Positions 1-49,188 of a DNA stretch of 49,188 nucleotides are shown here, one piece after another. The stretch covers positions 1-49,188 of the IMG/VR virus record IMGVR_UViG_3300050045_000036. One strand, given 5' to 3'. Numbering within the stretch: position 1 is the first letter of the stretch; each line of letters begins with the position of its first letter. The stretch is from a virus. The translations under genes were made by a program, and so were the position numbers. The notes under the pieces were generated by a model. That model was not told where the DNA came from and searched no databases. It saw only the letters and a list, made by a program, of their open reading frames with translations.

Positions 1-50
1 GGAAAGAGTCGTTCAGACTCATGTCGAGGCGCTGCTGAAAGAAGGACGAA

Positions 51-482
51 ATGAAGATCGAAAAACTGATCGAAATACTCGACAAAGAAGAAGCAGAGCG
101 TCAGCGCGGAATGGTCACACCGGTCTCGCTTGAACTGATACGAGAATCGAACTTCGACTTGCGACCGTTTCTTGCTGATGCGTTCAGCAAACGGATGTCG
201 AGGAATCTGGATCGAGAACTGACAAACACGGCAGAGTGGGTCGACGTAACAGACTTGACTCTGTGTGATGAATTCGCAGCATACGAACTAGGGCTTTGGC
301 TGAGCAAGCTGGAAAAACGGCTACGTTCACAAAGCGGACGCGATCGCCTTTCCAAGTCATTGCCTGGCGTAGAGAAGGCAGAAAAAGGGAGCGGAGCAAA
401 CCGATCAAGAAAGCACAACACCCACATAACACAATTCCCACACACATTGGATGCAGACCTCAATCCCATCCGACCTTCTTAG
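51..482 (+). CDS. Hypothetical protein, 143 aa
   Basis: Not recognised. The start is supported by a GAAGGA ribosome binding site four bases before the ATG. The first hundred residues are charged and mostly helical, with many Glu, Arg and Leu; the tail after about residue 105 is basic and low in hydrophobics (Lys, Arg, His, Thr), probably disordered. There is no signal peptide, membrane segment or cysteine cluster. It is the last gene before a roughly 690 bp gene-free stretch, so it probably ends the transcription unit entering from the left edge. Function unknown. Confidence 0.6.
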   Translation: MKIEKLIEILDKEEAERQRGMVTPVSLELIRESNFDLRPFLADAFSKRMSRNLDRELTNTAEWVDVTDLTLCDEFAAYELGLWLSKLEKRLRSQSGRDRLSKSLPGVEKAEKGSGANRSRKHNTHITQFPHTLDADLNPIRPS

Positions 483-555
483 CCGCCTCGACAAGCGAGC
501 CCCTGCCGGCCGCCATTCTCTATTCTGAGAATATACAATATCGTATATCCTATAT

Positions 556-575
556 GCGCAACTAAGTGGTTGCGC
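556..575. repeat. Perfect 7-bp inverted repeat (hairpin)
   Basis: GCGCAAC at 556-562 and GTTGCGC at 569-575 flank a 6-base loop. It directly follows an AT-rich stretch. There is no T-tract, so it is not a typical terminator; it could be a protein site or an origin element. Confidence 0.6.
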
Positions 576-780
576 TGAGCGCGCGCACTGCCTGCTCAGT
601 TTGTGACAGCGCAATGCTTGGGTGGCCGACAACGCTTGGGTGTCCGACCCGCCCGCAGCTCTGAATCTTGGGACCGACCTTTAGCAGAAGTGCTGCCTTT
701 GGGACACGGTTTTTCCATTGACTCACAGCATGCCGACAGTGCAGTCCATCGCACCAGGCGAGTCCTATCGTTATGGCAGC

Positions 781-889
781 CCTAATAGGACCGCGCTTCC
801 CCAGCAAGTGCTCTGCTTTGTGCAGTGTAGCCGTGCTGCCCACCCACCTAATAGGCACCCCTGCCTAGTATGTGACAGCCTCTATTAGG
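781..889. repeat. CCTAATAGG repeats, two direct and one inverted
   Basis: CCTAATAGG occurs at 781-789 and 847-855, and an inverted copy with one mismatch (CTATTAGG) lies at 882-889. The spacing is uneven (66 and about 35 bp). They are the only copies I noticed in the window, which suggests a local binding site array. Confidence 0.5.
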
Positions 890-1133
890 TAACCCCTGTG
901 TACTCAGTGGTATACAGCCACAGCACTGTATGTGGTTGCCATGTAAGCAAGTGCGTTGTTATCATAGACATAGCACCAGGGGAGGGGTAGTGTCCTGTAA
1001 GTTGTTGAAAATAAAAGGGGGATATGCGGTCTCATTTTTGATTTTGAACAAGCCTAGGGTGCGCTCCACGCACACATACACCCGGCAGCGAAATGGGCTC
1101 CGATGGAGAACTTGTCCTCCTGACCTCCTGTGC

Positions 1134-1163
1134 TTGCCAAAGACTCTCATTCCGTGCTAGAAT
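1134..1163 (+). promoter_or_regulatory. Sigma70-type promoter, extended -10
   Basis: TTGCCA (1134-1139), 18 bp, TAGAAT (1158-1163) with TGC directly before the -10. An ATG begins six bases after the -10, at 1170, the same geometry as the two leaderless promoters at 1246-1273 and 46609-46636. Confidence 0.5.
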
Positions 1164-1169
1164 CTTCAC

Positions 1170-1283
1170 ATGTCCTGTGACACCGATACAGAATGCGTGT
1201 CCGCTCCACGAGAAGTAACCAGAAGCGCGAGTTACTTTGGTGATCTTGTCAGCCCTCCCCCAAGTGCTAAGATTAGATCATGA
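1170..1283 (+). CDS. Possible leaderless mini-gene, 37 aa
   Basis: The ATG lies exactly six bases after a TAGAAT -10 box, so the mRNA would start at the start codon. The reading frame runs through the next promoter and stops at a TGA that overlaps the ATG of the following gene (ATGA). No Shine-Dalgarno sequence and no recognisable domain; it has two cysteines near the start. It could be a real short peptide or only a by-product of the promoter arrangement. Confidence 0.25.
   Translation: MSCDTDTECVSAPREVTRSASYFGDLVSPPPSAKIRS
1214..1273 (+). promoter_or_regulatory. GTTAC-operator promoter, copy A (leaderless)
   Basis: Dyad GTAAC (1215-1219), 11 bp, GTTAC (1231-1235), then TTTGGTGATC, a -35 box TTGTCA (1246-1251), exactly 16 bp ending in TGC, and a -10 box TAAGAT (1268-1273). 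The ATG of the next gene follows six bases later, so the transcript should start on that A. Three more copies share this geometry: 24818-24861 (minus), 46464-46523 (minus) and 46579-46636 (plus). Confidence 0.75.
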
Positions 1284-1675
1284 AAAACAAAATACAACTC
1301 GGCGCTTTCACGATCCTGATGCTTCTCGTAAGCGCTGTTGCTCACTGCCAAGATATGCACTGCGAACGCAAGCAGGCAGGGCACACGACTTGCTTCTTCA
1401 CAGACGGCAGCGTGATCGACACTTTTAGCAGCCCCGGACACTACGCGCAGTATCACTTTTCTGCTGCTGAATGGCAGTGCGCTAGTCAGCCGACGAAAGC
1501 GAAGCGCGTTGCTTGCCAGCAGAAGCAAGCTGACGCCGCTGCTTACACTGCGGCGCATACTTGCAGTCTGATCAACGACCCGCTGAGTCCGGCTTGCGAC
1601 AAGCAGCGCGCTGCTGAGCAAGAACGCACACAGTCTGCGATAGACGGCATTTTACACGCGCGAGATGCGAAGTAG
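1280..1675 (+). CDS. Small exported Cys-rich protein, 131 aa
   Basis: The N-terminus is a clear Sec signal peptide: Met-Lys-Asn-Lys, about 16 hydrophobic residues, cleavage probably near Ala-His-Cys-Gln (residues 21-24). The mature part has several cysteines (pairs are likely to form disulfides in the periplasm) and a Gln/Ala-rich helical C-terminus. It is expressed from its own host-like promoter with an operator, and has no ribosome binding site because the mRNA is predicted leaderless. Such separately promoted secreted genes in phages are often accessory (moron) genes that change the host envelope or block other phages; that role is inference. A second exported small protein at 24485-24790 uses the same promoter type. 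Confidence 0.7.
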   Translation: MKNKIQLGAFTILMLLVSAVAHCQDMHCERKQAGHTTCFFTDGSVIDTFSSPGHYAQYHFSAAEWQCASQPTKAKRVACQQKQADAAAYTAAHTCSLINDPLSPACDKQRAAEQERTQSAIDGILHARDAK

Positions 1676-1679
1676 TACG

Positions 1680-1708
1680 TTGACATCTTACGAGGGCTCT
1701 GATACTCT
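1680..1708 (+). promoter_or_regulatory. Consensus-like sigma70 promoter
   Basis: TTGACA (1680-1685), a 17-bp spacer and TACTCT (1703-1708). It begins just after the stop codon of the exported protein and would drive the alanine-rich small gene at 1798. Confidence 0.7.
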
Positions 1709-1797
1709 GACATAGATCAATGGCGCTCCACTGGATGCAGCGCCTAACTGGAAGCAGGACCTGATGTACAAGAGACCACAGGAGGCTCACATGCGTT

Positions 1798-2013
1798 ATG
1801 GATACTAAGGCAATCGCAAAGGCAACCACAGCAGTCAACCGCTCACAGAAGAAGCTGGCGAAAGTCACGGCTGCCAAAGACGTTACGATCGCAAAAGCTG
1901 TCGAGAAAGCCGAATCGCGCTTCACCGCCCGCTTGACCGCTGCTACCGCTGCGGTTGCTGCCGCGCAGGCTTCGTTGACCGCTCTGGTCAGCCCCGCGCC
2001 GGCTGCTGAGTAA
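1798..2013 (+). CDS. Ala/Lys-rich helical protein, 71 aa
   Basis: A small protein made almost only of Ala, Lys, Thr, Val and Glu, predicted as a long amphipathic helix or coiled coil. A strong AGGAGG site lies upstream, but it is best placed for an ATG at 1791 that would encode only five residues (MRYGY) and stop inside this gene, so translation here may be coupled to that leader peptide. It is followed by a rho-independent terminator and so forms its own small unit behind the promoter at 1680. Function unknown; a DNA-binding or coat-associated basic helix is possible. Confidence 0.55.
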   Translation: MDTKAIAKATTAVNRSQKKLAKVTAAKDVTIAKAVEKAESRFTARLTAATAAVAAAQASLTALVSPAPAAE

Positions 2014-2050
2014 TTCTCACCTGGATCCGCACGACAATTCTGCCGAATAG

Positions 2051-2081
2051 CGCCGCCCTAACCGGGGCGGCGTTCCTCTTT
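2051..2081 (+). terminator. Rho-independent terminator
   Basis: Perfect 8-bp GC-only stem CGCCGCCC / GGGCGGCG (2051-2058, 2065-2072) with a 6-base loop, followed by a T-rich stretch. It closes the 1798 gene. Confidence 0.8.
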
Positions 2082-2087
2082 GTACCC

Positions 2088-2113
2088 GTCACAGGCTTTC
2101 GGTTATCTTGAGC
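2088..2113 (+). promoter_or_regulatory. GTCACA late-type promoter
   Basis: GTCACA (2088-2093), 10 bp, TATCTT (2104-2109), then GAGC. It directly follows a terminator and precedes the block with the terminase genes, which is what a promoter at the start of the structural region should look like. Confidence 0.65.
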
Positions 2114-2141
2114 GCACATCTGCGCATCACGGGGGATTTCC

Positions 2142-2396
2142 ATGTTCGTTCCATCTGTTGAGTTGATTGAAGGCGCAGCCGCAGGCTTCGTCGTTGGGGT
2201 ATTTTGCCCCGCAGTCTGCCGCAAGATCAAAGCAGGCTTCGTGAAGCTGTTCACCAAGGGCGAATCGGCACGCGAAGCGCGTGTGAAAGCGCTTGAAGCG
2301 AAGATCGTGAAAGACGGACAGACTGCCATTGCGGAAGCAGAAGCAGAAGCGAAGAAGGCAGTCGTAGCCGCTGAGGCGGAAATCAAGAAAGCGTAA
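2142..2396 (+). CDS. Small protein with one membrane segment and coiled coil, 84 aa
   Basis: Residues about 5-25 form a hydrophobic stretch with Gly and Ala (one possible membrane helix), followed by a long charged helix rich in Lys, Glu and Ala, typical of a coiled coil. The ribosome binding site is GGGGGA before the ATG. The stop codon overlaps the start codon of the terminase small subunit (TAATG), so the two are translationally coupled. The family is unknown to me; the position immediately before terS suggests a packaging-related or unrelated early accessory role. Confidence 0.6.
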   Translation: MFVPSVELIEGAAAGFVVGVFCPAVCRKIKAGFVKLFTKGESAREARVKALEAKIVKDGQTAIAEAEAEAKKAVVAAEAEIKKA

Positions 2397-2944
2397 TGGC
2401 TGGTCGCAGACCAAAACCGACGGCGTTAAAGAAGCTGCAAGGGAATCCAGGCGGAAGACCGCTGAATGATTCCGAACCGAACGCGCCAGTTGGTATGCCT
2501 GAGATGCCAAAAGCATTGCGTCCGGCAGCGCGTCGTGAGTGGAAGAGCATCACTCAAGACTTAGCTGCCGTTGGCTTGATTTCACGCGTTGACGGAAAAG
2601 CACTGATGGCGTACTGCGATGCTTACGCAGATTGGGAGCAAGCGCAGCGTAAGTGTGTTGCTGACGGCATTTGGTACACGAAGCCAATCTTTGGCCCAGA
2701 AGGAATCGTCATTGGTTCAGAGCCGAAAGAAGCGCCGTGGTTTAACACGAAGTGCAAAGCACTGAAAACGATGCGGTCTTTCTTGATTGAGTTCGGACTG
2801 ACTCCGGCATCACGTGCCAAGTTGCATGTGGAAAAGCCGAAGCCTGCTGATGAGTTTCCGACTCGTGAAGCTGCGATGGCTGATGAGCCGAAGCAGACTG
2901 ACACCCTGCTCGATTCGATCGACGAGACAAAGCTCGTCATGTAA
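2396..2944 (+). CDS. terS: Terminase small subunit (P27 family)
   Basis: Small subunit of the DNA packaging motor, which recognises the phage DNA and hands it to the large subunit. The N-terminus has the typical P27-family start: Gly-Arg-Arg-Pro-Lys-Pro, then a Leu-x-Gly-Asn-Pro-Gly motif and a Pro-rich linker, then a helical domain with Arg-Arg-Glu-Trp and Gly-Lys-Ala-Leu-x-x-Tyr-Cys-x-x-Tyr (residues about 45-80). Length (182 aa) is normal. The start overlaps the stop of the gene before it. The large subunit gene is not adjacent as usual but lies about 650 bp downstream, separated by a structured non-coding stretch and two tRNA genes. Confidence 0.9.
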   Translation: MAGRRPKPTALKKLQGNPGGRPLNDSEPNAPVGMPEMPKALRPAARREWKSITQDLAAVGLISRVDGKALMAYCDAYADWEQAQRKCVADGIWYTKPIFGPEGIVIGSEPKEAPWFNTKCKALKTMRSFLIEFGLTPASRAKLHVEKPKPADEFPTREAAMADEPKQTDTLLDSIDETKLVM

Positions 2945-3310
2945 TACTTGCCGCTGGATCACTGCTTGAAAGCCAGCGAAGTCGGTTGCGGATGGAGGCT
3001 TTCTAGTACCAGCTGCCCCAGGCGCACAGAGAAACAGCAACGCTCTGTGGTCGCGCGGGGCTTTAAGATTTCCGCCGATTATGATTCAGGAGACTCTGGC
3101 TCTCACGAGTTAAGGAGTCCCGATCGTTCCGCCCAGTGCGGGGAGAACGGTACTGGATCACTTCAGCGGGAGGAGCAGCGCTCATACGAACGCAAAGCGA
3201 AGATGCCGTCGTAGCTGAAGCGCCGAGCGGAGACGCTGCTCCGGTTTATTTCTTACGACGTATAACACGAGCCGCGCCGGCTACCGATCACAAGGTTGCT
3301 GCGCGGTGAA
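2945..3310 (+). other. Structured non-coding stretch, candidate RNA
   Basis: About 365 bp between terS and the tRNAs with no convincing reading frame. It contains a series of inverted repeats: GACTC/GAGTC around 3093-3118; CGTT-CCGC...GCGG...AACG around 3125-3150; CTTCAGC (3161-3167) against GCTGAAG (3214-3220); and a perfect 9-bp closing stem GGAGCAGCG (3172-3180) with CGCTGCTCC (3234-3242), enclosing TACGA/TCGTA arms. This density of pairing suggests a folded RNA, possibly co-transcribed and processed with the tRNAs. No known RNA family is recognised. Confidence 0.4.
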
Positions 3311-3386
3311 GCCGGTATAGCTCAGTGGTTAGAGCTACGGTTTTGTAAACCGTGGGTCGGTGGTTCGAATCCATCTGCCGGCTCCA
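3311..3386 (+). tRNA. tRNA-Thr (anticodon TGT)
   Basis: Complete cloverleaf of 76 nt. Acceptor arms GCCGGTA and TGCCGGC pair over 7 bp, the anticodon loop TTTGTAA sits on a 5-bp ACGGT/ACCGT stem, the T arm has GGTTCGAATCC, and the CCA end is encoded. The anticodon TGT reads ACA and, by wobble, other Thr codons. Confidence 0.95.
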
Positions 3387-3397
3387 AATTTCAATGT

Positions 3398-3473
3398 GGG
3401 TTGTTAGCTCAGTTGGGAGAGCGCCTGACTTGCACTCAGGAGGTCAGAGGTTCGAACCCTCTACGATCCACCA
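3398..3473 (+). tRNA. tRNA-Ala (anticodon TGC)
   Basis: Complete 76-nt cloverleaf. Acceptor arms GGGTTGT and ACGATCC pair with two G-T wobbles, the anticodon loop CTTGCAC sits on a CCTGA/TCAGG stem, the T arm contains GGTTCGAACCC, and CCA is encoded. It lies 11 bp after tRNA-Thr, so both are probably one transcript. Confidence 0.95.
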
Positions 3474-3550
3474 AAGTTTGCCAGTGCGATGGTAGGACCT
3501 GAAAGGAAAAATCAGGAAAATACCCCAAGGATCAAAAGCAACATCAAACA

Positions 3551-3597
3551 CCTCTGCGACGTGGTGAGAACGTCAGTTCGGCGATTCTGTAAAGAGG
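3551..3597 (+). promoter_or_regulatory. Leader structure masking the terL ribosome binding site
   Basis: CCTCT (3551-3555) is complementary to the terL Shine-Dalgarno AGAGG (3593-3597). Between them lies a perfect GACGT/ACGTC hairpin (3558-3562 with 3570-3574). Folding would hide the ribosome binding site, which starts four bases before the ATG at 3602. Another hairpin, CCTGA/TCAGG, lies near 3498-3516. Confidence 0.45.
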
Positions 3598-3601
3598 CTC
3601 T

Positions 3602-5476
3602 ATGACTGACGTTTTAGTAGCACCCCCATCGGTACCGCAAATAGACGCTTACAATGTGGCAGTAACATACGCCAAAGATGTTCTGGAAGGGCGTATCGCC
3701 GCGGGCAAGCTGCTTAAACTGGCAGCGAAGCGCTTCATCTCCGACTTAAAGACAGGCATCCTCCGCGGCATCACCTTCGACAAGAAAGCTGCTCAGCATG
3801 TCGTTGACTTCTTCGGCATCTTGCGCCACAGCAAGGGCGAATGGGGCAAGGGCAAAGGTCAGCCGTTCATTCTGTCGGCATGGCAGGTGTTCATTCTCGC
3901 CAACATTTTTGGCTTCAAGAAGAATGGCAAGCGCAGATTTAACGAAGCGCACATCGAGATCGCCAGAAAAAATGGGAAGACTACCTTCATGGCGGGCATT
4001 GGTCTGTACATGCTCGTAAGCGATGATGAGCCTGGCGCCGAAGTCTACTCGATCGCCACAACGCGCGATCAGGCGAAGATTGTGTTCGATGAAGCGTGCC
4101 GCATGCGTACAAAGAGTCCGTACCTCGCCAGCACAGTAGACACCTTCCGTAACAACATGAACGTGCTCAGCACTGCCAGCAAGTTCGAGCCACAGAGCGC
4201 TGAAGCGGGAACCAAAGATGGCTTGAACGTCCATTGCTTCATTGCTGACGAACTGCACGCGCATCCGGTCCGCTTGCTCTACGATCAATATAAAGAAGCA
4301 ACGGCATCCCGTGAACAGCCCCTGGCTCTGGCGATCACCACCGCAGGCTACGATACAGGCGGCATCTGCTATGCTCAGCGCAAGATCGGCGAAAACATCC
4401 TAGCCGGCACAGTTGACGCGCAGTCGTTCGACCACTTCTTTGTCTTCATCGCCTGCATTGACCAGCCTGACCAAGAAGGAAAAGGTGGCGATGACCCGTT
4501 CGATGAGCTGGTCTGGGCAAAAGCCAATCCGAATATTGGCATCAGCGTCAAGTGGGAATACTTGAGGCAGGCGGCTGCGAAAGCTAAGCTGGATCCCACA
4601 GCGCGGAATAGTTTTCTCTGCAAGCACTTGAACGTCTGGACTAGCCAGCAGATTCTCTGGATGCCGCCCGAGAAGTGGGCAGCATGTAACTCAGCTGGAC
4701 CTCTGCCGAAGCCATCAGCGCTCCGACTCGCAGCGCTTGAGGCGCTCAAGGGCAGACTGTGCATCGGCGGGCTTGACTTGTCATCCAAGATTGACTTGTG
4801 CGCTTTCGCGCTGCTCTTCCCTCCGGTGAAGGACAAAGTGGAACTCGTGCCGCGCAAGCAGACACAGCAAGAAATCTGGAACCGTGTGCCGCAGCAGTTT
4901 GATGAGGTCATTATCTCCAAGGGGGATCCGAAGTGGTCCGTGCTTGTGTGGTTCTGGGTTCCTGAGGGCTGCATTCAAGAGCGCGTGAAGAAAGACCGCG
5001 TGCGCTACGATGTGTGGCAGAAAGAAGGATACTTGGGCACTTGCCCTGGCGATGTCATTGACCATGAGTACATCTACAAGGAAATCAAGGCGCTGCGTGA
5101 GCGCTTCAGCTTCACTGACATTGCATTCGATTCTTGGAACGCGCAGTGGATCGCCAAGAAAATGGAGGGTGACGGATTCAAGCCCGAAGAAGCGCACATG
5201 GGTTACCACACGCTGTCAGAGCCGATGAAAGAACTGATGGGCTTAGTTCTCCAGAAGAAGCTGGAGCACTTCGGCGATCCGATACTTTCTTGGAACATGA
5301 GCAACGTCGAAGCTACGACGGATCCGATGGGCAACATCAAGCCAGACAAAGCCAAGTCGAAAGAGAAGATCGACGGCAGCGTGGCGCTCATCATGGCTAT
5401 CAGCCGCGTGATTCAGAATCCGAAAGTGGCAACAGTGAGCGGCTGGGACTACTCTAAGGGGATCCTGTTTATCTAA
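3602..5476 (+). CDS. terL: Terminase large subunit (Terminase_1 family)
   Basis: ATPase and nuclease of the packaging motor. The ATPase half has the Walker A variant Ala-Arg-Lys-Asn-Gly-Lys-Thr-Thr (residues 121-128) and Walker B Cys-Phe-Ile-Ala-Asp-Glu (212-217, catalytic Glu 217). The RNase H-like nuclease half begins near Gly-Gly-Leu-Asp-Leu-Ser (Asp 392), continues with Phe-Asp-Ser-Trp-Asn near 510, and ends with a Lys-Ile-Asp-Gly-Ser-Val-Ala motif near 595. Length (624 aa) is within the family range and the pairing with a P27 small subunit is typical. An SD of AGAGG precedes the ATG and may be masked by a leader hairpin. Confidence 0.95.
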   Translation: MTDVLVAPPSVPQIDAYNVAVTYAKDVLEGRIAAGKLLKLAAKRFISDLKTGILRGITFDKKAAQHVVDFFGILRHSKGEWGKGKGQPFILSAWQVFILANIFGFKKNGKRRFNEAHIEIARKNGKTTFMAGIGLYMLVSDDEPGAEVYSIATTRDQAKIVFDEACRMRTKSPYLASTVDTFRNNMNVLSTASKFEPQSAEAGTKDGLNVHCFIADELHAHPVRLLYDQYKEATASREQPLALAITTAGYDTGGICYAQRKIGENILAGTVDAQSFDHFFVFIACIDQPDQEGKGGDDPFDELVWAKANPNIGISVKWEYLRQAAAKAKLDPTARNSFLCKHLNVWTSQQILWMPPEKWAACNSAGPLPKPSALRLAALEALKGRLCIGGLDLSSKIDLCAFALLFPPVKDKVELVPRKQTQQEIWNRVPQQFDEVIISKGDPKWSVLVWFWVPEGCIQERVKKDRVRYDVWQKEGYLGTCPGDVIDHEYIYKEIKALRERFSFTDIAFDSWNAQWIAKKMEGDGFKPEEAHMGYHTLSEPMKELMGLVLQKKLEHFGDPILSWNMSNVEATTDPMGNIKPDKAKSKEKIDGSVALIMAISRVIQNPKVATVSGWDYSKGILFI

Positions 5477-5479
5477 CCC

Positions 5480-5505
5480 GTCACACCTTCTGATACATAG
5501 AGAGG
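5480..5505 (+). promoter_or_regulatory. GTCACA late-type promoter
   Basis: GTCACA (5480-5485), 10 bp, CATAGA (5496-5501), GAGGGA, which also serves as ribosome binding site for the gene at 5514. It starts three bases after the terL stop. Confidence 0.55.
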
Positions 5506-5513
5506 GATTAGGT

Positions 5514-5828
5514 ATGAGCACACCGATTCAGCCAGACCAGATCAATGTGGCGAAACAGGAAGCGCAAGCCGATGCTGAGGGCTGGCTTCACCGCTCACTC
5601 GTAGCATTCGACATCTGCTGCAATGTCATCTTTTTCCGCGGGCGCCAGGGTGAGACTATTAGTTCGCACTGCTACCGCGCAGCGCTCGAGGGTCACCTGT
5701 GGGGGAAGATTCTCAACGGTGCTCTTGACCTGATCCAGACCAACCACGGCGCAGATGCCGCGGCTGGTGATCTTGCCCGCGCCAAGTCTATCGTTGCGAC
5801 GTTAGAGCAAACCCTGGCAAGGTCGTAA
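5514..5828 (+). CDS. Small conserved phage protein, 104 aa
   Basis: The central part, with Phe-Phe-Arg-Gly-Arg-Gln-Gly-Glu-Thr-Ile-Ser-Ser-His (residues about 43-55), matches a short protein I know from many phages, which has a hydrophobic stretch followed by an E-T-I-S-S motif; its function is not established. The C-terminus is a helical tail. It sits between terminase and portal, flanked on both sides by GTCACA-type elements, so it can be expressed on its own. The start at 5514 has a GAGGGA site. Confidence 0.65.
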   Translation: MSTPIQPDQINVAKQEAQADAEGWLHRSLVAFDICCNVIFFRGRQGETISSHCYRAALEGHLWGKILNGALDLIQTNHGADAAAGDLARAKSIVATLEQTLARS

Positions 5829-5849
5829 CACCTTTAGGATATAGAGAGG
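5825..5849 (+). promoter_or_regulatory. GTCACA-like promoter (GTAACA variant)
   Basis: GTAACA (5825-5830), 9 bp, TATAGA (5840-5845), GAGGG, overlapping the stop codon of the preceding gene and giving the ribosome binding site of the portal gene. One base of the first box differs from the consensus. Confidence 0.5.
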
Positions 5850-5856
5850 GACCACA

Positions 5857-8328
5857 ATGGCGAACTTCATCACAAAATTGTTCGACGGCATTGCACAGCG
5901 GAACCTTCCGCCTGCTGTCGAGCAACGTACCAGTCTGGAGAATCCGCAGACACCGCTGAGCTATCCCGCGGAGTGGCTGTTGGACATCTTCAACGGAGGT
6001 CGCACTGACTCAGGTATTCGTGTCAGTGAAATGACAGCGCTCCAAGTGGGCACAGTGTTCGCTTGCGTAAACGTCATCTCCGATGGTGTCTCTTCTCTGC
6101 CGCTGCATGTCTATCAGCGTGCCAAGATTTCTGGACGCGCCAGCAAGACGCTCGCGCTGGATTCACCGCTTTACAAGATCGTGCACACTGAGCCGAACCC
6201 CGAGATGACCAGCGCCGTATTCTTTAAGGTCGCCATGATCCATGCTCTACTCTGGGGCAACTCGTACTCGGAGATTGAGCGCGATGGCTCCGGACAGATA
6301 TGTGGACTCTGGCCACGCAATCCGGCACGCACTCGTCCAATCCGTTTGCTGAAGCCGATCATGTTCGAGGGAGACTTGCTGCCTGGCGGAACGCTGATGT
6401 ACGAAACATCCGACCAGCTCATGGACTCCAGCAGCTATGTCGTTGACCAGAATCCGGAAATGATGAACGTCGGATTGCGGCGCCTAGTGCTCGCGGAAAA
6501 CATGGTGCATGTCCCGGGGCTGTCTCTTGACGGTCGTCTTGGACAGAGCACAGTGTGGCTGGCGCGGCAGGCATTCGGTCTGGCACTCGCAACAGAGAAG
6601 TACGGCGCCAAGTTCTTTGGCAACGGCGCACGTCCGTCCGGCATCTTGACCTTCCCGAACAAGATGGAAGACAAGCAGATCGACACGGCTCGGCGCTCGT
6701 GGGCTGAAGCACACGGCGGAGAGAATCAATTCCGCGTGGCAGTGCTCGAAGACGGCGTGAAGTATACCAAGATCCAAGCCACACCTGAAGAAGGGCAGAT
6801 GCTGGAGACGCGCAAGTACGAGCGTGAAGAAATCTGCGCGATCTTCGGAGTGCCGGCGCACATGGTCTGCGCTCAAGACAAGGGCGGCAAGTCAAACGTT
6901 GAGCAGTCCAGCATCGAGTTCGTTCTGTACTGCCTGCATCCCTGGCTCAATCGCTGGGAGCAGGAGATGGAGCGCAAGCTATTCTCGAAGATGGGGCGCT
7001 CTGCCAGCAAGTACTTCGCGAAGTTCGACACGCGCAAGCTGATGTACCCCGATGCGGCAGCCCGCGCCACCTTCTACGCTTCCGGTAAGCAATGGGGCTT
7101 CCTGAACACGAATATCATTCTGGAAATGGAAGACATCAACCCGGTTGAGGATCCTAAGGTCGGTGAGACCTTCTGGATGCCGATTAACATGCAAGATGCT
7201 GGCGATCCGCAGAAGCTCGGCGCTGAGGACCAGAATGCTCTGGACATCAAGAAAGCCACTGCTGTTGCTGAGCACGGAGCGCAGATGGCGCAGGACACTG
7301 CGAAGGTCACTACGAACTTGCAGATGAAGACTGCGCAGCAAGCGCACGAGCACACAATGGCTCAGACGAAAGTCAGCAACAGTCACGAGCTGGCAAAGCA
7401 CAAGGCAGGGATTGCTCCTCCTGCGGCACCCGGAGCACCTGGGGCGCCTGCTGCTGGGAACGATGCAGGGGACCAGCCTGGACAGGCGAAGCGCACGATC
7501 ACAGACTTTGCAGAGATGCGCAGCGCCATGGAAACCTTGATGGAAGACGGCTTCCACTTCCGCAAGTCAGAATATGATGACGAGCTGGACGGAATCACCT
7601 ATACGTACCTGCATCCAGATCATCGGTCGGTACTGCTCACGTACAAGCAGGGACCTGTGGCAGTCGATGACAACAGTGTGGCTGCCGGCACGGGCAGAGA
7701 CAACATCGGAGAACTGTTCGCGGGCGGAGACTCACGGGACAAAGGTCCTGAGGGAAAGACCGACTACGTTCTGCGCCACGGCTGCACTAAAGCCAGCGAT
7801 GACGATGAGTACCGCGGCTGGGGAACTTACCCGCTCGACGCTGATGGAAAAGCTGAAGCGCTCGAAGCTGCCAAGTTCCTGCGCGACAAGGGTCTCATCA
7901 AGATCGTGACCAGCTCTCTTGTGCGGCATCAACAGACTGCACGGATCATTGCGAACGAGCTGGACATTCCCGTCGAGACTGACGAGAACTTCCGCACGCT
8001 GAACGTTGGAGACTTCATGGGCAAGAAGCGGAAAGTCTATGGCGAGAAGCTGCAAGAGTACTTGGACGATCCGAGCAAGGTGATCCCTGGCGGTGAGAGC
8101 GTCGACACGTTCATCAAGCGCAACGCTGGCGCCTTCGAGAAGGTGCGCTCTGACTCCCAGCAAACCCTGATCGTGACCAGCCGCAGCAACATCTTCGGCT
8201 TGATCGGTAAGGACACTGGAGAAGAGGTCAAGATCGCGAACCCTGGCGGAGTCTACACCCTGAACAACGGGAACAAGCTGGCACAGGTGCTCGGCGCTGC
8301 TGACACTGATACGCTGGCGGGTTCATAA
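5857..8328 (+). CDS. Portal protein fused to a histidine-phosphatase-like domain
   Basis: Residues about 1-440 are an HK97-family portal, the dodecameric ring through which DNA is packaged and ejected; typical parts are Thr-Val-Phe-Ala-Cys-Val-Asn-Val-Ile-Ser-Asp near 70 and Tyr-Glu-Arg-Glu-Glu-Ile-Cys near 320. An Ala/Met-rich helical segment and a Pro-Gly-Ala linker (to about 545) lead to a small unknown domain (about 548-610). Residues about 625-823 look like a histidine phosphatase (phosphoglycerate-mutase fold): RHG motif at Arg640-His641-Gly642, and Ser-Ser-Leu-Val-Arg690 followed by Gln-Thr-Ala. However, the usual acidic donor is Thr714 and the second catalytic histidine is Ser775, so enzyme activity is doubtful. 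At 823 aa it is nearly twice the usual portal length. Confidence 0.9.
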   Translation: MANFITKLFDGIAQRNLPPAVEQRTSLENPQTPLSYPAEWLLDIFNGGRTDSGIRVSEMTALQVGTVFACVNVISDGVSSLPLHVYQRAKISGRASKTLALDSPLYKIVHTEPNPEMTSAVFFKVAMIHALLWGNSYSEIERDGSGQICGLWPRNPARTRPIRLLKPIMFEGDLLPGGTLMYETSDQLMDSSSYVVDQNPEMMNVGLRRLVLAENMVHVPGLSLDGRLGQSTVWLARQAFGLALATEKYGAKFFGNGARPSGILTFPNKMEDKQIDTARRSWAEAHGGENQFRVAVLEDGVKYTKIQATPEEGQMLETRKYEREEICAIFGVPAHMVCAQDKGGKSNVEQSSIEFVLYCLHPWLNRWEQEMERKLFSKMGRSASKYFAKFDTRKLMYPDAAARATFYASGKQWGFLNTNIILEMEDINPVEDPKVGETFWMPINMQDAGDPQKLGAEDQNALDIKKATAVAEHGAQMAQDTAKVTTNLQMKTAQQAHEHTMAQTKVSNSHELAKHKAGIAPPAAPGAPGAPAAGNDAGDQPGQAKRTITDFAEMRSAMETLMEDGFHFRKSEYDDELDGITYTYLHPDHRSVLLTYKQGPVAVDDNSVAAGTGRDNIGELFAGGDSRDKGPEGKTDYVLRHGCTKASDDDEYRGWGTYPLDADGKAEALEAAKFLRDKGLIKIVTSSLVRHQQTARIIANELDIPVETDENFRTLNVGDFMGKKRKVYGEKLQEYLDDPSKVIPGGESVDTFIKRNAGAFEKVRSDSQQTLIVTSRSNIFGLIGKDTGEEVKIANPGGVYTLNNGNKLAQVLGAADTDTLAGS

Positions 8329-8338
8329 CGTAATCGGA

Positions 8339-8391
8339 TTGTCAACCTTAAGGATGCAAAGGTTGACAAACGTAAACCGAAAGGTTGACAA
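8339..8391 (+). promoter_or_regulatory. Alternative-pairing hairpin element over a start codon
   Basis: TTGTCAACCTT (8339-8349) can pair perfectly over 11 bp with AAGGTTGACAA at 8359-8369, or equally with an identical copy at 8381-8391. The second copy contains the Shine-Dalgarno (AAAGG) and the A of the ATG of the next gene. The two foldings exclude each other: one leaves the start site free, the other hides it. The repeats also each contain TTGACA, so a protein operator or -35 role is an alternative. Confidence 0.5.
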
Positions 8392-8666
8392 TGACGACCG
8401 CTTTGACTGTGAACAATCCGACGGCGCTTGTGAAGCATGAGCACAAGCCGCCTGCGCTCATCCACAAGCGCAAGCCGTACAAGAATCAAGTTCAGGACCA
8501 CGACCCGAAGTTGTGGAACCGCGCAAGACAGATCGCATGGATCCGCGCGAACTTCCGCAAGAAGGTCTGGCTCAAGTGGAACAACGGCAACATGGGTTGG
8601 CTGACACAGACGCCTGCCGTTGAGCTAATTCGCACGGGTCAGGCGAAGATGTTCCGACTGGGATAA
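8391..8666 (+). CDS. Basic hypothetical protein, 91 aa
   Basis: Not recognised. The ATG at 8391 is chosen because AAAGG lies six bases before it; a TTG two codons upstream falls inside the repeat element. The protein is Lys/Arg- and Trp-rich with a conserved-looking C-terminal part (Thr-Pro-Ala-Val-Glu-Leu-Ile-Arg). It lies between portal and protease and is probably a minor head or accessory factor, possibly nucleic-acid binding given its charge. Its start region may be controlled by the hairpin element just upstream. Confidence 0.55.
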   Translation: MTTALTVNNPTALVKHEHKPPALIHKRKPYKNQVQDHDPKLWNRARQIAWIRANFRKKVWLKWNNGNMGWLTQTPAVELIRTGQAKMFRLG

Positions 8667-8676
8667 AGGGGGAGCA

Positions 8677-8844
8677 ATGCAGCGCATCATTGACCAGCTC
8701 GATGAAATACTGGAGGGCTTCGACGAGAAGGCGCCGATGGGTCACCGTTTCCATACACCAACACGGCAAGACTTCGTCGCGCTCACGAAGTGTGTGAAGC
8801 AGATGGCAGAGCAGATACAGAATGAAGGGATCGAAATTGACTGA
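8677..8844 (+). CDS. Small helical protein, 55 aa
   Basis: Short gene with a strong GGGGGAG ribosome binding site five bases before the ATG. It encodes an amphipathic, acidic helical protein (Ile-Ile-Asp-Gln-Leu-Asp-Glu-Ile-Leu-Glu start) without cysteines or membrane segments. The 3' end overlaps the next start by 23 bp, indicating coupled translation. Function unknown. Confidence 0.55.
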   Translation: MQRIIDQLDEILEGFDEKAPMGHRFHTPTRQDFVALTKCVKQMAEQIQNEGIEID

Positions 8845-9634
8845 AGCGTTTCAGCAGCGCGTCATGGAACTGATGTCGGATCCGCTCTTCACCAAGAACA
8901 TGGGGAAAGCGCTGCCGCAGGCAGAGCCCTACAAGGCGCTCGGTGATGGCTTCGGCAACATCAGCGGTCAGGCATTCCCTGAGACGTGCTCCTGTCTCTG
9001 TCAGAATCCGGAAGTGTTCGGACCGCAGGGCGAGCCTCTATTCCGCTTCAGTGAAGACCAGCCCCGAGATCCTGATGGGAAGTTTGCGAGCGGATCAGGT
9101 AGCATGTGGAAGAAAGAAGAAGATGAACCTGACCACGTGAAAAAATTCTATGATCGTAAGCATGTAGCTGCTGACAAGGTGGTCGTTGACCAGCATGTAT
9201 TACCACATCATGTGGATGCTATCAAAGATGCAATGTCTTCTGGTACTAAATTTGATGTTGCTACAGCGGTAGCGAATGGAGATGGAACGTATACAGTAGA
9301 AGACGGCAGTCACAGAGTCACAGCAGCTAAGAATCTTGGAGAGGAAACAATACCGATACGCGTGATGAAAGAAGATTCTCGCTCATTCAATCCTGAGCAG
9401 CCGCGCGACAAGTCCGGAGTGTTCTCGATGGGCAACGTTGCCAAGTTCGAGAGCGAGGAAAAGGGGCTGATCGCATACGTCACCAAGTTCGAGGGTAAGT
9501 TCCATGTGAACGTGCTCAAAGCGGGTCAGCCGTGCCTGCCTGGCGCGATCTACTCTGACAAGCAGCAAGCCATCGACAAGGCGAAGGAGTTGCTGGCGGA
9601 GTTGAAGGTGAAGCCCGTCACAGGACAGCAGTAA
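8822..9634 (+). CDS. ParB-fold domain protein in the head module, 270 aa
   Basis: N-terminal 80 residues are a helical lead with a Cys pair (Cys-Ser-Cys-Leu-Cys). A linker of the type Gln-Pro-Arg-Asp-Pro-Asp-Gly-Lys-Phe-Ala-Ser-Gly (near 80-91), common in phage structural proteins, follows. Residues about 110-185 resemble the ParB/sulfiredoxin N-terminal fold: Val-Glu-Asp-Gly-Ser-His-Arg-Val-Thr-Ala-Ala-Lys with a following Ile-Pro-Ile-Arg-Val strand. A second similar linker (Glu-Gln-Pro-Arg-Asp-Lys-Ser-Gly) near 193 leads to a C-terminal alpha/beta module. Such proteins can be nucleases or nucleotide-binding proteins carried in the capsid; here the role is unproven. The stop overlaps the first possible start of the protease. 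Confidence 0.6.
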   Translation: MKGSKLTEAFQQRVMELMSDPLFTKNMGKALPQAEPYKALGDGFGNISGQAFPETCSCLCQNPEVFGPQGEPLFRFSEDQPRDPDGKFASGSGSMWKKEEDEPDHVKKFYDRKHVAADKVVVDQHVLPHHVDAIKDAMSSGTKFDVATAVANGDGTYTVEDGSHRVTAAKNLGEETIPIRVMKEDSRSFNPEQPRDKSGVFSMGNVAKFESEEKGLIAYVTKFEGKFHVNVLKAGQPCLPGAIYSDKQQAIDKAKELLAELKVKPVTGQQ

Positions 9635-9648
9635 TGATGAGGAGAACT

Positions 9649-11589
9649 ATGTCGGCAAAGCGCTGGCCGTTGCAGGTTAAGACACGGCAGGGAATGGGCT
9701 TTGAGGCTGGACTCATGAGTCCCGGCGCCGGCGGCAATCAAGCCAGTGATGGCGGACAAGCTGCCGACCCTGAGATGCTTCTGCGTGCGCAAGAGCAGCA
9801 CGTCACCACCGGCAAGTTCACAAAAGCTACGACACAATCGCTGGCATCCTCTACCGCCGATGCCGCGGGGCACAACAGCACCAAGTTCGAAGTCGGAGAT
9901 GAAGTCAAGAGCAAGTCGGGCGGATCTGGAGTTGTCAGCAGCATGGAAGACGGGATCCTCACCGTAAAGACCGACGACGGGAAGACTGAGAAGTGGCAAG
10001 CAGTCCTCACCGATAAGAGGGAGACAATGAGCACCAACATCGAAATCCGTTATGCATCCAAAATGACTGTTGAAGAGCGCGGCGATCAGGGCGATGAAAT
10101 GGCGCTCGTCGGTTACGCTGCTACTTACAACAGCCTTTCGAATCCGCTGCCGCAGGGGTTTGTCGAGAAGATTGCCCCCGGCGCATTCGATCGCGCTCTG
10201 GCTGAGAAACAGGACTGCCGGTGCCTCTTCAATCATGACTCCAGCCGCGTGCTCGGTCGTGTTTCTTCCGGCACATTGAAACTTTCTTCGGATGATAAGG
10301 GCTTGAAATTCCGTTGCCTTCTGGATCCGAACCAGCAAGCACACCGAGACCTCCACGCCGCTGTCAAGCGGGGAGACATCAGCGATTGTTCGTTTGCGTT
10401 CTCTCCGAACGGAGTGGATGGACACGACTTCGACGATGTCCGCCAGCAAGATGGTTCGTGGCTGATGATTCGCACCTTGAAGGACGTGAATCTGTACGAT
10501 GTCTCGGCTGTCACACATCCTGCATATAATGACACTTCAGTATCAGCGAGGGACGCTCAAATGACACCTGAAATCCGAAGCATCGTGACCAAGCTGCTCG
10601 AAAAGCGAGCGCAGACCGAGAAGCGGGACGCATTCGATTGTCTCGAAGATTACATCGGCGCCATCAGCAAAGCAATGGCGGAGAAGTTCCCCTGCGAGCC
10701 CGTAGAGGGAGACGGCGGCGCTTGCTGCTCTTCTTACGGCAAGTTCTACATTCTGGAGACGCACGTCGATCACGTGATCGCTTGCAATAACTACGGTCCC
10801 GGACCGCAGGAGTTCGTGAGCATCCCCTATGTCATCAGCCCTGACGGTGATGGCTTCGTGTTCGGCACTCCAGTACCGATGGAGAAAGAATACGTGCCCG
10901 CTGAGCGCACCGCGAAGAAAGTTGAAGAGCATCGCGCGATGCACTCTGGACACATGCAAGCGATTGCAGACCAGCATGCTGCCGCGGCAGCGGAACACAA
11001 TGCCATGAGCGATGCTCATGCTGCCGCATCCACTGAGCACAGCGCACATGCTGACGCGCATCAAGAAGTGGCCGACGACGCTGCCAAAGAAGCTGAGCGC
11101 ATGAAGAAGTGCGAAGACTCCGACGGCGACTGCGCTGTCAAGGGCTGCCGATGTCAGAACTGCCGTTGCGATGACTGCGACGTCTGGGACGATGAAGACA
11201 TTGACGGCGAGAATCAAGACGACCGCTCCAAGCGCATGCTGGCAAAGTATGGCGCCGAGAAGCGCGATGCTGCTGGGAAGACTCTCACCAAGAAGGTTGG
11301 CGGGAAGAACTTGCCGGCAAGCGCATTCGCATCGGTCGGTGATCCGAATGACACCAGCACTTGGAAGCTGCCTGTCCATGACAAGGCGCATGCTGACAAT
11401 GCTGCTGCCCGCCTCGACCAGACTGCCGACATCGACAAAGATGCCGCCAAAGCCAAGATCGAAGCAGCGCAGAAGAAGTTCGGGGAGAAGACTGACACGC
11501 GCTCTATCGACCCCAACGCGCTGCCGATGAGCACAGAAGAAGTCGAAGACACGCTCAATCGTCTGCGGCTCAAGACAATGATTCTGTAA
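9649..11589 (+). CDS. Prohead protease (HK97 type) with extra N- and C-terminal domains
   Basis: Capsid maturation protease that cleaves head proteins inside the procapsid. I choose ATG 9649, five bases after GGAG; an ATG at 9634 overlaps the previous stop. The protease core spans about residues 130-305, with the catalytic His in Phe-Asn-His-Asp (His 196) and the catalytic Ser in Asp-Cys-Ser-Phe-Ala-Phe (Ser 248). Before it lies a Tudor-like Val-Gly-Asp-Glu-Val module (about 80-125). After it come an unknown domain (310-420), an Ala/His-rich coiled coil (about 425-480, scaffold-like), a Cys-rich acidic cluster (about 490-515) and a DUF6582-like module (Leu-Pro-Ala-Ser-Ala-Phe, about 545-620). 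At 646 aa it is two to three times the usual size. Confidence 0.9.
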   Translation: MSAKRWPLQVKTRQGMGFEAGLMSPGAGGNQASDGGQAADPEMLLRAQEQHVTTGKFTKATTQSLASSTADAAGHNSTKFEVGDEVKSKSGGSGVVSSMEDGILTVKTDDGKTEKWQAVLTDKRETMSTNIEIRYASKMTVEERGDQGDEMALVGYAATYNSLSNPLPQGFVEKIAPGAFDRALAEKQDCRCLFNHDSSRVLGRVSSGTLKLSSDDKGLKFRCLLDPNQQAHRDLHAAVKRGDISDCSFAFSPNGVDGHDFDDVRQQDGSWLMIRTLKDVNLYDVSAVTHPAYNDTSVSARDAQMTPEIRSIVTKLLEKRAQTEKRDAFDCLEDYIGAISKAMAEKFPCEPVEGDGGACCSSYGKFYILETHVDHVIACNNYGPGPQEFVSIPYVISPDGDGFVFGTPVPMEKEYVPAERTAKKVEEHRAMHSGHMQAIADQHAAAAAEHNAMSDAHAAASTEHSAHADAHQEVADDAAKEAERMKKCEDSDGDCAVKGCRCQNCRCDDCDVWDDEDIDGENQDDRSKRMLAKYGAEKRDAAGKTLTKKVGGKNLPASAFASVGDPNDTSTWKLPVHDKAHADNAAARLDQTADIDKDAAKAKIEAAQKKFGEKTDTRSIDPNALPMSTEEVEDTLNRLRLKTMIL

Positions 11590-11621
11590 GAAGGATGCTG
11601 CAAAGTTCTGACAGATGGGCT

Positions 11622-11646
11622 GTCACACTTTGGCAGTCAAGAAGAG
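11622..11646 (+). promoter_or_regulatory. GTCACA element before the first capsid gene
   Basis: GTCACA (11622-11627), 9 bp, TCAAGA (11637-11642), AGAGG, which is also the ribosome binding region. The -10-like box is poor. GTCACA is part of a TGACAG/CTGTCA hairpin arm. Confidence 0.35.
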
Positions 11647-11655
11647 GACACTTCA

Positions 11656-12810
11656 ATGGCGAAATATCTGACACCGGCGCAGCAAGAGATTCGCAACCTG
11701 CTGAATGAGGCAGACGAACTCTCTCGGCGCTCTGAACCGAGCAAGCAGGACACAGCGCGATCGGCGTACATCTACGCCAAAATCAAAGCGCTGTCCTCGG
11801 GCATTGACGCTGTGGACTATCGGACGCAGTTCTTCTCCGACCTGTTCCGCGGCAGAGCGCCCAAAGCTGAAGTACGCGCCACGCCGCTCGAAGCTGGAAC
11901 ACAGTCGATCACGTACAGCGGCGGGAATGAAGGCGGCTATCTCGTTCCGCAAGAGTACCATGACGAAGTGATCTTCGGTATGGCGCAGTACGATCCTCTT
12001 CTGAACAAGGACATCGTCACTCTGATCGAGTCGAAAGACCAGTCGCTCAGACCGTACACAGTTCCCGGCTGGGACATGAGCACTTTCGCTGCTGTCAAAG
12101 TCTCGGAGAATGCACAACAGATTCCGCAGACCACGCCGCCTGCTGCGAGCGGAGTAATACTCGGTGGCTACAAGTACATGGCTAGCCTGCCCGTAACAAA
12201 CGAGCTGGAAGAGGACATGTACGAAGTCACCCAAAAATTGATGGCTGATGCTTTCACTGTCGCGTTCGCGCGCGGCATCGGCGCTGACTTGATTCTCGGT
12301 TCAGGCACGAACGCGCCACAAGGCGTGATTGCCGGAACGACCAGTGCTTACACGCTTGCCGCTCTCGGTGTTGTGTCTCTCACTGACATTGAAAACATCT
12401 ATTTCAAAGTGAATCGCTTCCACCGCGCTTCTCCCAAGTGTGCTTGGCTGATGAATGATGCCGCATACCAGATGACGCGCAAGGCTGCGGACACTGTTGG
12501 CAACCCGCTTTTGAAGATCATCAAGGACAAGGAAACACTGATGGGCAAGCCCGTGTACATCTGCCCTTCTCTGCCCTTGTACAATCCCTCGCTTGGCACA
12601 CAGGCTGCTGGTTCATTTTGCGCATTCGGTGACTTGAGCCATATGTATGTGCGCGTGTCCCGCCTCAGCGTATCGCGGTCGACACAGGCTGCTGGCTATG
12701 CCGAGAACGGCAAAGCGCTCTACCGCGGGCTGATGCGTGCTGATGCGAAAGTATTTGATCCGTCAAGCGGCGCTACACCTCCGATTGTGACTGCCGCACT
12801 GCACAGCTAA
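11656..12810 (+). CDS. Major capsid protein, HK97 fold (first copy)
   Basis: 384 aa. N-terminal helical (delta-like) segment up to about residue 75 with many charged residues, then Ser-Gly-Gly-Asn-Glu-Gly-Gly-Tyr-Leu-Val-Pro (about 92-102), the characteristic beginning of the HK97 core, and Gly-Ser-Gly-Thr-Asn-Ala-Pro-Gln-Gly (about 216-224), a common capsid signature. The C-terminal domain ends with Lys-Ala-Leu-Tyr-Arg-Gly-Leu-Met-Arg-Ala-Asp-Ala. It forms the icosahedral shell. It directly follows the protease, the normal order. A second, clearly different HK97-fold capsid gene follows at 13792. Confidence 0.88.
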   Translation: MAKYLTPAQQEIRNLLNEADELSRRSEPSKQDTARSAYIYAKIKALSSGIDAVDYRTQFFSDLFRGRAPKAEVRATPLEAGTQSITYSGGNEGGYLVPQEYHDEVIFGMAQYDPLLNKDIVTLIESKDQSLRPYTVPGWDMSTFAAVKVSENAQQIPQTTPPAASGVILGGYKYMASLPVTNELEEDMYEVTQKLMADAFTVAFARGIGADLILGSGTNAPQGVIAGTTSAYTLAALGVVSLTDIENIYFKVNRFHRASPKCAWLMNDAAYQMTRKAADTVGNPLLKIIKDKETLMGKPVYICPSLPLYNPSLGTQAAGSFCAFGDLSHMYVRVSRLSVSRSTQAAGYAENGKALYRGLMRADAKVFDPSSGATPPIVTAALHS

Positions 12811-12821
12811 GGGGCTGAGCT

Positions 12822-13115
12822 ATGGAGAAGCGCAACGTCCGGTCCGAAAGGACCGGAAGCTGCTACCGAGTCTGGGCAGACCTTCGTGTCGCAGACTTGC
12901 TGGCGATTCAATTCAATGCAGACCGCGCCGATGCCGCATGGGGCAATGACGGCGATCTTGTTCGGATGTATGCTGCCATGACTACGACTCCGCCACCGAT
13001 CAAGATTAGAGCCGTCGGCGATCATTATGAAGTCGCAGATGGCGGACACAGATTAGCAGCCGCAAGACTTCGTGGCGATGAGTGGATCCCAACGATTGAG
13101 TTGCCAACAAGTTAG
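12822..13115 (+). CDS. Small ParB-fold protein, 97 aa
   Basis: The C-terminal half has Tyr-Glu-Val-Ala-Asp-Gly-Gly-His-Arg-Leu-Ala-Ala-Ala-Arg followed by Trp-Ile-Pro-Thr-Ile-Glu-Leu, the core pattern of the ParB/sulfiredoxin-like N-terminal domain. The N-terminal half would contribute the preceding helix and strand. Only the fold unit is present: no helix-turn-helix and no C-terminal dimerisation domain, so this is not a partition protein. It begins 11 bp after the first capsid gene and its stop overlaps the stop of an opposing HNH gene. It shares the motif with the protein at 8822-9634. Confidence 0.6.
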   Translation: MEKRNVRSERTGSCYRVWADLRVADLLAIQFNADRADAAWGNDGDLVRMYAAMTTTPPPIKIRAVGDHYEVADGGHRLAAARLRGDEWIPTIELPTS

Positions 13116-13621
13116 CGGACAGCGATTTTGTTGTGCAGAGCAAGCCGCGCTTTAGCAAGTGCCGCTAATCTAGCTGTGCTCTTAGTCCGCCCTCCAGCGC
13201 TACAAGCTGTCTGGCGTTGTTCTCTTGTGAGTGCAAGTCCGCCTTTTCTTCCGCCTGCTTTTCCGCCTTTGCTCTGCATTCCAGCAGCAAAAATTCCAAT
13301 GCCGTTTTCTTTGCACTTGCGCCCGCTGATACTGCCACCTTTTCTTCCGCCCTCATTGGCGCTAGCAATCCACTTAGATTGCGCCCACAGTTCAGGGACG
13401 GATACGTGCAGCAACTCATGAGCGTGCGCATGATCTCCCACAGTGAGTGTGATCAGATTCTCTGGAAAGCCTTCCGCAAACTCAGGGAACTGCTTGCGCG
13501 GACAGATATGATGGTCGTGAGTGTTCCAAGCTTTCTCAGTCTTGTGCTCACTGAGAAAGTGGAAATAGACAGAGAAGTCTGCTTCAGGATAGCGCTTTTC
13601 GAGTTCAGTTCTCGGATTCAT
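13112..13621 (-). CDS. HNH homing endonuclease, minus-strand family member 1
   Basis: 169 aa. The N-terminal start Asn-Pro-Arg-x-x-Leu-x-x-Arg-Tyr-Pro-x-x-Asp-Phe and the core Asp-His-His-Ile-Cys-Pro-Arg-Lys-Gln-Phe-Pro-Glu (near residues 36-47) are shared with the genes at 21200 and 23362. The core continues with Asn-Leu-Ile-Thr-Leu-x-x-x-Asp-His-x-x-Ala-His, the usual HNH layout. The C-terminal half is rich in Gly-Gly-Arg-Lys-Gly-Gly repeats, like NUMOD-type DNA-binding repeats. Unlike the other two, it lacks the C-terminal Cys pair. It lies between the ParB-like stop and the promoter of the second capsid gene, antisense to its neighbours. Confidence 0.8.
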   Translation of the reverse strand: MNPRTELEKRYPEADFSVYFHFLSEHKTEKAWNTHDHHICPRKQFPEFAEGFPENLITLTVGDHAHAHELLHVSVPELWAQSKWIASANEGGRKGGSISGRKCKENGIGIFAAGMQSKGGKAGGRKGGLALTREQRQTACSAGGRTKSTARLAALAKARLALHNKIAVR

Positions 13622-13680
13622 TTCTTTTCAATTCAACAGTTTAACAGACCTTAAAAATAAAATCAACAATTTTCTTACCC

Positions 13681-13705
13681 GTCACAGGATGCGGATATAT
13701 TGTAG
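13681..13705 (+). promoter_or_regulatory. GTCACA late-type promoter (GTAG class)
   Basis: GTCACA (13681-13686), 9 bp, TATATT (13696-13701), GTAG. It lies about 90 bp before the second capsid gene, and the predicted leader starts with a hairpin (TGCCCG 13712-13717, CGGGCA 13729-13734). Confidence 0.7.
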
Positions 13706-13791
13706 TGCTCCTGCCCGAGAGTTGATTGCGGGCAAAATCCCGCTGTAAACAATCCCAAAACTCAACTCAAAAGGAAAAGGAAGGTTTTGCT

Positions 13792-15222
13792 ATGTCCAAA
13801 AAGAATGAATTGCTCGAAAAGCGAGCGCGTATCCACACTGAAGCTGTGGCTGCGATGGCTGCGGAACAGACTGCGGAAACCCGCGCAAAAGTGAAGACGA
13901 TGTTCGCTGACATCGACTCGATCGGCGAGGACCTTGCCAACATCGAGCGTGCCGACAAAGTTGCGGCTGACCTCGCTCAGCGCAGCGGTGCGATTGCACC
14001 CGGCGCAGAGCAGCGCAGTGCGCAGACCGCCACAGAAGCCGCAGAGTATCGCGAAGCGTACTTTGAGTTTCTGATGAAGGCACACCCCGAATCCCGGTCC
14101 GCAGTTGCCGGTGGCGCTTCCAAAGAAGCCATCGCACTGTTGGAGAAGACGAAGCAGAGCGTCGAGAAGATGTCTGCCGAGCAGCGCCGCTCGGCAGTAC
14201 TGAACCAAGTCAAAGCTGAGAAGCGCGACCAGTCCGCTGGTTCGCAGTCGATTCTCTACACCGAAGGCAACCTGGGTGGATACTTCATCCCCGCTGGCTT
14301 CGTGTACGACGTCGATACTGCGACCAAGTACTTCGCGCCTCTGTTGGATGGTTCGACCATCCGCGTGATGGAGACTGCAACCGGAAACGTGTTGCCGTAC
14401 CCCACCAGCAACGACACCAACCAAGCGTGGACTCTGTTGTCTGAAAACACGCAGGTCGTCGACAACGGAACGACTCCCAACTATCCGAACCAGGGCACCT
14501 CGGCTCCCACAGCGAACCCCGGCAACGTGCTGGTTGGCAGCGTCTCCTTCAGCGCATACAAGGGCACCACTGGACTTGTGCGCGTGTCGCTCGAACTGAT
14601 GCAAGACAGCGCATTCTCGCTCGAAGCATTCCTGAAAGAAGCATTCGCCAACCGTCTCGGACGTGGGTATGAGTACTACCTCACGCAGGGTTCGGGCAGC
14701 AATGCTCCTCTCGGCTTCATTCCGGCTATCGCCGCTTCTGGCGCGCCACCGGTGGTTGCTCAGGGCTCCTTCAACGAAGATGGCATCTCCGGTAACACCG
14801 GCGTCAACTCCATCGGCTGGCAGGATCTTGTCAACCTGGAGCACTCCGTCGACCCGACCTACCGTCGGGGCGCGAAGTGGCAGATGAGCGATTTGACTCT
14901 TGCCAGCCTGAAGACTCGGTTGGACAAGTTCGGTCGCCCCTTCTGGGTACCGGCTGTGAAAGAGGGAATGGTCGATACGATTCTCGGCTACCCCTATGTC
15001 ACCAACCAGAGCATGGCTCAGATCGGCGCTTCGGCGACCACTGTTGCCTTCGGACAATGGAGCAAATTCATCGCCCGCAAGGTGCGTGACCTGTCCATCT
15101 CCCGTCTGGATGAGCGCTTCGCTGACTACGGTCAGGTTGCTTATGTGGGATTCAGCCGTATTGACTCCCGCCTGATCGACGCCGGCACTCACCCCCTCAA
15201 TGTGCTGATTCAGCACTCCTAA
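13792..15222 (+). CDS. Major capsid protein, HK97 fold (second copy)
   Basis: 476 aa from the ATG at 13792, which has an AAGGAAAAGGAAGG ribosome binding region. Residues 1-150 form a long charged helical N-terminus, typical of the scaffolding delta domain removed by the prohead protease. The core starts at Glu-Gly-Asn-Leu-Gly-Gly-Tyr-Phe-Ile-Pro (about 157-166), and Gly-Ser-Gly-Ser-Asn-Ala-Pro-Leu-Gly-Phe lies near residues 300-309. It has its own GTCACA-type promoter with a structured leader and its own strong terminator, suggesting very high expression; this may be the principal coat protein. It is not a recent duplicate of the 11656 gene, since only short signatures are shared. Confidence 0.9.
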   Translation: MSKKNELLEKRARIHTEAVAAMAAEQTAETRAKVKTMFADIDSIGEDLANIERADKVAADLAQRSGAIAPGAEQRSAQTATEAAEYREAYFEFLMKAHPESRSAVAGGASKEAIALLEKTKQSVEKMSAEQRRSAVLNQVKAEKRDQSAGSQSILYTEGNLGGYFIPAGFVYDVDTATKYFAPLLDGSTIRVMETATGNVLPYPTSNDTNQAWTLLSENTQVVDNGTTPNYPNQGTSAPTANPGNVLVGSVSFSAYKGTTGLVRVSLELMQDSAFSLEAFLKEAFANRLGRGYEYYLTQGSGSNAPLGFIPAIAASGAPPVVAQGSFNEDGISGNTGVNSIGWQDLVNLEHSVDPTYRRGAKWQMSDLTLASLKTRLDKFGRPFWVPAVKEGMVDTILGYPYVTNQSMAQIGASATTVAFGQWSKFIARKVRDLSISRLDERFADYGQVAYVGFSRIDSRLIDAGTHPLNVLIQHS

Positions 15223-15246
15223 TCGAGTGCTGTTTCGAACGGAATC

Positions 15247-15284
15247 GCGGCAGAGAGAAAACAAGCTCTCTGCCGCTTTACTTT
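15247..15284 (+). terminator. Rho-independent terminator after the second capsid gene
   Basis: Perfect 11-bp stem GCGGCAGAGAG / CTCTCTGCCGC (15247-15257, 15266-15276), 8-base loop, followed by TTTACTTT. Confidence 0.9.
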
Positions 15285-15299
15285 GCCCGCAGGATCCCT

Positions 15300-15324
15300 G
15301 TCACAGCCCTAGGACATTATGGGG
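15300..15324 (+). promoter_or_regulatory. GTCACA late-type promoter
   Basis: GTCACA (15300-15305), 9 bp, CATTAT (15315-15320), GGGGTG, which serves as ribosome binding site for the ATG at 15331. It follows the capsid terminator directly. Confidence 0.6.
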
Positions 15325-15330
15325 TGATCT

Positions 15331-15549
15331 ATGCTGGTACGTGTACGGATGAAGAAAGACGGCGCGGTCGAAGACATGCACCCAACCAGAGCCAAGCTGA
15401 TGCTGAAGCTCGGACACGCAGAGGCTGTTCTCCATGCTGAGAATCAGGGCGGACCAGCAGCATGCGCGGGTGTAGAGCTGGCGCTCCGAGAACCGAAATC
15501 GCAGAAGGCAGTCTTGGGCTATGCCCGCACTGCCGGTCGGAGCAGATAG
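15331..15549 (+). CDS. Small phage protein, possibly disrupted, 72 aa
   Basis: The first 35 residues (Met-Leu-Val-Arg-Val-Arg-Met-Lys-Lys-Asp-Gly, then Met-His-Pro-Thr-Arg-Ala-Lys-Leu-Met-Leu-Lys-Leu-Gly) look like the start of a short head-module protein. The last 30 residues run in a frame that overlaps the HNH gene at 15462 and look unlike a natural ending. The HNH gene may have inserted and replaced the original 3' end. It has a good ribosome binding site and its own promoter. Confidence 0.5.
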   Translation: MLVRVRMKKDGAVEDMHPTRAKLMLKLGHAEAVLHAENQGGPAACAGVELALREPKSQKAVLGYARTAGRSR

Positions 15550-15917
15550 TGGAAACAGAAGCGTACCGCAAACGGCGTTGCGAAGCTGTAGCCCGCTGGA
15601 AAAAGAAACATCCAGAGCGCTGGTTACTTCAGCACACAAAGACGCGTGCAAAAGCTGCTGGAATTCCATTCAACTTGACTGAAGAAGACATCGTGATTCC
15701 TTCTTTCTGTCCGCTCTTGGGAATTGAGTTGCACACAGGCACGGGAAAGAACGGCGGACCTCTTCCGAATAGTCCGTCGGTTGACAAGATAAGACCTGAG
15801 CTTGGCTACGTTAAAGGAAACGTGTGGATCATTAGCCACAGAGCGAATCAGATCAAGTCAGACGCTACAGTAGAGGAGCTGGAGCGGATTGCTCTCTTTC
15901 TCCGCAAGATGCAGTAG
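15462..15917 (+). CDS. HNH homing endonuclease, 151 aa
   Basis: The core is easily recognised: Trp-Lys-Lys-Lys-His-Pro-Glu-Arg, Ile-Pro-Phe-Asn-Leu-Thr-Glu-Glu-Asp-Ile, a Cys-Pro-Leu-Leu-Gly-Ile segment, Ser-Val-Asp-Lys-Ile-Arg-Pro, Gly-Tyr-Val-Lys-Gly-Asn-Val-Trp-Ile-Ile-Ser, and Ala-Asn-Gln-Ile-Lys-Ser-Asp-Ala. This HNH class is common as intron-less homing genes in phages. The start is uncertain: ATG 15462 keeps a Cys-Pro-His-Cys pair, while GTG 15549 overlaps the stop of the upstream gene. The first residues from 15462 overlap that gene in another frame, so the true N-terminus was probably lost on insertion. Confidence 0.8.
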   Translation: MRGCRAGAPRTEIAEGSLGLCPHCRSEQIVETEAYRKRRCEAVARWKKKHPERWLLQHTKTRAKAAGIPFNLTEEDIVIPSFCPLLGIELHTGTGKNGGPLPNSPSVDKIRPELGYVKGNVWIISHRANQIKSDATVEELERIALFLRKMQ

Positions 15918-15971
15918 GGCTTAAAGCAAAACACGGAGCGCTTTGGCGCCAATAATGTCCCCTCGAAGGCT

Positions 15972-15996
15972 GTCACAGAGGCAGGAGATTATGGGC
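15972..15996 (+). promoter_or_regulatory. GTCACA late-type promoter
   Basis: GTCACA (15972-15977), 9 bp, GATTAT (15987-15992), GGGC. It stands about 35 bp before the connector gene and would restore transcription behind the inserted HNH gene. Confidence 0.55.
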
Positions 15997-16030
15997 GCCT
16001 GCTTGTCGTTACGGCGCTTCCGAGGTCACT

Positions 16031-16774
16031 ATGGCAGGACTAATCATTCAAGGTGGCGCTACACCAGGCGCACCGATTACGGAACTGATTTCGCTGACTC
16101 TGGCAAAGAACTTTTGCCGCGTCTTCAACACGGACGACGATGCGCTGTTCTCTGTGCTCATCACGGCTGCGCGTGAAGCTGCGGAAGAATTCTGCAACCG
16201 GAAGTTCGCCATCCAAAGTCTGCTGATGTCTCTCGACTCTTTCCCGTACTACACCGATACGGTCATGAGTCAGGCAGCCTATCCGCCTTCTTACTACTCT
16301 CTGCCGATGTACTCCACGACGCTGTGGAACTACTCGCAGATGATTAAACTTTTCTACGCACCCTGCATCGAGGTTCAAGGCATTGACTACACAGACGCCA
16401 ACGGCAATAACCAGACGCTCATGCAAGATACTGACTTCTTGCTCGACAACATTTGGGAACCTGCGCGCATTTTTCCAATGCCGGGCGGTATGTGGCCGGC
16501 TTGCCTTTACGTGCCAAATGCTGTGCGAATTCGGTATACTGCCGGCTACGGTTCTACTGCTGTGGATCCTGCTCCAGTGGACGGCGAGATTCCTCAGGGC
16601 GCTGGCAGTCAGCCTGTGCCGCAACGTGCAATCATGGCGATGTTGCAGTTGATTGCCAGCTGGTATGAGAACCGAGAGGCGATCAGCGAAGTGACGATGA
16701 AAGAGATGCCGCAGCATGTCAAGATGCTGCTCTGGTCTCTACGCATCGTAGACTTCCAGCCGACGAGAGGATGA
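16031..16774 (+). CDS. Head-tail connector (gp6-like adaptor), 247 aa
   Basis: Adaptor ring that binds under the portal. The N-terminal helices (Leu-Ala-Lys-Asn-Phe-Cys-Arg-Val, Asp-Asp-Asp-Ala-Leu-Phe-x-x-Leu-Ile-x-x-Ala-Arg-Glu-Ala-Ala-Glu-Glu-Phe-Cys-Asn-Arg) and the later Val-Arg-Ile-Arg-Tyr-Thr-Ala-Gly-Tyr-Gly and Pro-Gln-Arg-Ala-Ile-Met-Ala-Met-Leu-Gln-Leu-Ile-Ala-Ser-Trp-Tyr-Glu-Asn-Arg-Glu motifs are characteristic of phage connector proteins. Length is a little above the usual 180-220 aa. The position after the capsid genes and before the stopper gene is as expected. Confidence 0.88.
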   Translation: MAGLIIQGGATPGAPITELISLTLAKNFCRVFNTDDDALFSVLITAAREAAEEFCNRKFAIQSLLMSLDSFPYYTDTVMSQAAYPPSYYSLPMYSTTLWNYSQMIKLFYAPCIEVQGIDYTDANGNNQTLMQDTDFLLDNIWEPARIFPMPGGMWPACLYVPNAVRIRYTAGYGSTAVDPAPVDGEIPQGAGSQPVPQRAIMAMLQLIASWYENREAISEVTMKEMPQHVKMLLWSLRIVDFQPTRG

Positions 16775-16852
16775 TAAGTCTTTTGCCTTGTTATACTTTG
16801 GGGTGCTTAGCGTTCAGAGTTATGAACACTATACGAGTTAAGGAACATTATT

Positions 16853-17449
16853 ATGGCAAGAAACTGGCGTACCGGAAGACTGCAAGCAGGCAAGTTGCGA
16901 CACCGCATTGACATCGTCATGCCAAGCCCGATACAAGACTCGACAGGCGGCTTCAATCTGTCAGCCGATGTCGTCTATGCTAACGTGTGGGCATCCATTG
17001 AAGCGCTGAGCGGGCGTGAGACTCTCGTGCTGGAGTCGCAGACTTCGATGGTGTCTCATCAAGTCATCATCCGATACATTGGAGCAGCGCCTGACTGGCA
17101 AGCCGATACCGACTATCTTGCCGGCGCAGTCTGCTTGGATGCGAACGGAAATCTTCAGCTGGCGCTCAGCGCTGGACTGTCCGGAGACACAGCGCCGACA
17201 TGGGGCACCACAAAGGGTGTCACGACACCTGACGGTGATCCGAGCACGGGCTTGAACTGGAAGAACCTGGGCGTGGCGCCTCCGTACACAGGTGTTACAG
17301 CAGCAATGCAGGTGTGGTTCCAATCGAGACAATTCCAGATTACGAGTGTGATGAATCCAGACGAGCGGAATAAAATGCTCGTTCTGTCTTGCATGGAAAT
17401 CAACGACAGCCGCCAACAGATCACTGTACAGCCGAACAACTTGGGGTAA
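16853..17449 (+). CDS. Head closure / head-tail joining protein with an inserted module, 198 aa
   Basis: Stopper protein that closes the connector and prepares tail attachment. The two ends fit the head-tail joining family: Ala-Gly-Lys-Leu-Arg-His-Arg-Ile-Asp-Ile near the start, Val-Trp-Ala-Ser-Ile-Glu-Ala-Leu-Ser-Gly-Arg-Glu, and Phe-Gln-Ile-Thr-Ser-Val-Met-Asn-Pro-Asp-Glu-Arg near the end. Residues about 80-145 are an insertion (Ala-Gly-Leu-Ser-Gly-Asp-Thr-Ala-Pro-Thr-Trp and Gly-Leu-Asn-Trp-Lys-Asn-Leu-Gly), a beta-rich module seen in various phage surface proteins. The normal family length is about 110 aa, so the insertion explains the excess. Confidence 0.8.
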   Translation: MARNWRTGRLQAGKLRHRIDIVMPSPIQDSTGGFNLSADVVYANVWASIEALSGRETLVLESQTSMVSHQVIIRYIGAAPDWQADTDYLAGAVCLDANGNLQLALSAGLSGDTAPTWGTTKGVTTPDGDPSTGLNWKNLGVAPPYTGVTAAMQVWFQSRQFQITSVMNPDERNKMLVLSCMEINDSRQQITVQPNNLG

Positions 17450-17452
17450 TGA

Positions 17453-18475
17453 ATGGGAGCAATCACCCAGAATAAGTTCACGGTCAACGCGCGATTGCTT
17501 GCGCTGGAACAAGAGATGGTGGAACTGCGCAAGCAGTACGGACTCGTTCAGTTGCAGGCAGGTCCGCAAGGCGCAGCAGGACAAGCAGGACAGAAAGGCG
17601 ACAAGGGAGACCCCGGAGTTGGACTGTCAGGACGTGACGGTCTCAACGGAGCAGATGGACGGCAAGGTCCGAAAGGGGACCGCGGAGACAAAGGTGATCG
17701 TGGAGAAAAGGGCGGTCAGGGAGAGCGCGGCGCTGCTGGTCACAATGGCATCAAAGGGGACAAAGGGGATAACGGAGAGCGCGGCGCAAAAGGCGATGAC
17801 GGTCTGAGCATCAAAGGAGATGCTGGACAGCGCGGAGAAAAAGGTGATCGTGGTGATGTCGGTCCTCAGGGAATGAGCATTATAGGACCACGCGGTGAGA
17901 AGGGTGATAAGGGTGATGTAGGAGCACCAGGACGCGATGGGGTCGATGGAAAGAACGGTGCTGATGGGAAAGATGGACGGCATGGGAAAGACTCTACCGT
18001 GCCAGGACCGAAGGGAGAGAACGGCTGGCACGGGAAAGACGGTGCAAAAGGAGAGCAAGGAGAGCAAGGAGAGCGCGGGTTACAAGGAAAGAACGGTGCT
18101 GATGGGAAAGATGGACGGCATGGGAAAGACTCTACCGTGCCAGGACCGAAGGGAGAGAACGGCTGGCACGGGAAAGACGGTGCAAAAGGAGAGCAAGGAG
18201 AGCGAGGAGAGCGCGGGTTACAAGGAGAGAAAGGTGATAAGGGCGAGCGCGGCGATGTCGGTCCTCAAGGTGCTAAGGGAGAGAAGGGCGACATTGCTGC
18301 TGTCACAGAGTCCGAGTTATTAGAGGCGGTGCAGAAGTTGCGCAGACGCCATGCAGCAATTCTTGCGAAGCTGGTGCATGAGCGAGAGTTGAATGATTCA
18401 GTTCCGAATAGTGCACTGAAAGCGGCGCTAAATGCTGTTTTGAACAGGATAGAAAGAGCAGCCAATGTCAACTAA
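17453..18475 (+). CDS. Collagen-like fibre protein, 340 aa
   Basis: Residues 1-38 form a short coiled coil (Leu-Ala-Leu-Glu-Gln-Glu-Met-Val-Glu-Leu-Arg-Lys). Residues about 39-280 are almost uninterrupted Gly-X-Y triplets with many Lys-Gly-Asp and Arg-Gly-Glu units, which fold as a trimeric collagen-type helix. The C-terminal 60 residues are helical and charged, probably a trimerisation cap. A 46-residue unit is repeated in tandem. The gene follows the stopper by 3 bp and overlaps the tailspike start by 11 bp, so the two are co-translated; it probably forms a rod, perhaps as stalk for the tailspike. There is no signal or membrane segment. Confidence 0.9.
   Translation: MGAITQNKFTVNARLLALEQEMVELRKQYGLVQLQAGPQGAAGQAGQKGDKGDPGVGLSGRDGLNGADGRQGPKGDRGDKGDRGEKGGQGERGAAGHNGIKGDKGDNGERGAKGDDGLSIKGDAGQRGEKGDRGDVGPQGMSIIGPRGEKGDKGDVGAPGRDGVDGKNGADGKDGRHGKDSTVPGPKGENGWHGKDGAKGEQGEQGERGLQGKNGADGKDGRHGKDSTVPGPKGENGWHGKDGAKGEQGERGERGLQGEKGDKGERGDVGPQGAKGEKGDIAAVTESELLEAVQKLRRRHAAILAKLVHERELNDSVPNSALKAALNAVLNRIERAANVN
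17948..18223 (+). repeat. Tandem 138-bp duplication inside the collagen gene
   Basis: Two nearly identical 138-bp units (17948-18085 and 18086-18223), exactly 46 codons each, so the frame is kept. I saw one base difference near the end (caagga versus cgagga). The low divergence points to a recent duplication or active length variation. Confidence 0.85.
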
Positions 18476-20573
18476 AACGACAAAGTATTATAACTTGAAT
18501 GTGAATAGTCCGCACGCGACACAGAGCGCTGCTCTGTCGCAGCCGGCTGATGCATGGGAGACCGACCAAAACTTCTACTCTCTTGACGACATCCTTCATG
18601 ACATCGCTGAGTCTGCCGGCTCTTCTATTTCTGTCAACGGAACGCCTGTTGCTTCCGCTAACCTTAATAGTACATCTCCTGAACCTCCAGCTGGTTATGT
18701 CAACGTCGTTTGGGCATACGAGGGCAGCGCGGTGTCTGCTTATGCGCCTGCCGGCTTCTTAAATCCAATGCTGGATGCCGGTGACTTGATTTATGAAGAT
18801 CCGTCTCTGGGAGCAGCACGGTTGCAGATTGGAACATCAGGCGAGGTGCTCACCGTCGTCAATGGCTTGCCAGTATGGGCAGCCACAGCGCAGAGCAAAG
18901 CTGGAATTTATGCGGCGGACTATGGGGTCAAGGGCAACGGATATGTGGCCTTTGGTTGCTCAGTATCATCGGGATTAAGTGTAGTAACGAATCCGGCGGG
19001 CGGATTCGTAGCGAATGCGGTATTGGGTCAAATTGTCTTTGGCACTAACTTAAGTCCGGATGGGTTCAGCACGGACACCCTTGTGGTTTTACCTCAAGGC
19101 ACCATCACACAGATAAACAGCGATACCGAGATAACGGTATCCACTACGGCCACAACCACAGAAAGCACAACGCTTTGCTTAGTGTGGGGCGACGATGAAA
19201 CAACCCCGCTAGCGAATGCATGGGCGGCAGCTAAAGCGGCCAACACTATGCTTGTGTTACCGGGCATCAATTGTAACGGCAATGGTCCCGCCGTTATCTT
19301 AGTTCAAGCGGCTTCCCTGTGTGACTCTGGAGCTATAACCGGCACAGGCGCAATGCGAACAGGCGTAGGCGCTTGCGGCGGCGGGGTTAATGCTACGTAC
19401 CTTGTGCCTACACCGAATTTTAATCCAGCAACGGCGGTCCAATCCGCGTGTTTCTGTGCCACTCCTGACGGCGGTAATTGGCACGATTTTTCAATCTGGG
19501 GCGCGGGTAACTCGGAAGTGGGTTCAGGCTTCGCCAACTTAGCGGGCGTGCTTTTTTTCTGTAATAACAACGCGGTTGTTCATGATATTGACTTGCTCGC
19601 ATGGGGCGCAGCAGCGGCTAATGGTCTAGGCGTAGGCTACAAGGTTGAAGGACAGATAGTAATCCGCAACGTTGACTGTGACATGTTCGGGCAAACCGGG
19701 TGCCAGGTTATAAGCGGAGAGAGCTTAGGTTCCACAACGTTCGTCCAATGTGCATTTTGGGATAACTGTCTGCAAAATTTCTATGTATCAGGCACAAGTA
19801 CAAATCCTGTGTACACGTTTGAGTGTAATTTTGGCGGGGACGGAACATGTAACGTCTCCGTGAGCGGCGGCGGTGTATGGAGGGACTTCGGAAGTCAAAT
19901 CGGTATTCCACAAACAGGTTCGGGATACGGCGCGGTTTTTATTGGCTGGACAAAAACTGTATCTGGTAACACTACGGGCGCGGGTCAAGCCTTTCTTACC
20001 GGCACTGTGCTACAAGGTCCACTCATTAGCAATACGGGCTTGATGCTGTATTTGAATAACAGTTCATGCTCAGCGAGTCTAGTTGGCTGCACGCTTCAAT
20101 CGGAGAATGCATCCACAGCCGTGGCTTACCTGATTGAAAACAATGGCGTGCTCTACGATGGAGGCGGCAATCAGTTTATACCCACGAACATATCCGGAAC
20201 GTATTATTCCGGTAGCACGGGCCAGGTATACGGGGATGCGTCTATCACAGGCACGGCTCAAGTATCCGGCAATGTAGCTCTTACCAATTTTGGCGGGTCA
20301 CCGTCTGTTGGATCTGTGAGCGGCAGCACGCAAGTGCAACAGTTTACGGTAACCGTGGGTACATCGCCAAGCGGCACGCCCCAGATAGTGATTACTTTCC
20401 CCACGCCCTTTCTACTTGCACCGATATGCTACGCAATCCAGGTAGGCGGGACTAACGCTGTGAGCACATTTAATACCGGCACAGTGACCACCACAAGCGC
20501 CACGTTTACATATAACGGCACGCTAGTGGCTGGAGACACGCTGGTTATCCAGGTCTACGCGGAGCTGCCCTAA
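18465..20573 (+). CDS. Tailspike / beta-helix fibre protein, 702 aa
   Basis: N-terminal attachment part, then a fibre-stem motif of the type Ala-Gly-Asp-Leu-Ile-Tyr-Glu-Asp and Gly-Glu-Val-Leu-Thr-Val-Val-Asn-Gly-Leu-Pro-Val-Trp (about residues 105-143). Tyr-Gly-Val-Lys-Gly-Asn-Gly near residue 155 marks the start of a pectate-lyase-like beta-helix, rich in Gly, Ser, Thr and Asn to the end. It probably binds or cuts host surface polysaccharide; catalytic residues are not identifiable. From about 18900 codon use becomes visibly different (more TTA, CTA, GTA and AT-ending codons) from the neighbours, a sign of transfer. Its place inside the connector-tail block is unusual. Confidence 0.8.
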   Translation: MSTKTTKYYNLNVNSPHATQSAALSQPADAWETDQNFYSLDDILHDIAESAGSSISVNGTPVASANLNSTSPEPPAGYVNVVWAYEGSAVSAYAPAGFLNPMLDAGDLIYEDPSLGAARLQIGTSGEVLTVVNGLPVWAATAQSKAGIYAADYGVKGNGYVAFGCSVSSGLSVVTNPAGGFVANAVLGQIVFGTNLSPDGFSTDTLVVLPQGTITQINSDTEITVSTTATTTESTTLCLVWGDDETTPLANAWAAAKAANTMLVLPGINCNGNGPAVILVQAASLCDSGAITGTGAMRTGVGACGGGVNATYLVPTPNFNPATAVQSACFCATPDGGNWHDFSIWGAGNSEVGSGFANLAGVLFFCNNNAVVHDIDLLAWGAAAANGLGVGYKVEGQIVIRNVDCDMFGQTGCQVISGESLGSTTFVQCAFWDNCLQNFYVSGTSTNPVYTFECNFGGDGTCNVSVSGGGVWRDFGSQIGIPQTGSGYGAVFIGWTKTVSGNTTGAGQAFLTGTVLQGPLISNTGLMLYLNNSSCSASLVGCTLQSENASTAVAYLIENNGVLYDGGGNQFIPTNISGTYYSGSTGQVYGDASITGTAQVSGNVALTNFGGSPSVGSVSGSTQVQQFTVTVGTSPSGTPQIVITFPTPFLLAPICYAIQVGGTNAVSTFNTGTVTTTSATFTYNGTLVAGDTLVIQVYAELP

Positions 20574-20657
20574 ATGTTATTAGACGGCATAATCTCGCTT
20601 CTCTCGAACACGTCAGGCGTGAGCACGCTCCAACCTCCGCTGGTACAGCAGGAATAA
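20574..20657 (+). pseudogene. Truncated duplicate of the tail terminator start
   Basis: 27 codons beginning Met-Leu-Leu-Asp-Gly-Ile-Ile-Ser-Leu-Leu then a stop. The pattern matches the start of the gene at 20815 (Met-Leu-Ile-Glu-Ala-Leu-Gln-Ala-Leu-Leu). The ATG follows the tailspike stop directly. It looks like the remaining 5' end of a tail terminator gene cut by the next fragment. Confidence 0.4.
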
Positions 20658-20758
20658 CAGGGCAGATCGCTTGGGACTCTGGAAAGATTTACATCTGCAC
20701 GGCTGGTGGCGCAGCGGGTTCCGCAACATGGAAGGCAGCAACACTAACAGCGGCGTAA
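20630..20758 (+). pseudogene. C-terminal remnant of a tail fibre gene
   Basis: In this frame the sequence reads Gly-Thr-Ala-Gly-Ile-Thr-Gly-Gln-Ile-Ala-Trp-Asp-Ser-Gly, then Ile-Tyr-Ile-Cys-Thr-Ala and Ala-Thr-Trp-Lys-Ala-Ala, the standard ending of many phage fibre proteins, and stops at 20756-20758. There is no start codon or upstream body, so it is a leftover of an earlier fibre gene displaced by the present tailspike. Confidence 0.6.
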
Positions 20759-20781
20759 GAGGACATGCAGCGCCAGCACCC

Positions 20782-20807
20782 GTCACAGTTCCTGCGAAAT
20801 AGTGAGG
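20782..20807 (+). promoter_or_regulatory. GTCACA late-type promoter
   Basis: GTCACA (20782-20787), 10 bp, AATAGT (20798-20803), GAGGGTG, which is also the ribosome binding site of the ATG at 20815. Confidence 0.6.
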
Positions 20808-20814
20808 GTGATCC

Positions 20815-21264
20815 ATGCTTATCGAGGCGCTTCAAGCGCTGCTCGCTGCTGACAGCGGCATGCAGGGCTATCTTGGAACAGTCACTTCGCGCACAGACGG
20901 GACCACAGGTATTTTCCCCTCCCAAGCACCGGATCAGGTGCCTATGCCGTACCTCGTCTTGCGTCAAGTCGGAGGACAACCACTTCAGGAGTCACTTCAG
21001 GGGACGGGGTGTTTAACAGAAGAACGGTGGCGCTTTACATGCGCGGGGACGACGTACAAGAACGCAAAAAAGTTTGCAAAATATGTGCGCGGATTCGTGT
21101 TAAGTGCCGTGTACGGAAATCAGGAAGTCGGTTCGTGCTTTATTCAGGGGTGCTGGTGTCGCATGGAAGTTGACGACAGAGAAGCGTTGGGGAAAGGGAC
21201 TATGTTTTGTACGCACTTGGATTTCGAAATTCTGTATCAAGATTTTGACACAGGGAACAATTAG
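20815..21264 (+). CDS. Tail terminator / completion protein (DUF3168-like), 149 aa
   Basis: Protein that caps the tail tube and joins it to the head. The start Met-Leu-Ile-Glu-Ala-Leu-Gln-Ala-Leu-Leu-Ala-Ala-Asp and the strand Met-Pro-Tyr-Leu-Val-Leu-Arg-Gln-Val-Gly-Gly followed by a Glu-rich and then aromatic region agree with the DUF3168 family; length is typical. The last 65 bp overlap the 3' end of an opposing HNH gene. Position just before the major tail protein supports the call. Confidence 0.75.
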   Translation: MLIEALQALLAADSGMQGYLGTVTSRTDGTTGIFPSQAPDQVPMPYLVLRQVGGQPLQESLQGTGCLTEERWRFTCAGTTYKNAKKFAKYVRGFVLSAVYGNQEVGSCFIQGCWCRMEVDDREALGKGTMFCTHLDFEILYQDFDTGNN

Positions 21265-21838
21265 GATTCACAATTCCTCTATTGATATGCCAGTGCTTAT
21301 GCTGTCCCGCTAGGCTTGCTGCTTTCTGATGTGCTGGCGTTCTTAGCATCGCTAAGCGTCCGCTTTTCACATTAGCTTTACCGCTAATCTTTCCTGCGTG
21401 AGATAGCGCTCCAGAAATCATTGCTGTTGCTCTTCCGCCTTGAGCACCAGACTTCATATTTTGGCAGCGCTTTTCTTCTGTCATCTTTGCTCTCTGCGCT
21501 GCTGCATTCTTTGCAGAGGCTTCGGGCGTTTCAGCATAGTACTTTTTCAGGAGCAAAGACTGGCGCTCAGGAGAGCAAGCAAGAATCCAAGCAGACTGCG
21601 GAGACAAGATGCTCGGCTCACACTGTTCTAGGATCCTGTGTGCTTCGGCATGATCGGTAAGTGTCAGTGTTATTTTGTTCTCAGATGCATCCTCGTATTC
21701 GGGAAATTGTTTCTTGGGGCAGATGTGATGCTCTTGAGTCTCTTTGCTTTTCTTTGCGCTGTGCTCTGCGAGAAAGCAGAAATATGCGGCAAAGTCTGCC
21801 TCTGGATAGCGTTGCCGCAATGTGACTTCAGGATTCAC
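21200..21838 (-). CDS. HNH homing endonuclease, minus-strand family member 2
   Basis: 212 aa from GTG 21838, chosen because the sequence then begins Val-Asn-Pro-Glu-Val-Thr-Leu-Arg-Gln-Arg-Tyr-Pro like its relatives; another GTG lies six codons upstream. The HNH core is Glu-His-His-Ile-Cys-Pro-Lys-Lys-Gln-Phe-Pro-Glu with Asn-Lys-Ile-Thr-Leu-Thr-Leu-Thr-Asp-His-Ala-Glu-Ala-His. The C-terminal part has Ala/Gly-rich repeats and ends with His-x-His-Trp-His-x-x-Arg-Gly and Asn-Pro-Asn-Cys-x-Leu-Cys, a small metal-binding tail also present in member 3. It overlaps the tail terminator gene by 65 bp tail-to-tail and ends against a late promoter. Confidence 0.8.
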   Translation of the reverse strand: MNPEVTLRQRYPEADFAAYFCFLAEHSAKKSKETQEHHICPKKQFPEYEDASENKITLTLTDHAEAHRILEQCEPSILSPQSAWILACSPERQSLLLKKYYAETPEASAKNAAAQRAKMTEEKRCQNMKSGAQGGRATAMISGALSHAGKISGKANVKSGRLAMLRTPAHQKAASLAGQHKHWHINRGIVNPNCSLCQNLDTEFRNPSAYKT

Positions 21839-21861
21839 AAACAGACAGTTTAGCACAACCC

Positions 21862-21887
21862 GTCACAGGAACAAAGAGATTATGAGG
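21862..21887 (+). promoter_or_regulatory. GTCACA late-type promoter
   Basis: GTCACA (21862-21867), 10 bp, GATTAT (21878-21883), GAGG. It is the first of two copies before the major tail protein; no start codon follows closely. Confidence 0.5.
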
Positions 21888-21916
21888 CGCTATCTGTTTG
21901 TCTAACAATGAAGGCT

Positions 21917-21942
21917 GTCACAGGTCAAGAGTAAAAGTGTAG
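21917..21942 (+). promoter_or_regulatory. GTCACA late-type promoter (GTAG class)
   Basis: GTCACA (21917-21922), 10 bp, AAAAGT (21933-21938), GTAGGG. The predicted transcript begins with a perfect hairpin GTAGGG / CCCTAC (21939-21944, 21957-21962). Confidence 0.5.
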
Positions 21943-22009
21943 GGCTCAGACTGTTTCCCTACTTGTATCGTTGTGCAAATTTCACACTTGTTGTAAAGAA
22001 GGAGCAGTT

Positions 22010-22480
22010 ATGAGCACCTATTCGCGCAGCCAGGCGTTCGCCGGGCGTGGTTCGATCCTGCAATACAGCACCAATCCGCCTTCGGTTCTTTACACGGAAC
22101 TGAGCGAAGCAAAGACGCTCACCATGGGCGGGATGAAGTATGACCTCGCCGATGTGACGAACTTCGAGTCGGGCAACTTCAGAGAGTACTTGCCAACGTT
22201 GGCGGATTCTGGCGACTTGACTATCGCCGGCAACTTGATCCCCAACGACACGACCGAGCAAGACTTGATCGGCTTTTTCAACAACGCCACTCTGGTCACC
22301 TACCAGATTGTGCTGCCCCCGGGCGGCAACGGCGCGGAAGCATACTCCACGTCGGAAGGCATGTTCCAGTTCACTGCATACGTGCAGAGCCTTGATCGGA
22401 CGATCCCGCATGACAAAGAAGCGACGATCACCATTAAATTGAAGATAACCGGGCCGATAAGTTTTACCGAAGGGTACTAA
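22010..22480 (+). CDS. Major tail (tube) protein, 156 aa
   Basis: Start at ATG 22010, five bases after AGGAG. The protein is small, beta-rich and contains Leu-Ser-Glu-Ala-Lys-Thr-Leu-Thr, Asp-Leu-Thr-Ile-Ala-Gly-Asn-Leu-Ile-Pro, Gly-Ala-Glu-Ala-Tyr near 110 and the ending Glu-Ala-Thr-Ile-Thr-Ile-Lys-Leu-Lys-Ile-Thr-Gly-Pro-Ile, all typical of siphovirus tube subunits of the phage lambda gpV / TP901-type fold. Two tandem promoters and a leader hairpin in front of it suit a protein needed in many copies. It is followed by the assembly chaperone genes, as expected. Confidence 0.82.
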   Translation: MSTYSRSQAFAGRGSILQYSTNPPSVLYTELSEAKTLTMGGMKYDLADVTNFESGNFREYLPTLADSGDLTIAGNLIPNDTTEQDLIGFFNNATLVTYQIVLPPGGNGAEAYSTSEGMFQFTAYVQSLDRTIPHDKEATITIKLKITGPISFTEGY

Positions 22481-22484
22481 GGCT

Positions 22485-22510
22485 GTCACAGTTCTGCGGG
22501 TATTGTGTAG
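22485..22510 (+). promoter_or_regulatory. GTCACA late-type promoter (GTAG class) with leader hairpin
   Basis: GTCACA (22485-22490), 10 bp, TATTGT (22501-22506), GTAG. A perfect 9-bp hairpin GGGGATCCC / GGGATCCCC (22512-22520, 22526-22534) begins just after the predicted start of the RNA. Confidence 0.65.
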
Positions 22511-22593
22511 AGGGGATCCCCAGTTGGGATCCCCACCGCTGTACAAACTGTGAATAGGCTCGTGCTCCATGAGCAGAGCCAGGAGGCTTTAGT

Positions 22594-23037
22594 ATGTCGA
22601 TACGCGAACGCATTTCTCCGTCTGTTCCTTTCACGCTGGATGTGGAAGACGCAACAGGCAAGTTTTCCCTCTCTTTCCGACTCGCTTACAATTTCCGTTC
22701 ACTCGGTTTGATCGAACGACACACCGGTAAGTCGATGCTTACGCAGGCGACTGAAGTGTTCGAGAACCCGACGTGCGGCAACGTTTCAATTCTGCTCTGG
22801 GCTGCTCTGCAAGAGAATCACCCGGAGTACCGCGAAGGTCGGGATGAAAAAGATGGTGGCAAAGGACTGGCTGCTGTGCAGCAGAACCTGACGCTCGGTC
22901 AAGCGAAAGCCGCCAAAGATGCCTGCGAGAAGGCATTCGTGAAGCAGCTACCTGATGCGCAGGTTGACAAGCTGCTCAACAAGGGAAGTGCTGCCCCTTT
23001 GGAGCAAAGCCCAGCGACGCAGGAAGCAAGCGCGTAG
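22594..23037 (+). CDS. Tail assembly chaperone, short form (gpG-like), 147 aa
   Basis: Chaperone that binds the tape measure during tail assembly. The sequence has Phe-Thr-Leu-Asp-Val-Glu-Asp, Phe-Arg-Leu-Ala-Tyr-Asn-Phe-Arg-Ser-Leu, and Ser-Ile-Leu-Leu-Trp-Ala-Ala-Leu-Gln, the pattern of tail chaperones, with a helical C-terminus. A canonical slippery heptamer, CCCTTTG (22995-23001), lies 12 codons before the stop, and the -1 frame continues to 23372. A strong AGGAGG site and the GTAG-class promoter serve the gene. Confidence 0.85.
   Translation: MSIRERISPSVPFTLDVEDATGKFSLSFRLAYNFRSLGLIERHTGKSMLTQATEVFENPTCGNVSILLWAALQENHPEYREGRDEKDGGKGLAAVQQNLTLGQAKAAKDACEKAFVKQLPDAQVDKLLNKGSAAPLEQSPATQEASA
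22995..23001 (+). promoter_or_regulatory. Programmed -1 frameshift site CCCTTTG
   Basis: In the zero frame the codons are gcC CCT TTG, an exact X-XXY-YYZ heptamer. After slipping back one base, reading continues without stop to 23372. Downstream GCCCA (23009-23013) and TGGGC could form a stimulating stem. Confidence 0.8.
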
Positions 23038-23372
23038 TCGTCACTTGGGCAGACATCTGGGCAATAGCGCATTTTGATCTTCGCGTCCCTGTCGATGAGA
23101 TTGAGGACTTGACCTTCAAAGAGTACTATGCGCTGATGCACAGGAAGCACATGGCAGAAGATTTAGAGAGACTGAACTTCGGTTACGTCTATGCTGCCAT
23201 CCATAACTGCGCACCGTACGGGGATCCGAAGCGCGAGCCTATGCAGCCGACTGAAATCGTGCCGCGTTTGAAGCCTGAGGCTCCTGACATGACGAAGATG
23301 ACGGCGCGGCAGCAGAAGAATTACCTGTTCTGGATCTTTCAAGGGAGCGGAAAAAGTAATTTTAAGAAATGA
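23002..23372 (+). CDS. Tail assembly chaperone, frameshift extension (gpT-like)
   Basis: This is the second part of the gpG-gpT fusion, made when ribosomes slip at 22995-23001; it has no own start. Early in this frame it reads Val-Val-Val-Thr-Trp-Ala-Asp-Ile-Trp-Ala-Ile-Ala-His-Phe-Asp, then Thr-Phe-Lys-Glu-Tyr-Tyr-Ala-Leu-Met-His-Arg-Lys-His, and ends basic. A small T domain of about 110 residues after the shift point is normal for this class. The 3' end overlaps an opposing HNH gene by 11 bp. A TTG at 23109 could start a shorter protein, but the conserved-looking part begins well upstream of it. Confidence 0.8.
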
Positions 23373-23937
23373 GAGGAGAACACAATAAACATTTAGGATT
23401 GATAACGCTGCGCCTAACGTGCCAGTAAACGTGGTGAGCAGCAGCAGAAGCTTTCTTTTGGTGTTCAGTAGTTCGCAAGATAGCAAGCTGCCCAGATTGA
23501 GCATTCTTTCTGCCGCCAGCTCTTCCTGCTGCTACTTGGTGCTCTGTTGTTCGGGCTCGCGCAATATTTATTAGGCGCGTAGCTTGTTGCGCTGGAGTAT
23601 TGCGCTTGCCTCCAATACTGCCACCTTTATGACCGCCCTTAAGTCCGCCTTTTCTGCCGCCTTCAACAGCGGCAGTGATCCAAGCATCAGGCGCTCTGCG
23701 CTTGAAATCTGGATGCGCACGAACAAGCAGCCTGTGCGCTTGTTTGTGATCTTCGGCGCTGAGCGTAATCAGATTCTCTGGGAAGCCTTCCGCATACTCA
23801 GGGAACTGCTTGCGCGGGCAGATGTGGTGATCCTGAGTATACAGACCTTTAACAGTCTTGCAAGCAGAGAGATAGCGGAAATATAGCGCGAAGTCGGATG
23901 CCGGATATCGCTCTTGGAGTACAGTTTGCGGATTCAT
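23362..23937 (-). CDS. HNH homing endonuclease, minus-strand family member 3
   Basis: 191 aa. The start Met-Asn-Pro-Gln-Thr-Val-Leu-Gln-Glu-Arg-Tyr-Pro, the core Asp-His-His-Ile-Cys-Pro-Arg-Lys-Gln-Phe-Pro-Glu and Asn-Leu-Ile-Thr-Leu-Ser-Ala-Glu-Asp-His-Lys-Gln-Ala-His are nearly those of member 1. The middle has Gly-Gly-Arg-Lys-Gly-Gly-Leu-Lys-Gly-Gly-His-Lys-Gly-Gly repeats, and the tail has Tyr-Trp-His-Val-Arg-Arg and Asn-Pro-Lys-Cys-Leu-Leu-Cys as in member 2. So member 3 combines the features of both. It fills the space between the chaperone stop and the promoter of the gp10-like gene. Confidence 0.82.
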   Translation of the reverse strand: MNPQTVLQERYPASDFALYFRYLSACKTVKGLYTQDHHICPRKQFPEYAEGFPENLITLSAEDHKQAHRLLVRAHPDFKRRAPDAWITAAVEGGRKGGLKGGHKGGSIGGKRNTPAQQATRLINIARARTTEHQVAAGRAGGRKNAQSGQLAILRTTEHQKKASAAAHHVYWHVRRSVINPKCLLCSPLIS

Positions 23938-23942
23938 CAGTC

Positions 23943-23967
23943 GTCACAGTCTTAGGATATTGTAACA
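23943..23967 (+). promoter_or_regulatory. GTCACA late-type promoter
   Basis: GTCACA (23943-23948), 9 bp, TATTGT (23958-23963), AACAC. It begins six bases beyond the start codon of the opposing HNH gene and precedes the gp10-like gene. Confidence 0.6.
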
Positions 23968-23983
23968 CACAGAGGTATATAAC

Positions 23984-24484
23984 GTGCCTGACGACACAAT
24001 GACAGTGAGCATCGAGGGCTTAGAGGAACTGGAGAAGAGCCTCGAAGCCCTCGCTGGTACTGAGAGCAGGAAGATCGTGCGAGCTGGACTGTACGCAGGA
24101 TCCACTGCCATTGTCACTTCGATGACGCAGGCAGGGTCAAGTGTCCCGGGGGAACCAGGGCAGATGCTGAGCGACAAGTCACACTGGTCGAAAAGCACGC
24201 GCATGACCCGCGGAGATGAACTAGCTGGAACGGTCCACGTGAGGCCGAAGGGCGCTCTGTCAGAAGAGCACACTGGAACTGGCAATCCAAAATTCGTCTA
24301 TCAGCCGAAGGGGAAGAAGTACAAGCGGTCCTTGGCGTATCTGGTGAAGCTGATGGAACTTGGTGGCAGTGGCGGGCGCTATACCGGCTCTCGTTTCCCC
24401 ATCATGACATCGACGTTCTCGTCGAACAAGGAGACATATATCGAACGGGTCCTTGCTGTTATCCGTGAAAGATTAAAGCTATAA
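23984..24484 (+). CDS. HK97 gp10-like tail/neck protein, 166 aa
   Basis: The start Ser-Ile-Glu-Gly-Leu-Glu-Glu-Leu-Glu-Lys-Ser-Leu-Glu-Ala-Leu, the Lys-Ile-Val-Arg-Ala-Gly-Leu-Tyr-Ala-Gly-Ser helix, and the C-terminal Tyr-Leu-Val-Lys-Leu-Met-Glu-Leu-Gly...Pro-Ile-Met-Thr-Ser-Thr-Phe pattern identify the HK97 gp10 family, thought to work at the head-tail joint or tail end. GTG 23984 has GAGG eight bases upstream; ATG 23999 is an alternative start. In most phages this gene lies between the stopper and the tail terminator; here it is after the chaperones, a displaced order. Confidence 0.78.
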   Translation: MPDDTMTVSIEGLEELEKSLEALAGTESRKIVRAGLYAGSTAIVTSMTQAGSSVPGEPGQMLSDKSHWSKSTRMTRGDELAGTVHVRPKGALSEEHTGTGNPKFVYQPKGKKYKRSLAYLVKLMELGGSGGRYTGSRFPIMTSTFSSNKETYIERVLAVIRERLKL

Positions 24485-24790
24485 TTACTTGCGCTGCTTT
24501 TGGAACTCAGCGGTAGCGTGCGCAAACTGAACGGCGGCTTTCTTAGAATCAGAGATTTGGCAGGTAGCGATGTTCTCTGCTGCAAAGTGCGCGAGAACTT
24601 GGAGCGCTTCTAAGCTGCGCAGCACTTCTGCTTGCGGCTGAAACGCATCGACTGTGACCGCTGTTTCTAGTTTGATGACAGCGCTTATTTGAGCATCGCG
24701 CTTGAGCGCTGCTTTACAGGCAGTTGTTTCTTGACTCTGCGCTGAGATGCTCGCGAGAAGAACGATTCCGATGGCGATTTTGATTTTCAT
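24485..24790 (-). CDS. Small exported protein, 101 aa, minus strand
   Basis: Sec signal peptide at residues 1-20 (Met-Lys-Ile-Lys, then Ile-Ala-Ile-Gly-Ile-Val-Leu-Leu-Ala-Ser), cleavage probably after Ser-Ala-Gln-Ser. The mature part is a short helical, Ala-rich protein with two cysteines, suited to the periplasm. It starts from ATG with AGAGGA nine bases upstream and has its own GTTAC-operator promoter. It abuts the gp10-like stop codon base to base. Like the exported protein at 1280-1675 it is probably an accessory gene expressed separately from the late genes; function unknown. Confidence 0.65.
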   Translation of the reverse strand: MKIKIAIGIVLLASISAQSQETTACKAALKRDAQISAVIKLETAVTVDAFQPQAEVLRSLEALQVLAHFAAENIATCQISDSKKAAVQFAHATAEFQKQRK

Positions 24791-24817
24791 TTGTTCTTAA
24801 TCCTCTGTACTGATGAC

Positions 24818-24861
24818 AGCCTAGCAGATAGTGCAGAGCAGTCAAGATCACGAAAGTAACC
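24818..24861 (-). promoter_or_regulatory. GTTAC-operator promoter, copy C (leftward)
   Basis: On the minus strand: GGTTACTTTCGTGATC (24861-24846), -35 TTGACT (24845-24840), exactly 16 bp ending TGC, -10 TAGGCT (24823-24818), then GTCATCAG. A partner GGTTAC at 24880-24885 makes a dyad with GTAACC (24856-24861); the gap between the GTAAC and GTTAC cores is 20 bp, one turn more than in copies A and D. The dyad encloses the late promoter box of the tape measure gene. Confidence 0.75.
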
Positions 24862-24866
24862 AACCT

Positions 24867-24892
24867 GTCACAGGAAACTGGTTACTATGAGG
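24867..24892 (+). promoter_or_regulatory. GTCACA late-type promoter
   Basis: GTCACA (24867-24872) inside the perfect palindrome CCTGTCACAGG, 10 bp, TACTAT (24883-24888), GAGG, which serves as ribosome binding site for the tape measure gene. Confidence 0.65.
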
Positions 24893-24900
24893 AAGTCTAT

Positions 24901-27204
24901 ATGGCGGGAGAAGTCGGACAACTAACAGTTAACTTGGGTCTCAACGCCGCTGGTTTTAGTGGTGGGATCACTGAAGCCGGCAAAGCGGCGCGGAAGTGCG
25001 GTCAAGACATCAAGCAGGGCATGGACGAAGGCAAGTACTCCATGATGGAAGCCCGCCATGCGGTCTCTATGCTGGGCGAAGAGTTCGGTGTCCACATCCC
25101 GCGTGGCATCTCTACGATGCTTGCAAGCCTCTCTCCAGTCGGCAGCCTCATGGCTGCTGCTTTCCCTATCGTCGCTGTCACGTTGATGATCGGACTCGTC
25201 GGTAAGCTGGTCACGAAGCATGAAGAACTTGCGAATGCGCTCCGCAAAGCAACTTCTGAGTCTGACAACATGGCGATCAAGCAAGCCGATCAGACAAAAG
25301 CGCTGGAAGTCACCAACCTCAAACTCGACGATCAGATCGCAAAACTCACGCACTCTCCTGGCAACAATGCCCTGAAGGAGATGATCCTTGAGGATTCTGA
25401 AGCCGTTGATAAACTCGCCGAGTCCTTCGATGCGGACTTCCAGAAGGTAGACGCGAAGATAACAGACGCCACGACACTGACAGCAACGTTCATGGCGGGA
25501 ATAAAGGGTCTTCACGGCATCAGCGCTACAGATATTGCTAACGCTACAGGCTTTACGACGACTTCACGCGATGCGATCCTTGCTGTGCAGGACGCAATGG
25601 TGAAAGTAGCGGATGTGCGCCGCCACCTTGCAGACTCCGTGCCCGGCTCCGCTGAAGCAAAACAGTACACTCACGATCTTGGTGAGGCGTACAAAGAAGT
25701 TGAGACGAAAGCGACAGCAGCGAAGGCAACGATCTATGACAACCCAGCGCTCTTGGTGCAGATAAGCGATGCTGCGACGAGCGCCGCCAATGCCTACAAA
25801 GACCTTGCTATTCAGAACGAGATTGCGGGAAAGCACCGCATAATCAAGCCGCTTGAGGATGCAGAAGCACTCACGAAAGATAATCGTGAGGTTGTGAAGT
25901 CCATCGGAGAAATGATGGACGCTTACGTTTCTTTCGGAACAGCACAGCGCGAAGCAGCCAGAGGCGGAAAGAAAGATGAAGCCGGCGCGAAAGCTACGGA
26001 ACAAACGCTGGAACAGTTTCACCAGATCGTAGTTGCTGCTAAAGAAGCTGGCACTGCCGAACTAGAGGCAGCAAAAGTAGCCGCGACTGGTCAAGAGCAA
26101 GTCAATGCCGCTCTCGCTGCGCAGCAGATCGCGCGTATCAAAGAAAACGAAGCGGAATTCAAGGTCACGAAGAAGCAGGCGCTGCAAGAAGAGATACAAG
26201 AGGAAAACGCTGCGCTCAAAGTTAAGGTCGATGCGATCAACAAGGGCGCGGATGCAGAAAAGAAGGTGCTCCAAGAGCAGATTGACGCTGCTCAGAAGGC
26301 ACGCCAGTTGTCTCTGGCAATTCCGGGGGTCTCACAGAACGATCCGAAGATTCTCGCATACAACAATGAAATCAATGGACTGCTGGCGAAGCAGGGCGCT
26401 ATCGGTACGAAAGCCCAGACTGACATCTCTGTAGCCACGACCCGCACAGATACGGCTGTTGAGAAACTGAATGCCGACATCAAGCAGACAGAGAACTCAT
26501 GGGGAGCATGGGCACGGCAGACGACGCAAGATGTCAGCAGCCTTGGACAAGTCATTGCGACGATGAGCAAGACAATGCAGAATGAACTTGGTACGGCGCT
26601 CACAGGCTTCTCGAATGCGCTTGCCAAGACCATCGTTGAGGGCAAGTCGCTCGGCAACGCGATGAAGAACGTTGCCAAAGAAATGGCGGAATCATTCATC
26701 TCTGCCGCCACGCAAATGCTTGTTAAGTACATCATGCTTAAACTCGGCATGGGCGCGATTGACAAGACCACAGCAGCTACGAATGCTGTTGCGCAGCTTG
26801 CCGCAGACAAGGTGAAAGTGGTCTCTGCTGCTGGAGTTGCTGGCGCCCAAGGAACTGCTTCTTGGGCCGGAGCACCGTGGCCGATAGACGCTGGTGCGCC
26901 AGCATTCGGCGCCAGCATGGCAGCAACAGCGCTAGGCTTTGGCGCTGCGGAGCAAGGCGGCTTGGTCGGCTACGATGACATGATTATCGCTGCTCACAAG
27001 AACGAAATGGTCCTGCCCGCCAACCTGTCTCAGAAGGTGCAGAACATGACTGATGACAAGAAGGGCGGCACCACAGTCCATGTCCACTATTCTCCGACTG
27101 TGCATGCGATCGACGGTAAGGGAATCGGTCAGGTGCTGAATGAGCATTCGAGCGTGATTCAAGCGCACGTCCAGAAAGCGCTGCGCAGAACGAACAAGGG
27201 GTAA
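24901..27204 (+). CDS. Tail tape measure protein, 767 aa
   Basis: Sets tail length and is ejected with the DNA. The N-terminus (Gly-Gln-Leu-Thr-Val-Asn-Leu-Gly-Leu-Asn-Ala-Ala-Gly-Phe) is typical of short tape measures. A hydrophobic block lies at about residues 62-105 (Ala-Ala-Ala-Phe-Pro-Ile-Val-Ala-Val-Thr-Leu-Met-Ile-Gly), followed by long Ala/Lys/Glu coiled coils to about 560 and a conserved C-terminal part with Phe-Ser-Asn-Ala-Leu-Ala-Lys-Thr-Ile-Val-Glu-Gly near 580 and a Gly/Ala-rich hydrophobic stretch. At about 1.5 Angstrom per residue the tail would be roughly 115 nm. The ATG has a GAGGAAG site. Confidence 0.88.
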   Translation: MAGEVGQLTVNLGLNAAGFSGGITEAGKAARKCGQDIKQGMDEGKYSMMEARHAVSMLGEEFGVHIPRGISTMLASLSPVGSLMAAAFPIVAVTLMIGLVGKLVTKHEELANALRKATSESDNMAIKQADQTKALEVTNLKLDDQIAKLTHSPGNNALKEMILEDSEAVDKLAESFDADFQKVDAKITDATTLTATFMAGIKGLHGISATDIANATGFTTTSRDAILAVQDAMVKVADVRRHLADSVPGSAEAKQYTHDLGEAYKEVETKATAAKATIYDNPALLVQISDAATSAANAYKDLAIQNEIAGKHRIIKPLEDAEALTKDNREVVKSIGEMMDAYVSFGTAQREAARGGKKDEAGAKATEQTLEQFHQIVVAAKEAGTAELEAAKVAATGQEQVNAALAAQQIARIKENEAEFKVTKKQALQEEIQEENAALKVKVDAINKGADAEKKVLQEQIDAAQKARQLSLAIPGVSQNDPKILAYNNEINGLLAKQGAIGTKAQTDISVATTRTDTAVEKLNADIKQTENSWGAWARQTTQDVSSLGQVIATMSKTMQNELGTALTGFSNALAKTIVEGKSLGNAMKNVAKEMAESFISAATQMLVKYIMLKLGMGAIDKTTAATNAVAQLAADKVKVVSAAGVAGAQGTASWAGAPWPIDAGAPAFGASMAATALGFGAAEQGGLVGYDDMIIAAHKNEMVLPANLSQKVQNMTDDKKGGTTVHVHYSPTVHAIDGKGIGQVLNEHSSVIQAHVQKALRRTNKG

Positions 27205-27225
27205 CAGGAAAGCAGTGATATTGAG

Positions 27226-27897
27226 ATGACTTATCCTATCTGTCCATCGAACATGCCGTGGGTGAGGGCAGCGGGCTTCCACAAGACGCCTCACTTCAAC
27301 ACGATCACCATGAAGCCTGCCGCAGGGCGAGGCGTGGTGACTGCGAGCGTGTGCCCGTATGCGACGTGGGACTTTGAAGTCGCCCTCTCTCTTGCAATCG
27401 GATCCGAAGCAGACTCAGCCTCCATCCTGAATGCCTTCTTGGGGATGTTTCTCCAATGCCAAGGCGCCACAGGCTTCTTTCTGTTCACGGATCCGCAAGA
27501 CAATGCGATCTCGCAAGCGAACGGGACTATGCTGAACGTGACGCCAGGCGCTGCGAATCCGATGAGCAATCTCGGCGACGGAACCTCAACACAGTTCCAG
27601 CTGGCGCGTAACATTGGTGGCGGCTTCGACATCATTCAGAATGTGAACGGTACTCCGACGCTGTACATCAACGGTGAACTGACGACCGCATATTCTGTGA
27701 GCGCCACAGGCGTAATCTCTTTCGTGTCTGCACCTGCGAGCGATGCAACGCTTCAGTGGGGCGGCAACTTTTATTTCCTCTGCCAGTTTGCTGAGGATAC
27801 TCTCAAGGACCTAGCTCGGATGTTCCAGTACGGCGGGAGCACGATTGACTCCCTCTGGGATTGTGGCGATATTAAATTCAGCAGCGTGTTTGTATGA
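27226..27897 (+). CDS. Distal tail protein (DUF2460-like), 223 aa
   Basis: First of three tail-tip genes in the order known from gene transfer agents (DUF2460, DUF2163, NlpC/P60). Signals are a beta-rich sequence with Trp-Asp-Phe-Glu-Val-Ala-Leu-Ser, Phe-Phe-Leu-Phe-Thr-Asp-Pro-Gln-Asp near residue 85, Gly-Asp-Gly-Thr-Ser-Thr-Gln-Phe-Gln-Leu near 120, and the C-terminal Phe-Ala-Glu-Asp. Length is typical. It would form the ring between tube and hub. The ATG lies 21 bp after the tape measure stop. Confidence 0.72.
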   Translation: MTYPICPSNMPWVRAAGFHKTPHFNTITMKPAAGRGVVTASVCPYATWDFEVALSLAIGSEADSASILNAFLGMFLQCQGATGFFLFTDPQDNAISQANGTMLNVTPGAANPMSNLGDGTSTQFQLARNIGGGFDIIQNVNGTPTLYINGELTTAYSVSATGVISFVSAPASDATLQWGGNFYFLCQFAEDTLKDLARMFQYGGSTIDSLWDCGDIKFSSVFV

Positions 27898-27903
27898 TCA
27901 AAA

Positions 27904-30138
27904 TTGGTGCAGCATCAAGAGCACGAAATGCCGCTAGAACAATGCATGAAGCGGTCGCTGCAAGGAGATACTCCAATTAAAAGACTGATGCCGGCTGGAC
28001 TCATACAATTTCTTCAGAACAACAGGAACATGGAAGAAGCCGACCTGTTCGTCATCGAATTGCCAAACGGCGAGATATTGAACGCTACGTCTGGTCAATG
28101 GGATGTCTTCGTCCCTTTCGGTGATACGATCACGACTTTCTTCGCAACCAAGTACGGGCGCTGGTCACGCGGGACGATCACATCTGAAGCATCGTTCGAG
28201 ATGACTGCGAACACGATGGCGCTCACTTGCGCCCCGCAACCTGCGACAGCATTCCCGGGGAACCCCGTTGGAGTCCTGAATGCTGCGCTCAACGGCTTGT
28301 TCGATGCTGCGCAAGTCACAGTGTACACGGCTTACTTCCCGCTCGGTCAATACGGCTTCTTAGCAGGTGGAGTGACTACTCCGCCAGGCGCTTTCGTGCT
28401 CAGTGAGACAGCAGAAGCAGCAGTCGAGTTCGGCTCTACAGTGTCCACCACTGCTGTTGACACAGGCAATGCAAGCATAAATTTTATCTGCCTTGCCGTG
28501 ACGACTTACGATACTGCGCCGTCAGAGATTACAGTCTCCGACACGATCGGCGGAGTTGCGAGCGGTAACACTTGGATTATCGTTCCGCAAAGCCCCTCAA
28601 TTAGCGGTGAGGGCGGGACACCGATGTTTTATTACTGCTACAACCCCGCGGTAGGAAACAATCACGTTTTTACGGTGGTCTGCACTGGCAACGGCTGCCC
28701 GAATGTGTCGATGATGGCTTTCACCGGAATGCCTCTCGGCGGACCAGAGCAGGATGAAAGCTACTTCGGCATCGGTGGCAATTACGGACCGATTCAGTGC
28801 GTTAAGAACACCTCAGGAAATGGGTATCAAGCGCCGATACGCGCTGGAGATTTGGTCATCGCTGCTTCAGGACAAGGTGATCTTGGAGAAGATTCTATCG
28901 CGATCACTGCTGACAGCAACTTGATTGTCGTCGGCACTGCGCAGTCGTATGGTGTCGCTGGAATTTCTGCTGGTTACTTGTTCGCAACTCTGCCAGCAGC
29001 TACCTGCACTGGCGAAGTTACGATCACAGGCGCCACGCCGCAGTCTGCTGTTGTCAGTGTCGATGCCGCAGCAATCGGAGACTTCGTAGCACCTCAAGCC
29101 TGCACTGGAACAGTCATTCTGGCTGCACCAACAGGAAGTTCGATATCGGCGCAGATTTACGTTGGAGACACAACGGGCTGGTACGTCGGACAAGTTGTCT
29201 ACACCGGAGAATCAGGATGGGTGACTGATGTCGGCGAAAATCTTGACGCCGCATTCGGCAATGTGACCGCTGTTGGATCCGACAACATCACTGTCCTTTT
29301 TATAGCAGGCGCTGTTTTCACAGGAACCTTCACTGGGAATTCTGGATCCGTTTACCAAGTTGTGCGCTGCTTCGGCTTCAGTGGCGGATGCGCAGGCATG
29401 AACAGTGGCGTTGGCAGCCAAGTACTTGCTGTGGGCGCTGGCACTGTGACGATTCAATGCGGTGATGTCACTAGCGGCACATACGGAGACCAGACAAACG
29501 GACTCGTCGGCTTTCCGATCAATCCGTACTGGTACTGGAACGGTCAAATATCGAATGAGTCTGGCGCCGGAATGGTCATCTTCCCTGGTCCTGTGCCTTC
29601 GATCGGACCGGGCAGCGTCGAGACGAAATTCAAGGGCACGATTACTCGCATCGTTGACATCAACCGTGTCCACGTGGAGTTTGAATGCGGCGATCCGATG
29701 TACCTTCTTAACATGAAGGTCCCGCGGCGCCTGATGCAGCCAAACTGCCCGTGGTCTGTGACTGATGAGAACTGCACACTGAATGCTGGCGGCGTGGACG
29801 TCAACGGCTTCGACATGACGCAAGCCTTCACGCTCTCATCTGGTACGCAATACGTGCTCTTCCCTGCGACACCGTTCGTGCAACCTGAGGGATACTTCTC
29901 ACAGGGCGTGGTGACTTGCACCGCTGGCAACAATGCAGGGTTGTCTCAGACAGTGAAGCTGCACGCCAGTGGCGAATTGCAGTTGCTCAACCCGTGGCTG
30001 TTGCCTGTCTCAGTCGGTGACACTTTCAGCGTGCTGGTTGGCTGTGATCACACTCCGACCACCTGCACAGTGAAGTTCGGCAACCTGATCAACTTCGGCG
30101 GAACGCCTTTTGTCCCGCCTTCAGAATCGGCGGTGTAA
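27904..30138 (+). CDS. Tail-tip protein (DUF2163/BR0599-like) with a large central insertion, 744 aa
   Basis: The two ends match the family: Ala-Gly-Leu-Ile-Gln-Phe-Leu and Asp-Leu-Phe-Val-Ile-Glu-Leu-Pro-Asn-Gly near residues 32-58, and the Cys-containing end with Pro-Arg-Arg-Leu-Met-Gln-Pro-Asn-Cys-Pro-Trp, Cys-Thr-Leu-Asn-Ala-Gly-Gly-Val and Val-Gly-Cys-Asp-His-Thr. Between about residues 155 and 540 is an insertion rich in Gly, Thr, Val and Ser, consistent with beta-sandwich modules. The usual family length is about 270-300 aa. The start is uncertain: TTG 27904, ATG 27928 or ATG 27987; the family start fits 27987 best. Confidence 0.72.
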   Translation: MVQHQEHEMPLEQCMKRSLQGDTPIKRLMPAGLIQFLQNNRNMEEADLFVIELPNGEILNATSGQWDVFVPFGDTITTFFATKYGRWSRGTITSEASFEMTANTMALTCAPQPATAFPGNPVGVLNAALNGLFDAAQVTVYTAYFPLGQYGFLAGGVTTPPGAFVLSETAEAAVEFGSTVSTTAVDTGNASINFICLAVTTYDTAPSEITVSDTIGGVASGNTWIIVPQSPSISGEGGTPMFYYCYNPAVGNNHVFTVVCTGNGCPNVSMMAFTGMPLGGPEQDESYFGIGGNYGPIQCVKNTSGNGYQAPIRAGDLVIAASGQGDLGEDSIAITADSNLIVVGTAQSYGVAGISAGYLFATLPAATCTGEVTITGATPQSAVVSVDAAAIGDFVAPQACTGTVILAAPTGSSISAQIYVGDTTGWYVGQVVYTGESGWVTDVGENLDAAFGNVTAVGSDNITVLFIAGAVFTGTFTGNSGSVYQVVRCFGFSGGCAGMNSGVGSQVLAVGAGTVTIQCGDVTSGTYGDQTNGLVGFPINPYWYWNGQISNESGAGMVIFPGPVPSIGPGSVETKFKGTITRIVDINRVHVEFECGDPMYLLNMKVPRRLMQPNCPWSVTDENCTLNAGGVDVNGFDMTQAFTLSSGTQYVLFPATPFVQPEGYFSQGVVTCTAGNNAGLSQTVKLHASGELQLLNPWLLPVSVGDTFSVLVGCDHTPTTCTVKFGNLINFGGTPFVPPSESAV

Positions 30139-30140
30139 TC

Positions 30141-30617
30141 ATGCCACTAACGAATGAGCAGAGAGAAGCAATCGTCCAAGAAGGCTTCCGCTGGGTGCGG
30201 GCAAAGACGCCGTACCGCGGTTGGAGCAGCCGGAAGGGCATGGGCGCAGACTGCGGGCAGTTGCTTTACGGAGTCTATCGCGATGCGGGATTCCTGCCGA
30301 AGGACTTGCCGTTGCCAAAAGATTACTGCTTGCATGTGGCGCAGCACCGCAAGAGCAGAGAGTACGTCGATGTCGTTGCCACCTACATGCGCGAGATCCC
30401 AGAAGCAGAAGCGCAGCCGGGGGATGTCGTCATCGTCGAGATCGGCTTGGCTTACGCGCACGGAGCGCTCATTGTACGATGGCCGGCGTCGATCATACAT
30501 GCTGTGGCTAACCGCGGCGTGAGTTGTTCACACGGTAAGAATGCACCGATGCTGCTCAAGCGCCGTCGGAAGTTCTTCACCCTAAAAGAGGAGTACTGTC
30601 ACACTTCTGCAACATAA
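30141..30617 (+). CDS. NlpC/P60-type tail peptidase, 158 aa
   Basis: Cysteine peptidase that opens peptidoglycan cross-links at the tail tip. The active-site Cys is in Gly-Ala-Asp-Cys-Gly-Gln-Leu-Leu (residue 37) and the His in Tyr-Ala-His-Gly-Ala-Leu-Ile (near 109); Pro-Gly-Asp-Val-Val-Ile lies between. Position behind the DUF2163-like gene matches the GTA-type arrangement. The stop codon region also contains a GTCACA promoter element. Confidence 0.85.
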   Translation: MPLTNEQREAIVQEGFRWVRAKTPYRGWSSRKGMGADCGQLLYGVYRDAGFLPKDLPLPKDYCLHVAQHRKSREYVDVVATYMREIPEAEAQPGDVVIVEIGLAYAHGALIVRWPASIIHAVANRGVSCSHGKNAPMLLKRRRKFFTLKEEYCHTSAT

Positions 30618-30622
30618 TGAGG
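30598..30622 (+). promoter_or_regulatory. GTCACA late-type promoter overlapping a gene end
   Basis: GTCACA (30598-30603), 9 bp, CATAAT (30613-30618), GAGG, spanning the last codons of the peptidase gene and providing the ribosome binding region for the GIY-YIG gene. Confidence 0.55.
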
Positions 30623-30630
30623 CACTCTCG

Positions 30631-31134
30631 TTGATTTTTTATACCTACTTGTGGATTCGTGAAGACGGCACTCCCTACTATGTGGGGAAAGGCACATGGC
30701 ATCGCGCACACACTATTCATTTGCGTATCGGAAGTGCGCCGCCTGCTGATAGGATACTGCTTGAAGCGCACACTTCTGAAGCTGATGCTTTTGCTGCCGA
30801 AACGTTTCTCATTTCTTACTACGGTCGGAAAGATAAAGGCGGAATTCTTGCAAACTTGACAGACGGCGGAGAGGGCAAAGCGGGCTGGAAAGAATCTGAA
30901 GAGCAAGGTGCGAAGCGCGGCGCAGCGATCAGTGCGGGCAAGAAAGGCAAGAGATTTACACCTGAGCACAAAGCAGCGCTAAGGCTTGCAAAGCTTGGAA
31001 CGAAACAGAGCGCAGAGCATGTACAGGCGCGCGCTACTGGAATGAAGGGGAAAAACACTTACAAGCGCTCACCTGAAACTTGTTTGCGAATGAGTACCGC
31101 AGCAAAAAACCGTCGTAATAAGGCGGCGCAATAA
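30631..31134 (+). CDS. GIY-YIG homing endonuclease, 167 aa
   Basis: The N-terminal domain starts Phe-Tyr-Thr-Tyr-Leu-Trp-Ile-Arg-Glu-Asp-Gly-Thr-Pro-Tyr-Tyr-Val-Gly-Lys-Gly, the GIY-YIG signature, and contains the catalytic-type Glu in Ala-Glu-Thr-Phe-Leu-Ile (near 58). The C-terminal half has Lys-Gly-Lys-Arg-Phe-Thr-Pro-Glu-His-Lys-Ala-Ala-Leu and similar units, NUMOD3-like DNA-binding repeats. The TTG start has GAGG upstream. It is inserted between peptidase and hub genes; its stop overlaps the hub start by one base (TAATG). Confidence 0.88.
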   Translation: MIFYTYLWIREDGTPYYVGKGTWHRAHTIHLRIGSAPPADRILLEAHTSEADAFAAETFLISYYGRKDKGGILANLTDGGEGKAGWKESEEQGAKRGAAISAGKKGKRFTPEHKAALRLAKLGTKQSAEHVQARATGMKGKNTYKRSPETCLRMSTAAKNRRNKAAQ

Positions 31135-34100
31135 TGGGTTTCTTAAACACAAGCGATAAACCAAAGCGCATCAATAACATTCGCGTGACCCAGTCGACGC
31201 AGGGCTACCCCTTGCCTGCTGCCATGGGACAGCTTCGGATGCACCAGTCCCTAATCTGGATGGGCAGCCTCGTTGAAGTTGAAGAGAGCGGCGGCAAGGG
31301 CGGCGGGAAGTCTGGGCAATTCTACCTCTATTATGCTGATGTGATCGGCGCTCTGTGCAACGGTGAAGTGACCGGCATCGGATCCGTGTGGTCCGGACAG
31401 ACTTGGCTGAGTTCGCGAGGCACAGATGAGGGCACCGTCATTCAGCAGAACTATTCGCCGTCGAATGCGGTCACGCTGGTGCTCGACAACGGCGCGGCGC
31501 TGGTCACCACTTACGACAACACCTATACCGACTTCGGGCAGCCAGCTTCCACAGTGCTGAGCGGCTCTGACTTGTCGCCGCTGCAGAAGATTATCTGGTT
31601 CGTGCTCGGCTCTTCCTACACTGCCGGGACTCAAGTCTTCAACGGCACCGACATTTATAACTGCATCAAGGGGAACACGAACGAGCCTCTGTCGGATGCG
31701 ACGTTCTGGACTAACACTGGCGCCGGGCTGTCCACTGGACAGTACTCTGTGAGCACAGAGAGCATCGCAACTTTCGTGCTGTCTGCTGCCGGAACAGCAG
31801 CGGGCGGGAGCACTGTCTACACGGGCACAATCACTGGCGGCGGATCCAACTTCTACGCCGGTTACACTTTCGTTGTCGTGGACTTCGACAATCCGAACAA
31901 CAATGGGACCTACCTGTGCACAGCTTCAACAGGCACGACTCTTACGCTGAACAATCCTGACGGCGTAGCAGAGACACAGACGGCTTCGGCAGCCGATCAG
32001 GGCAACACGTACCACTTTTCCACATCTGATGTGGGCAAGAGCGCTGCCATCTGGTACCAGTTCAATTACTCACTGGTCAATCAGCAGACTATCGCAATCA
32101 TTCCGAGCGGCGTGGCGATCCCTGACTTTCCCGCGCAAACGATCGTCGTCAATACGCAGTACACTCCCACTTTCGACTTGGGCGTAGAGTACTACGGAGA
32201 ATTCAGCGACAAGAGCGGGCAGCCATTGACTCCTGTCTCTACGACACCGACTGAGACCGGAACGTACCAAGTATTTTTGGCGCAGAGTATCGGTAATGAG
32301 AATGTGACTTACTACGTGTTCGCGCCCGGTGACATCGGTCAAGAAATCCTGATTACGTTCGGCATCACGAACCAGAGCGCAGTCGGTCAGGGCGCTCCTG
32401 AACTGATTAACTTCGAATTGTTTGGCGGCGGGCAGTCTCAGGCGCCGTGGCAGTTCCTCATCACAGGTGGCACAGCCGGCTTTGGCTCTGATGCGCAGGG
32501 GCAAACCGAAGTTACAATGCCTGGCAACCCGGGGCAGTCTCTCGGCTACACCGGCATCGCGTACATCGGTTACGGTCCAATGTTCCTTGGTGACTCTGCC
32601 GAAGTGCAAGACAACACGTTCGAGATTATCACACCAGATGCATACGGCGGCGGGTACAGCGCCGGCACACAGGATGCTGGATCGGCAGTCGTCGACTGCA
32701 ATCCGGTCACTTGCATACTGCAAGTGCTCACGAATCCGATGTGGGGTTTGGGCGGTCCTCCAGTCCCGTTCCCCGTGGACTGCATCGACAACAGTTCACT
32801 TGGCACATGGGGCGGACCTGTCGGGACTCCAGGGCAAAGACAGCTAGGAAGCACGGCTTGGAACTGGTTCGCCGCCAATGGTTTCTTCATCAGCCCGAAG
32901 ATCGACTCGCAGGACACAGCTTCCTCCGTGATGGGCAAGTGGCTTGAGGCGGGGCAGTGCGCAGCATTCATGTCTGAGGGACTGCTCAAGCTGGTCCCTT
33001 ACGGCTCGACTTCAGTTGCTGGACAAGGCTGCACCTGGATCGGTCCGCAAGACTTCATTGTGGCGCTCGACGATAGCTGCTTCATGGCAGAGGACGGACA
33101 GGATCCTGTCAAGATCACGCGCTCATCTTGGCAAGACGGCTACAACAAGGTGCAGGTCCAGTGGGAGAACCGCAAGAATCAATATGCGGATGAAATCACG
33201 CAAGAGTTCGATCAGGCTTCCATCAATAGATGGGGCGAGCGGCTTGAGCCACCGCAAAGCTACGACTTCGTGCACACTCTGACTGCGGCAACTTTCGCCG
33301 CGAGCATGCGCGTAAAGCGGATGGTCAACATCCGAAACACATACGAGTTCGTGCTGCCGTTCACTTACTCGTACTTGGAACCGATGGACATTGTGACGAT
33401 CACGACCAGCAGCATCTGGGCGGCGGGATTGAACAACGTGAACCTCGCCATCCTGAATCTGCCAGTGCGCATCACGAAGATTGAAGATGATCCGACAAAG
33501 GGCTTGAAGATTAACGCGGAAGACTATCAAGCGCTGACGCTTGAGCCTGTGCTCTACAACAAGGGCATTTCGAGTGGCAATACGCTCGTGAATGCTTTCG
33601 CGCAGCCCGGTGACACAATCGCGATCCTGTTCGAAGCCACAAGTGAACTGACAAACCACCAGGGCAACCAAGTGTGGATCGGAGCAGTTGGCGCCTCAAG
33701 CGAGTGGGGCGGCTGCAACGTCTGGGTGAGCCAGGACAATTCCAAGTACTTGCAGATCGGCACGATCAAGCAGTCTTCGCGCCTTGGTCTGCTGTCGTCT
33801 TACTTCCCCGAGGGTGTGGATCCAGACACAGTAGACAGCCTGATCGTAGACCTTGAGCCGAACTGCTTGCCACTGGATGCTGGCACCGAGACGGATGCTG
33901 ACTATGGGAATACGATGTGCTTCTGCGACGGTGAGTTGATCGCTTACTCTGCCGTTGAAGTGACTGGCGCCAGCGAGTACACGATGGACACTTACATTCG
34001 CCGCGGCTTGCTCGGCTCCCAAAACACCCCGCACAATCCGGGGACGGCATTCATGCGCCTTGACGACACGATCTTCAAGTACACGTACAACCCGCAGTGG

Positions 34101-34307
34101 GCTGGACAGCCGCTTTACTTCAAGTTCCAGAGCATGAACAATTACGGCGGGAATCCGCAGTTGCTTTCCTCTCTCACGCCTGTGGCATTCATTGTCCCTG
34201 GCTTGGGACCGGGAACGATTGACGCTGGCAGCGGTTTGATTATCGCCGACAGTTCATTCAACGTTGGCGCTGGACCTGAGACGGGCACGCCAGTTGCGAT
34301 CACGTAA
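31134..34307 (+). CDS. Large tail hub / host-specificity protein (gpJ-like), 1057 aa
   Basis: Central tail-tip protein carrying the receptor-contact region. The first 100 residues (Ile-Arg-Val-Thr-Gln-Ser-Thr-Gln-Gly-Tyr-Pro-Leu-Pro, Tyr-Tyr-Ala-Asp-Val-Ile-Gly-Ala-Leu-Cys-Asn-Gly) are hub-like. Residues about 200-430 are repetitive beta-rich modules. The part around residues 590-800, with Trp-Leu-Glu-Ala-Gly-Gln-Cys-Ala-Ala-Phe, Asp-Gly-Tyr-Asn-Lys-Val-Gln-Val-Gln-Trp-Glu-Asn-Arg and Arg-Val-Lys-Arg-Met-Val-Asn-Ile-Arg-Asn-Thr-Tyr-Glu-Phe, is the phage-tail domain found in GTA gp15 / gpJ proteins. The C-terminus has fibronectin-like stretches. The start overlaps the preceding stop. Confidence 0.8.
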   Translation: MGFLNTSDKPKRINNIRVTQSTQGYPLPAAMGQLRMHQSLIWMGSLVEVEESGGKGGGKSGQFYLYYADVIGALCNGEVTGIGSVWSGQTWLSSRGTDEGTVIQQNYSPSNAVTLVLDNGAALVTTYDNTYTDFGQPASTVLSGSDLSPLQKIIWFVLGSSYTAGTQVFNGTDIYNCIKGNTNEPLSDATFWTNTGAGLSTGQYSVSTESIATFVLSAAGTAAGGSTVYTGTITGGGSNFYAGYTFVVVDFDNPNNNGTYLCTASTGTTLTLNNPDGVAETQTASAADQGNTYHFSTSDVGKSAAIWYQFNYSLVNQQTIAIIPSGVAIPDFPAQTIVVNTQYTPTFDLGVEYYGEFSDKSGQPLTPVSTTPTETGTYQVFLAQSIGNENVTYYVFAPGDIGQEILITFGITNQSAVGQGAPELINFELFGGGQSQAPWQFLITGGTAGFGSDAQGQTEVTMPGNPGQSLGYTGIAYIGYGPMFLGDSAEVQDNTFEIITPDAYGGGYSAGTQDAGSAVVDCNPVTCILQVLTNPMWGLGGPPVPFPVDCIDNSSLGTWGGPVGTPGQRQLGSTAWNWFAANGFFISPKIDSQDTASSVMGKWLEAGQCAAFMSEGLLKLVPYGSTSVAGQGCTWIGPQDFIVALDDSCFMAEDGQDPVKITRSSWQDGYNKVQVQWENRKNQYADEITQEFDQASINRWGERLEPPQSYDFVHTLTAATFAASMRVKRMVNIRNTYEFVLPFTYSYLEPMDIVTITTSSIWAAGLNNVNLAILNLPVRITKIEDDPTKGLKINAEDYQALTLEPVLYNKGISSGNTLVNAFAQPGDTIAILFEATSELTNHQGNQVWIGAVGASSEWGGCNVWVSQDNSKYLQIGTIKQSSRLGLLSSYFPEGVDPDTVDSLIVDLEPNCLPLDAGTETDADYGNTMCFCDGELIAYSAVEVTGASEYTMDTYIRRGLLGSQNTPHNPGTAFMRLDDTIFKYTYNPQWAGQPLYFKFQSMNNYGGNPQLLSSLTPVAFIVPGLGPGTIDAGSGLIIADSSFNVGAGPETGTPVAIT

Positions 34308-34309
34308 GC

Positions 34310-34334
34310 GTCACAGTTTCAGGAGACAGTGAGG
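34310..34334 (+). promoter_or_regulatory. GTCACA late-type promoter
   Basis: GTCACA (34310-34315), 9 bp, GACAGT (34325-34330), GAGGG, which is also the ribosome binding site of the ATG at 34339. Confidence 0.5.
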
Positions 34335-34338
34335 GACC

Positions 34339-34752
34339 ATGGCATCATACGCAGCAGTTTGCAACTCGTACAAACAGGACATCCTCAACGGCGTGCATCA
34401 GCCGGGGGACACCTATATGTGTGCGCTCTACACGGGCAGCGCTTCACTAAGCGCAGCGACGGCAGCGTACACGAACACTGGCGAAGTTGTTGGCGCTGGT
34501 TACACTGCGGGTGGTCAGGCGCTGAGCGGCTTCTCAGTCAGCATCAACGGCAACGTTGCATACGTGACGTGGAGCAACATCAGTTGGGAATCATCGTCTC
34601 TTTCAGGCGTAGTGACGCTGCTCATCTACAATGCATCGCGCAGCAACAAAGCTGTGGCGGTTATCACGTTCCCGTCCATCACGACAACTGGCGGCACTCT
34701 GACTATCGTCTTCCCGACAGGGATGGGCGCTGAAACGATTACTATAAACTAG
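34339..34752 (+). CDS. Conserved virion-type beta protein, 137 aa
   Basis: Matches a frequently seen phage structural protein: Asn-Ser-Tyr-Lys-Gln-Asp-Ile-Leu-Asn-Gly at the start, Ala-Leu-Tyr-Thr-Gly-Ser-Ala, Gly-Glu-Val-Val-Gly-Ala-Gly-Tyr-Thr-Ala-Gly-Gly-Gln-Ala-Leu, and Leu-Leu-Ile-Tyr-Asn-Ala-Ser-Arg-Ser-Asn-Lys-Ala-Val-Ala-Val. Beta-rich, no cysteines beyond two near the start. It usually lies among tail fibre genes and may decorate the tail tip. Exact role unknown. Confidence 0.7.
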   Translation: MASYAAVCNSYKQDILNGVHQPGDTYMCALYTGSASLSAATAAYTNTGEVVGAGYTAGGQALSGFSVSINGNVAYVTWSNISWESSSLSGVVTLLIYNASRSNKAVAVITFPSITTTGGTLTIVFPTGMGAETITIN

Positions 34753-34773
34753 CCCCCGAGAGCAGGAGCAGCG

Positions 34774-36498
34774 TTGGCAGACATCACACTCATTCAGTCG
34801 ATTCAAGGTGGTTACGGTCAGGGCGGCGGCTCTGGCGCCGGCAACTCTACGACTTCGGTTGGCTTTGCTGGAGACACGACCCTCGGATCCCTGCTCATCT
34901 GCGCCGTCTATGTGACGGGCACTGAGACCGTGCCGAATCCTCCGGTAACTGCTGGTGTTACATGGGTCGCAATCAACAATGACGGGTACACCGGCGCCGA
35001 TATAGGCGGCTGCGCGATCTATGCTTCATACAACACGCCCGTAATTCCGACCACATCTCTCACAGACATGCTGATCGGTACGAACACCAACTATTACGTT
35101 GAGTTTGACCTGTACGAGTTCGGCGGTCTGATCGCCAGTCCGTTTGACACGGAAGCTGTCCTTTCCGGTCCGACTCCAGGCAACACGTATGCAATTCCGA
35201 CATCGGTCAATCAGACAGCGCCAAGCAGCTCAGGCTGGCAGGGATACCTTCCAGATTTATTCTATCCGAACGGCAGCATCAGCGAGAGTTCGACTGCTAA
35301 TTCGGTATCTTGCGGACACACAGGGAACACTGACATCGTATACGTGAATACTTTCCGTCTGGGTATTCCAAGCACAGCAACAATCGAGGGCGTTGCTGTC
35401 TACTTCCAGGGCGGCACGTACGTGCATTCTGGCGCTAGCCCATCTGGAACTGGCGTTACCGTCATGCTGATGGACGGCGCGACTCCGATCGGAACTGCCA
35501 AGACGAATCTCTTCTCATCGCCGTACAGCGGTCAACTCTACACGCTCGGCGGAAGCAGTGACACTTGGAGCGCTTCTCTCAGCCCGACAGGCTGCAATGC
35601 CAGCTCATTCGGTATCGGCTTCCAACAGATCGGCGCTCACTCGACAGACGTTGCGCCAGAAATCTGCGCCTGCCGCATTCAAGTTTGGTGGAATGATCCT
35701 GCTGAGTTGACAGGCACTGCGAACCTCGTGACTTCCAGCGTGGACTTGATCTTCGTTGTCGGTCAGGGCGCCCCGTCTTCTGGAAGCTACTCCGCAGTCG
35801 GTGACGGCTTCACGCTCGGTATTCAGACGTTCCTGTGCAACTTCGGCGAAGCGCAGTACCAGACAGATGTCCCCGCCGGCAGCATCCCCACATCTTTCGG
35901 CAGTGTGATGGGCGGACAAAACTGGGCTTGCTGCGCTGCTGCTTTCAAGGGCACTCCGTCAGACGGAACAGCGACACCGACTGGGGTGCAGATGATAACG
36001 GCGCTCGGTCCGACACAGCCCGGTGTCCCCATTGACTACGGCAATGGCGGAGGCGGCTCAAGCGCTCCGCTCCCGCCCGGAGTCAACGACACCTATTTCT
36101 ATGTGCGCTGGGTCGGCTACCTGACACCTAGCGTGACTGGAGTCTATACTGTGGGGCTGAACTACTCCGACGGCGCAGACTTCTATATCGGATCCCAAGG
36201 CGTAGTGCAGGACTTGACTGGTGACCAGGTTTCTACTGTGCCAGATCCGAGCACTGGCATACCAGAGTTTGTTGCAGCTTCCAAAATCACGCTCACTGCG
36301 AATGTGGCGTACCCCGTCGTCATAGAATGGCAGCACGGCGCAGGACCTGACTACGAAATTCAGTTCCTTTGGACTCCTCCCAGTAGAACTAACGGACCGC
36401 CCGCAGAGACACAGATTATCCCAGAAGCGAACATTGCTCTTGTAGGCTCTTGGTGGAATGGCACCGAAAGCAACTGGTACCCCGAGAATTGGTACTAA
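34774..36498 (+). CDS. Tail fibre-type protein with PA14-like C-terminus, 574 aa
   Basis: TTG start with GGAGCAG site. The first 400 residues are two beta-sandwich-like parts (Gly-Ser-Leu-Leu-Ile-Cys-Ala-Val-Tyr-Val is typical of fibre jelly rolls). Residues about 430-545 resemble a PA14 domain: Phe-Tyr-Val-Arg-Trp-Val-Gly-Tyr-Leu, Gly-Val-Tyr-Thr-Val-Gly-Leu-Asn-Tyr-Ser-Asp-Gly-Ala-Asp, Pro-Val-Val-Ile-Glu-Trp-Gln-His-Gly, Phe-Leu-Trp-Thr-Pro-Pro. PA14 domains bind carbohydrate, so this is a candidate receptor-binding or baseplate decoration protein. Confidence 0.7.
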   Translation: MADITLIQSIQGGYGQGGGSGAGNSTTSVGFAGDTTLGSLLICAVYVTGTETVPNPPVTAGVTWVAINNDGYTGADIGGCAIYASYNTPVIPTTSLTDMLIGTNTNYYVEFDLYEFGGLIASPFDTEAVLSGPTPGNTYAIPTSVNQTAPSSSGWQGYLPDLFYPNGSISESSTANSVSCGHTGNTDIVYVNTFRLGIPSTATIEGVAVYFQGGTYVHSGASPSGTGVTVMLMDGATPIGTAKTNLFSSPYSGQLYTLGGSSDTWSASLSPTGCNASSFGIGFQQIGAHSTDVAPEICACRIQVWWNDPAELTGTANLVTSSVDLIFVVGQGAPSSGSYSAVGDGFTLGIQTFLCNFGEAQYQTDVPAGSIPTSFGSVMGGQNWACCAAAFKGTPSDGTATPTGVQMITALGPTQPGVPIDYGNGGGGSSAPLPPGVNDTYFYVRWVGYLTPSVTGVYTVGLNYSDGADFYIGSQGVVQDLTGDQVSTVPDPSTGIPEFVAASKITLTANVAYPVVIEWQHGAGPDYEIQFLWTPPSRTNGPPAETQIIPEANIALVGSWWNGTESNWYPENWY

Positions 36499-36506
36499 AG
36501 GCGCCC

Positions 36507-36532
36507 GTCACAGGCATGACAGTATAGTGTAG
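36507..36532 (+). promoter_or_regulatory. GTCACA late-type promoter (GTAG class)
   Basis: GTCACA (36507-36512), 10 bp, TATAGT (36523-36528), GTAG, about 60 bp before the next start codon, so the motif is not part of its ribosome binding site. Confidence 0.65.
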
Positions 36533-36592
36533 ACAGCACAGCGTAAGCGCAAGCTATTTCCCGGCAGCGCGGCGCATCCTAGGGAGCAGTCC

Positions 36593-36856
36593 ATGTTCGT
36601 TCAGAGTCCGTTCGAATACGTTTCTACCCATCTTCAAGTCATCGGCTGGCCGGCGCTTGTCTACTTCGCGTGGATGGTGAGCAAGTACTTCGAGCGCATC
36701 ACAGCGCAGGCGTCGAAGACAATTACTCAGATCGACTCGATGGCGACGAATCACTTCCCGCACATGGAAGCCTCTTTGACGAAGCAAGACGGTCTCCTGC
36801 ACAGCGTTGACCAGAGCCTGAAAACTCTTGTGGACAGAACGCCAGACCGGAGTTAA
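36593..36856 (+). CDS. Small membrane protein, 87 aa (possible holin)
   Basis: One hydrophobic segment at about residues 15-32 (Val-Ile-Gly-Trp-Pro-Ala-Leu-Val-Tyr-Phe-Ala-Trp-Met-Val) followed by a helical, coiled-coil tail (Ile-Thr-Gln-Ile-Asp-Ser-Met). AGGGAG lies six bases before the ATG. Position after the tail genes and before the lysis-type genes, and size, are compatible with a holin having one membrane helix, but nothing is specific. The next gene starts two bases after its stop. Confidence 0.55.
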   Translation: MFVQSPFEYVSTHLQVIGWPALVYFAWMVSKYFERITAQASKTITQIDSMATNHFPHMEASLTKQDGLLHSVDQSLKTLVDRTPDRS

Positions 36857-36858
36857 AA

Positions 36859-37143
36859 TTGAGACGTTACCCAAACCTGGATTCTACCCAGCCTGACATC
36901 GTGAAAGCGCTGCGGCAAGCTGGTGCTTCGGTGACATCGCTGGCAAGCGTGGGTGATGGCTGTCCAGACATACTCGTAGGGATTCGCAATGTCACGACTG
37001 TAATGGAAATCAAGGATGGCGCAAAGCCTCCGAGCAAGCGCAAGCTGACAGAGCCTGAAGTCGATTGGCATCGTGACTGGCGCGGCAGCAAGCACATCGT
37101 GGAATCGGTAGAGCAAGCACTGGCGGTACTCGCCACACTTTAA
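36859..37143 (+). CDS. VRR-NUC-like small nuclease, 94 aa
   Basis: The PD-(D/E)xK nuclease core is visible: Gln-Pro-Asp? helix (Gln-Pro-Asp-Ile-Val-Lys-Ala-Leu), Gly-Asp-Gly-Cys-Pro-Asp-Ile-Leu-Val-Gly (Asp near residue 35), and Met-Glu-Ile-Lys-Asp-Gly (Glu-x-Lys near residues 50-52), then a Lys-Leu-Thr-Glu-Pro-Glu-x-x-Trp-His helix. Stand-alone VRR-NUC domains of this size are common in phages and act on branched or nicked DNA. TTG start with GGAG six bases upstream. Confidence 0.8.
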   Translation: MRRYPNLDSTQPDIVKALRQAGASVTSLASVGDGCPDILVGIRNVTTVMEIKDGAKPPSKRKLTEPEVDWHRDWRGSKHIVESVEQALAVLATL

Positions 37144-37220
37144 CCCGAGCAGAGGGACGCGACGACGCGTACGGGATTTCAACGGCGGAATGCTCTGACT
37201 ACGCCGAACGGGGTTACGCT

Positions 37221-37931
37221 ATGCGGCGTATTCTGCTGACTCTCGCTCTTTCTCTGCTGTTTCTCACGCCGGCATTCGGCGCTAACCCAGCTATCGACAA
37301 GGCTCACAAAGCCAGCTACCACATTGCGCAAGAGACTGCGACAGGCGGCGGTGCGTCATGCTCTGCCACAGCCATCGGTCCTCAGGCGCTGCTGACTGCT
37401 TCTCATTGCGAAATGCCAACGGACGAGATCGCTGTCGTCGGTGAGGGCAATGATGTTGAAGGCATGGCAGTCATCGTCGGCAAGCTGCGCGACAACCTCG
37501 ACCACACGATCTTGCTCGTAAAGAACATCTCCTTCCCCGTCTTCGTTGACGTGCTCCAAAAGAAGCCAGACCAGGGTGATGATGTCTTCACGTTCGGTAA
37601 TCCAGGCGACTGGACAGATGTCTTCCAAAGAGGCTACGTCTCCAGCATTCAGTACGACCAGTCTATAGCAGCAGCGCTGGGCGGCGGAAAGCCTCCGATA
37701 GTGCTGATCGACTTTCAAGCGTACCCCGGGACCTCAGGCTCAGGCGTATTCAACAATGACGGAGCGCTCGTCTTTGTTGTCAGCGAACTGGCGATGCAGT
37801 CTGAGCATGAAGCTGCGATCGCGTTTACAGGCGCTTATCTGCTGGACTTCACTGTGGACCAGCTCAACAAAGCTCGCACCTTCACCTGCCCCGCGGATCC
37901 GAAGCCCGCGCCGCCAGAAAAGAAGAAGTGA
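37221..37931 (+). CDS. Exported trypsin-like serine protease, 236 aa
   Basis: Sec signal peptide at residues 1-20 (Arg-Arg-Ile-Leu-Leu-Thr-Leu-Ala-Leu-Ser-Leu-Leu-Phe, cleavage near Ala-Phe-Gly-Ala). The catalytic triad of the chymotrypsin fold is in place: His in Leu-Leu-Thr-Ala-Ser-His-Cys (about residue 67), Asp in Asn-Leu-Asp-His-Thr-Ile-Leu (about 93-94) and Ser in Gly-Thr-Ser-Gly-Ser-Gly-Val-Phe (about 173). The C-terminus is Pro/Lys-rich. A periplasmic protease is very unusual in a tailed phage; it might cleave host envelope proteins at lysis or degrade a competing factor. It overlaps the next gene by four bases (GTGA). Confidence 0.8.
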   Translation: MRRILLTLALSLLFLTPAFGANPAIDKAHKASYHIAQETATGGGASCSATAIGPQALLTASHCEMPTDEIAVVGEGNDVEGMAVIVGKLRDNLDHTILLVKNISFPVFVDVLQKKPDQGDDVFTFGNPGDWTDVFQRGYVSSIQYDQSIAAALGGGKPPIVLIDFQAYPGTSGSGVFNNDGALVFVVSELAMQSEHEAAIAFTGAYLLDFTVDQLNKARTFTCPADPKPAPPEKKK

Positions 37932-38095
37932 GCGCCGTGGCTTTCGACTGGGTGTATCGAGAAGTCGGCAGTCCGCTTTACGGATTCCATGACGCGCAGT
38001 TGCGCCGTATGTTCTGGATTCACCCGGGCAACAGAGCACTGTGGAGCAGGCTGCGCATACTGTTTCACGAGTGCATCGTCGATAGGATCCTATGA
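37928..38095 (+). CDS. Small hypothetical protein, 55 aa
   Basis: GTG start overlapping the protease stop (GTGA), and its own TGA overlaps the next ATG, so it is embedded in a tightly coupled set. The sequence is aromatic and basic (Phe-Asp-Trp-Val-Tyr-Arg, Arg-Arg-Met-Phe-Trp-Ile-His-Pro-Gly), without a membrane segment. Not recognised. Confidence 0.5.
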   Translation: MSAVAFDWVYREVGSPLYGFHDAQLRRMFWIHPGNRALWSRLRILFHECIVDRIL

Positions 38096-38373
38096 TGGGA
38101 AGTGATTACACTTGGACGTGTCCGAAATGTGGCGTGACCCTCGAGGGCCGCGGTCCCGCTTCTCTTTCCTTCATTCAGTCCAGCCACAATTACACTGAGC
38201 ACACAAGTCGCACGACATCATTCTCGAACGGCGGCTATGTCAGAGACAACATCGCGCCCGGGGTGCTCTTCCGCGGCATTGCAGCGCTTGACGATGCTTT
38301 CTTTGACGGTGCTCGGTTGACCACCGACGACCACAAGTTCCTGCGCAGCCTGAAAGTCTGTTGGAATTCATGA
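38092..38373 (+). CDS. Small protein with N-terminal zinc-finger motif, 93 aa
   Basis: Residues about 6-16 are Thr-Trp-Thr-Cys-Pro-Lys-Cys-Gly-Val, one half of a zinc ribbon; the His-containing stretch Ser-Ser-His-Asn-Tyr-Thr-Glu-His (about residues 31-38) could provide the other ligands (C2H2-like). The rest is unremarkable. It overlaps genes on both sides by a few bases. Function unknown; a regulatory or DNA-binding factor is possible. Confidence 0.55.
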   Translation: MMGSDYTWTCPKCGVTLEGRGPASLSFIQSSHNYTEHTSRTTSFSNGGYVRDNIAPGVLFRGIAALDDAFFDGARLTTDDHKFLRSLKVCWNS

Positions 38374-38846
38374 CTTGCCGTCATTGCAAAAATGAAGCAC
38401 GCATGGGATTAAAAACTTGTGCAGATTGCGGACTGCGGAATAGTCAGAACTGCAAAGCGTGGCGCAAGAACAATCCTGAAGCGTGGAAAGAGTTGCACCG
38501 TGTTCTTTATATCAGGAGACATTTACGCCTCTTCAGCGGCAAGATTGAGCCTGAAGAGTGGACAACGCTGCTCATGCTCTACGGTGATCGTTGCATCGCC
38601 TGCGGCAAGCACAAGACAGAGCTGGAAACGCTCGGTCGCATGCTCGTTCCTGATCATGTAATCCCGCTTGTTGCCGGCGGCGCGAATACTATCGGCAACA
38701 TCCAGCCGCTGTGCCATTCAGTCAAGCTGGGAGCCCGAGGCTGTAATAATATGAAGGGAAAGCAACACACTGATTACCGCCCGTCACAGGCGGCTAGACA
38801 TCTTGAGCAAGCTCGTGATACTATAGTGAGTACAGGAGCAAAATAG
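38370..38846 (+). CDS. HNH endonuclease with zinc ribbon, 158 aa
   Basis: Start at ATG 38370, giving Met-Thr-Cys-Arg-His-Cys-Lys-Asn and then Thr-Cys-Ala-Asp-Cys-Gly, an N-terminal four-Cys ribbon. The middle has Lys-Ala-Trp-Arg-Lys-Asn-Asn-Pro-Glu-Ala. The HNH core is Cys-Ile-Ala-Cys-Gly-Lys, Leu-Val-Pro-Asp-His-Val-Ile-Pro-Leu, Gly-Gly-Ala-Asn-Thr-Ile-Gly-Asn-Ile-Gln-Pro-Leu-Cys, and Asn-Asn-Met-Lys-Gly. It belongs to the common phage HNH homing class. A late-type promoter element lies inside its 3' end and serves the next gene. Confidence 0.85.
   Translation: MTCRHCKNEARMGLKTCADCGLRNSQNCKAWRKNNPEAWKELHRVLYIRRHLRLFSGKIEPEEWTTLLMLYGDRCIACGKHKTELETLGRMLVPDHVIPLVAGGANTIGNIQPLCHSVKLGARGCNNMKGKQHTDYRPSQAARHLEQARDTIVSTGAK
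38783..38808 (+). promoter_or_regulatory. GTCACA late-type promoter in a gene end
   Basis: GTCACA (38783-38788), 10 bp, CATCTT (38799-38804), GAGC, within the last codons of the HNH gene and about 60 bp before the next start. Confidence 0.5.
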
Positions 38847-39638
38847 ATGGCAAGCACTGCGCCTATAACCGGCAGCACTCCGGGACTTATCCGAACTTTT
38901 CTGCTCGACCATGAGCGCTTCCTCATTGTTATTGTTCTCGTGATTGCCGGCTGGTTTGTCAGCGGCAAAATCGAGGGCGCTATTGCTGCGCATGACTCTA
39001 AGAACCTCCAAGCTATCACTCTGAAAGCCAATGCAGACCTCGCGGCAGCCAACAGCGCTGCGGCTACAGCGGCGCAGAGTGCGGCTACTGCACAGGAGCA
39101 GGCAGCACAGTATCAAGCGCTGGCACAGAAGACCCAAGCGCAGGATGCGGCCTACCAGCAGCAGATCATTACTCTAACCGCGGCTCTGACTGCGCAGCAG
39201 AAGAAAGACGACACGCTCTCCGACCCTGCCCTAGCGCAGCGCTGGGAGTCTCTGCTCAGCTTGTCACCGACTGCCGTGACTGCGGATCCCAAGGGCGGGC
39301 TCGATGTCACTGACAGCGCTTCGCACCAAACTGTGGATGCGCTTGAGCAGGTCCCTGTCCTCAAAAACGAGATTACGATTACGAATGGACAGCTTCAAGA
39401 TGCGGACACGCTGCTCTCGGCATCTAATGCCCAAGTCTCTACGCTCAACACCGAAGTCGGCAGCCTGAACACTGAGGTATCCGGCTTGCATCTTGTCATC
39501 GCTGACGATGCTGTGAAGTGCACGGACCAAATCAAAGTCCAGCACGACAAAGATGTCAAAGCAGCCCGCAAGCGCGAAAAGTGGATCGCGATTGTGAGCA
39601 CAATTCTCGGCGCAGTTGCACGCGCTGCCATAAAGTAA
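38847..39638 (+). CDS. Membrane-anchored coiled-coil protein, 263 aa (spanin-like candidate)
   Basis: A short cytoplasmic N-terminus is followed by one membrane helix at about residues 23-42 (Phe-Leu-Ile-Val-Ile-Val-Leu-Val-Ile-Ala-Gly-Trp-Phe-Val). Residues 55-115 are a long Ala/Gln coiled coil and 165-240 a second one, with a Cys near 225. A short hydrophobic C-terminal end (Ile-Ala-Ile-Val-Ser-Thr-Ile-Leu-Gly-Ala-Val) may contact a membrane. This layout resembles an inner-membrane spanin, perhaps one that spans both membranes alone. It is larger than typical i-spanins (about 150 aa) and I saw no separate lipoprotein partner. Confidence 0.55.
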   Translation: MASTAPITGSTPGLIRTFLLDHERFLIVIVLVIAGWFVSGKIEGAIAAHDSKNLQAITLKANADLAAANSAAATAAQSAATAQEQAAQYQALAQKTQAQDAAYQQQIITLTAALTAQQKKDDTLSDPALAQRWESLLSLSPTAVTADPKGGLDVTDSASHQTVDALEQVPVLKNEITITNGQLQDADTLLSASNAQVSTLNTEVGSLNTEVSGLHLVIADDAVKCTDQIKVQHDKDVKAARKREKWIAIVSTILGAVARAAIK

Positions 39639-39670
39639 TCATCTCGCTTTCCTGAAAGGCTCTCACTCCC

Positions 39671-41461
39671 ATGGCGATTGCAGGTCTCACGACTACGCAC
39701 CAAGAAGCATTGTACGAAACAGCGAAAGCATACATCGACTTGAACGGTCCGACAAGCGGCACCAAACTAGCAGGGATTCTGCACTGCGACACGAAGACAG
39801 CGCACAAGATCGCCAAGCTGCTAAAAGTCAGCGGCAAGGGCGGCAAGAGCACCAAGCCAGGAATCACTGGCAATCCGCAGCCGGCAGCCAAGCTGGCTGA
39901 GACTGACGAGACAGCTGGCGATAAGCGCACGATCACGATGCCGCGCACGCGGATCCACACGCTGGCGCAACTCGTGAAGGCTTGCGACATCGACTTGAAC
40001 GAGTGGTTCGTTGAGCGCTTCGTCTGCAACAAGTGGGAGATGGGCTACATTCAGAATGTGTCCCGCACTGAGCGCACAGACAGCGAGCAGGAACCAGCGA
40101 CCGAGATCGAGAATGAGGGCAATGAGACCGCGCCCGAGAATCAAGCGGCACCTGAAGTCACGAAGGTGAAGCGCGTCAACATCGAGAAGACTTCCAGCAC
40201 GCAGTCTCTCTATCAAGTCAAGGCATTCTTGGCTCGCAGAGTTGTGACGGAAGCCGGCAACACGGTGTTCGATGAGGGCGGTTACATCTCAGAGATTGCT
40301 GGCTTGCGCGGAAGGCTGGAGAAGCAGAACGTCCAGATCCGCAAAGAAAAAGCCATCTCGAAGCACAACTCGTTGAATCACTTTGGCGCCGATGACTTCC
40401 TCAAGAAGCTGCACGGCTTCATGGACAAGATGGGCGACTGCTCTCTGCCGTATGAGCGCCCAGTGGCGCACGCGCCAATCATTGACCCAGTTGTCCGAGA
40501 GGGACACACTGAAGATGCAGTCGCGCTCTGGTCTGACATGCACTTTGGTGATCGCACCCGCCGAGAAGACATGAGCGGCTTTCCCAAGTTCGATATGCCA
40601 GTCAGCGGCAATCGCTGGGGCTATGTCATCCGCAAGATGAAGCAGTGCCTCACTCTTCACCGCGCCATGTACCCGCTCGATACTCTGAACATCTGGATTG
40701 GCGGAGATGTGGGCAACGGGATCCTGCACGACTCTCCGAACTCGAACGAACTCTTCACTCCAGCGCAGGTTCACTTCTCGTACCACATGCTGAAGTTCGC
40801 CATCGAAGATGCGCTCACGCTCTGCAAGACTGATGAGAGCGGCAAGCAGGTCGTGAAAAAGATCAAGCTGCTATTCACCGTCGGCAACCACATGCGGATG
40901 GATGAGAAGATGCCTTACAAGTTCCAGGCGCAGCGCACCCTCGACTGGTTGATTTATCAGTTCGTCATCGAGCGCTTCGCGGGCAATCCGAACATCGAAA
41001 TCAAGCAAGAGATGGCGCCGTACATCTTCGAGAACATCCGCGGACACCGCCACCTCTTTGCGCACGGGATGCAAGTCGGCTATCGCAACAGTCCTGACGC
41101 GCAGTGCAAGAGCATGGCATCCTTCATCGACCGCGTCCGCGCTCTGTTCGATTCACCTGAGTGGCGCAATGCGAACAAGCTGCAAGGGGAGACGTTCTCC
41201 AGAATCTGCATCGGAGACATTCACGTCCCTGTGTCTTTCCCGCGGCTCATCAGCAACGGTTCGCTGAATGGACAGAACGAACTCGGTGTCAACTGGGTGA
41301 TGGAACCGATCCCGGCTGGGCAGCAACTCTTCGGAGTCTCTGACAAGCACCTCGAAACGTGGAAGTACTTTTTAGACGCTACACACATTCAGGATGCACC
41401 TTGCGACATGAATCCTTACGGCATCTTTGCAAAGAACTATGCAGACAAACTCGGACGTTAA
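39671..41461 (+). CDS. Metallophosphoesterase with N-terminal helix-turn-helix-like part, 596 aa
   Basis: Residues about 10-60 resemble a winged-helix domain (Gly-Pro-Thr-Ser-Gly-Thr-Lys-Leu-Ala-Gly-Ile-Leu, His-Lys-Ile-Ala-Lys-Leu-Leu-Lys-Val). A charged linker follows. The C-terminal half has calcineurin-type metal motifs: Trp-Ser-Asp-Met-His-Phe-Gly-Asp, Ile-Gly-Gly-Asp-Val-Gly-Asn-Gly, Thr-Val-Gly-Asn-His-Met-Arg, Phe-Ala-His-Gly, and a final Gly-Asp-Ile-His where Gly-x-His is usual. Phage enzymes of this group are often linked to DNA processing; the substrate is unknown. The HNH gene following overlaps its 3' end. Confidence 0.75.
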   Translation: MAIAGLTTTHQEALYETAKAYIDLNGPTSGTKLAGILHCDTKTAHKIAKLLKVSGKGGKSTKPGITGNPQPAAKLAETDETAGDKRTITMPRTRIHTLAQLVKACDIDLNEWFVERFVCNKWEMGYIQNVSRTERTDSEQEPATEIENEGNETAPENQAAPEVTKVKRVNIEKTSSTQSLYQVKAFLARRVVTEAGNTVFDEGGYISEIAGLRGRLEKQNVQIRKEKAISKHNSLNHFGADDFLKKLHGFMDKMGDCSLPYERPVAHAPIIDPVVREGHTEDAVALWSDMHFGDRTRREDMSGFPKFDMPVSGNRWGYVIRKMKQCLTLHRAMYPLDTLNIWIGGDVGNGILHDSPNSNELFTPAQVHFSYHMLKFAIEDALTLCKTDESGKQVVKKIKLLFTVGNHMRMDEKMPYKFQAQRTLDWLIYQFVIERFAGNPNIEIKQEMAPYIFENIRGHRHLFAHGMQVGYRNSPDAQCKSMASFIDRVRALFDSPEWRNANKLQGETFSRICIGDIHVPVSFPRLISNGSLNGQNELGVNWVMEPIPAGQQLFGVSDKHLETWKYFLDATHIQDAPCDMNPYGIFAKNYADKLGR

Positions 41462-41942
41462 AAGCTGTCTTGAGTGCGGAACACTGTACACTCCGCGTAG
41501 GCGCGATCAGCAAGAAGGCTGCTCGAAAGCGTGCCGCGATAAAGTTCATAATGGTTTTTACTTGCGCAAGAGAAAAGCCAGCCTGTGTTCTGTCAGGATG
41601 TGTGAGAAGCAGCCAGCACCTGACCGCGCAATGTGTGCAGAACATCTAGCAGCAATGAATGCGAAGCGCTGCAAGTACACGCGCTCTTACAAAGAGCAGG
41701 CGCTTGATGCTTACGGTGGTAGAGTTTGTGTTGGTTGCAGAGAGACAGACTTTTGTTGTCTGTCTATCGATCACATCGCGCAAGACGGTCACTTGCACAG
41801 AAAAGAGCAATGCGGCGGAGGAACTCCATTCTATCAATGGCTGAAGCGTAACAAATATCCAGACGGCTTCCGAGTGCTGTGTATGAATTGCCAGTTTAGA
41901 GCGAGGATGCATGAACCGTTTCCGAATGACCGCGGCAGATAA
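41439..41942 (+). CDS. HNH endonuclease with zinc-finger regions, 167 aa
   Basis: ATG 41439 is chosen over a TTG at 41427. The N-terminus has Ser-Cys-Leu-Glu-Cys-Gly-Thr-Leu-Tyr-Thr-Pro and Gly-Cys-Ser-Lys-Ala-Cys-Arg, a zinc ribbon, and a further Cys/His set near residues 52-68. The HNH core is Leu-Ser-Ile-Asp-His-Ile-Ala-Gln-Asp-Gly-His, with Phe-Tyr-Gln-Trp-Leu-Lys-Arg and Phe-Arg-Val-Leu-Cys-Met-Asn-Cys-Gln, a class frequent in phages. Its 5' end overlaps the phosphoesterase gene by 23 bp. Confidence 0.82.
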   Translation: MQTNSDVKSCLECGTLYTPRRRDQQEGCSKACRDKVHNGFYLRKRKASLCSVRMCEKQPAPDRAMCAEHLAAMNAKRCKYTRSYKEQALDAYGGRVCVGCRETDFCCLSIDHIAQDGHLHRKEQCGGGTPFYQWLKRNKYPDGFRVLCMNCQFRARMHEPFPNDRGR

Positions 41943-42042
41943 GGCTCGCTGTTACATCTTGATCGCCGCAGGGTTGCTGCTCGGGGCAGCAGCAGCCTTG
42001 CGGATCATGCTCGACATCGTCACACAATCTCGGTTATATTGA
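41911..42042 (+). CDS. Possible small membrane protein, 43 aa
   Basis: One strong membrane helix (Tyr-Ile-Leu-Ile-Ala-Ala-Gly-Leu-Leu-Leu-Gly-Ala-Ala-Ala-Ala-Leu) after a basic N-terminus, as in small phage lysis or inner-membrane peptides. A GAGG lies shortly before the ATG. It overlaps the HNH gene at its start, and its last codons coincide with a late-type promoter, so it could also be fortuitous. Confidence 0.4.
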   Translation: MNRFRMTAADKARCYILIAAGLLLGAAAALRIMLDIVTQSRLY

Positions 42043-42044
42043 GG
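42019..42044 (+). promoter_or_regulatory. GTCACA late-type promoter
   Basis: GTCACA (42019-42024), 10 bp, TATATT (42035-42040), GAGGG. A separate ribosome binding site (AGGGGG) follows before the ATG at 42064, so the GAGGG here belongs to the promoter rather than to translation. Confidence 0.7.
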
Positions 42045-42063
42045 GTAAACCTCAGGGGGAAAA

Positions 42064-42621
42064 ATGCATTCAGCAAACTGGCTCATGTGGGCAGTCGTAC
42101 TCTTTTTCCAGAACATCTCTTTCACTTACGTGTCACGCGCCCGCTCCAGCGGCTCACTCATGCGCCACTTGAAGGCTTCTCTGTTCAGCAATGGAATATG
42201 GATCGTATCACAAATGATCCTGCTCGGACCGATGTTTGACTATCTCACTGGCAAGCACGGTATTCCAGCTCAGGTCCTGTCAGGCGCCGTGTACACCGTT
42301 GCTTGTGTCGGCGGATCCATCTTCGCACATCACTTGGCAATGAAGACGGAGAAGGGCAAGAATGCTGTCGGCTACAGCGCAAAGTATGCCCAGATCCCAG
42401 TCGCTGCGTGGGAAGCGCTCAAAGCGCAAGCCGCTGTCTGGGAGACACTGAAGGCGCAAGTTGAAGCGCTGCCGACTTCCACTGAGTTTCAGAATGTGAA
42501 GCAGATGGCGGGCTCAGCCTATGACCTCTGCGTCAATCTGTTGCCTGATTCTGGCATCTCTGCACAGAAGTTCGGCGATGAAATCGTGACCACAGGTCTC
42601 GCATCCAGCAGCAAGAGCTAA
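42064..42621 (+). CDS. Multi-pass membrane protein, 185 aa (possible holin or anchor)
   Basis: Two to three hydrophobic segments: residues about 6-22 (Leu-Met-Trp-Ala-Val-Val-Leu-Phe-Phe), 42-62 ([10 protein letters not shown]) and 72-92 ([13 protein letters not shown]). A soluble helical C-terminus of about 90 residues follows. AGGGGG lies four bases before the ATG and a good late promoter precedes it. It lies directly before recA. A class I holin is possible, but the long soluble tail is unusual. Confidence 0.6.
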
Positions 42622-42634
42622 GTCAGGAGCACTA

Positions 42635-43663
42635 ATGGCAGACATGAAAGTGATCGAGGCTGCTATCTCGAATCTTGAGAAGCAGCACGGCGCTGGTTGT
42701 GTGATGCGTCTCGGCAGCAAGAAGGCGCTGAACGTCCAAGTAATCCCCACTGGGATTCTCTCATTCGATGTGGCGCTCGGCGTCGGAGGCTTCCCGCGCG
42801 GGAGAGTCGTTGAAGTCTTCGGACCTGAGTCGGGCGGCAAGACAACTCTGGCGCTGCAAGTCATTGCGCAAGCCAACGCATCAAAGGGCATGGCAGCCTT
42901 CGTCGATGCTGAGCATGCGCTCGACCCCAAGTATGCGCGGGCACTTGGTGTGGATGTTGACAACCTGCTCATCTCGCAGCCTGATTACGGTGAGCAAGCG
43001 CTGGAGATTACCGAAGCGCTTGTGCGCACAAACCAATTCGATGTGATCGTCGTCGACTCCGTTGCTGCTCTCGTTCCGAAAGCTGAACTTGACGGAGAGA
43101 TGGGAGACAGTCACATGGGCTTGCAGGCGCGGCTGATGTCTCAAGCACTGCGCAAGCTGACAGGTTGCGTCGCCAAGTCTCGCACCTGCCTCATCTTCAT
43201 CAACCAGATTCGTGAGAAGATTGGAATTGTGTTCGGCAACCCAGAGACAACAACTGGTGGGCGCGCTCTGAAGTTCTACGCCTCAGTTCGGATCGACGTG
43301 CGTAAGGGACAACTCATCAAGGACGGTGAGAAAGTCATTGGCTCGATGAACAAGTTCAAGATCGTGAAGAACAAAGTGGCAGCGCCCTTCACCGAAGCCG
43401 AAGTTCCCATCTATTACGGCTCTGGCTACTCACAGATGCATGACCTTCTCAAGCTAGCAGTAGACAGTGGAATTGCTGAGCGCGCTGGTTCATGGTATAG
43501 TTATAAAGGAGAACGCATTGGTCAAGGCGCCGAAAATGTTGTTTCTTTCTTGTCAGAGCACTGGGAAGATGTCGCGCAAAAAATGTACAATGAGACACGA
43601 AAAAAGATCATGCCTCCCGATGAAAGTGTGTCCGCGCTGTCACAAGCGGAAGCGAAGAAATAG
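42635..43663 (+). CDS. recA: RecA-family recombinase
   Basis: Full-length RecA (342 aa) for strand exchange and recombination-dependent repair. Seen: N-terminal helix with [10 protein letters not shown], the Met-Arg-Leu-Gly segment, Walker A Gly-Pro-Glu-Ser-Gly-Gly-Lys-Thr-Thr (residues about 66-74), catalytic Glu in Phe-Val-Asp-Ala-Glu-His-Ala-Leu, Walker B [10 protein letters not shown], loop 1 [11 protein letters not shown], and [10 protein letters not shown] with loop 2 Asn-Pro-Glu-Thr-Thr-Thr-Gly-Gly. The tail is shorter and less acidic than in bacterial RecA. AGGAG precedes the ATG. Its last 44 bp are also used by an endonuclease gene. Confidence 0.96.
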
Positions 43664-44057
43664 CGGCTTTCAGCTTTGTGGAAAGTACACGGCTGCATAC
43701 TGCAAACTATGCTCTTCTCTCTACAGCAAAGAGCGTTACATTGCGAACGGCGGCAAAGAGAAGGGGCGAGAACGCTATCGAAAGTACAGAATGCGCTGCT
43801 TAGAACTCCAAAAAGTGCGGCGCTATGGGGTCGATTCTTTAGCAATAGAAAAGCAGGCAGCAAAGCAGCGCCAGCGATGTGCAATCTGCCGAACAAAAGT
43901 GCCGGGCGGACGCTACAACAAGTGGCATGTTGACCACAAACACGGAACAAAGAAAATGCGCGGTTTACTCTGCAATAATTGCAACACAGGCATTGGTTTC
44001 TTGAAAGAAAGCCTTCATGTACTAAAGAATGCAATCAAGTACTTGGAGAAAGAATGA
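43620..44057 (+). CDS. Recombination endonuclease VII-like HNH protein, 145 aa
   Basis: Starts at ATG 43620 inside recA in another frame. The N-terminus Met-Lys-Val-Cys-Pro-Arg-Cys and Tyr-Cys-Lys-Leu-Cys is a zinc site; the C-terminal part Cys-Ala-Ile-Cys-Arg, [20 protein letters not shown] and Gly-Ile-Gly-Phe-Leu is the endonuclease VII core. Such enzymes resolve branched DNA or act as homing nucleases. Its position overlapping recA and abutting the next gene by ATGA suits either a functional recombination partner or an inserted homing gene. Confidence 0.85.
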
Positions 44058-44617
44058 GCGATCAAATTCTCATAGGGTTTTCGGGGAGAGCTAGGCACGG
44101 CAAGACCGAGTGCATGCTTGCAGTCAAGGAGTATGCGGAGCGCACACACCACACGGTCGGCATCTATGATGTCGGCTCCATGATCTTGAAAGCTTGCCAC
44201 ATCAGCGGCAGACTGCCGGCAACTCTGAAGCGCGAAGACATGAAGAAAGAGGACATTCAAGTCCTTATCGACGTGGGCAAGGAGTTGAAGAACCAGTTCG
44301 GTCAAGACTACTTCGCCAACATGATCGTGCAGAATGCGAAAGATGAGCACTGCGACATCGCAATGTGCCCGAATCTGCGCCTGCCAATCGAAGCTGATGT
44401 CTTCCGCAAGTCGGGCGGCATCATCGTTCGCGTGACGCGCCTCAACGCTGACGGGAGTCTCTTCATTTCATCGGACAGGGATCCGAACGATGTGACGGAG
44501 ACCGCATTGCAATTTTGGCCGGCGGACTTTTATTTGACGCAAGTCAGCAGCAAGCACGGAGCGGAATTGCTTAGAGCACAAGCAGTCACACTTTACAAGT
44601 ATATTAAAGCACATTGA
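44054..44617 (+). CDS. Deoxynucleoside monophosphate kinase (T4 gp1-like), 187 aa
   Basis: Phosphorylates dNMPs to dNDPs for phage DNA synthesis. The P-loop is Gly-Phe-Ser-Gly-Arg-Ala-Arg-His-Gly-Lys-Thr-Glu (residues 7-18), with a Cys-His-Ile-Ser helix, the Asp-Ile-Gln-Val-Leu-Ile-Asp-Val-Gly-Lys-Glu-Leu segment and the Asp-Cys? free Cys-Pro-Asn-Leu-Arg-Leu-Pro-Ile-Glu-Ala-Asp switch. Start 44054 has GGAG upstream and overlaps the previous stop by four bases. Confidence 0.75.
   Translation: MSDQILIGFSGRARHGKTECMLAVKEYAERTHHTVGIYDVGSMILKACHISGRLPATLKREDMKKEDIQVLIDVGKELKNQFGQDYFANMIVQNAKDEHCDIAMCPNLRLPIEADVFRKSGGIIVRVTRLNADGSLFISSDRDPNDVTETALQFWPADFYLTQVSSKHGAELLRAQAVTLYKYIKAH
44585..44609 (+). 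promoter_or_regulatory. GTCACA promoter-like element in a gene end
   Basis: GTCACA (44585-44590), 9 bp, TATATT (44600-44605), AAAG, within the last codons of the kinase gene and about 40 bp before the next start codon. It lacks GAGG/GTAG after the second box. Confidence 0.45.
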
Positions 44618-44645
44618 ATCCAAAAATCGAACTCGAAGGAGAACT

Positions 44646-45182
44646 ATGAGCAGCTACGGAAAAGATCCAAGCGGACCGTGCACTTGTCCAGCACCTTGCA
44701 CAGTTGAGCGTCATCAGAATCAGGACTTTCACGATGAAGGAAATAGCACGAACCACCTGAACAGCGCCTGCTCGAAAGATCGCTGCGGCGAGGATCCGAT
44801 ACCAGAGAGGCGCAGCGCAGCAGATCGTCGACAGGCTGTGGACTCACAGACACCTCCAACTGGAGACGGCAAGATCGTACTGGATGCAGTACTTGCTCGT
44901 ATCACAGAGATGGTCGGCTGTCAGAGCATCAGCCTTAACGGTGGTTTTGCGCTCAGTGCTGACTTGAAAGCCCGCGCTGAGATGGGCTTGAAGAAATACG
45001 GCACGAAGCTGCGAGTGAACAACGGGCGCAGAGCAATGGTGGACCTGTACCAAGAGGTGCAGGATGCGCTCATGTACACGATGCAGTGCAAGCTTGAGGG
45101 AGATGACTTCGGCGGGATGTACGTCGAATCCTTCATGCTCTACGCTTGCCAGATTGCTGGCGAACTTGACCGACGAGGGTAG
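44646..45182 (+). CDS. Hypothetical protein with MazG-like C-terminus, 178 aa
   Basis: The N-terminal 70 residues are Cys/His/Pro-rich (Cys-Thr-Cys-Pro-Ala-Pro-Cys, several more) and could bind a metal. The C-terminal part (Ala-Arg-Ala-Glu-Met-Gly-Leu-Lys-Lys-Tyr-Gly-Thr-Lys-Leu, then Asp-Leu-Tyr-Gln-Glu-Val-Gln-Asp-Ala-Leu-Met-Tyr) resembles phage all-alpha nucleotide-pyrophosphohydrolase-like proteins, with acidic residues in the right order. A role in nucleotide pool control would fit its place between a dNMP kinase and an HD protein. AAGGAG precedes the ATG. Confidence 0.55.
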   Translation: MSSYGKDPSGPCTCPAPCTVERHQNQDFHDEGNSTNHLNSACSKDRCGEDPIPERRSAADRRQAVDSQTPPTGDGKIVLDAVLARITEMVGCQSISLNGGFALSADLKARAEMGLKKYGTKLRVNNGRRAMVDLYQEVQDALMYTMQCKLEGDDFGGMYVESFMLYACQIAGELDRRG

Positions 45183-45185
45183 GTT

Positions 45186-45686
45186 TTGAGAACAGGAACG
45201 AAGACCGTACTATTCGGTTACCACCAATTCCTTCTGCACCCGCTGATGGTTGCTGCGGCGTGGCGCAAGTTGTATGGCTTCCCGTATGATCCGCGCCTGT
45301 GGGCTGCTTTCTTCCTCCATGACATCGGCTATCTCGGCAAGCCAAACATCGACGGTATTGAAGGACAGCTTCACCCGTTCTCTGGCGCTGCGCTCATGCA
45401 CATCTTTTTCGATGCGCCTGATGAGTCTGACTGGCGTCACTTCTGCCTGTTTCACTCCCGCACGATCGCGAAAGCCTACTTCGCGCCGCTGAGCAGGCTC
45501 GGCTATGCAGACAAGCTCGCCTTTCTTCTCTATCCGCAATGGCTCTTGCGAGCGCTCTACTTCTTCAGCGGTGAACTCGTTGAGTACTTGAAGAACTGCG
45601 AAGTCCAGACGTGGGATGAGTGGTACGAAATAGCCCGCGGCTGCAACCAGAAGACGCTGGACGACCTGCACGAATCCGCAGTATAA
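45186..45686 (+). CDS. HD-domain-like hydrolase, 166 aa
   Basis: The motif Phe-Phe-Leu-His-Asp-Ile-Gly-Tyr-Leu-Gly-Lys-Pro-Asn-Ile-Asp-Gly (residues about 42-57) is the central His-Asp pair of an HD phosphohydrolase, with an upstream His in Tyr-His-Gln-Phe and downstream His-Pro, His-Ser-Arg and Ala-Asp-Lys-Leu-Ala. HD proteins hydrolyse nucleotides or signalling nucleotides; together with the neighbouring kinase and MazG-like gene this points to nucleotide pool management. TTG start three bases after the previous stop. Confidence 0.72.
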   Translation: MRTGTKTVLFGYHQFLLHPLMVAAAWRKLYGFPYDPRLWAAFFLHDIGYLGKPNIDGIEGQLHPFSGAALMHIFFDAPDESDWRHFCLFHSRTIAKAYFAPLSRLGYADKLAFLLYPQWLLRALYFFSGELVEYLKNCEVQTWDEWYEIARGCNQKTLDDLHESAV

Positions 45687-45693
45687 TATCTGG

Positions 45694-46332
45694 ATGGGTG
45701 ACCCATGGAAGGCTGCACCTGCTTCGGCATTCGTGACTCGGCTTGCCTCCGTCACGGTGACTCTCCTACTTTCCCTTACACTGTCAGCAACGGCATTCGC
45801 TCACTCCCACAAACGCGCAGTGTCGTCTCTCGTCCTGTTCTCTACCGCGGGCAGTCTCAGTGCTCAGAATGCGGAAGCGGACAGGCTCCATCTGCCGCGG
45901 ATCCAAACCAAAAATGAGTTGCACGAGATTGTGCAAAACGGAGAACTTGCACAGGTCTGTACACCTGCGCTCCGTGTGAAGCCGACAGGCGACCATGCTT
46001 ACTTGCGCCCGTGGGCTGCTGTGCTGGCAGAGAGCCTCGCGGAAGACTTCTATGAGCAGGCGCATGTCCAGCTCACTCTGACATCAGGGATACGCACAGT
46101 GCAGGAGCAGCGATCGCTGAGGCGATGGAATCACAATGCAGCAGCACCAGCGGGTCCCCAGGCTTCAGTCCACACCACCGGCATTGCCTTTGACATCTCA
46201 CGGACGGGACTGAGCAGAGCGCAGCAAAAGTGGTTGGAAGTACACCTCTGGTATCTGCAACAAACTGGTAAAGTGATCGTTGAAGAAGAGCAAAAGCAAC
46301 CATGCTTCCACATCGTGGTTCTCCAGCAATAA
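45694..46332 (+). CDS. Exported peptidase-type endolysin (DUF5715/M15-like), 212 aa
   Basis: Residues about 14-36 form a signal peptide (Arg-Leu-Ala-Ser-Val-Thr-Val-Thr-Leu-Leu-Leu-Ser, cleavage near Ala-Phe-Ala-His); a GTG at 45733 is an alternative start that would give a cleaner one. The catalytic region has Ser-Gly-Ile-Arg-Thr-Val-Gln-Glu-Gln (about 135-143), Ser-Val-His-Thr-Thr-Gly-Ile-Ala-Phe-Asp-Ile (His and Asp as zinc ligands) and Cys-Phe-His-Ile-Val (second His), the zinc layout of peptidoglycan-cutting M15-like enzymes. A Sec-exported endolysin would not depend on a holin for passage. A terminator follows. Confidence 0.72.
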   Translation: MGDPWKAAPASAFVTRLASVTVTLLLSLTLSATAFAHSHKRAVSSLVLFSTAGSLSAQNAEADRLHLPRIQTKNELHEIVQNGELAQVCTPALRVKPTGDHAYLRPWAAVLAESLAEDFYEQAHVQLTLTSGIRTVQEQRSLRRWNHNAAAPAGPQASVHTTGIAFDISRTGLSRAQQKWLEVHLWYLQQTGKVIVEEEQKQPCFHIVVLQQ

Positions 46333-46457
46333 AAATGGGGCTCTCGGGTCACTACTCCGAAAGCCCCTTATGCGGACAACAGGGAAAAGTATCGAGCAGT
46401 TCTACTAAGCATCGAGTTCGGCTTTTGGCTTTGTGCTCTAGCTGTTCGTTCTGCTCT
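46328..46457 (-). ncRNA. Candidate small RNA, about 130 nt
   Basis: Defined by a promoter at one end (-10 TACTCT at 46469-46464, predicted start A at 46457) and a rho-independent terminator at the other. No reading frame with a normal start codon and ribosome binding site spans it; two ATG frames stop after a few codons. It is antisense to nothing obvious apart from the region behind the endolysin gene. Confidence 0.5.
46331..46367 (-). terminator. Leftward rho-independent terminator
   Basis: GGGGCT (46337-46342) pairs with AGCCCC (46362-46367), with internal TCGG/CCGA pairs. On the minus strand it is followed by ATTTTTATT (46336-46328), a good T-tract. It would end the leftward RNA from 46457, and the hairpin may also slow the rightward endolysin transcript. 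Confidence 0.8.
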
Positions 46458-46463
46458 GATGAC

Positions 46464-46523
46464 AGAGTAGCATCTGCGCTAAACTGCACAAGATCACGAA
46501 GGTAACCCCTGCCGAATGTTACC
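46464..46523 (-). promoter_or_regulatory. GTTAC-operator promoter, copy D (leftward)
   Basis: Dyad GTAAC (46502-46506), 11 bp, GTTAC (46518-46522), the same spacing as copy A. On the minus strand it continues CTTCGTGATC, -35 TTGTGC (46491-46486), exactly 16 bp ending TGC, -10 TACTCT (46469-46464), then GTCATCAG as in copy C. Confidence 0.7.
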
Positions 46524-46578
46524 GCTCTAGCACTTTCCGTGCCAAATCCTGCTCTGCGGCGCAGAATGTTCCCGTACG

Positions 46579-46636
46579 GTAATGCGCGCGGTGGTTACTT
46601 CGGTGATCTAGACAGTTGGGCGCACTGTGCTATTCT
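46579..46636 (+). promoter_or_regulatory. GTTAC-operator promoter, copy B (leaderless)
   Basis: GTAAT (46579-46583) and GTTAC (46594-46598), then TTCGGTGATC, -35 TAGACA (46609-46614), exactly 16 bp ending TGC, -10 TATTCT (46631-46636). The ATG follows six bases later at 46643, exactly as in copy A. It is divergent from copy D, with the dyads of both between the two start points. Confidence 0.72.
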
Positions 46637-46642
46637 TGGATC

Positions 46643-46879
46643 ATGAAGAGCACAGACAAGCCGAAGTGCATGGTTAACGGAGGCAATATGACAATCACTT
46701 CTTGGTCCGGTACGCCGTATAGCGATTCGATCAGCCCATTCGCAACCTTGCAAGATGCCCACTTTAAGACCTTCAACGCAGCCGAAAGCCAGACTGCAAA
46801 ACGTGCTCGTAGCCAGTACTTGCGCGGCCTTCGGCTTCTTGAATCGGCATTTAACTACCTCCACGAACAGGAGGTTTAG
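46643..46879 (+). CDS. Small hypothetical protein from a leaderless mRNA, 78 aa
   Basis: Not recognised. The start is set by promoter geometry: the ATG lies six bases after the -10 box and no ribosome binding site precedes it. A second ATG seven or so codons later has no good site either. The protein is soluble, with Thr/Ser-rich N-terminal half and a helical, Arg/Leu-rich C-terminal half (Arg-Tyr? free Ser-Gln-Tyr-Leu-Arg-Gly-Leu-Arg-Leu-Leu-Glu-Ser). A small early regulator or host-takeover protein is conceivable from its promoter, but unproven. Confidence 0.6.
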   Translation: MKSTDKPKCMVNGGNMTITSWSGTPYSDSISPFATLQDAHFKTFNAAESQTAKRARSQYLRGLRLLESAFNYLHEQEV

Positions 46880-46982
46880 AGGCCGACTATGAAGGAACTG
46901 ACAGCATGAGCCAAGAGAGCTAATGACAAAGAAAGCAAGTCATCTTCACGCGCTCTGAATTGCGCTTGAAGAAGGAGGCAAA

Positions 46983-47138
46983 ATGACTGGACAATGCTAT
47001 CAATGCGCTGCCGGAGAGCATCACGAGTGCTACGGCACAAGCTGCACCTGCTGCGGTCCGCGCAATGCTGCGCACCAGCAAGCAGTCAACGAGTTGGAAG
47101 TCTTGATCCGAGAGAGCCTGAAAAGGGGGAAACGGTAA
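46983..47138 (+). CDS. Cys-rich small protein, 51 aa
   Basis: AAGGAGG lies five bases before the ATG. The first 25 residues hold six cysteines and two histidines (Cys-Tyr-Gln-Cys-Ala-Ala-Gly-Glu-His-His-Glu-Cys, Cys-Thr-Cys-Cys-Gly-Pro), a compact zinc-binding unit as in small phage zinc-finger proteins. The stop overlaps the next start (TAATG), so both are co-translated. Function unknown. Confidence 0.6.
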   Translation: MTGQCYQCAAGEHHECYGTSCTCCGPRNAAHQQAVNELEVLIRESLKRGKR

Positions 47139-47932
47139 TGGAAAAGGAAAGCGTAATCAGTCTACTGCGCAAACTGATGGCACAGGCAGACGGCGAGAAA
47201 GCAGTCGGCAATCTGGCTGCTGCTGAAGCCTTCGCAGCCAAAGCCCAAGAGTTGCTGCTCAAGCACAAGCTGGAGATGAGCGACGTGGAGATTGCTGCGG
47301 AAGAGATGAACGAGCCTGTCCTTGGCGAAGTGATTTGCGCTGATGAGATGATGGACGCCAAGTACAATTACAACCGTCAGAAATCTGACATCTGGGTTTC
47401 GACACTGCTCAACGCTTGCGCGAAAGCGAACTTCTGCAAAGTGCTGACGCACCGCGGCGGCAAGAATATGATGACCATTGTCGGACGCGCCTCTGACCGT
47501 GCAGCCGCTTCGGCTCTGTTCGTGTACCTGAGCAAAGCCTGCATCGAGATGGCACCCCGTGAAGCAGATATGAACGGCGCCTATGAGAAGATCGAGCGCC
47601 GTACTTGGATTAGCAGTTTCAAGCTGGGCTACGCTGGCGCCATCTACCACAGACTTGACAGCAAGCGCGACCAGCTCAAAGCTGGGCTCGCTCTGCAAAG
47701 CAACAGCACAGCGCTGACGCGCATTGACCAGATGGAAAAAGCGGTCGAAGAGAAGTTCGAAGAGTTGTTCCCTGACACAGTGAAGGCGGGCGGCGGCAGA
47801 GCCAGCAACCGCAGCGGCTATCATGCGGGCGGCGCTTACGGATCCAGAATCGGAATCAACGGCACAAAGCGCCTCGGCGGGCAAGTGAGTGCCGGCGCAG
47901 CTGGTGGTAGAATCAACATCTTCGGGAGGTAG
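47138..47932 (+). CDS. DUF2786-like protein, 264 aa
   Basis: The N-terminal Leu-Leu-Arg-Lys-Leu-Met-Ala-Gln-Ala-Asp, Glu-Ala-Phe-Ala-Ala-Lys-Ala-Gln-Glu-Leu-Leu-Leu-Lys-His-Lys (residues about 8-47) is the DUF2786 helical motif found in many phage and bacterial proteins. The middle has Val-Ser-Thr-Leu-Leu-Asn-Ala-Cys-Ala-Lys-Ala-Asn-Phe and a Trp-Ile-Ser-Ser-Phe-Lys-Leu-Gly-Tyr stretch, also common in this group. The C-terminus is Gly-rich. Role not established. The ATG 47138 overlaps the stop before it; longer starts upstream are unlikely. Confidence 0.75.
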   Translation: MEKESVISLLRKLMAQADGEKAVGNLAAAEAFAAKAQELLLKHKLEMSDVEIAAEEMNEPVLGEVICADEMMDAKYNYNRQKSDIWVSTLLNACAKANFCKVLTHRGGKNMMTIVGRASDRAAASALFVYLSKACIEMAPREADMNGAYEKIERRTWISSFKLGYAGAIYHRLDSKRDQLKAGLALQSNSTALTRIDQMEKAVEEKFEELFPDTVKAGGGRASNRSGYHAGGAYGSRIGINGTKRLGGQVSAGAAGGRINIFGR

Positions 47933-48001
47933 ACTACTATAACAACTGCGTGAAGGGCGGCAAGTGCTCGCCCCGTGAAGTGTAACAAGAAGGAACAAAA
48001 G

Positions 48002-48029
48002 CGCTCTGCTTCGGCAGAGCGTTTTCTTT
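48002..48029. terminator. Bidirectional terminator between convergent genes
   Basis: Perfect 8-bp stem CGCTCTGC / GCAGAGCG with a TTCG loop (48002-48021), followed by TTTTCTTTT on the plus strand and preceded by AAAAG, which gives a T-tract on the minus strand. It separates the DUF2786 gene from the polymerase gene. Confidence 0.92.
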
Positions 48030-48035
48030 TGCTCA

Positions 48036-49188
48036 TCACTTAGCGTCTGCCCAGTTATTTCCCACATCGCCTGAAGTCATCACAGGGATTTCCAGCTTCA
48101 TCGCGTTTTCCATGATGTGCTTCACTTCTTGGCGAGACTTCTCGCCGCGCTCGCTCGGCACGAAGGACCCGTTCAATTCATCGTGCACTGTCAGTACGCA
48201 AGTGATGTCATTGCCAGCGTCGAACACTCCGCTTTCCCACAGCAGCACCATCGCCAGCTTCATCATGTCGGCAGCGCTGCCTTGCAGTTTCTTGTTAAGC
48301 GCCTTGTGGGTGCCAGTTACTTTGATTTTCGTGCCCCACTTTGCCAGCGCCTCTTCATACGGCAGCGCAGGCTCTTTCGGAGCGCCCTTCGGAGTGTAGC
48401 GCGGCTCCCACAGATTGAAGCGCCCGCGTCGGCTCAGAATGGTCGTGATGAACTCATGCTTTTCGGCATCACTCACGCACAACTTGTTCAGCGCTCTGAT
48501 GTACGGCGCGGCCTCGTGGTACTGCTTCATAATCACGAGTGCTTCAGCAGTGGGAGAGCCGTCAGGGTTGGTCATGCCCAACTGGTTCGCCAGCTTCGCT
48601 TCACCCATGCCGTACACCATGCCGAAGTTCAAGTTCTTGGCAGGCTTGCGGAGTTGCTTCAGTTTCTTCTTGAAGACCTCTTCGGTGAGGAATCCAGACT
48701 TGTACAGCGCCTCAAGTTCATTCCAGCCTTGCGAGCCCGCTGGACCCTTCTGACTGTACATCAGGCGCGAACACATGTCGTGAAAGTCTGTGTTCGGATC
48801 CTTGAGGTAGAGCGCCTGTGGCACTTCAAAGCCTTGGCACTTGTTCACGATTGCATAGTGAACGAGAAAGCGGTATTCAACCTGGCTGTAATCCTGACTC
48901 CACCACTGCGCTCCCTCATCAGCTACGAACATCGAGCGGCACAGCGGTCCGATGAACTCATCCCGCGTTGGGATGTTCTGAAGATTTGGATTGGATCCAG
49001 AGAATCGTCCTGTGATTGTGCCCTGTGACTTCTCGTGCTCTTCTTTCTTCTTGCGCAGCGGGTGGAATTCACAGTGCACGCGATCACCGATGGCGCAGTC
49101 ACCGATGTATCCTTCTACGAAAGTGCCGCGGGCTTTCTCAGCAATGTTGGCTTCGAGAATGTCATCCGAAATGTCGTGTGTGCAGCCT
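48036..49188 (-). CDS. polA: DNA polymerase I family (family A), C-terminal part
   Basis: Replicative phage DNA polymerase; the 5' end lies beyond the right edge, since the frame stays open to 49188. The polymerase motifs are complete: motif A Asp-Tyr-Ser-Gln-Val-Glu-Tyr-Arg, the O-helix (motif B) Arg-Lys-Pro-Ala-Lys-Asn-Leu-Asn-Phe-Gly-Met-Val-Tyr-Gly, and motif C Val-His-Asp-Glu. Thr-Gly-Arg-Phe-Ser-Gly-Ser-Asn-Pro-Asn-Leu-Gln-Asn-Ile-Pro precedes motif A as usual. The O-helix position that selects sugar is Phe (not Tyr). It is the only core replication gene seen and the first large gene on the minus strand, pointing to an opposed early block further right. Confidence 0.95.
   Translation of the reverse strand, partial: GCTHDISDDILEANIAEKARGTFVEGYIGDCAIGDRVHCEFHPLRKKKEEHEKSQGTITGRFSGSNPNLQNIPTRDEFIGPLCRSMFVADEGAQWWSQDYSQVEYRFLVHYAIVNKCQGFEVPQALYLKDPNTDFHDMCSRLMYSQKGPAGSQGWNELEALYKSGFLTEEVFKKKLKQLRKPAKNLNFGMVYGMGEAKLANQLGMTNPDGSPTAEALVIMKQYHEAAPYIRALNKLCVSDAEKHEFITTILSRRGRFNLWEPRYTPKGAPKEPALPYEEALAKWGTKIKVTGTHKALNKKLQGSAADMMKLAMVLLWESGVFDAGNDITCVLTVHDELNGSFVPSERGEKSRQEVKHIMENAMKLEIPVMTSGDVGNNWADAK

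What the first reader, a model, noticed from the sequence alone, without database searches (positions are those of the whole stretch)
5857..8328. Portal protein fused to a degenerate histidine-phosphatase domain
About 200 residues at the portal C-terminus keep the RHG motif (Arg640-His641-Gly642), the second Arg (690) followed by Gln-Thr-Ala and the overall order of the phosphoglycerate-mutase superfamily, yet Thr714 replaces the usual acid and Ser775 the second catalytic His. The domain would sit twelve times at the portal, in or outside the capsid. It could bind phosphate-rich ligands such as DNA or nucleotides, or be an ejected effector, rather than a phosphatase. I know of no described portal with this fusion.
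Basis: partly seen in the sequence, partly recalled or inferred. Interest (0 to 1): 0.78.

Follow-up and report, generated by a model that had tools for sequence, protein, structure and literature searches.

The report
Phage portal carrying a pseudo-phosphatase domain
The DNA-entry ring (portal) of this uncultured phage carries, at its end inside the head, a histidine-phosphatase domain with part of its active site missing, and related phages keep the same domain fused to, or encoded beside, their portal genes, so it looks like a portal-linked accessory module rather than a sequence accident.

Summary
One 823-aa frame (5857-8328) joins an HK97-type portal (PF04860, E 4e-95) to a branch-1 histidine-phosphatase (HP) domain (PF00300, E 2.5e-25; residues 633-823). 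R640-H641-G642 and R690 are kept; T714 and S775 replace the acid and the second His. AlphaFold gives a confident HP fold (pLDDT mostly 85-97). It is not an artefact: fused portals were found in further IMG/VR contigs and one peat MAG contig. Two non-fused near relatives exist; one encodes the HP as a separate gene. In podovirus-like contigs with an unrelated portal, a free HP gene abuts the portal gene. HPs are therefore recurrently linked to portals, move between fused and free forms, and were swapped on near-identical portals. The acid position is non-acidic in all 17 distinct phage HPs examined; the second His is kept in 8 and is Ser in 9, including the whole window clade, where 'TSRSN' is invariant. 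The domain is acidic, which argues against DNA binding. Best reading: a capsid-interior, portal-tethered phospho-ligand-binding accessory or effector, a new domain in the described class of portal/MuF-effector fusions. Function is untested.

The parts
5857..8328 (+). 823-aa portal with C-terminal HP domain
   Evidence: single open frame; Pfam portal + His_Phos_1
6052..7134 (+). HK97-type portal core, residues 66-426
   Evidence: PF04860 E 3.8e-95; Foldseek best hit HK97 portal 8cez, E 2.8e-24
7222..7356 (+). long helix after the core, residues 456-500 (crown-side extension, inferred)
   Evidence: AlphaFold secondary structure
7357..7485 (+). Pro/Ala/Gly-rich linker, residues 501-543
   Evidence: pLDDT < 50 for residues 497-543
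7483..7650 (+). small alpha/beta segment, residues 543-598 ('YxYLHPD'), also in HP-less portals L007 and L011
7651..7755 (+). flexible linker, residues 599-633
   Evidence: pLDDT < 50
7753..8325 (+). degenerate histidine-phosphatase domain, residues 633-823
   Evidence: PF00300 E 2.5e-25; pLDDT mostly 85-97; Foldseek 6nru, 1h2e TMt 0.75
7774..7782 (+). R640-H641-G642 (RHG motif) kept
7924..7926 (+). R690 kept
   Evidence: invariant in 17 of 17 phage HPs
7996..7998 (+). T714 at the usual acid position
   Evidence: Glu in 3 bacterial HPs; T, P, A or S in 17 of 17 phage HPs
8179..8184 (+). S775-R776 at the second-His position ('TSRSN')
   Evidence: invariant in the six-member window clade; His in 8 of 17 phage HPs
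3602..5476 (+). large terminase, upstream context
   Evidence: PF03354 and PF20441
9634..11589 (+). prohead protease S78 (651 aa), could process head proteins
   Evidence: PF04586 E 1.4e-44

Best explanation
The domain is a portable histidine-phosphatase module that these phages attach to the portal, either fused to its C-terminus or made from the next gene. SHOWN: the fusion, its recurrence, fused/free exchange, HP homology, the missing acid and second His, and the acidic composition. INFERRED FROM HOMOLOGY: twelve copies hang by flexible linkers from the portal crown inside the capsid. INFERRED: with R640, H641, G642 and R690 kept but the acid and second His gone, the window version binds a phosphorylated ligand (nucleotide, phospho-metabolite or phosphoprotein) rather than turning it over. 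SPECULATIVE: it serves phage-host conflict or early infection as a virion-borne accessory, like enzymatic domains on MuF and portal proteins, with the His-keeping relatives possibly active enzymes and the window clade a binding-only derivative.
For: Fusion and fold. Recurrence; PF00300 matches 13 of 40 portals aligned. Portal linkage without choosing by HP: in 50 siphovirus-type records HP occurs in 8, in the portal frame in 7 and free in the head module in 1; in 50 podovirus-type records HP occurs in 5, beside the portal in all. The podovirus neighbour is a portal by fold (SU10, T7, N4, P22 portals, prob 1.00). Modularity: L008's portal is 84% identical to the window's but its HP groups with the free gene of L087; HP-less near relatives L007 and L011 exist. 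Pocket retention: all six pocket positions are among the 64 of 191 invariant columns of the window clade (hypergeometric P 0.001). Constraint: HP dN/dS 0.11-0.24 against L006, L012, L013, L096. Crown inside the capsid. Catalytically dead HPs acting as ligand binders: PMC10728186. Portal- and MuF-effector fusions: PMC5512222, PMC5576092.
Against: No ligand, activity or virion proteomics. Twelve copies per virion is few for a titrating effector. No toxin-like or defence-linked neighbour was found. Fused to the portal, the domain would stay in the head unless cleaved, so injection needs an unproven step. dS is close to saturation in the constraint test. The invariance test ignores shared ancestry.
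Confidence: 0.5

Rival explanations
1. Assembly accessory: the HP domain works only in head building or DNA packaging, for instance by docking scaffold, protease or another head protein at the crown, with its pocket used as a protein-binding site.
For: Location at the crown, which lines DNA entry; free HP genes sit in head modules; twelve-fold copy number fits structure.
Against: Dispensable: portals about 85% identical lack it (L007, L011). Swapped between very different HP types on near-identical portals. Pocket Arg and His kept.
Confidence: 0.25
2. Working phosphatase: the domain hydrolyses a phosphoester using H641 with an unconventional acid or base in place of T714 and S775.
For: Nucleophile H641 invariant in 17 of 17; relatives keep the second His. 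Replacing catalytic His residues in rat fructose-2,6-bisphosphatase cost less than 10-fold (quoted in PMC10728186).
Against: No acid at the usual place in any phage HP and no second His in the window clade.
Confidence: 0.13
3. DNA-binding ring: twelve HP domains clamp packaged DNA through phosphate pockets.
For: Phosphate-pocket Arg residues kept; the crown contacts DNA in HK97.
Against: All phage HPs measured are acidic, net charge -3 to -24, pI 4.4-5.6; free versions exist.
Confidence: 0.05
4. Passenger without function: a domain captured by recombination and tolerated at the portal C-terminus.
For: Patchy distribution and mosaic genomes.
Against: Invariant TSRSN and pocket columns at about 50% identity, purifying selection, and linkage to two unrelated portal families.
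Confidence: 0.06
5. Frame or assembly error joining two genes.
For: None found.
Against: Same fusion in contigs from other samples.
Confidence: 0.01

Closest known systems
Portal fusions of polyvalent proteins (PBECR, 2H phosphoesterase, InPase, lysozyme on portal domains; PMC5512222)
   Same: Enzymatic domain fused to the phage portal, proposed to be packaged and delivered; inactive versions are also noted, for example the PBECR of phage Mu MuF (gp30).
   Different: The text never uses 'phosphatase' or 'phosphoglycerate'; here the domain is HP, alternates with free portal-adjacent genes, and is catalytically degenerate.
MuF polymorphic toxins (PMC5576092)
   Same: Head protein encoded immediately downstream of the portal gene, often with variable C-terminal effector domains; SPP1 gp7 binds the portal.
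   Different: Here there is no MuF domain: HP sits on the portal itself or stands alone in the slot after the portal.
Histidine phosphatase superfamily branch 1 (PhoE 1h2e, CobC 6nru)
   Same: Fold, RHG motif, second Arg, overall motif order.
   Different: No acid and no second His in the window version; attached to a portal.
[quoted passage not shown]
   Same: HP-superfamily domain that lost catalytic residues (XcAP-1 has Ser for the second His) and binds ligands instead.
   Different: Secreted animal acid-phosphatase-like (branch 2, own knowledge) proteins; they lost the nucleophilic His, which the phage domain keeps.

Membership tests
HK97-type phage portal (PF04860) | portal core homology over the family model | tested here: met
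   E 3.8e-95, model positions 2-321 of 321; Foldseek 8cez E 2.8e-24
HK97-type phage portal (PF04860) | dodecameric ring at the portal vertex with crown inside the capsid | not testable with these tools
   inferred from HK97 and SPP1
Histidine phosphatase superfamily, branch 1 | HP fold and sequence homology | tested here: met
   PF00300 E 2.5e-25; pLDDT mostly 85-97, TMt about 0.75 to 6nru and 1h2e
Histidine phosphatase superfamily, branch 1 | RHG motif with nucleophilic His | tested here: met
   R640-H641-G642
Histidine phosphatase superfamily, branch 1 | second catalytic Arg | tested here: met
   R690
Histidine phosphatase superfamily, branch 1 | second catalytic His | tested here: not met
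   S775; Ser in all six of the window clade
Histidine phosphatase superfamily, branch 1 | acidic proton donor | tested here: not met
   T714; no Asp or Glu at this position in 17 phage HPs
Histidine phosphatase superfamily, branch 1 | phosphatase or mutase activity | not testable with these tools
   sequence predicts none or strongly reduced
Virion-borne effector fusions (polyvalent or MuF type) | enzyme-type domain fused to a head protein or encoded in the slot after the portal | tested here: met
Virion-borne effector fusions (polyvalent or MuF type) | MuF domain present | tested here: not met
   Pfam and PHROGs show portal and HP only
Virion-borne effector fusions (polyvalent or MuF type) | delivery into the host cell | not testable with these tools
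   needs virion proteomics and translocation assays

The most novel reading that the evidence does not exclude
Portal-linked histidine phosphatases are a widespread, undescribed virion-borne phage system: the module was recruited separately by two unrelated portal families, works fused or in trans, is swapped like a specificity cassette, and in the window clade has become a binding-only trap for a phosphorylated host signal or defence factor.
Probability: 0.2. Interest if true: 0.8.

Novelty: new variant of a known kind. Interest (0 to 1): 0.58.

Why it matters
The portal is among the most constrained phage proteins. A recurrent, swappable phosphatase-like domain at its inner face, also found as a free gene next to unrelated portals, points to a virion-associated function that current annotations miss ('portal protein' or 'unknown', PHROG 12933). 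Natural pairs that keep or lack the second His, and near-identical portals with and without the domain, give ready-made comparisons for testing what portal-tethered enzyme-like domains do.

Tried and rejected
Frame or assembly artefact: rejected by independent contigs. DNA-binding ring: disfavoured by charge. Cultured-phage precedent: none found; HP-like hits in the phage collection are mostly unannotated records, and the three examined are ordinary short stand-alone HPs; Pseudomonas phage PseuP_222's HP lies among hypothetical genes in its early/regulatory region, not by a portal. Genome scan with the whole protein found nothing; an HP-clade alignment found one peat MAG contig plus ordinary bacterial HPs. 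The broad alignment A2 was too diverse for pattern search. Very low HP synonymous divergence against L004 and L005 is explained by mosaic recombination, since identity varies along the whole genome. Sequence profiles gave only weak hints that the podovirus neighbour is a portal (one PHROG portal match, P22_portal E 0.077); structure prediction settled it. For L051 and L060 the His lies one residue after the Ser, so the alignment there is uncertain.

Full report
OBSERVATION. The frame 5857-8328 is one open frame of 823 residues. Pfam assigns 66-426 to Phage_portal (E 3.8e-95) and 637-776 to His_Phos_1 (E 2.5e-25); PHROGs agree (portal phrog_12; phrog_12933, unknown function). Genome order is normal for a tailed phage: small terminase, large terminase, portal, S78 protease, capsid. 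The record is an IMG/VR virus contig.

STRUCTURE. AlphaFold with 40 aligned sequences gives a portal core, a helix 456-500, disorder 497-543, a small alpha/beta segment around 543-598, disorder 599-633, and a confident HP domain from about 636 (pLDDT mostly 85-97). Foldseek's best PDB hits are the HK97 portal (8cez, E 2.8e-24) and, for the C-terminal part, CobC 6nru and PhoE 1h2e (TMt about 0.75). [quoted passage not shown] in HK97 the crown is exposed at the inner capsid surface (PMC10359639). So the HP domains should lie inside the head. This is inference by homology.

RELATIVES. A scan with the portal core returned 80 IMG/VR loci. Fused HP domains occur in L004 and L005 (98-99% portal identity), L006 and L009, L008, L012, L013, L015, L025, L032, L051 and L060, in L190 and L189, and in L096, a contig in a peat Methanoregulaceae MAG. 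L007 and L011 have portals about 85% identical without HP. The contig of L011 (L087) carries an HP gene of its own, ORF 9949-10683, with a possible inner start at 10075, just after a head-tail adaptor gene. In the podovirus-type contigs L094, L095, L110 and L111 a free HP gene begins at or within a few bases of the end of an 800-833-aa gene. Profiles did not name that gene convincingly, but its predicted structure matches SU10, VP1, N4, T7 and P22 portals (probability 1.00). L120 has an HP frame upstream of its portal.

LINKAGE. To count without choosing by HP, I searched PF00300 in 100 whole records picked by their portals. In 50 siphovirus-type records HP occurs in 8: in the portal frame in 7, free in the head module in 1. 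In 50 podovirus-type records it occurs in 5, all beside the portal. The events are not all independent: L094, L095, L110 and L111 are one lineage, and this podovirus-type portal family was itself reached through an HP hit (L094).

EVOLUTION. On the portal tree the fused state needs five changes, at least four of them on well-supported branches. On the HP tree, L008's domain groups with the free L087 gene (88/88), apart from the window clade (92/99), although L008's portal lies inside the window's portal group. That is best read as a domain swap. The phage HPs separate from the three bacterial-type outgroups (97/97), but outgroup sampling is thin.

ACTIVE SITE. Across 17 distinct phage HPs, H641 and R690 are invariant and R640 is kept in 16 (L111 has His). 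The acid position is T, P, A or S in all. The second His is kept in 8 (L008, L087, L025, L094, L110, L111, L120, L190) and is Ser in 9; in L051 and L060 a His follows that Ser. In the six-member window clade T774-S775-R776-S777-N778 is invariant, and all six pocket positions tested are among the 64 invariant of 191 columns (P 0.001, ignoring shared ancestry). HP dN/dS against relatives is 0.11-0.24 where dS is measurable, with dS near saturation. So this looks like a remodelled site under selection rather than free decay. Net charge is -3 to -24 in the 15 domains measured.

KNOWN SYSTEMS. Two literature searches for portal with histidine phosphatase or phosphoglycerate mutase found no such fusion. 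Polyvalent-protein work describes PBECR, 2H, InPase and lysozyme domains on portal proteins and proposes delivery; its text contains neither 'phosphatase' nor 'phosphoglycerate' (PMC5512222). MuF proteins, encoded just after the portal, carry variable toxin domains (PMC5576092). Dead HPs that bind ligands are known in fleas (PMC10728186). So the class of arrangement is known; the domain, the fused/free alternation and the clade-specific loss of the second His are new as far as I could search.

VERDICT. A real, recurrent, portal-linked HP module; in this phage probably a non-catalytic phospho-ligand binder inside the capsid. The biological role is unproven.

Noticed in passing
window 11656-12810 and 13726-15222 (+): Two genes that both match Phage_capsid (PF05065) lie close together; the related contig L087 has the same pair (6075-7214 and 7269-8744).
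   Followed up: partly
window 13762-15264 (-): A 500-aa open frame runs antisense to the second capsid-like gene; probably a by-product of composition, not examined.
   Followed up: no
window 3311-3473 (+): tRNA-Thr and tRNA-Ala genes sit between the small and large terminase genes.
   Followed up: no
window 42635-43663 (+): Full-length bacterial-type RecA (PF00154, E 2.7e-128) encoded by the phage.
   Followed up: no
window 8822-9634 (+): 270-aa protein with weak ParB-like partition matches, between portal and protease.
   Followed up: no
window 17453-18475 (+): Collagen-repeat tail-fibre-like protein (PF01391).
   Followed up: no
window 7483-7650 (+); L006, L007, L008, L011: A small 'YxYLHPD' segment before the HP domain is kept even in portals that lack HP (L007, L011).
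   Followed up: partly
window 8314-8325 (+); L006, L008, L012, L013, L015, L087, L094, L096: Most phage HPs, fused or free, end in Gly-Ser or Gly-Thr; possible C-terminal signal.
   Followed up: no
L094 3395-4462: Ice-binding-like protein gene (PF11999, E 6e-39) directly upstream of the podovirus portal.
   Followed up: no
L018 3234-5300: The portal tail holds an insert with a 'YHGTAIENVEGILARGI' stretch resembling ADP-ribosyltransferase-type domains; no Pfam support.
   Followed up: partly
L111 7413-7988: Free HP with His-His-Gly in place of Arg-His-Gly, a different kind of active-site loss.
   Followed up: no
L096: A fused-portal contig binned in a Methanoregulaceae archaeon MAG; either mis-binned or a hint at an archaeal host.
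   Followed up: no
window 1-22000 against L004 and L005: Strong mosaic identity (about 60-100% in 250-base steps) along structural genes, a sign of frequent recombination among these phages.
   Followed up: partly
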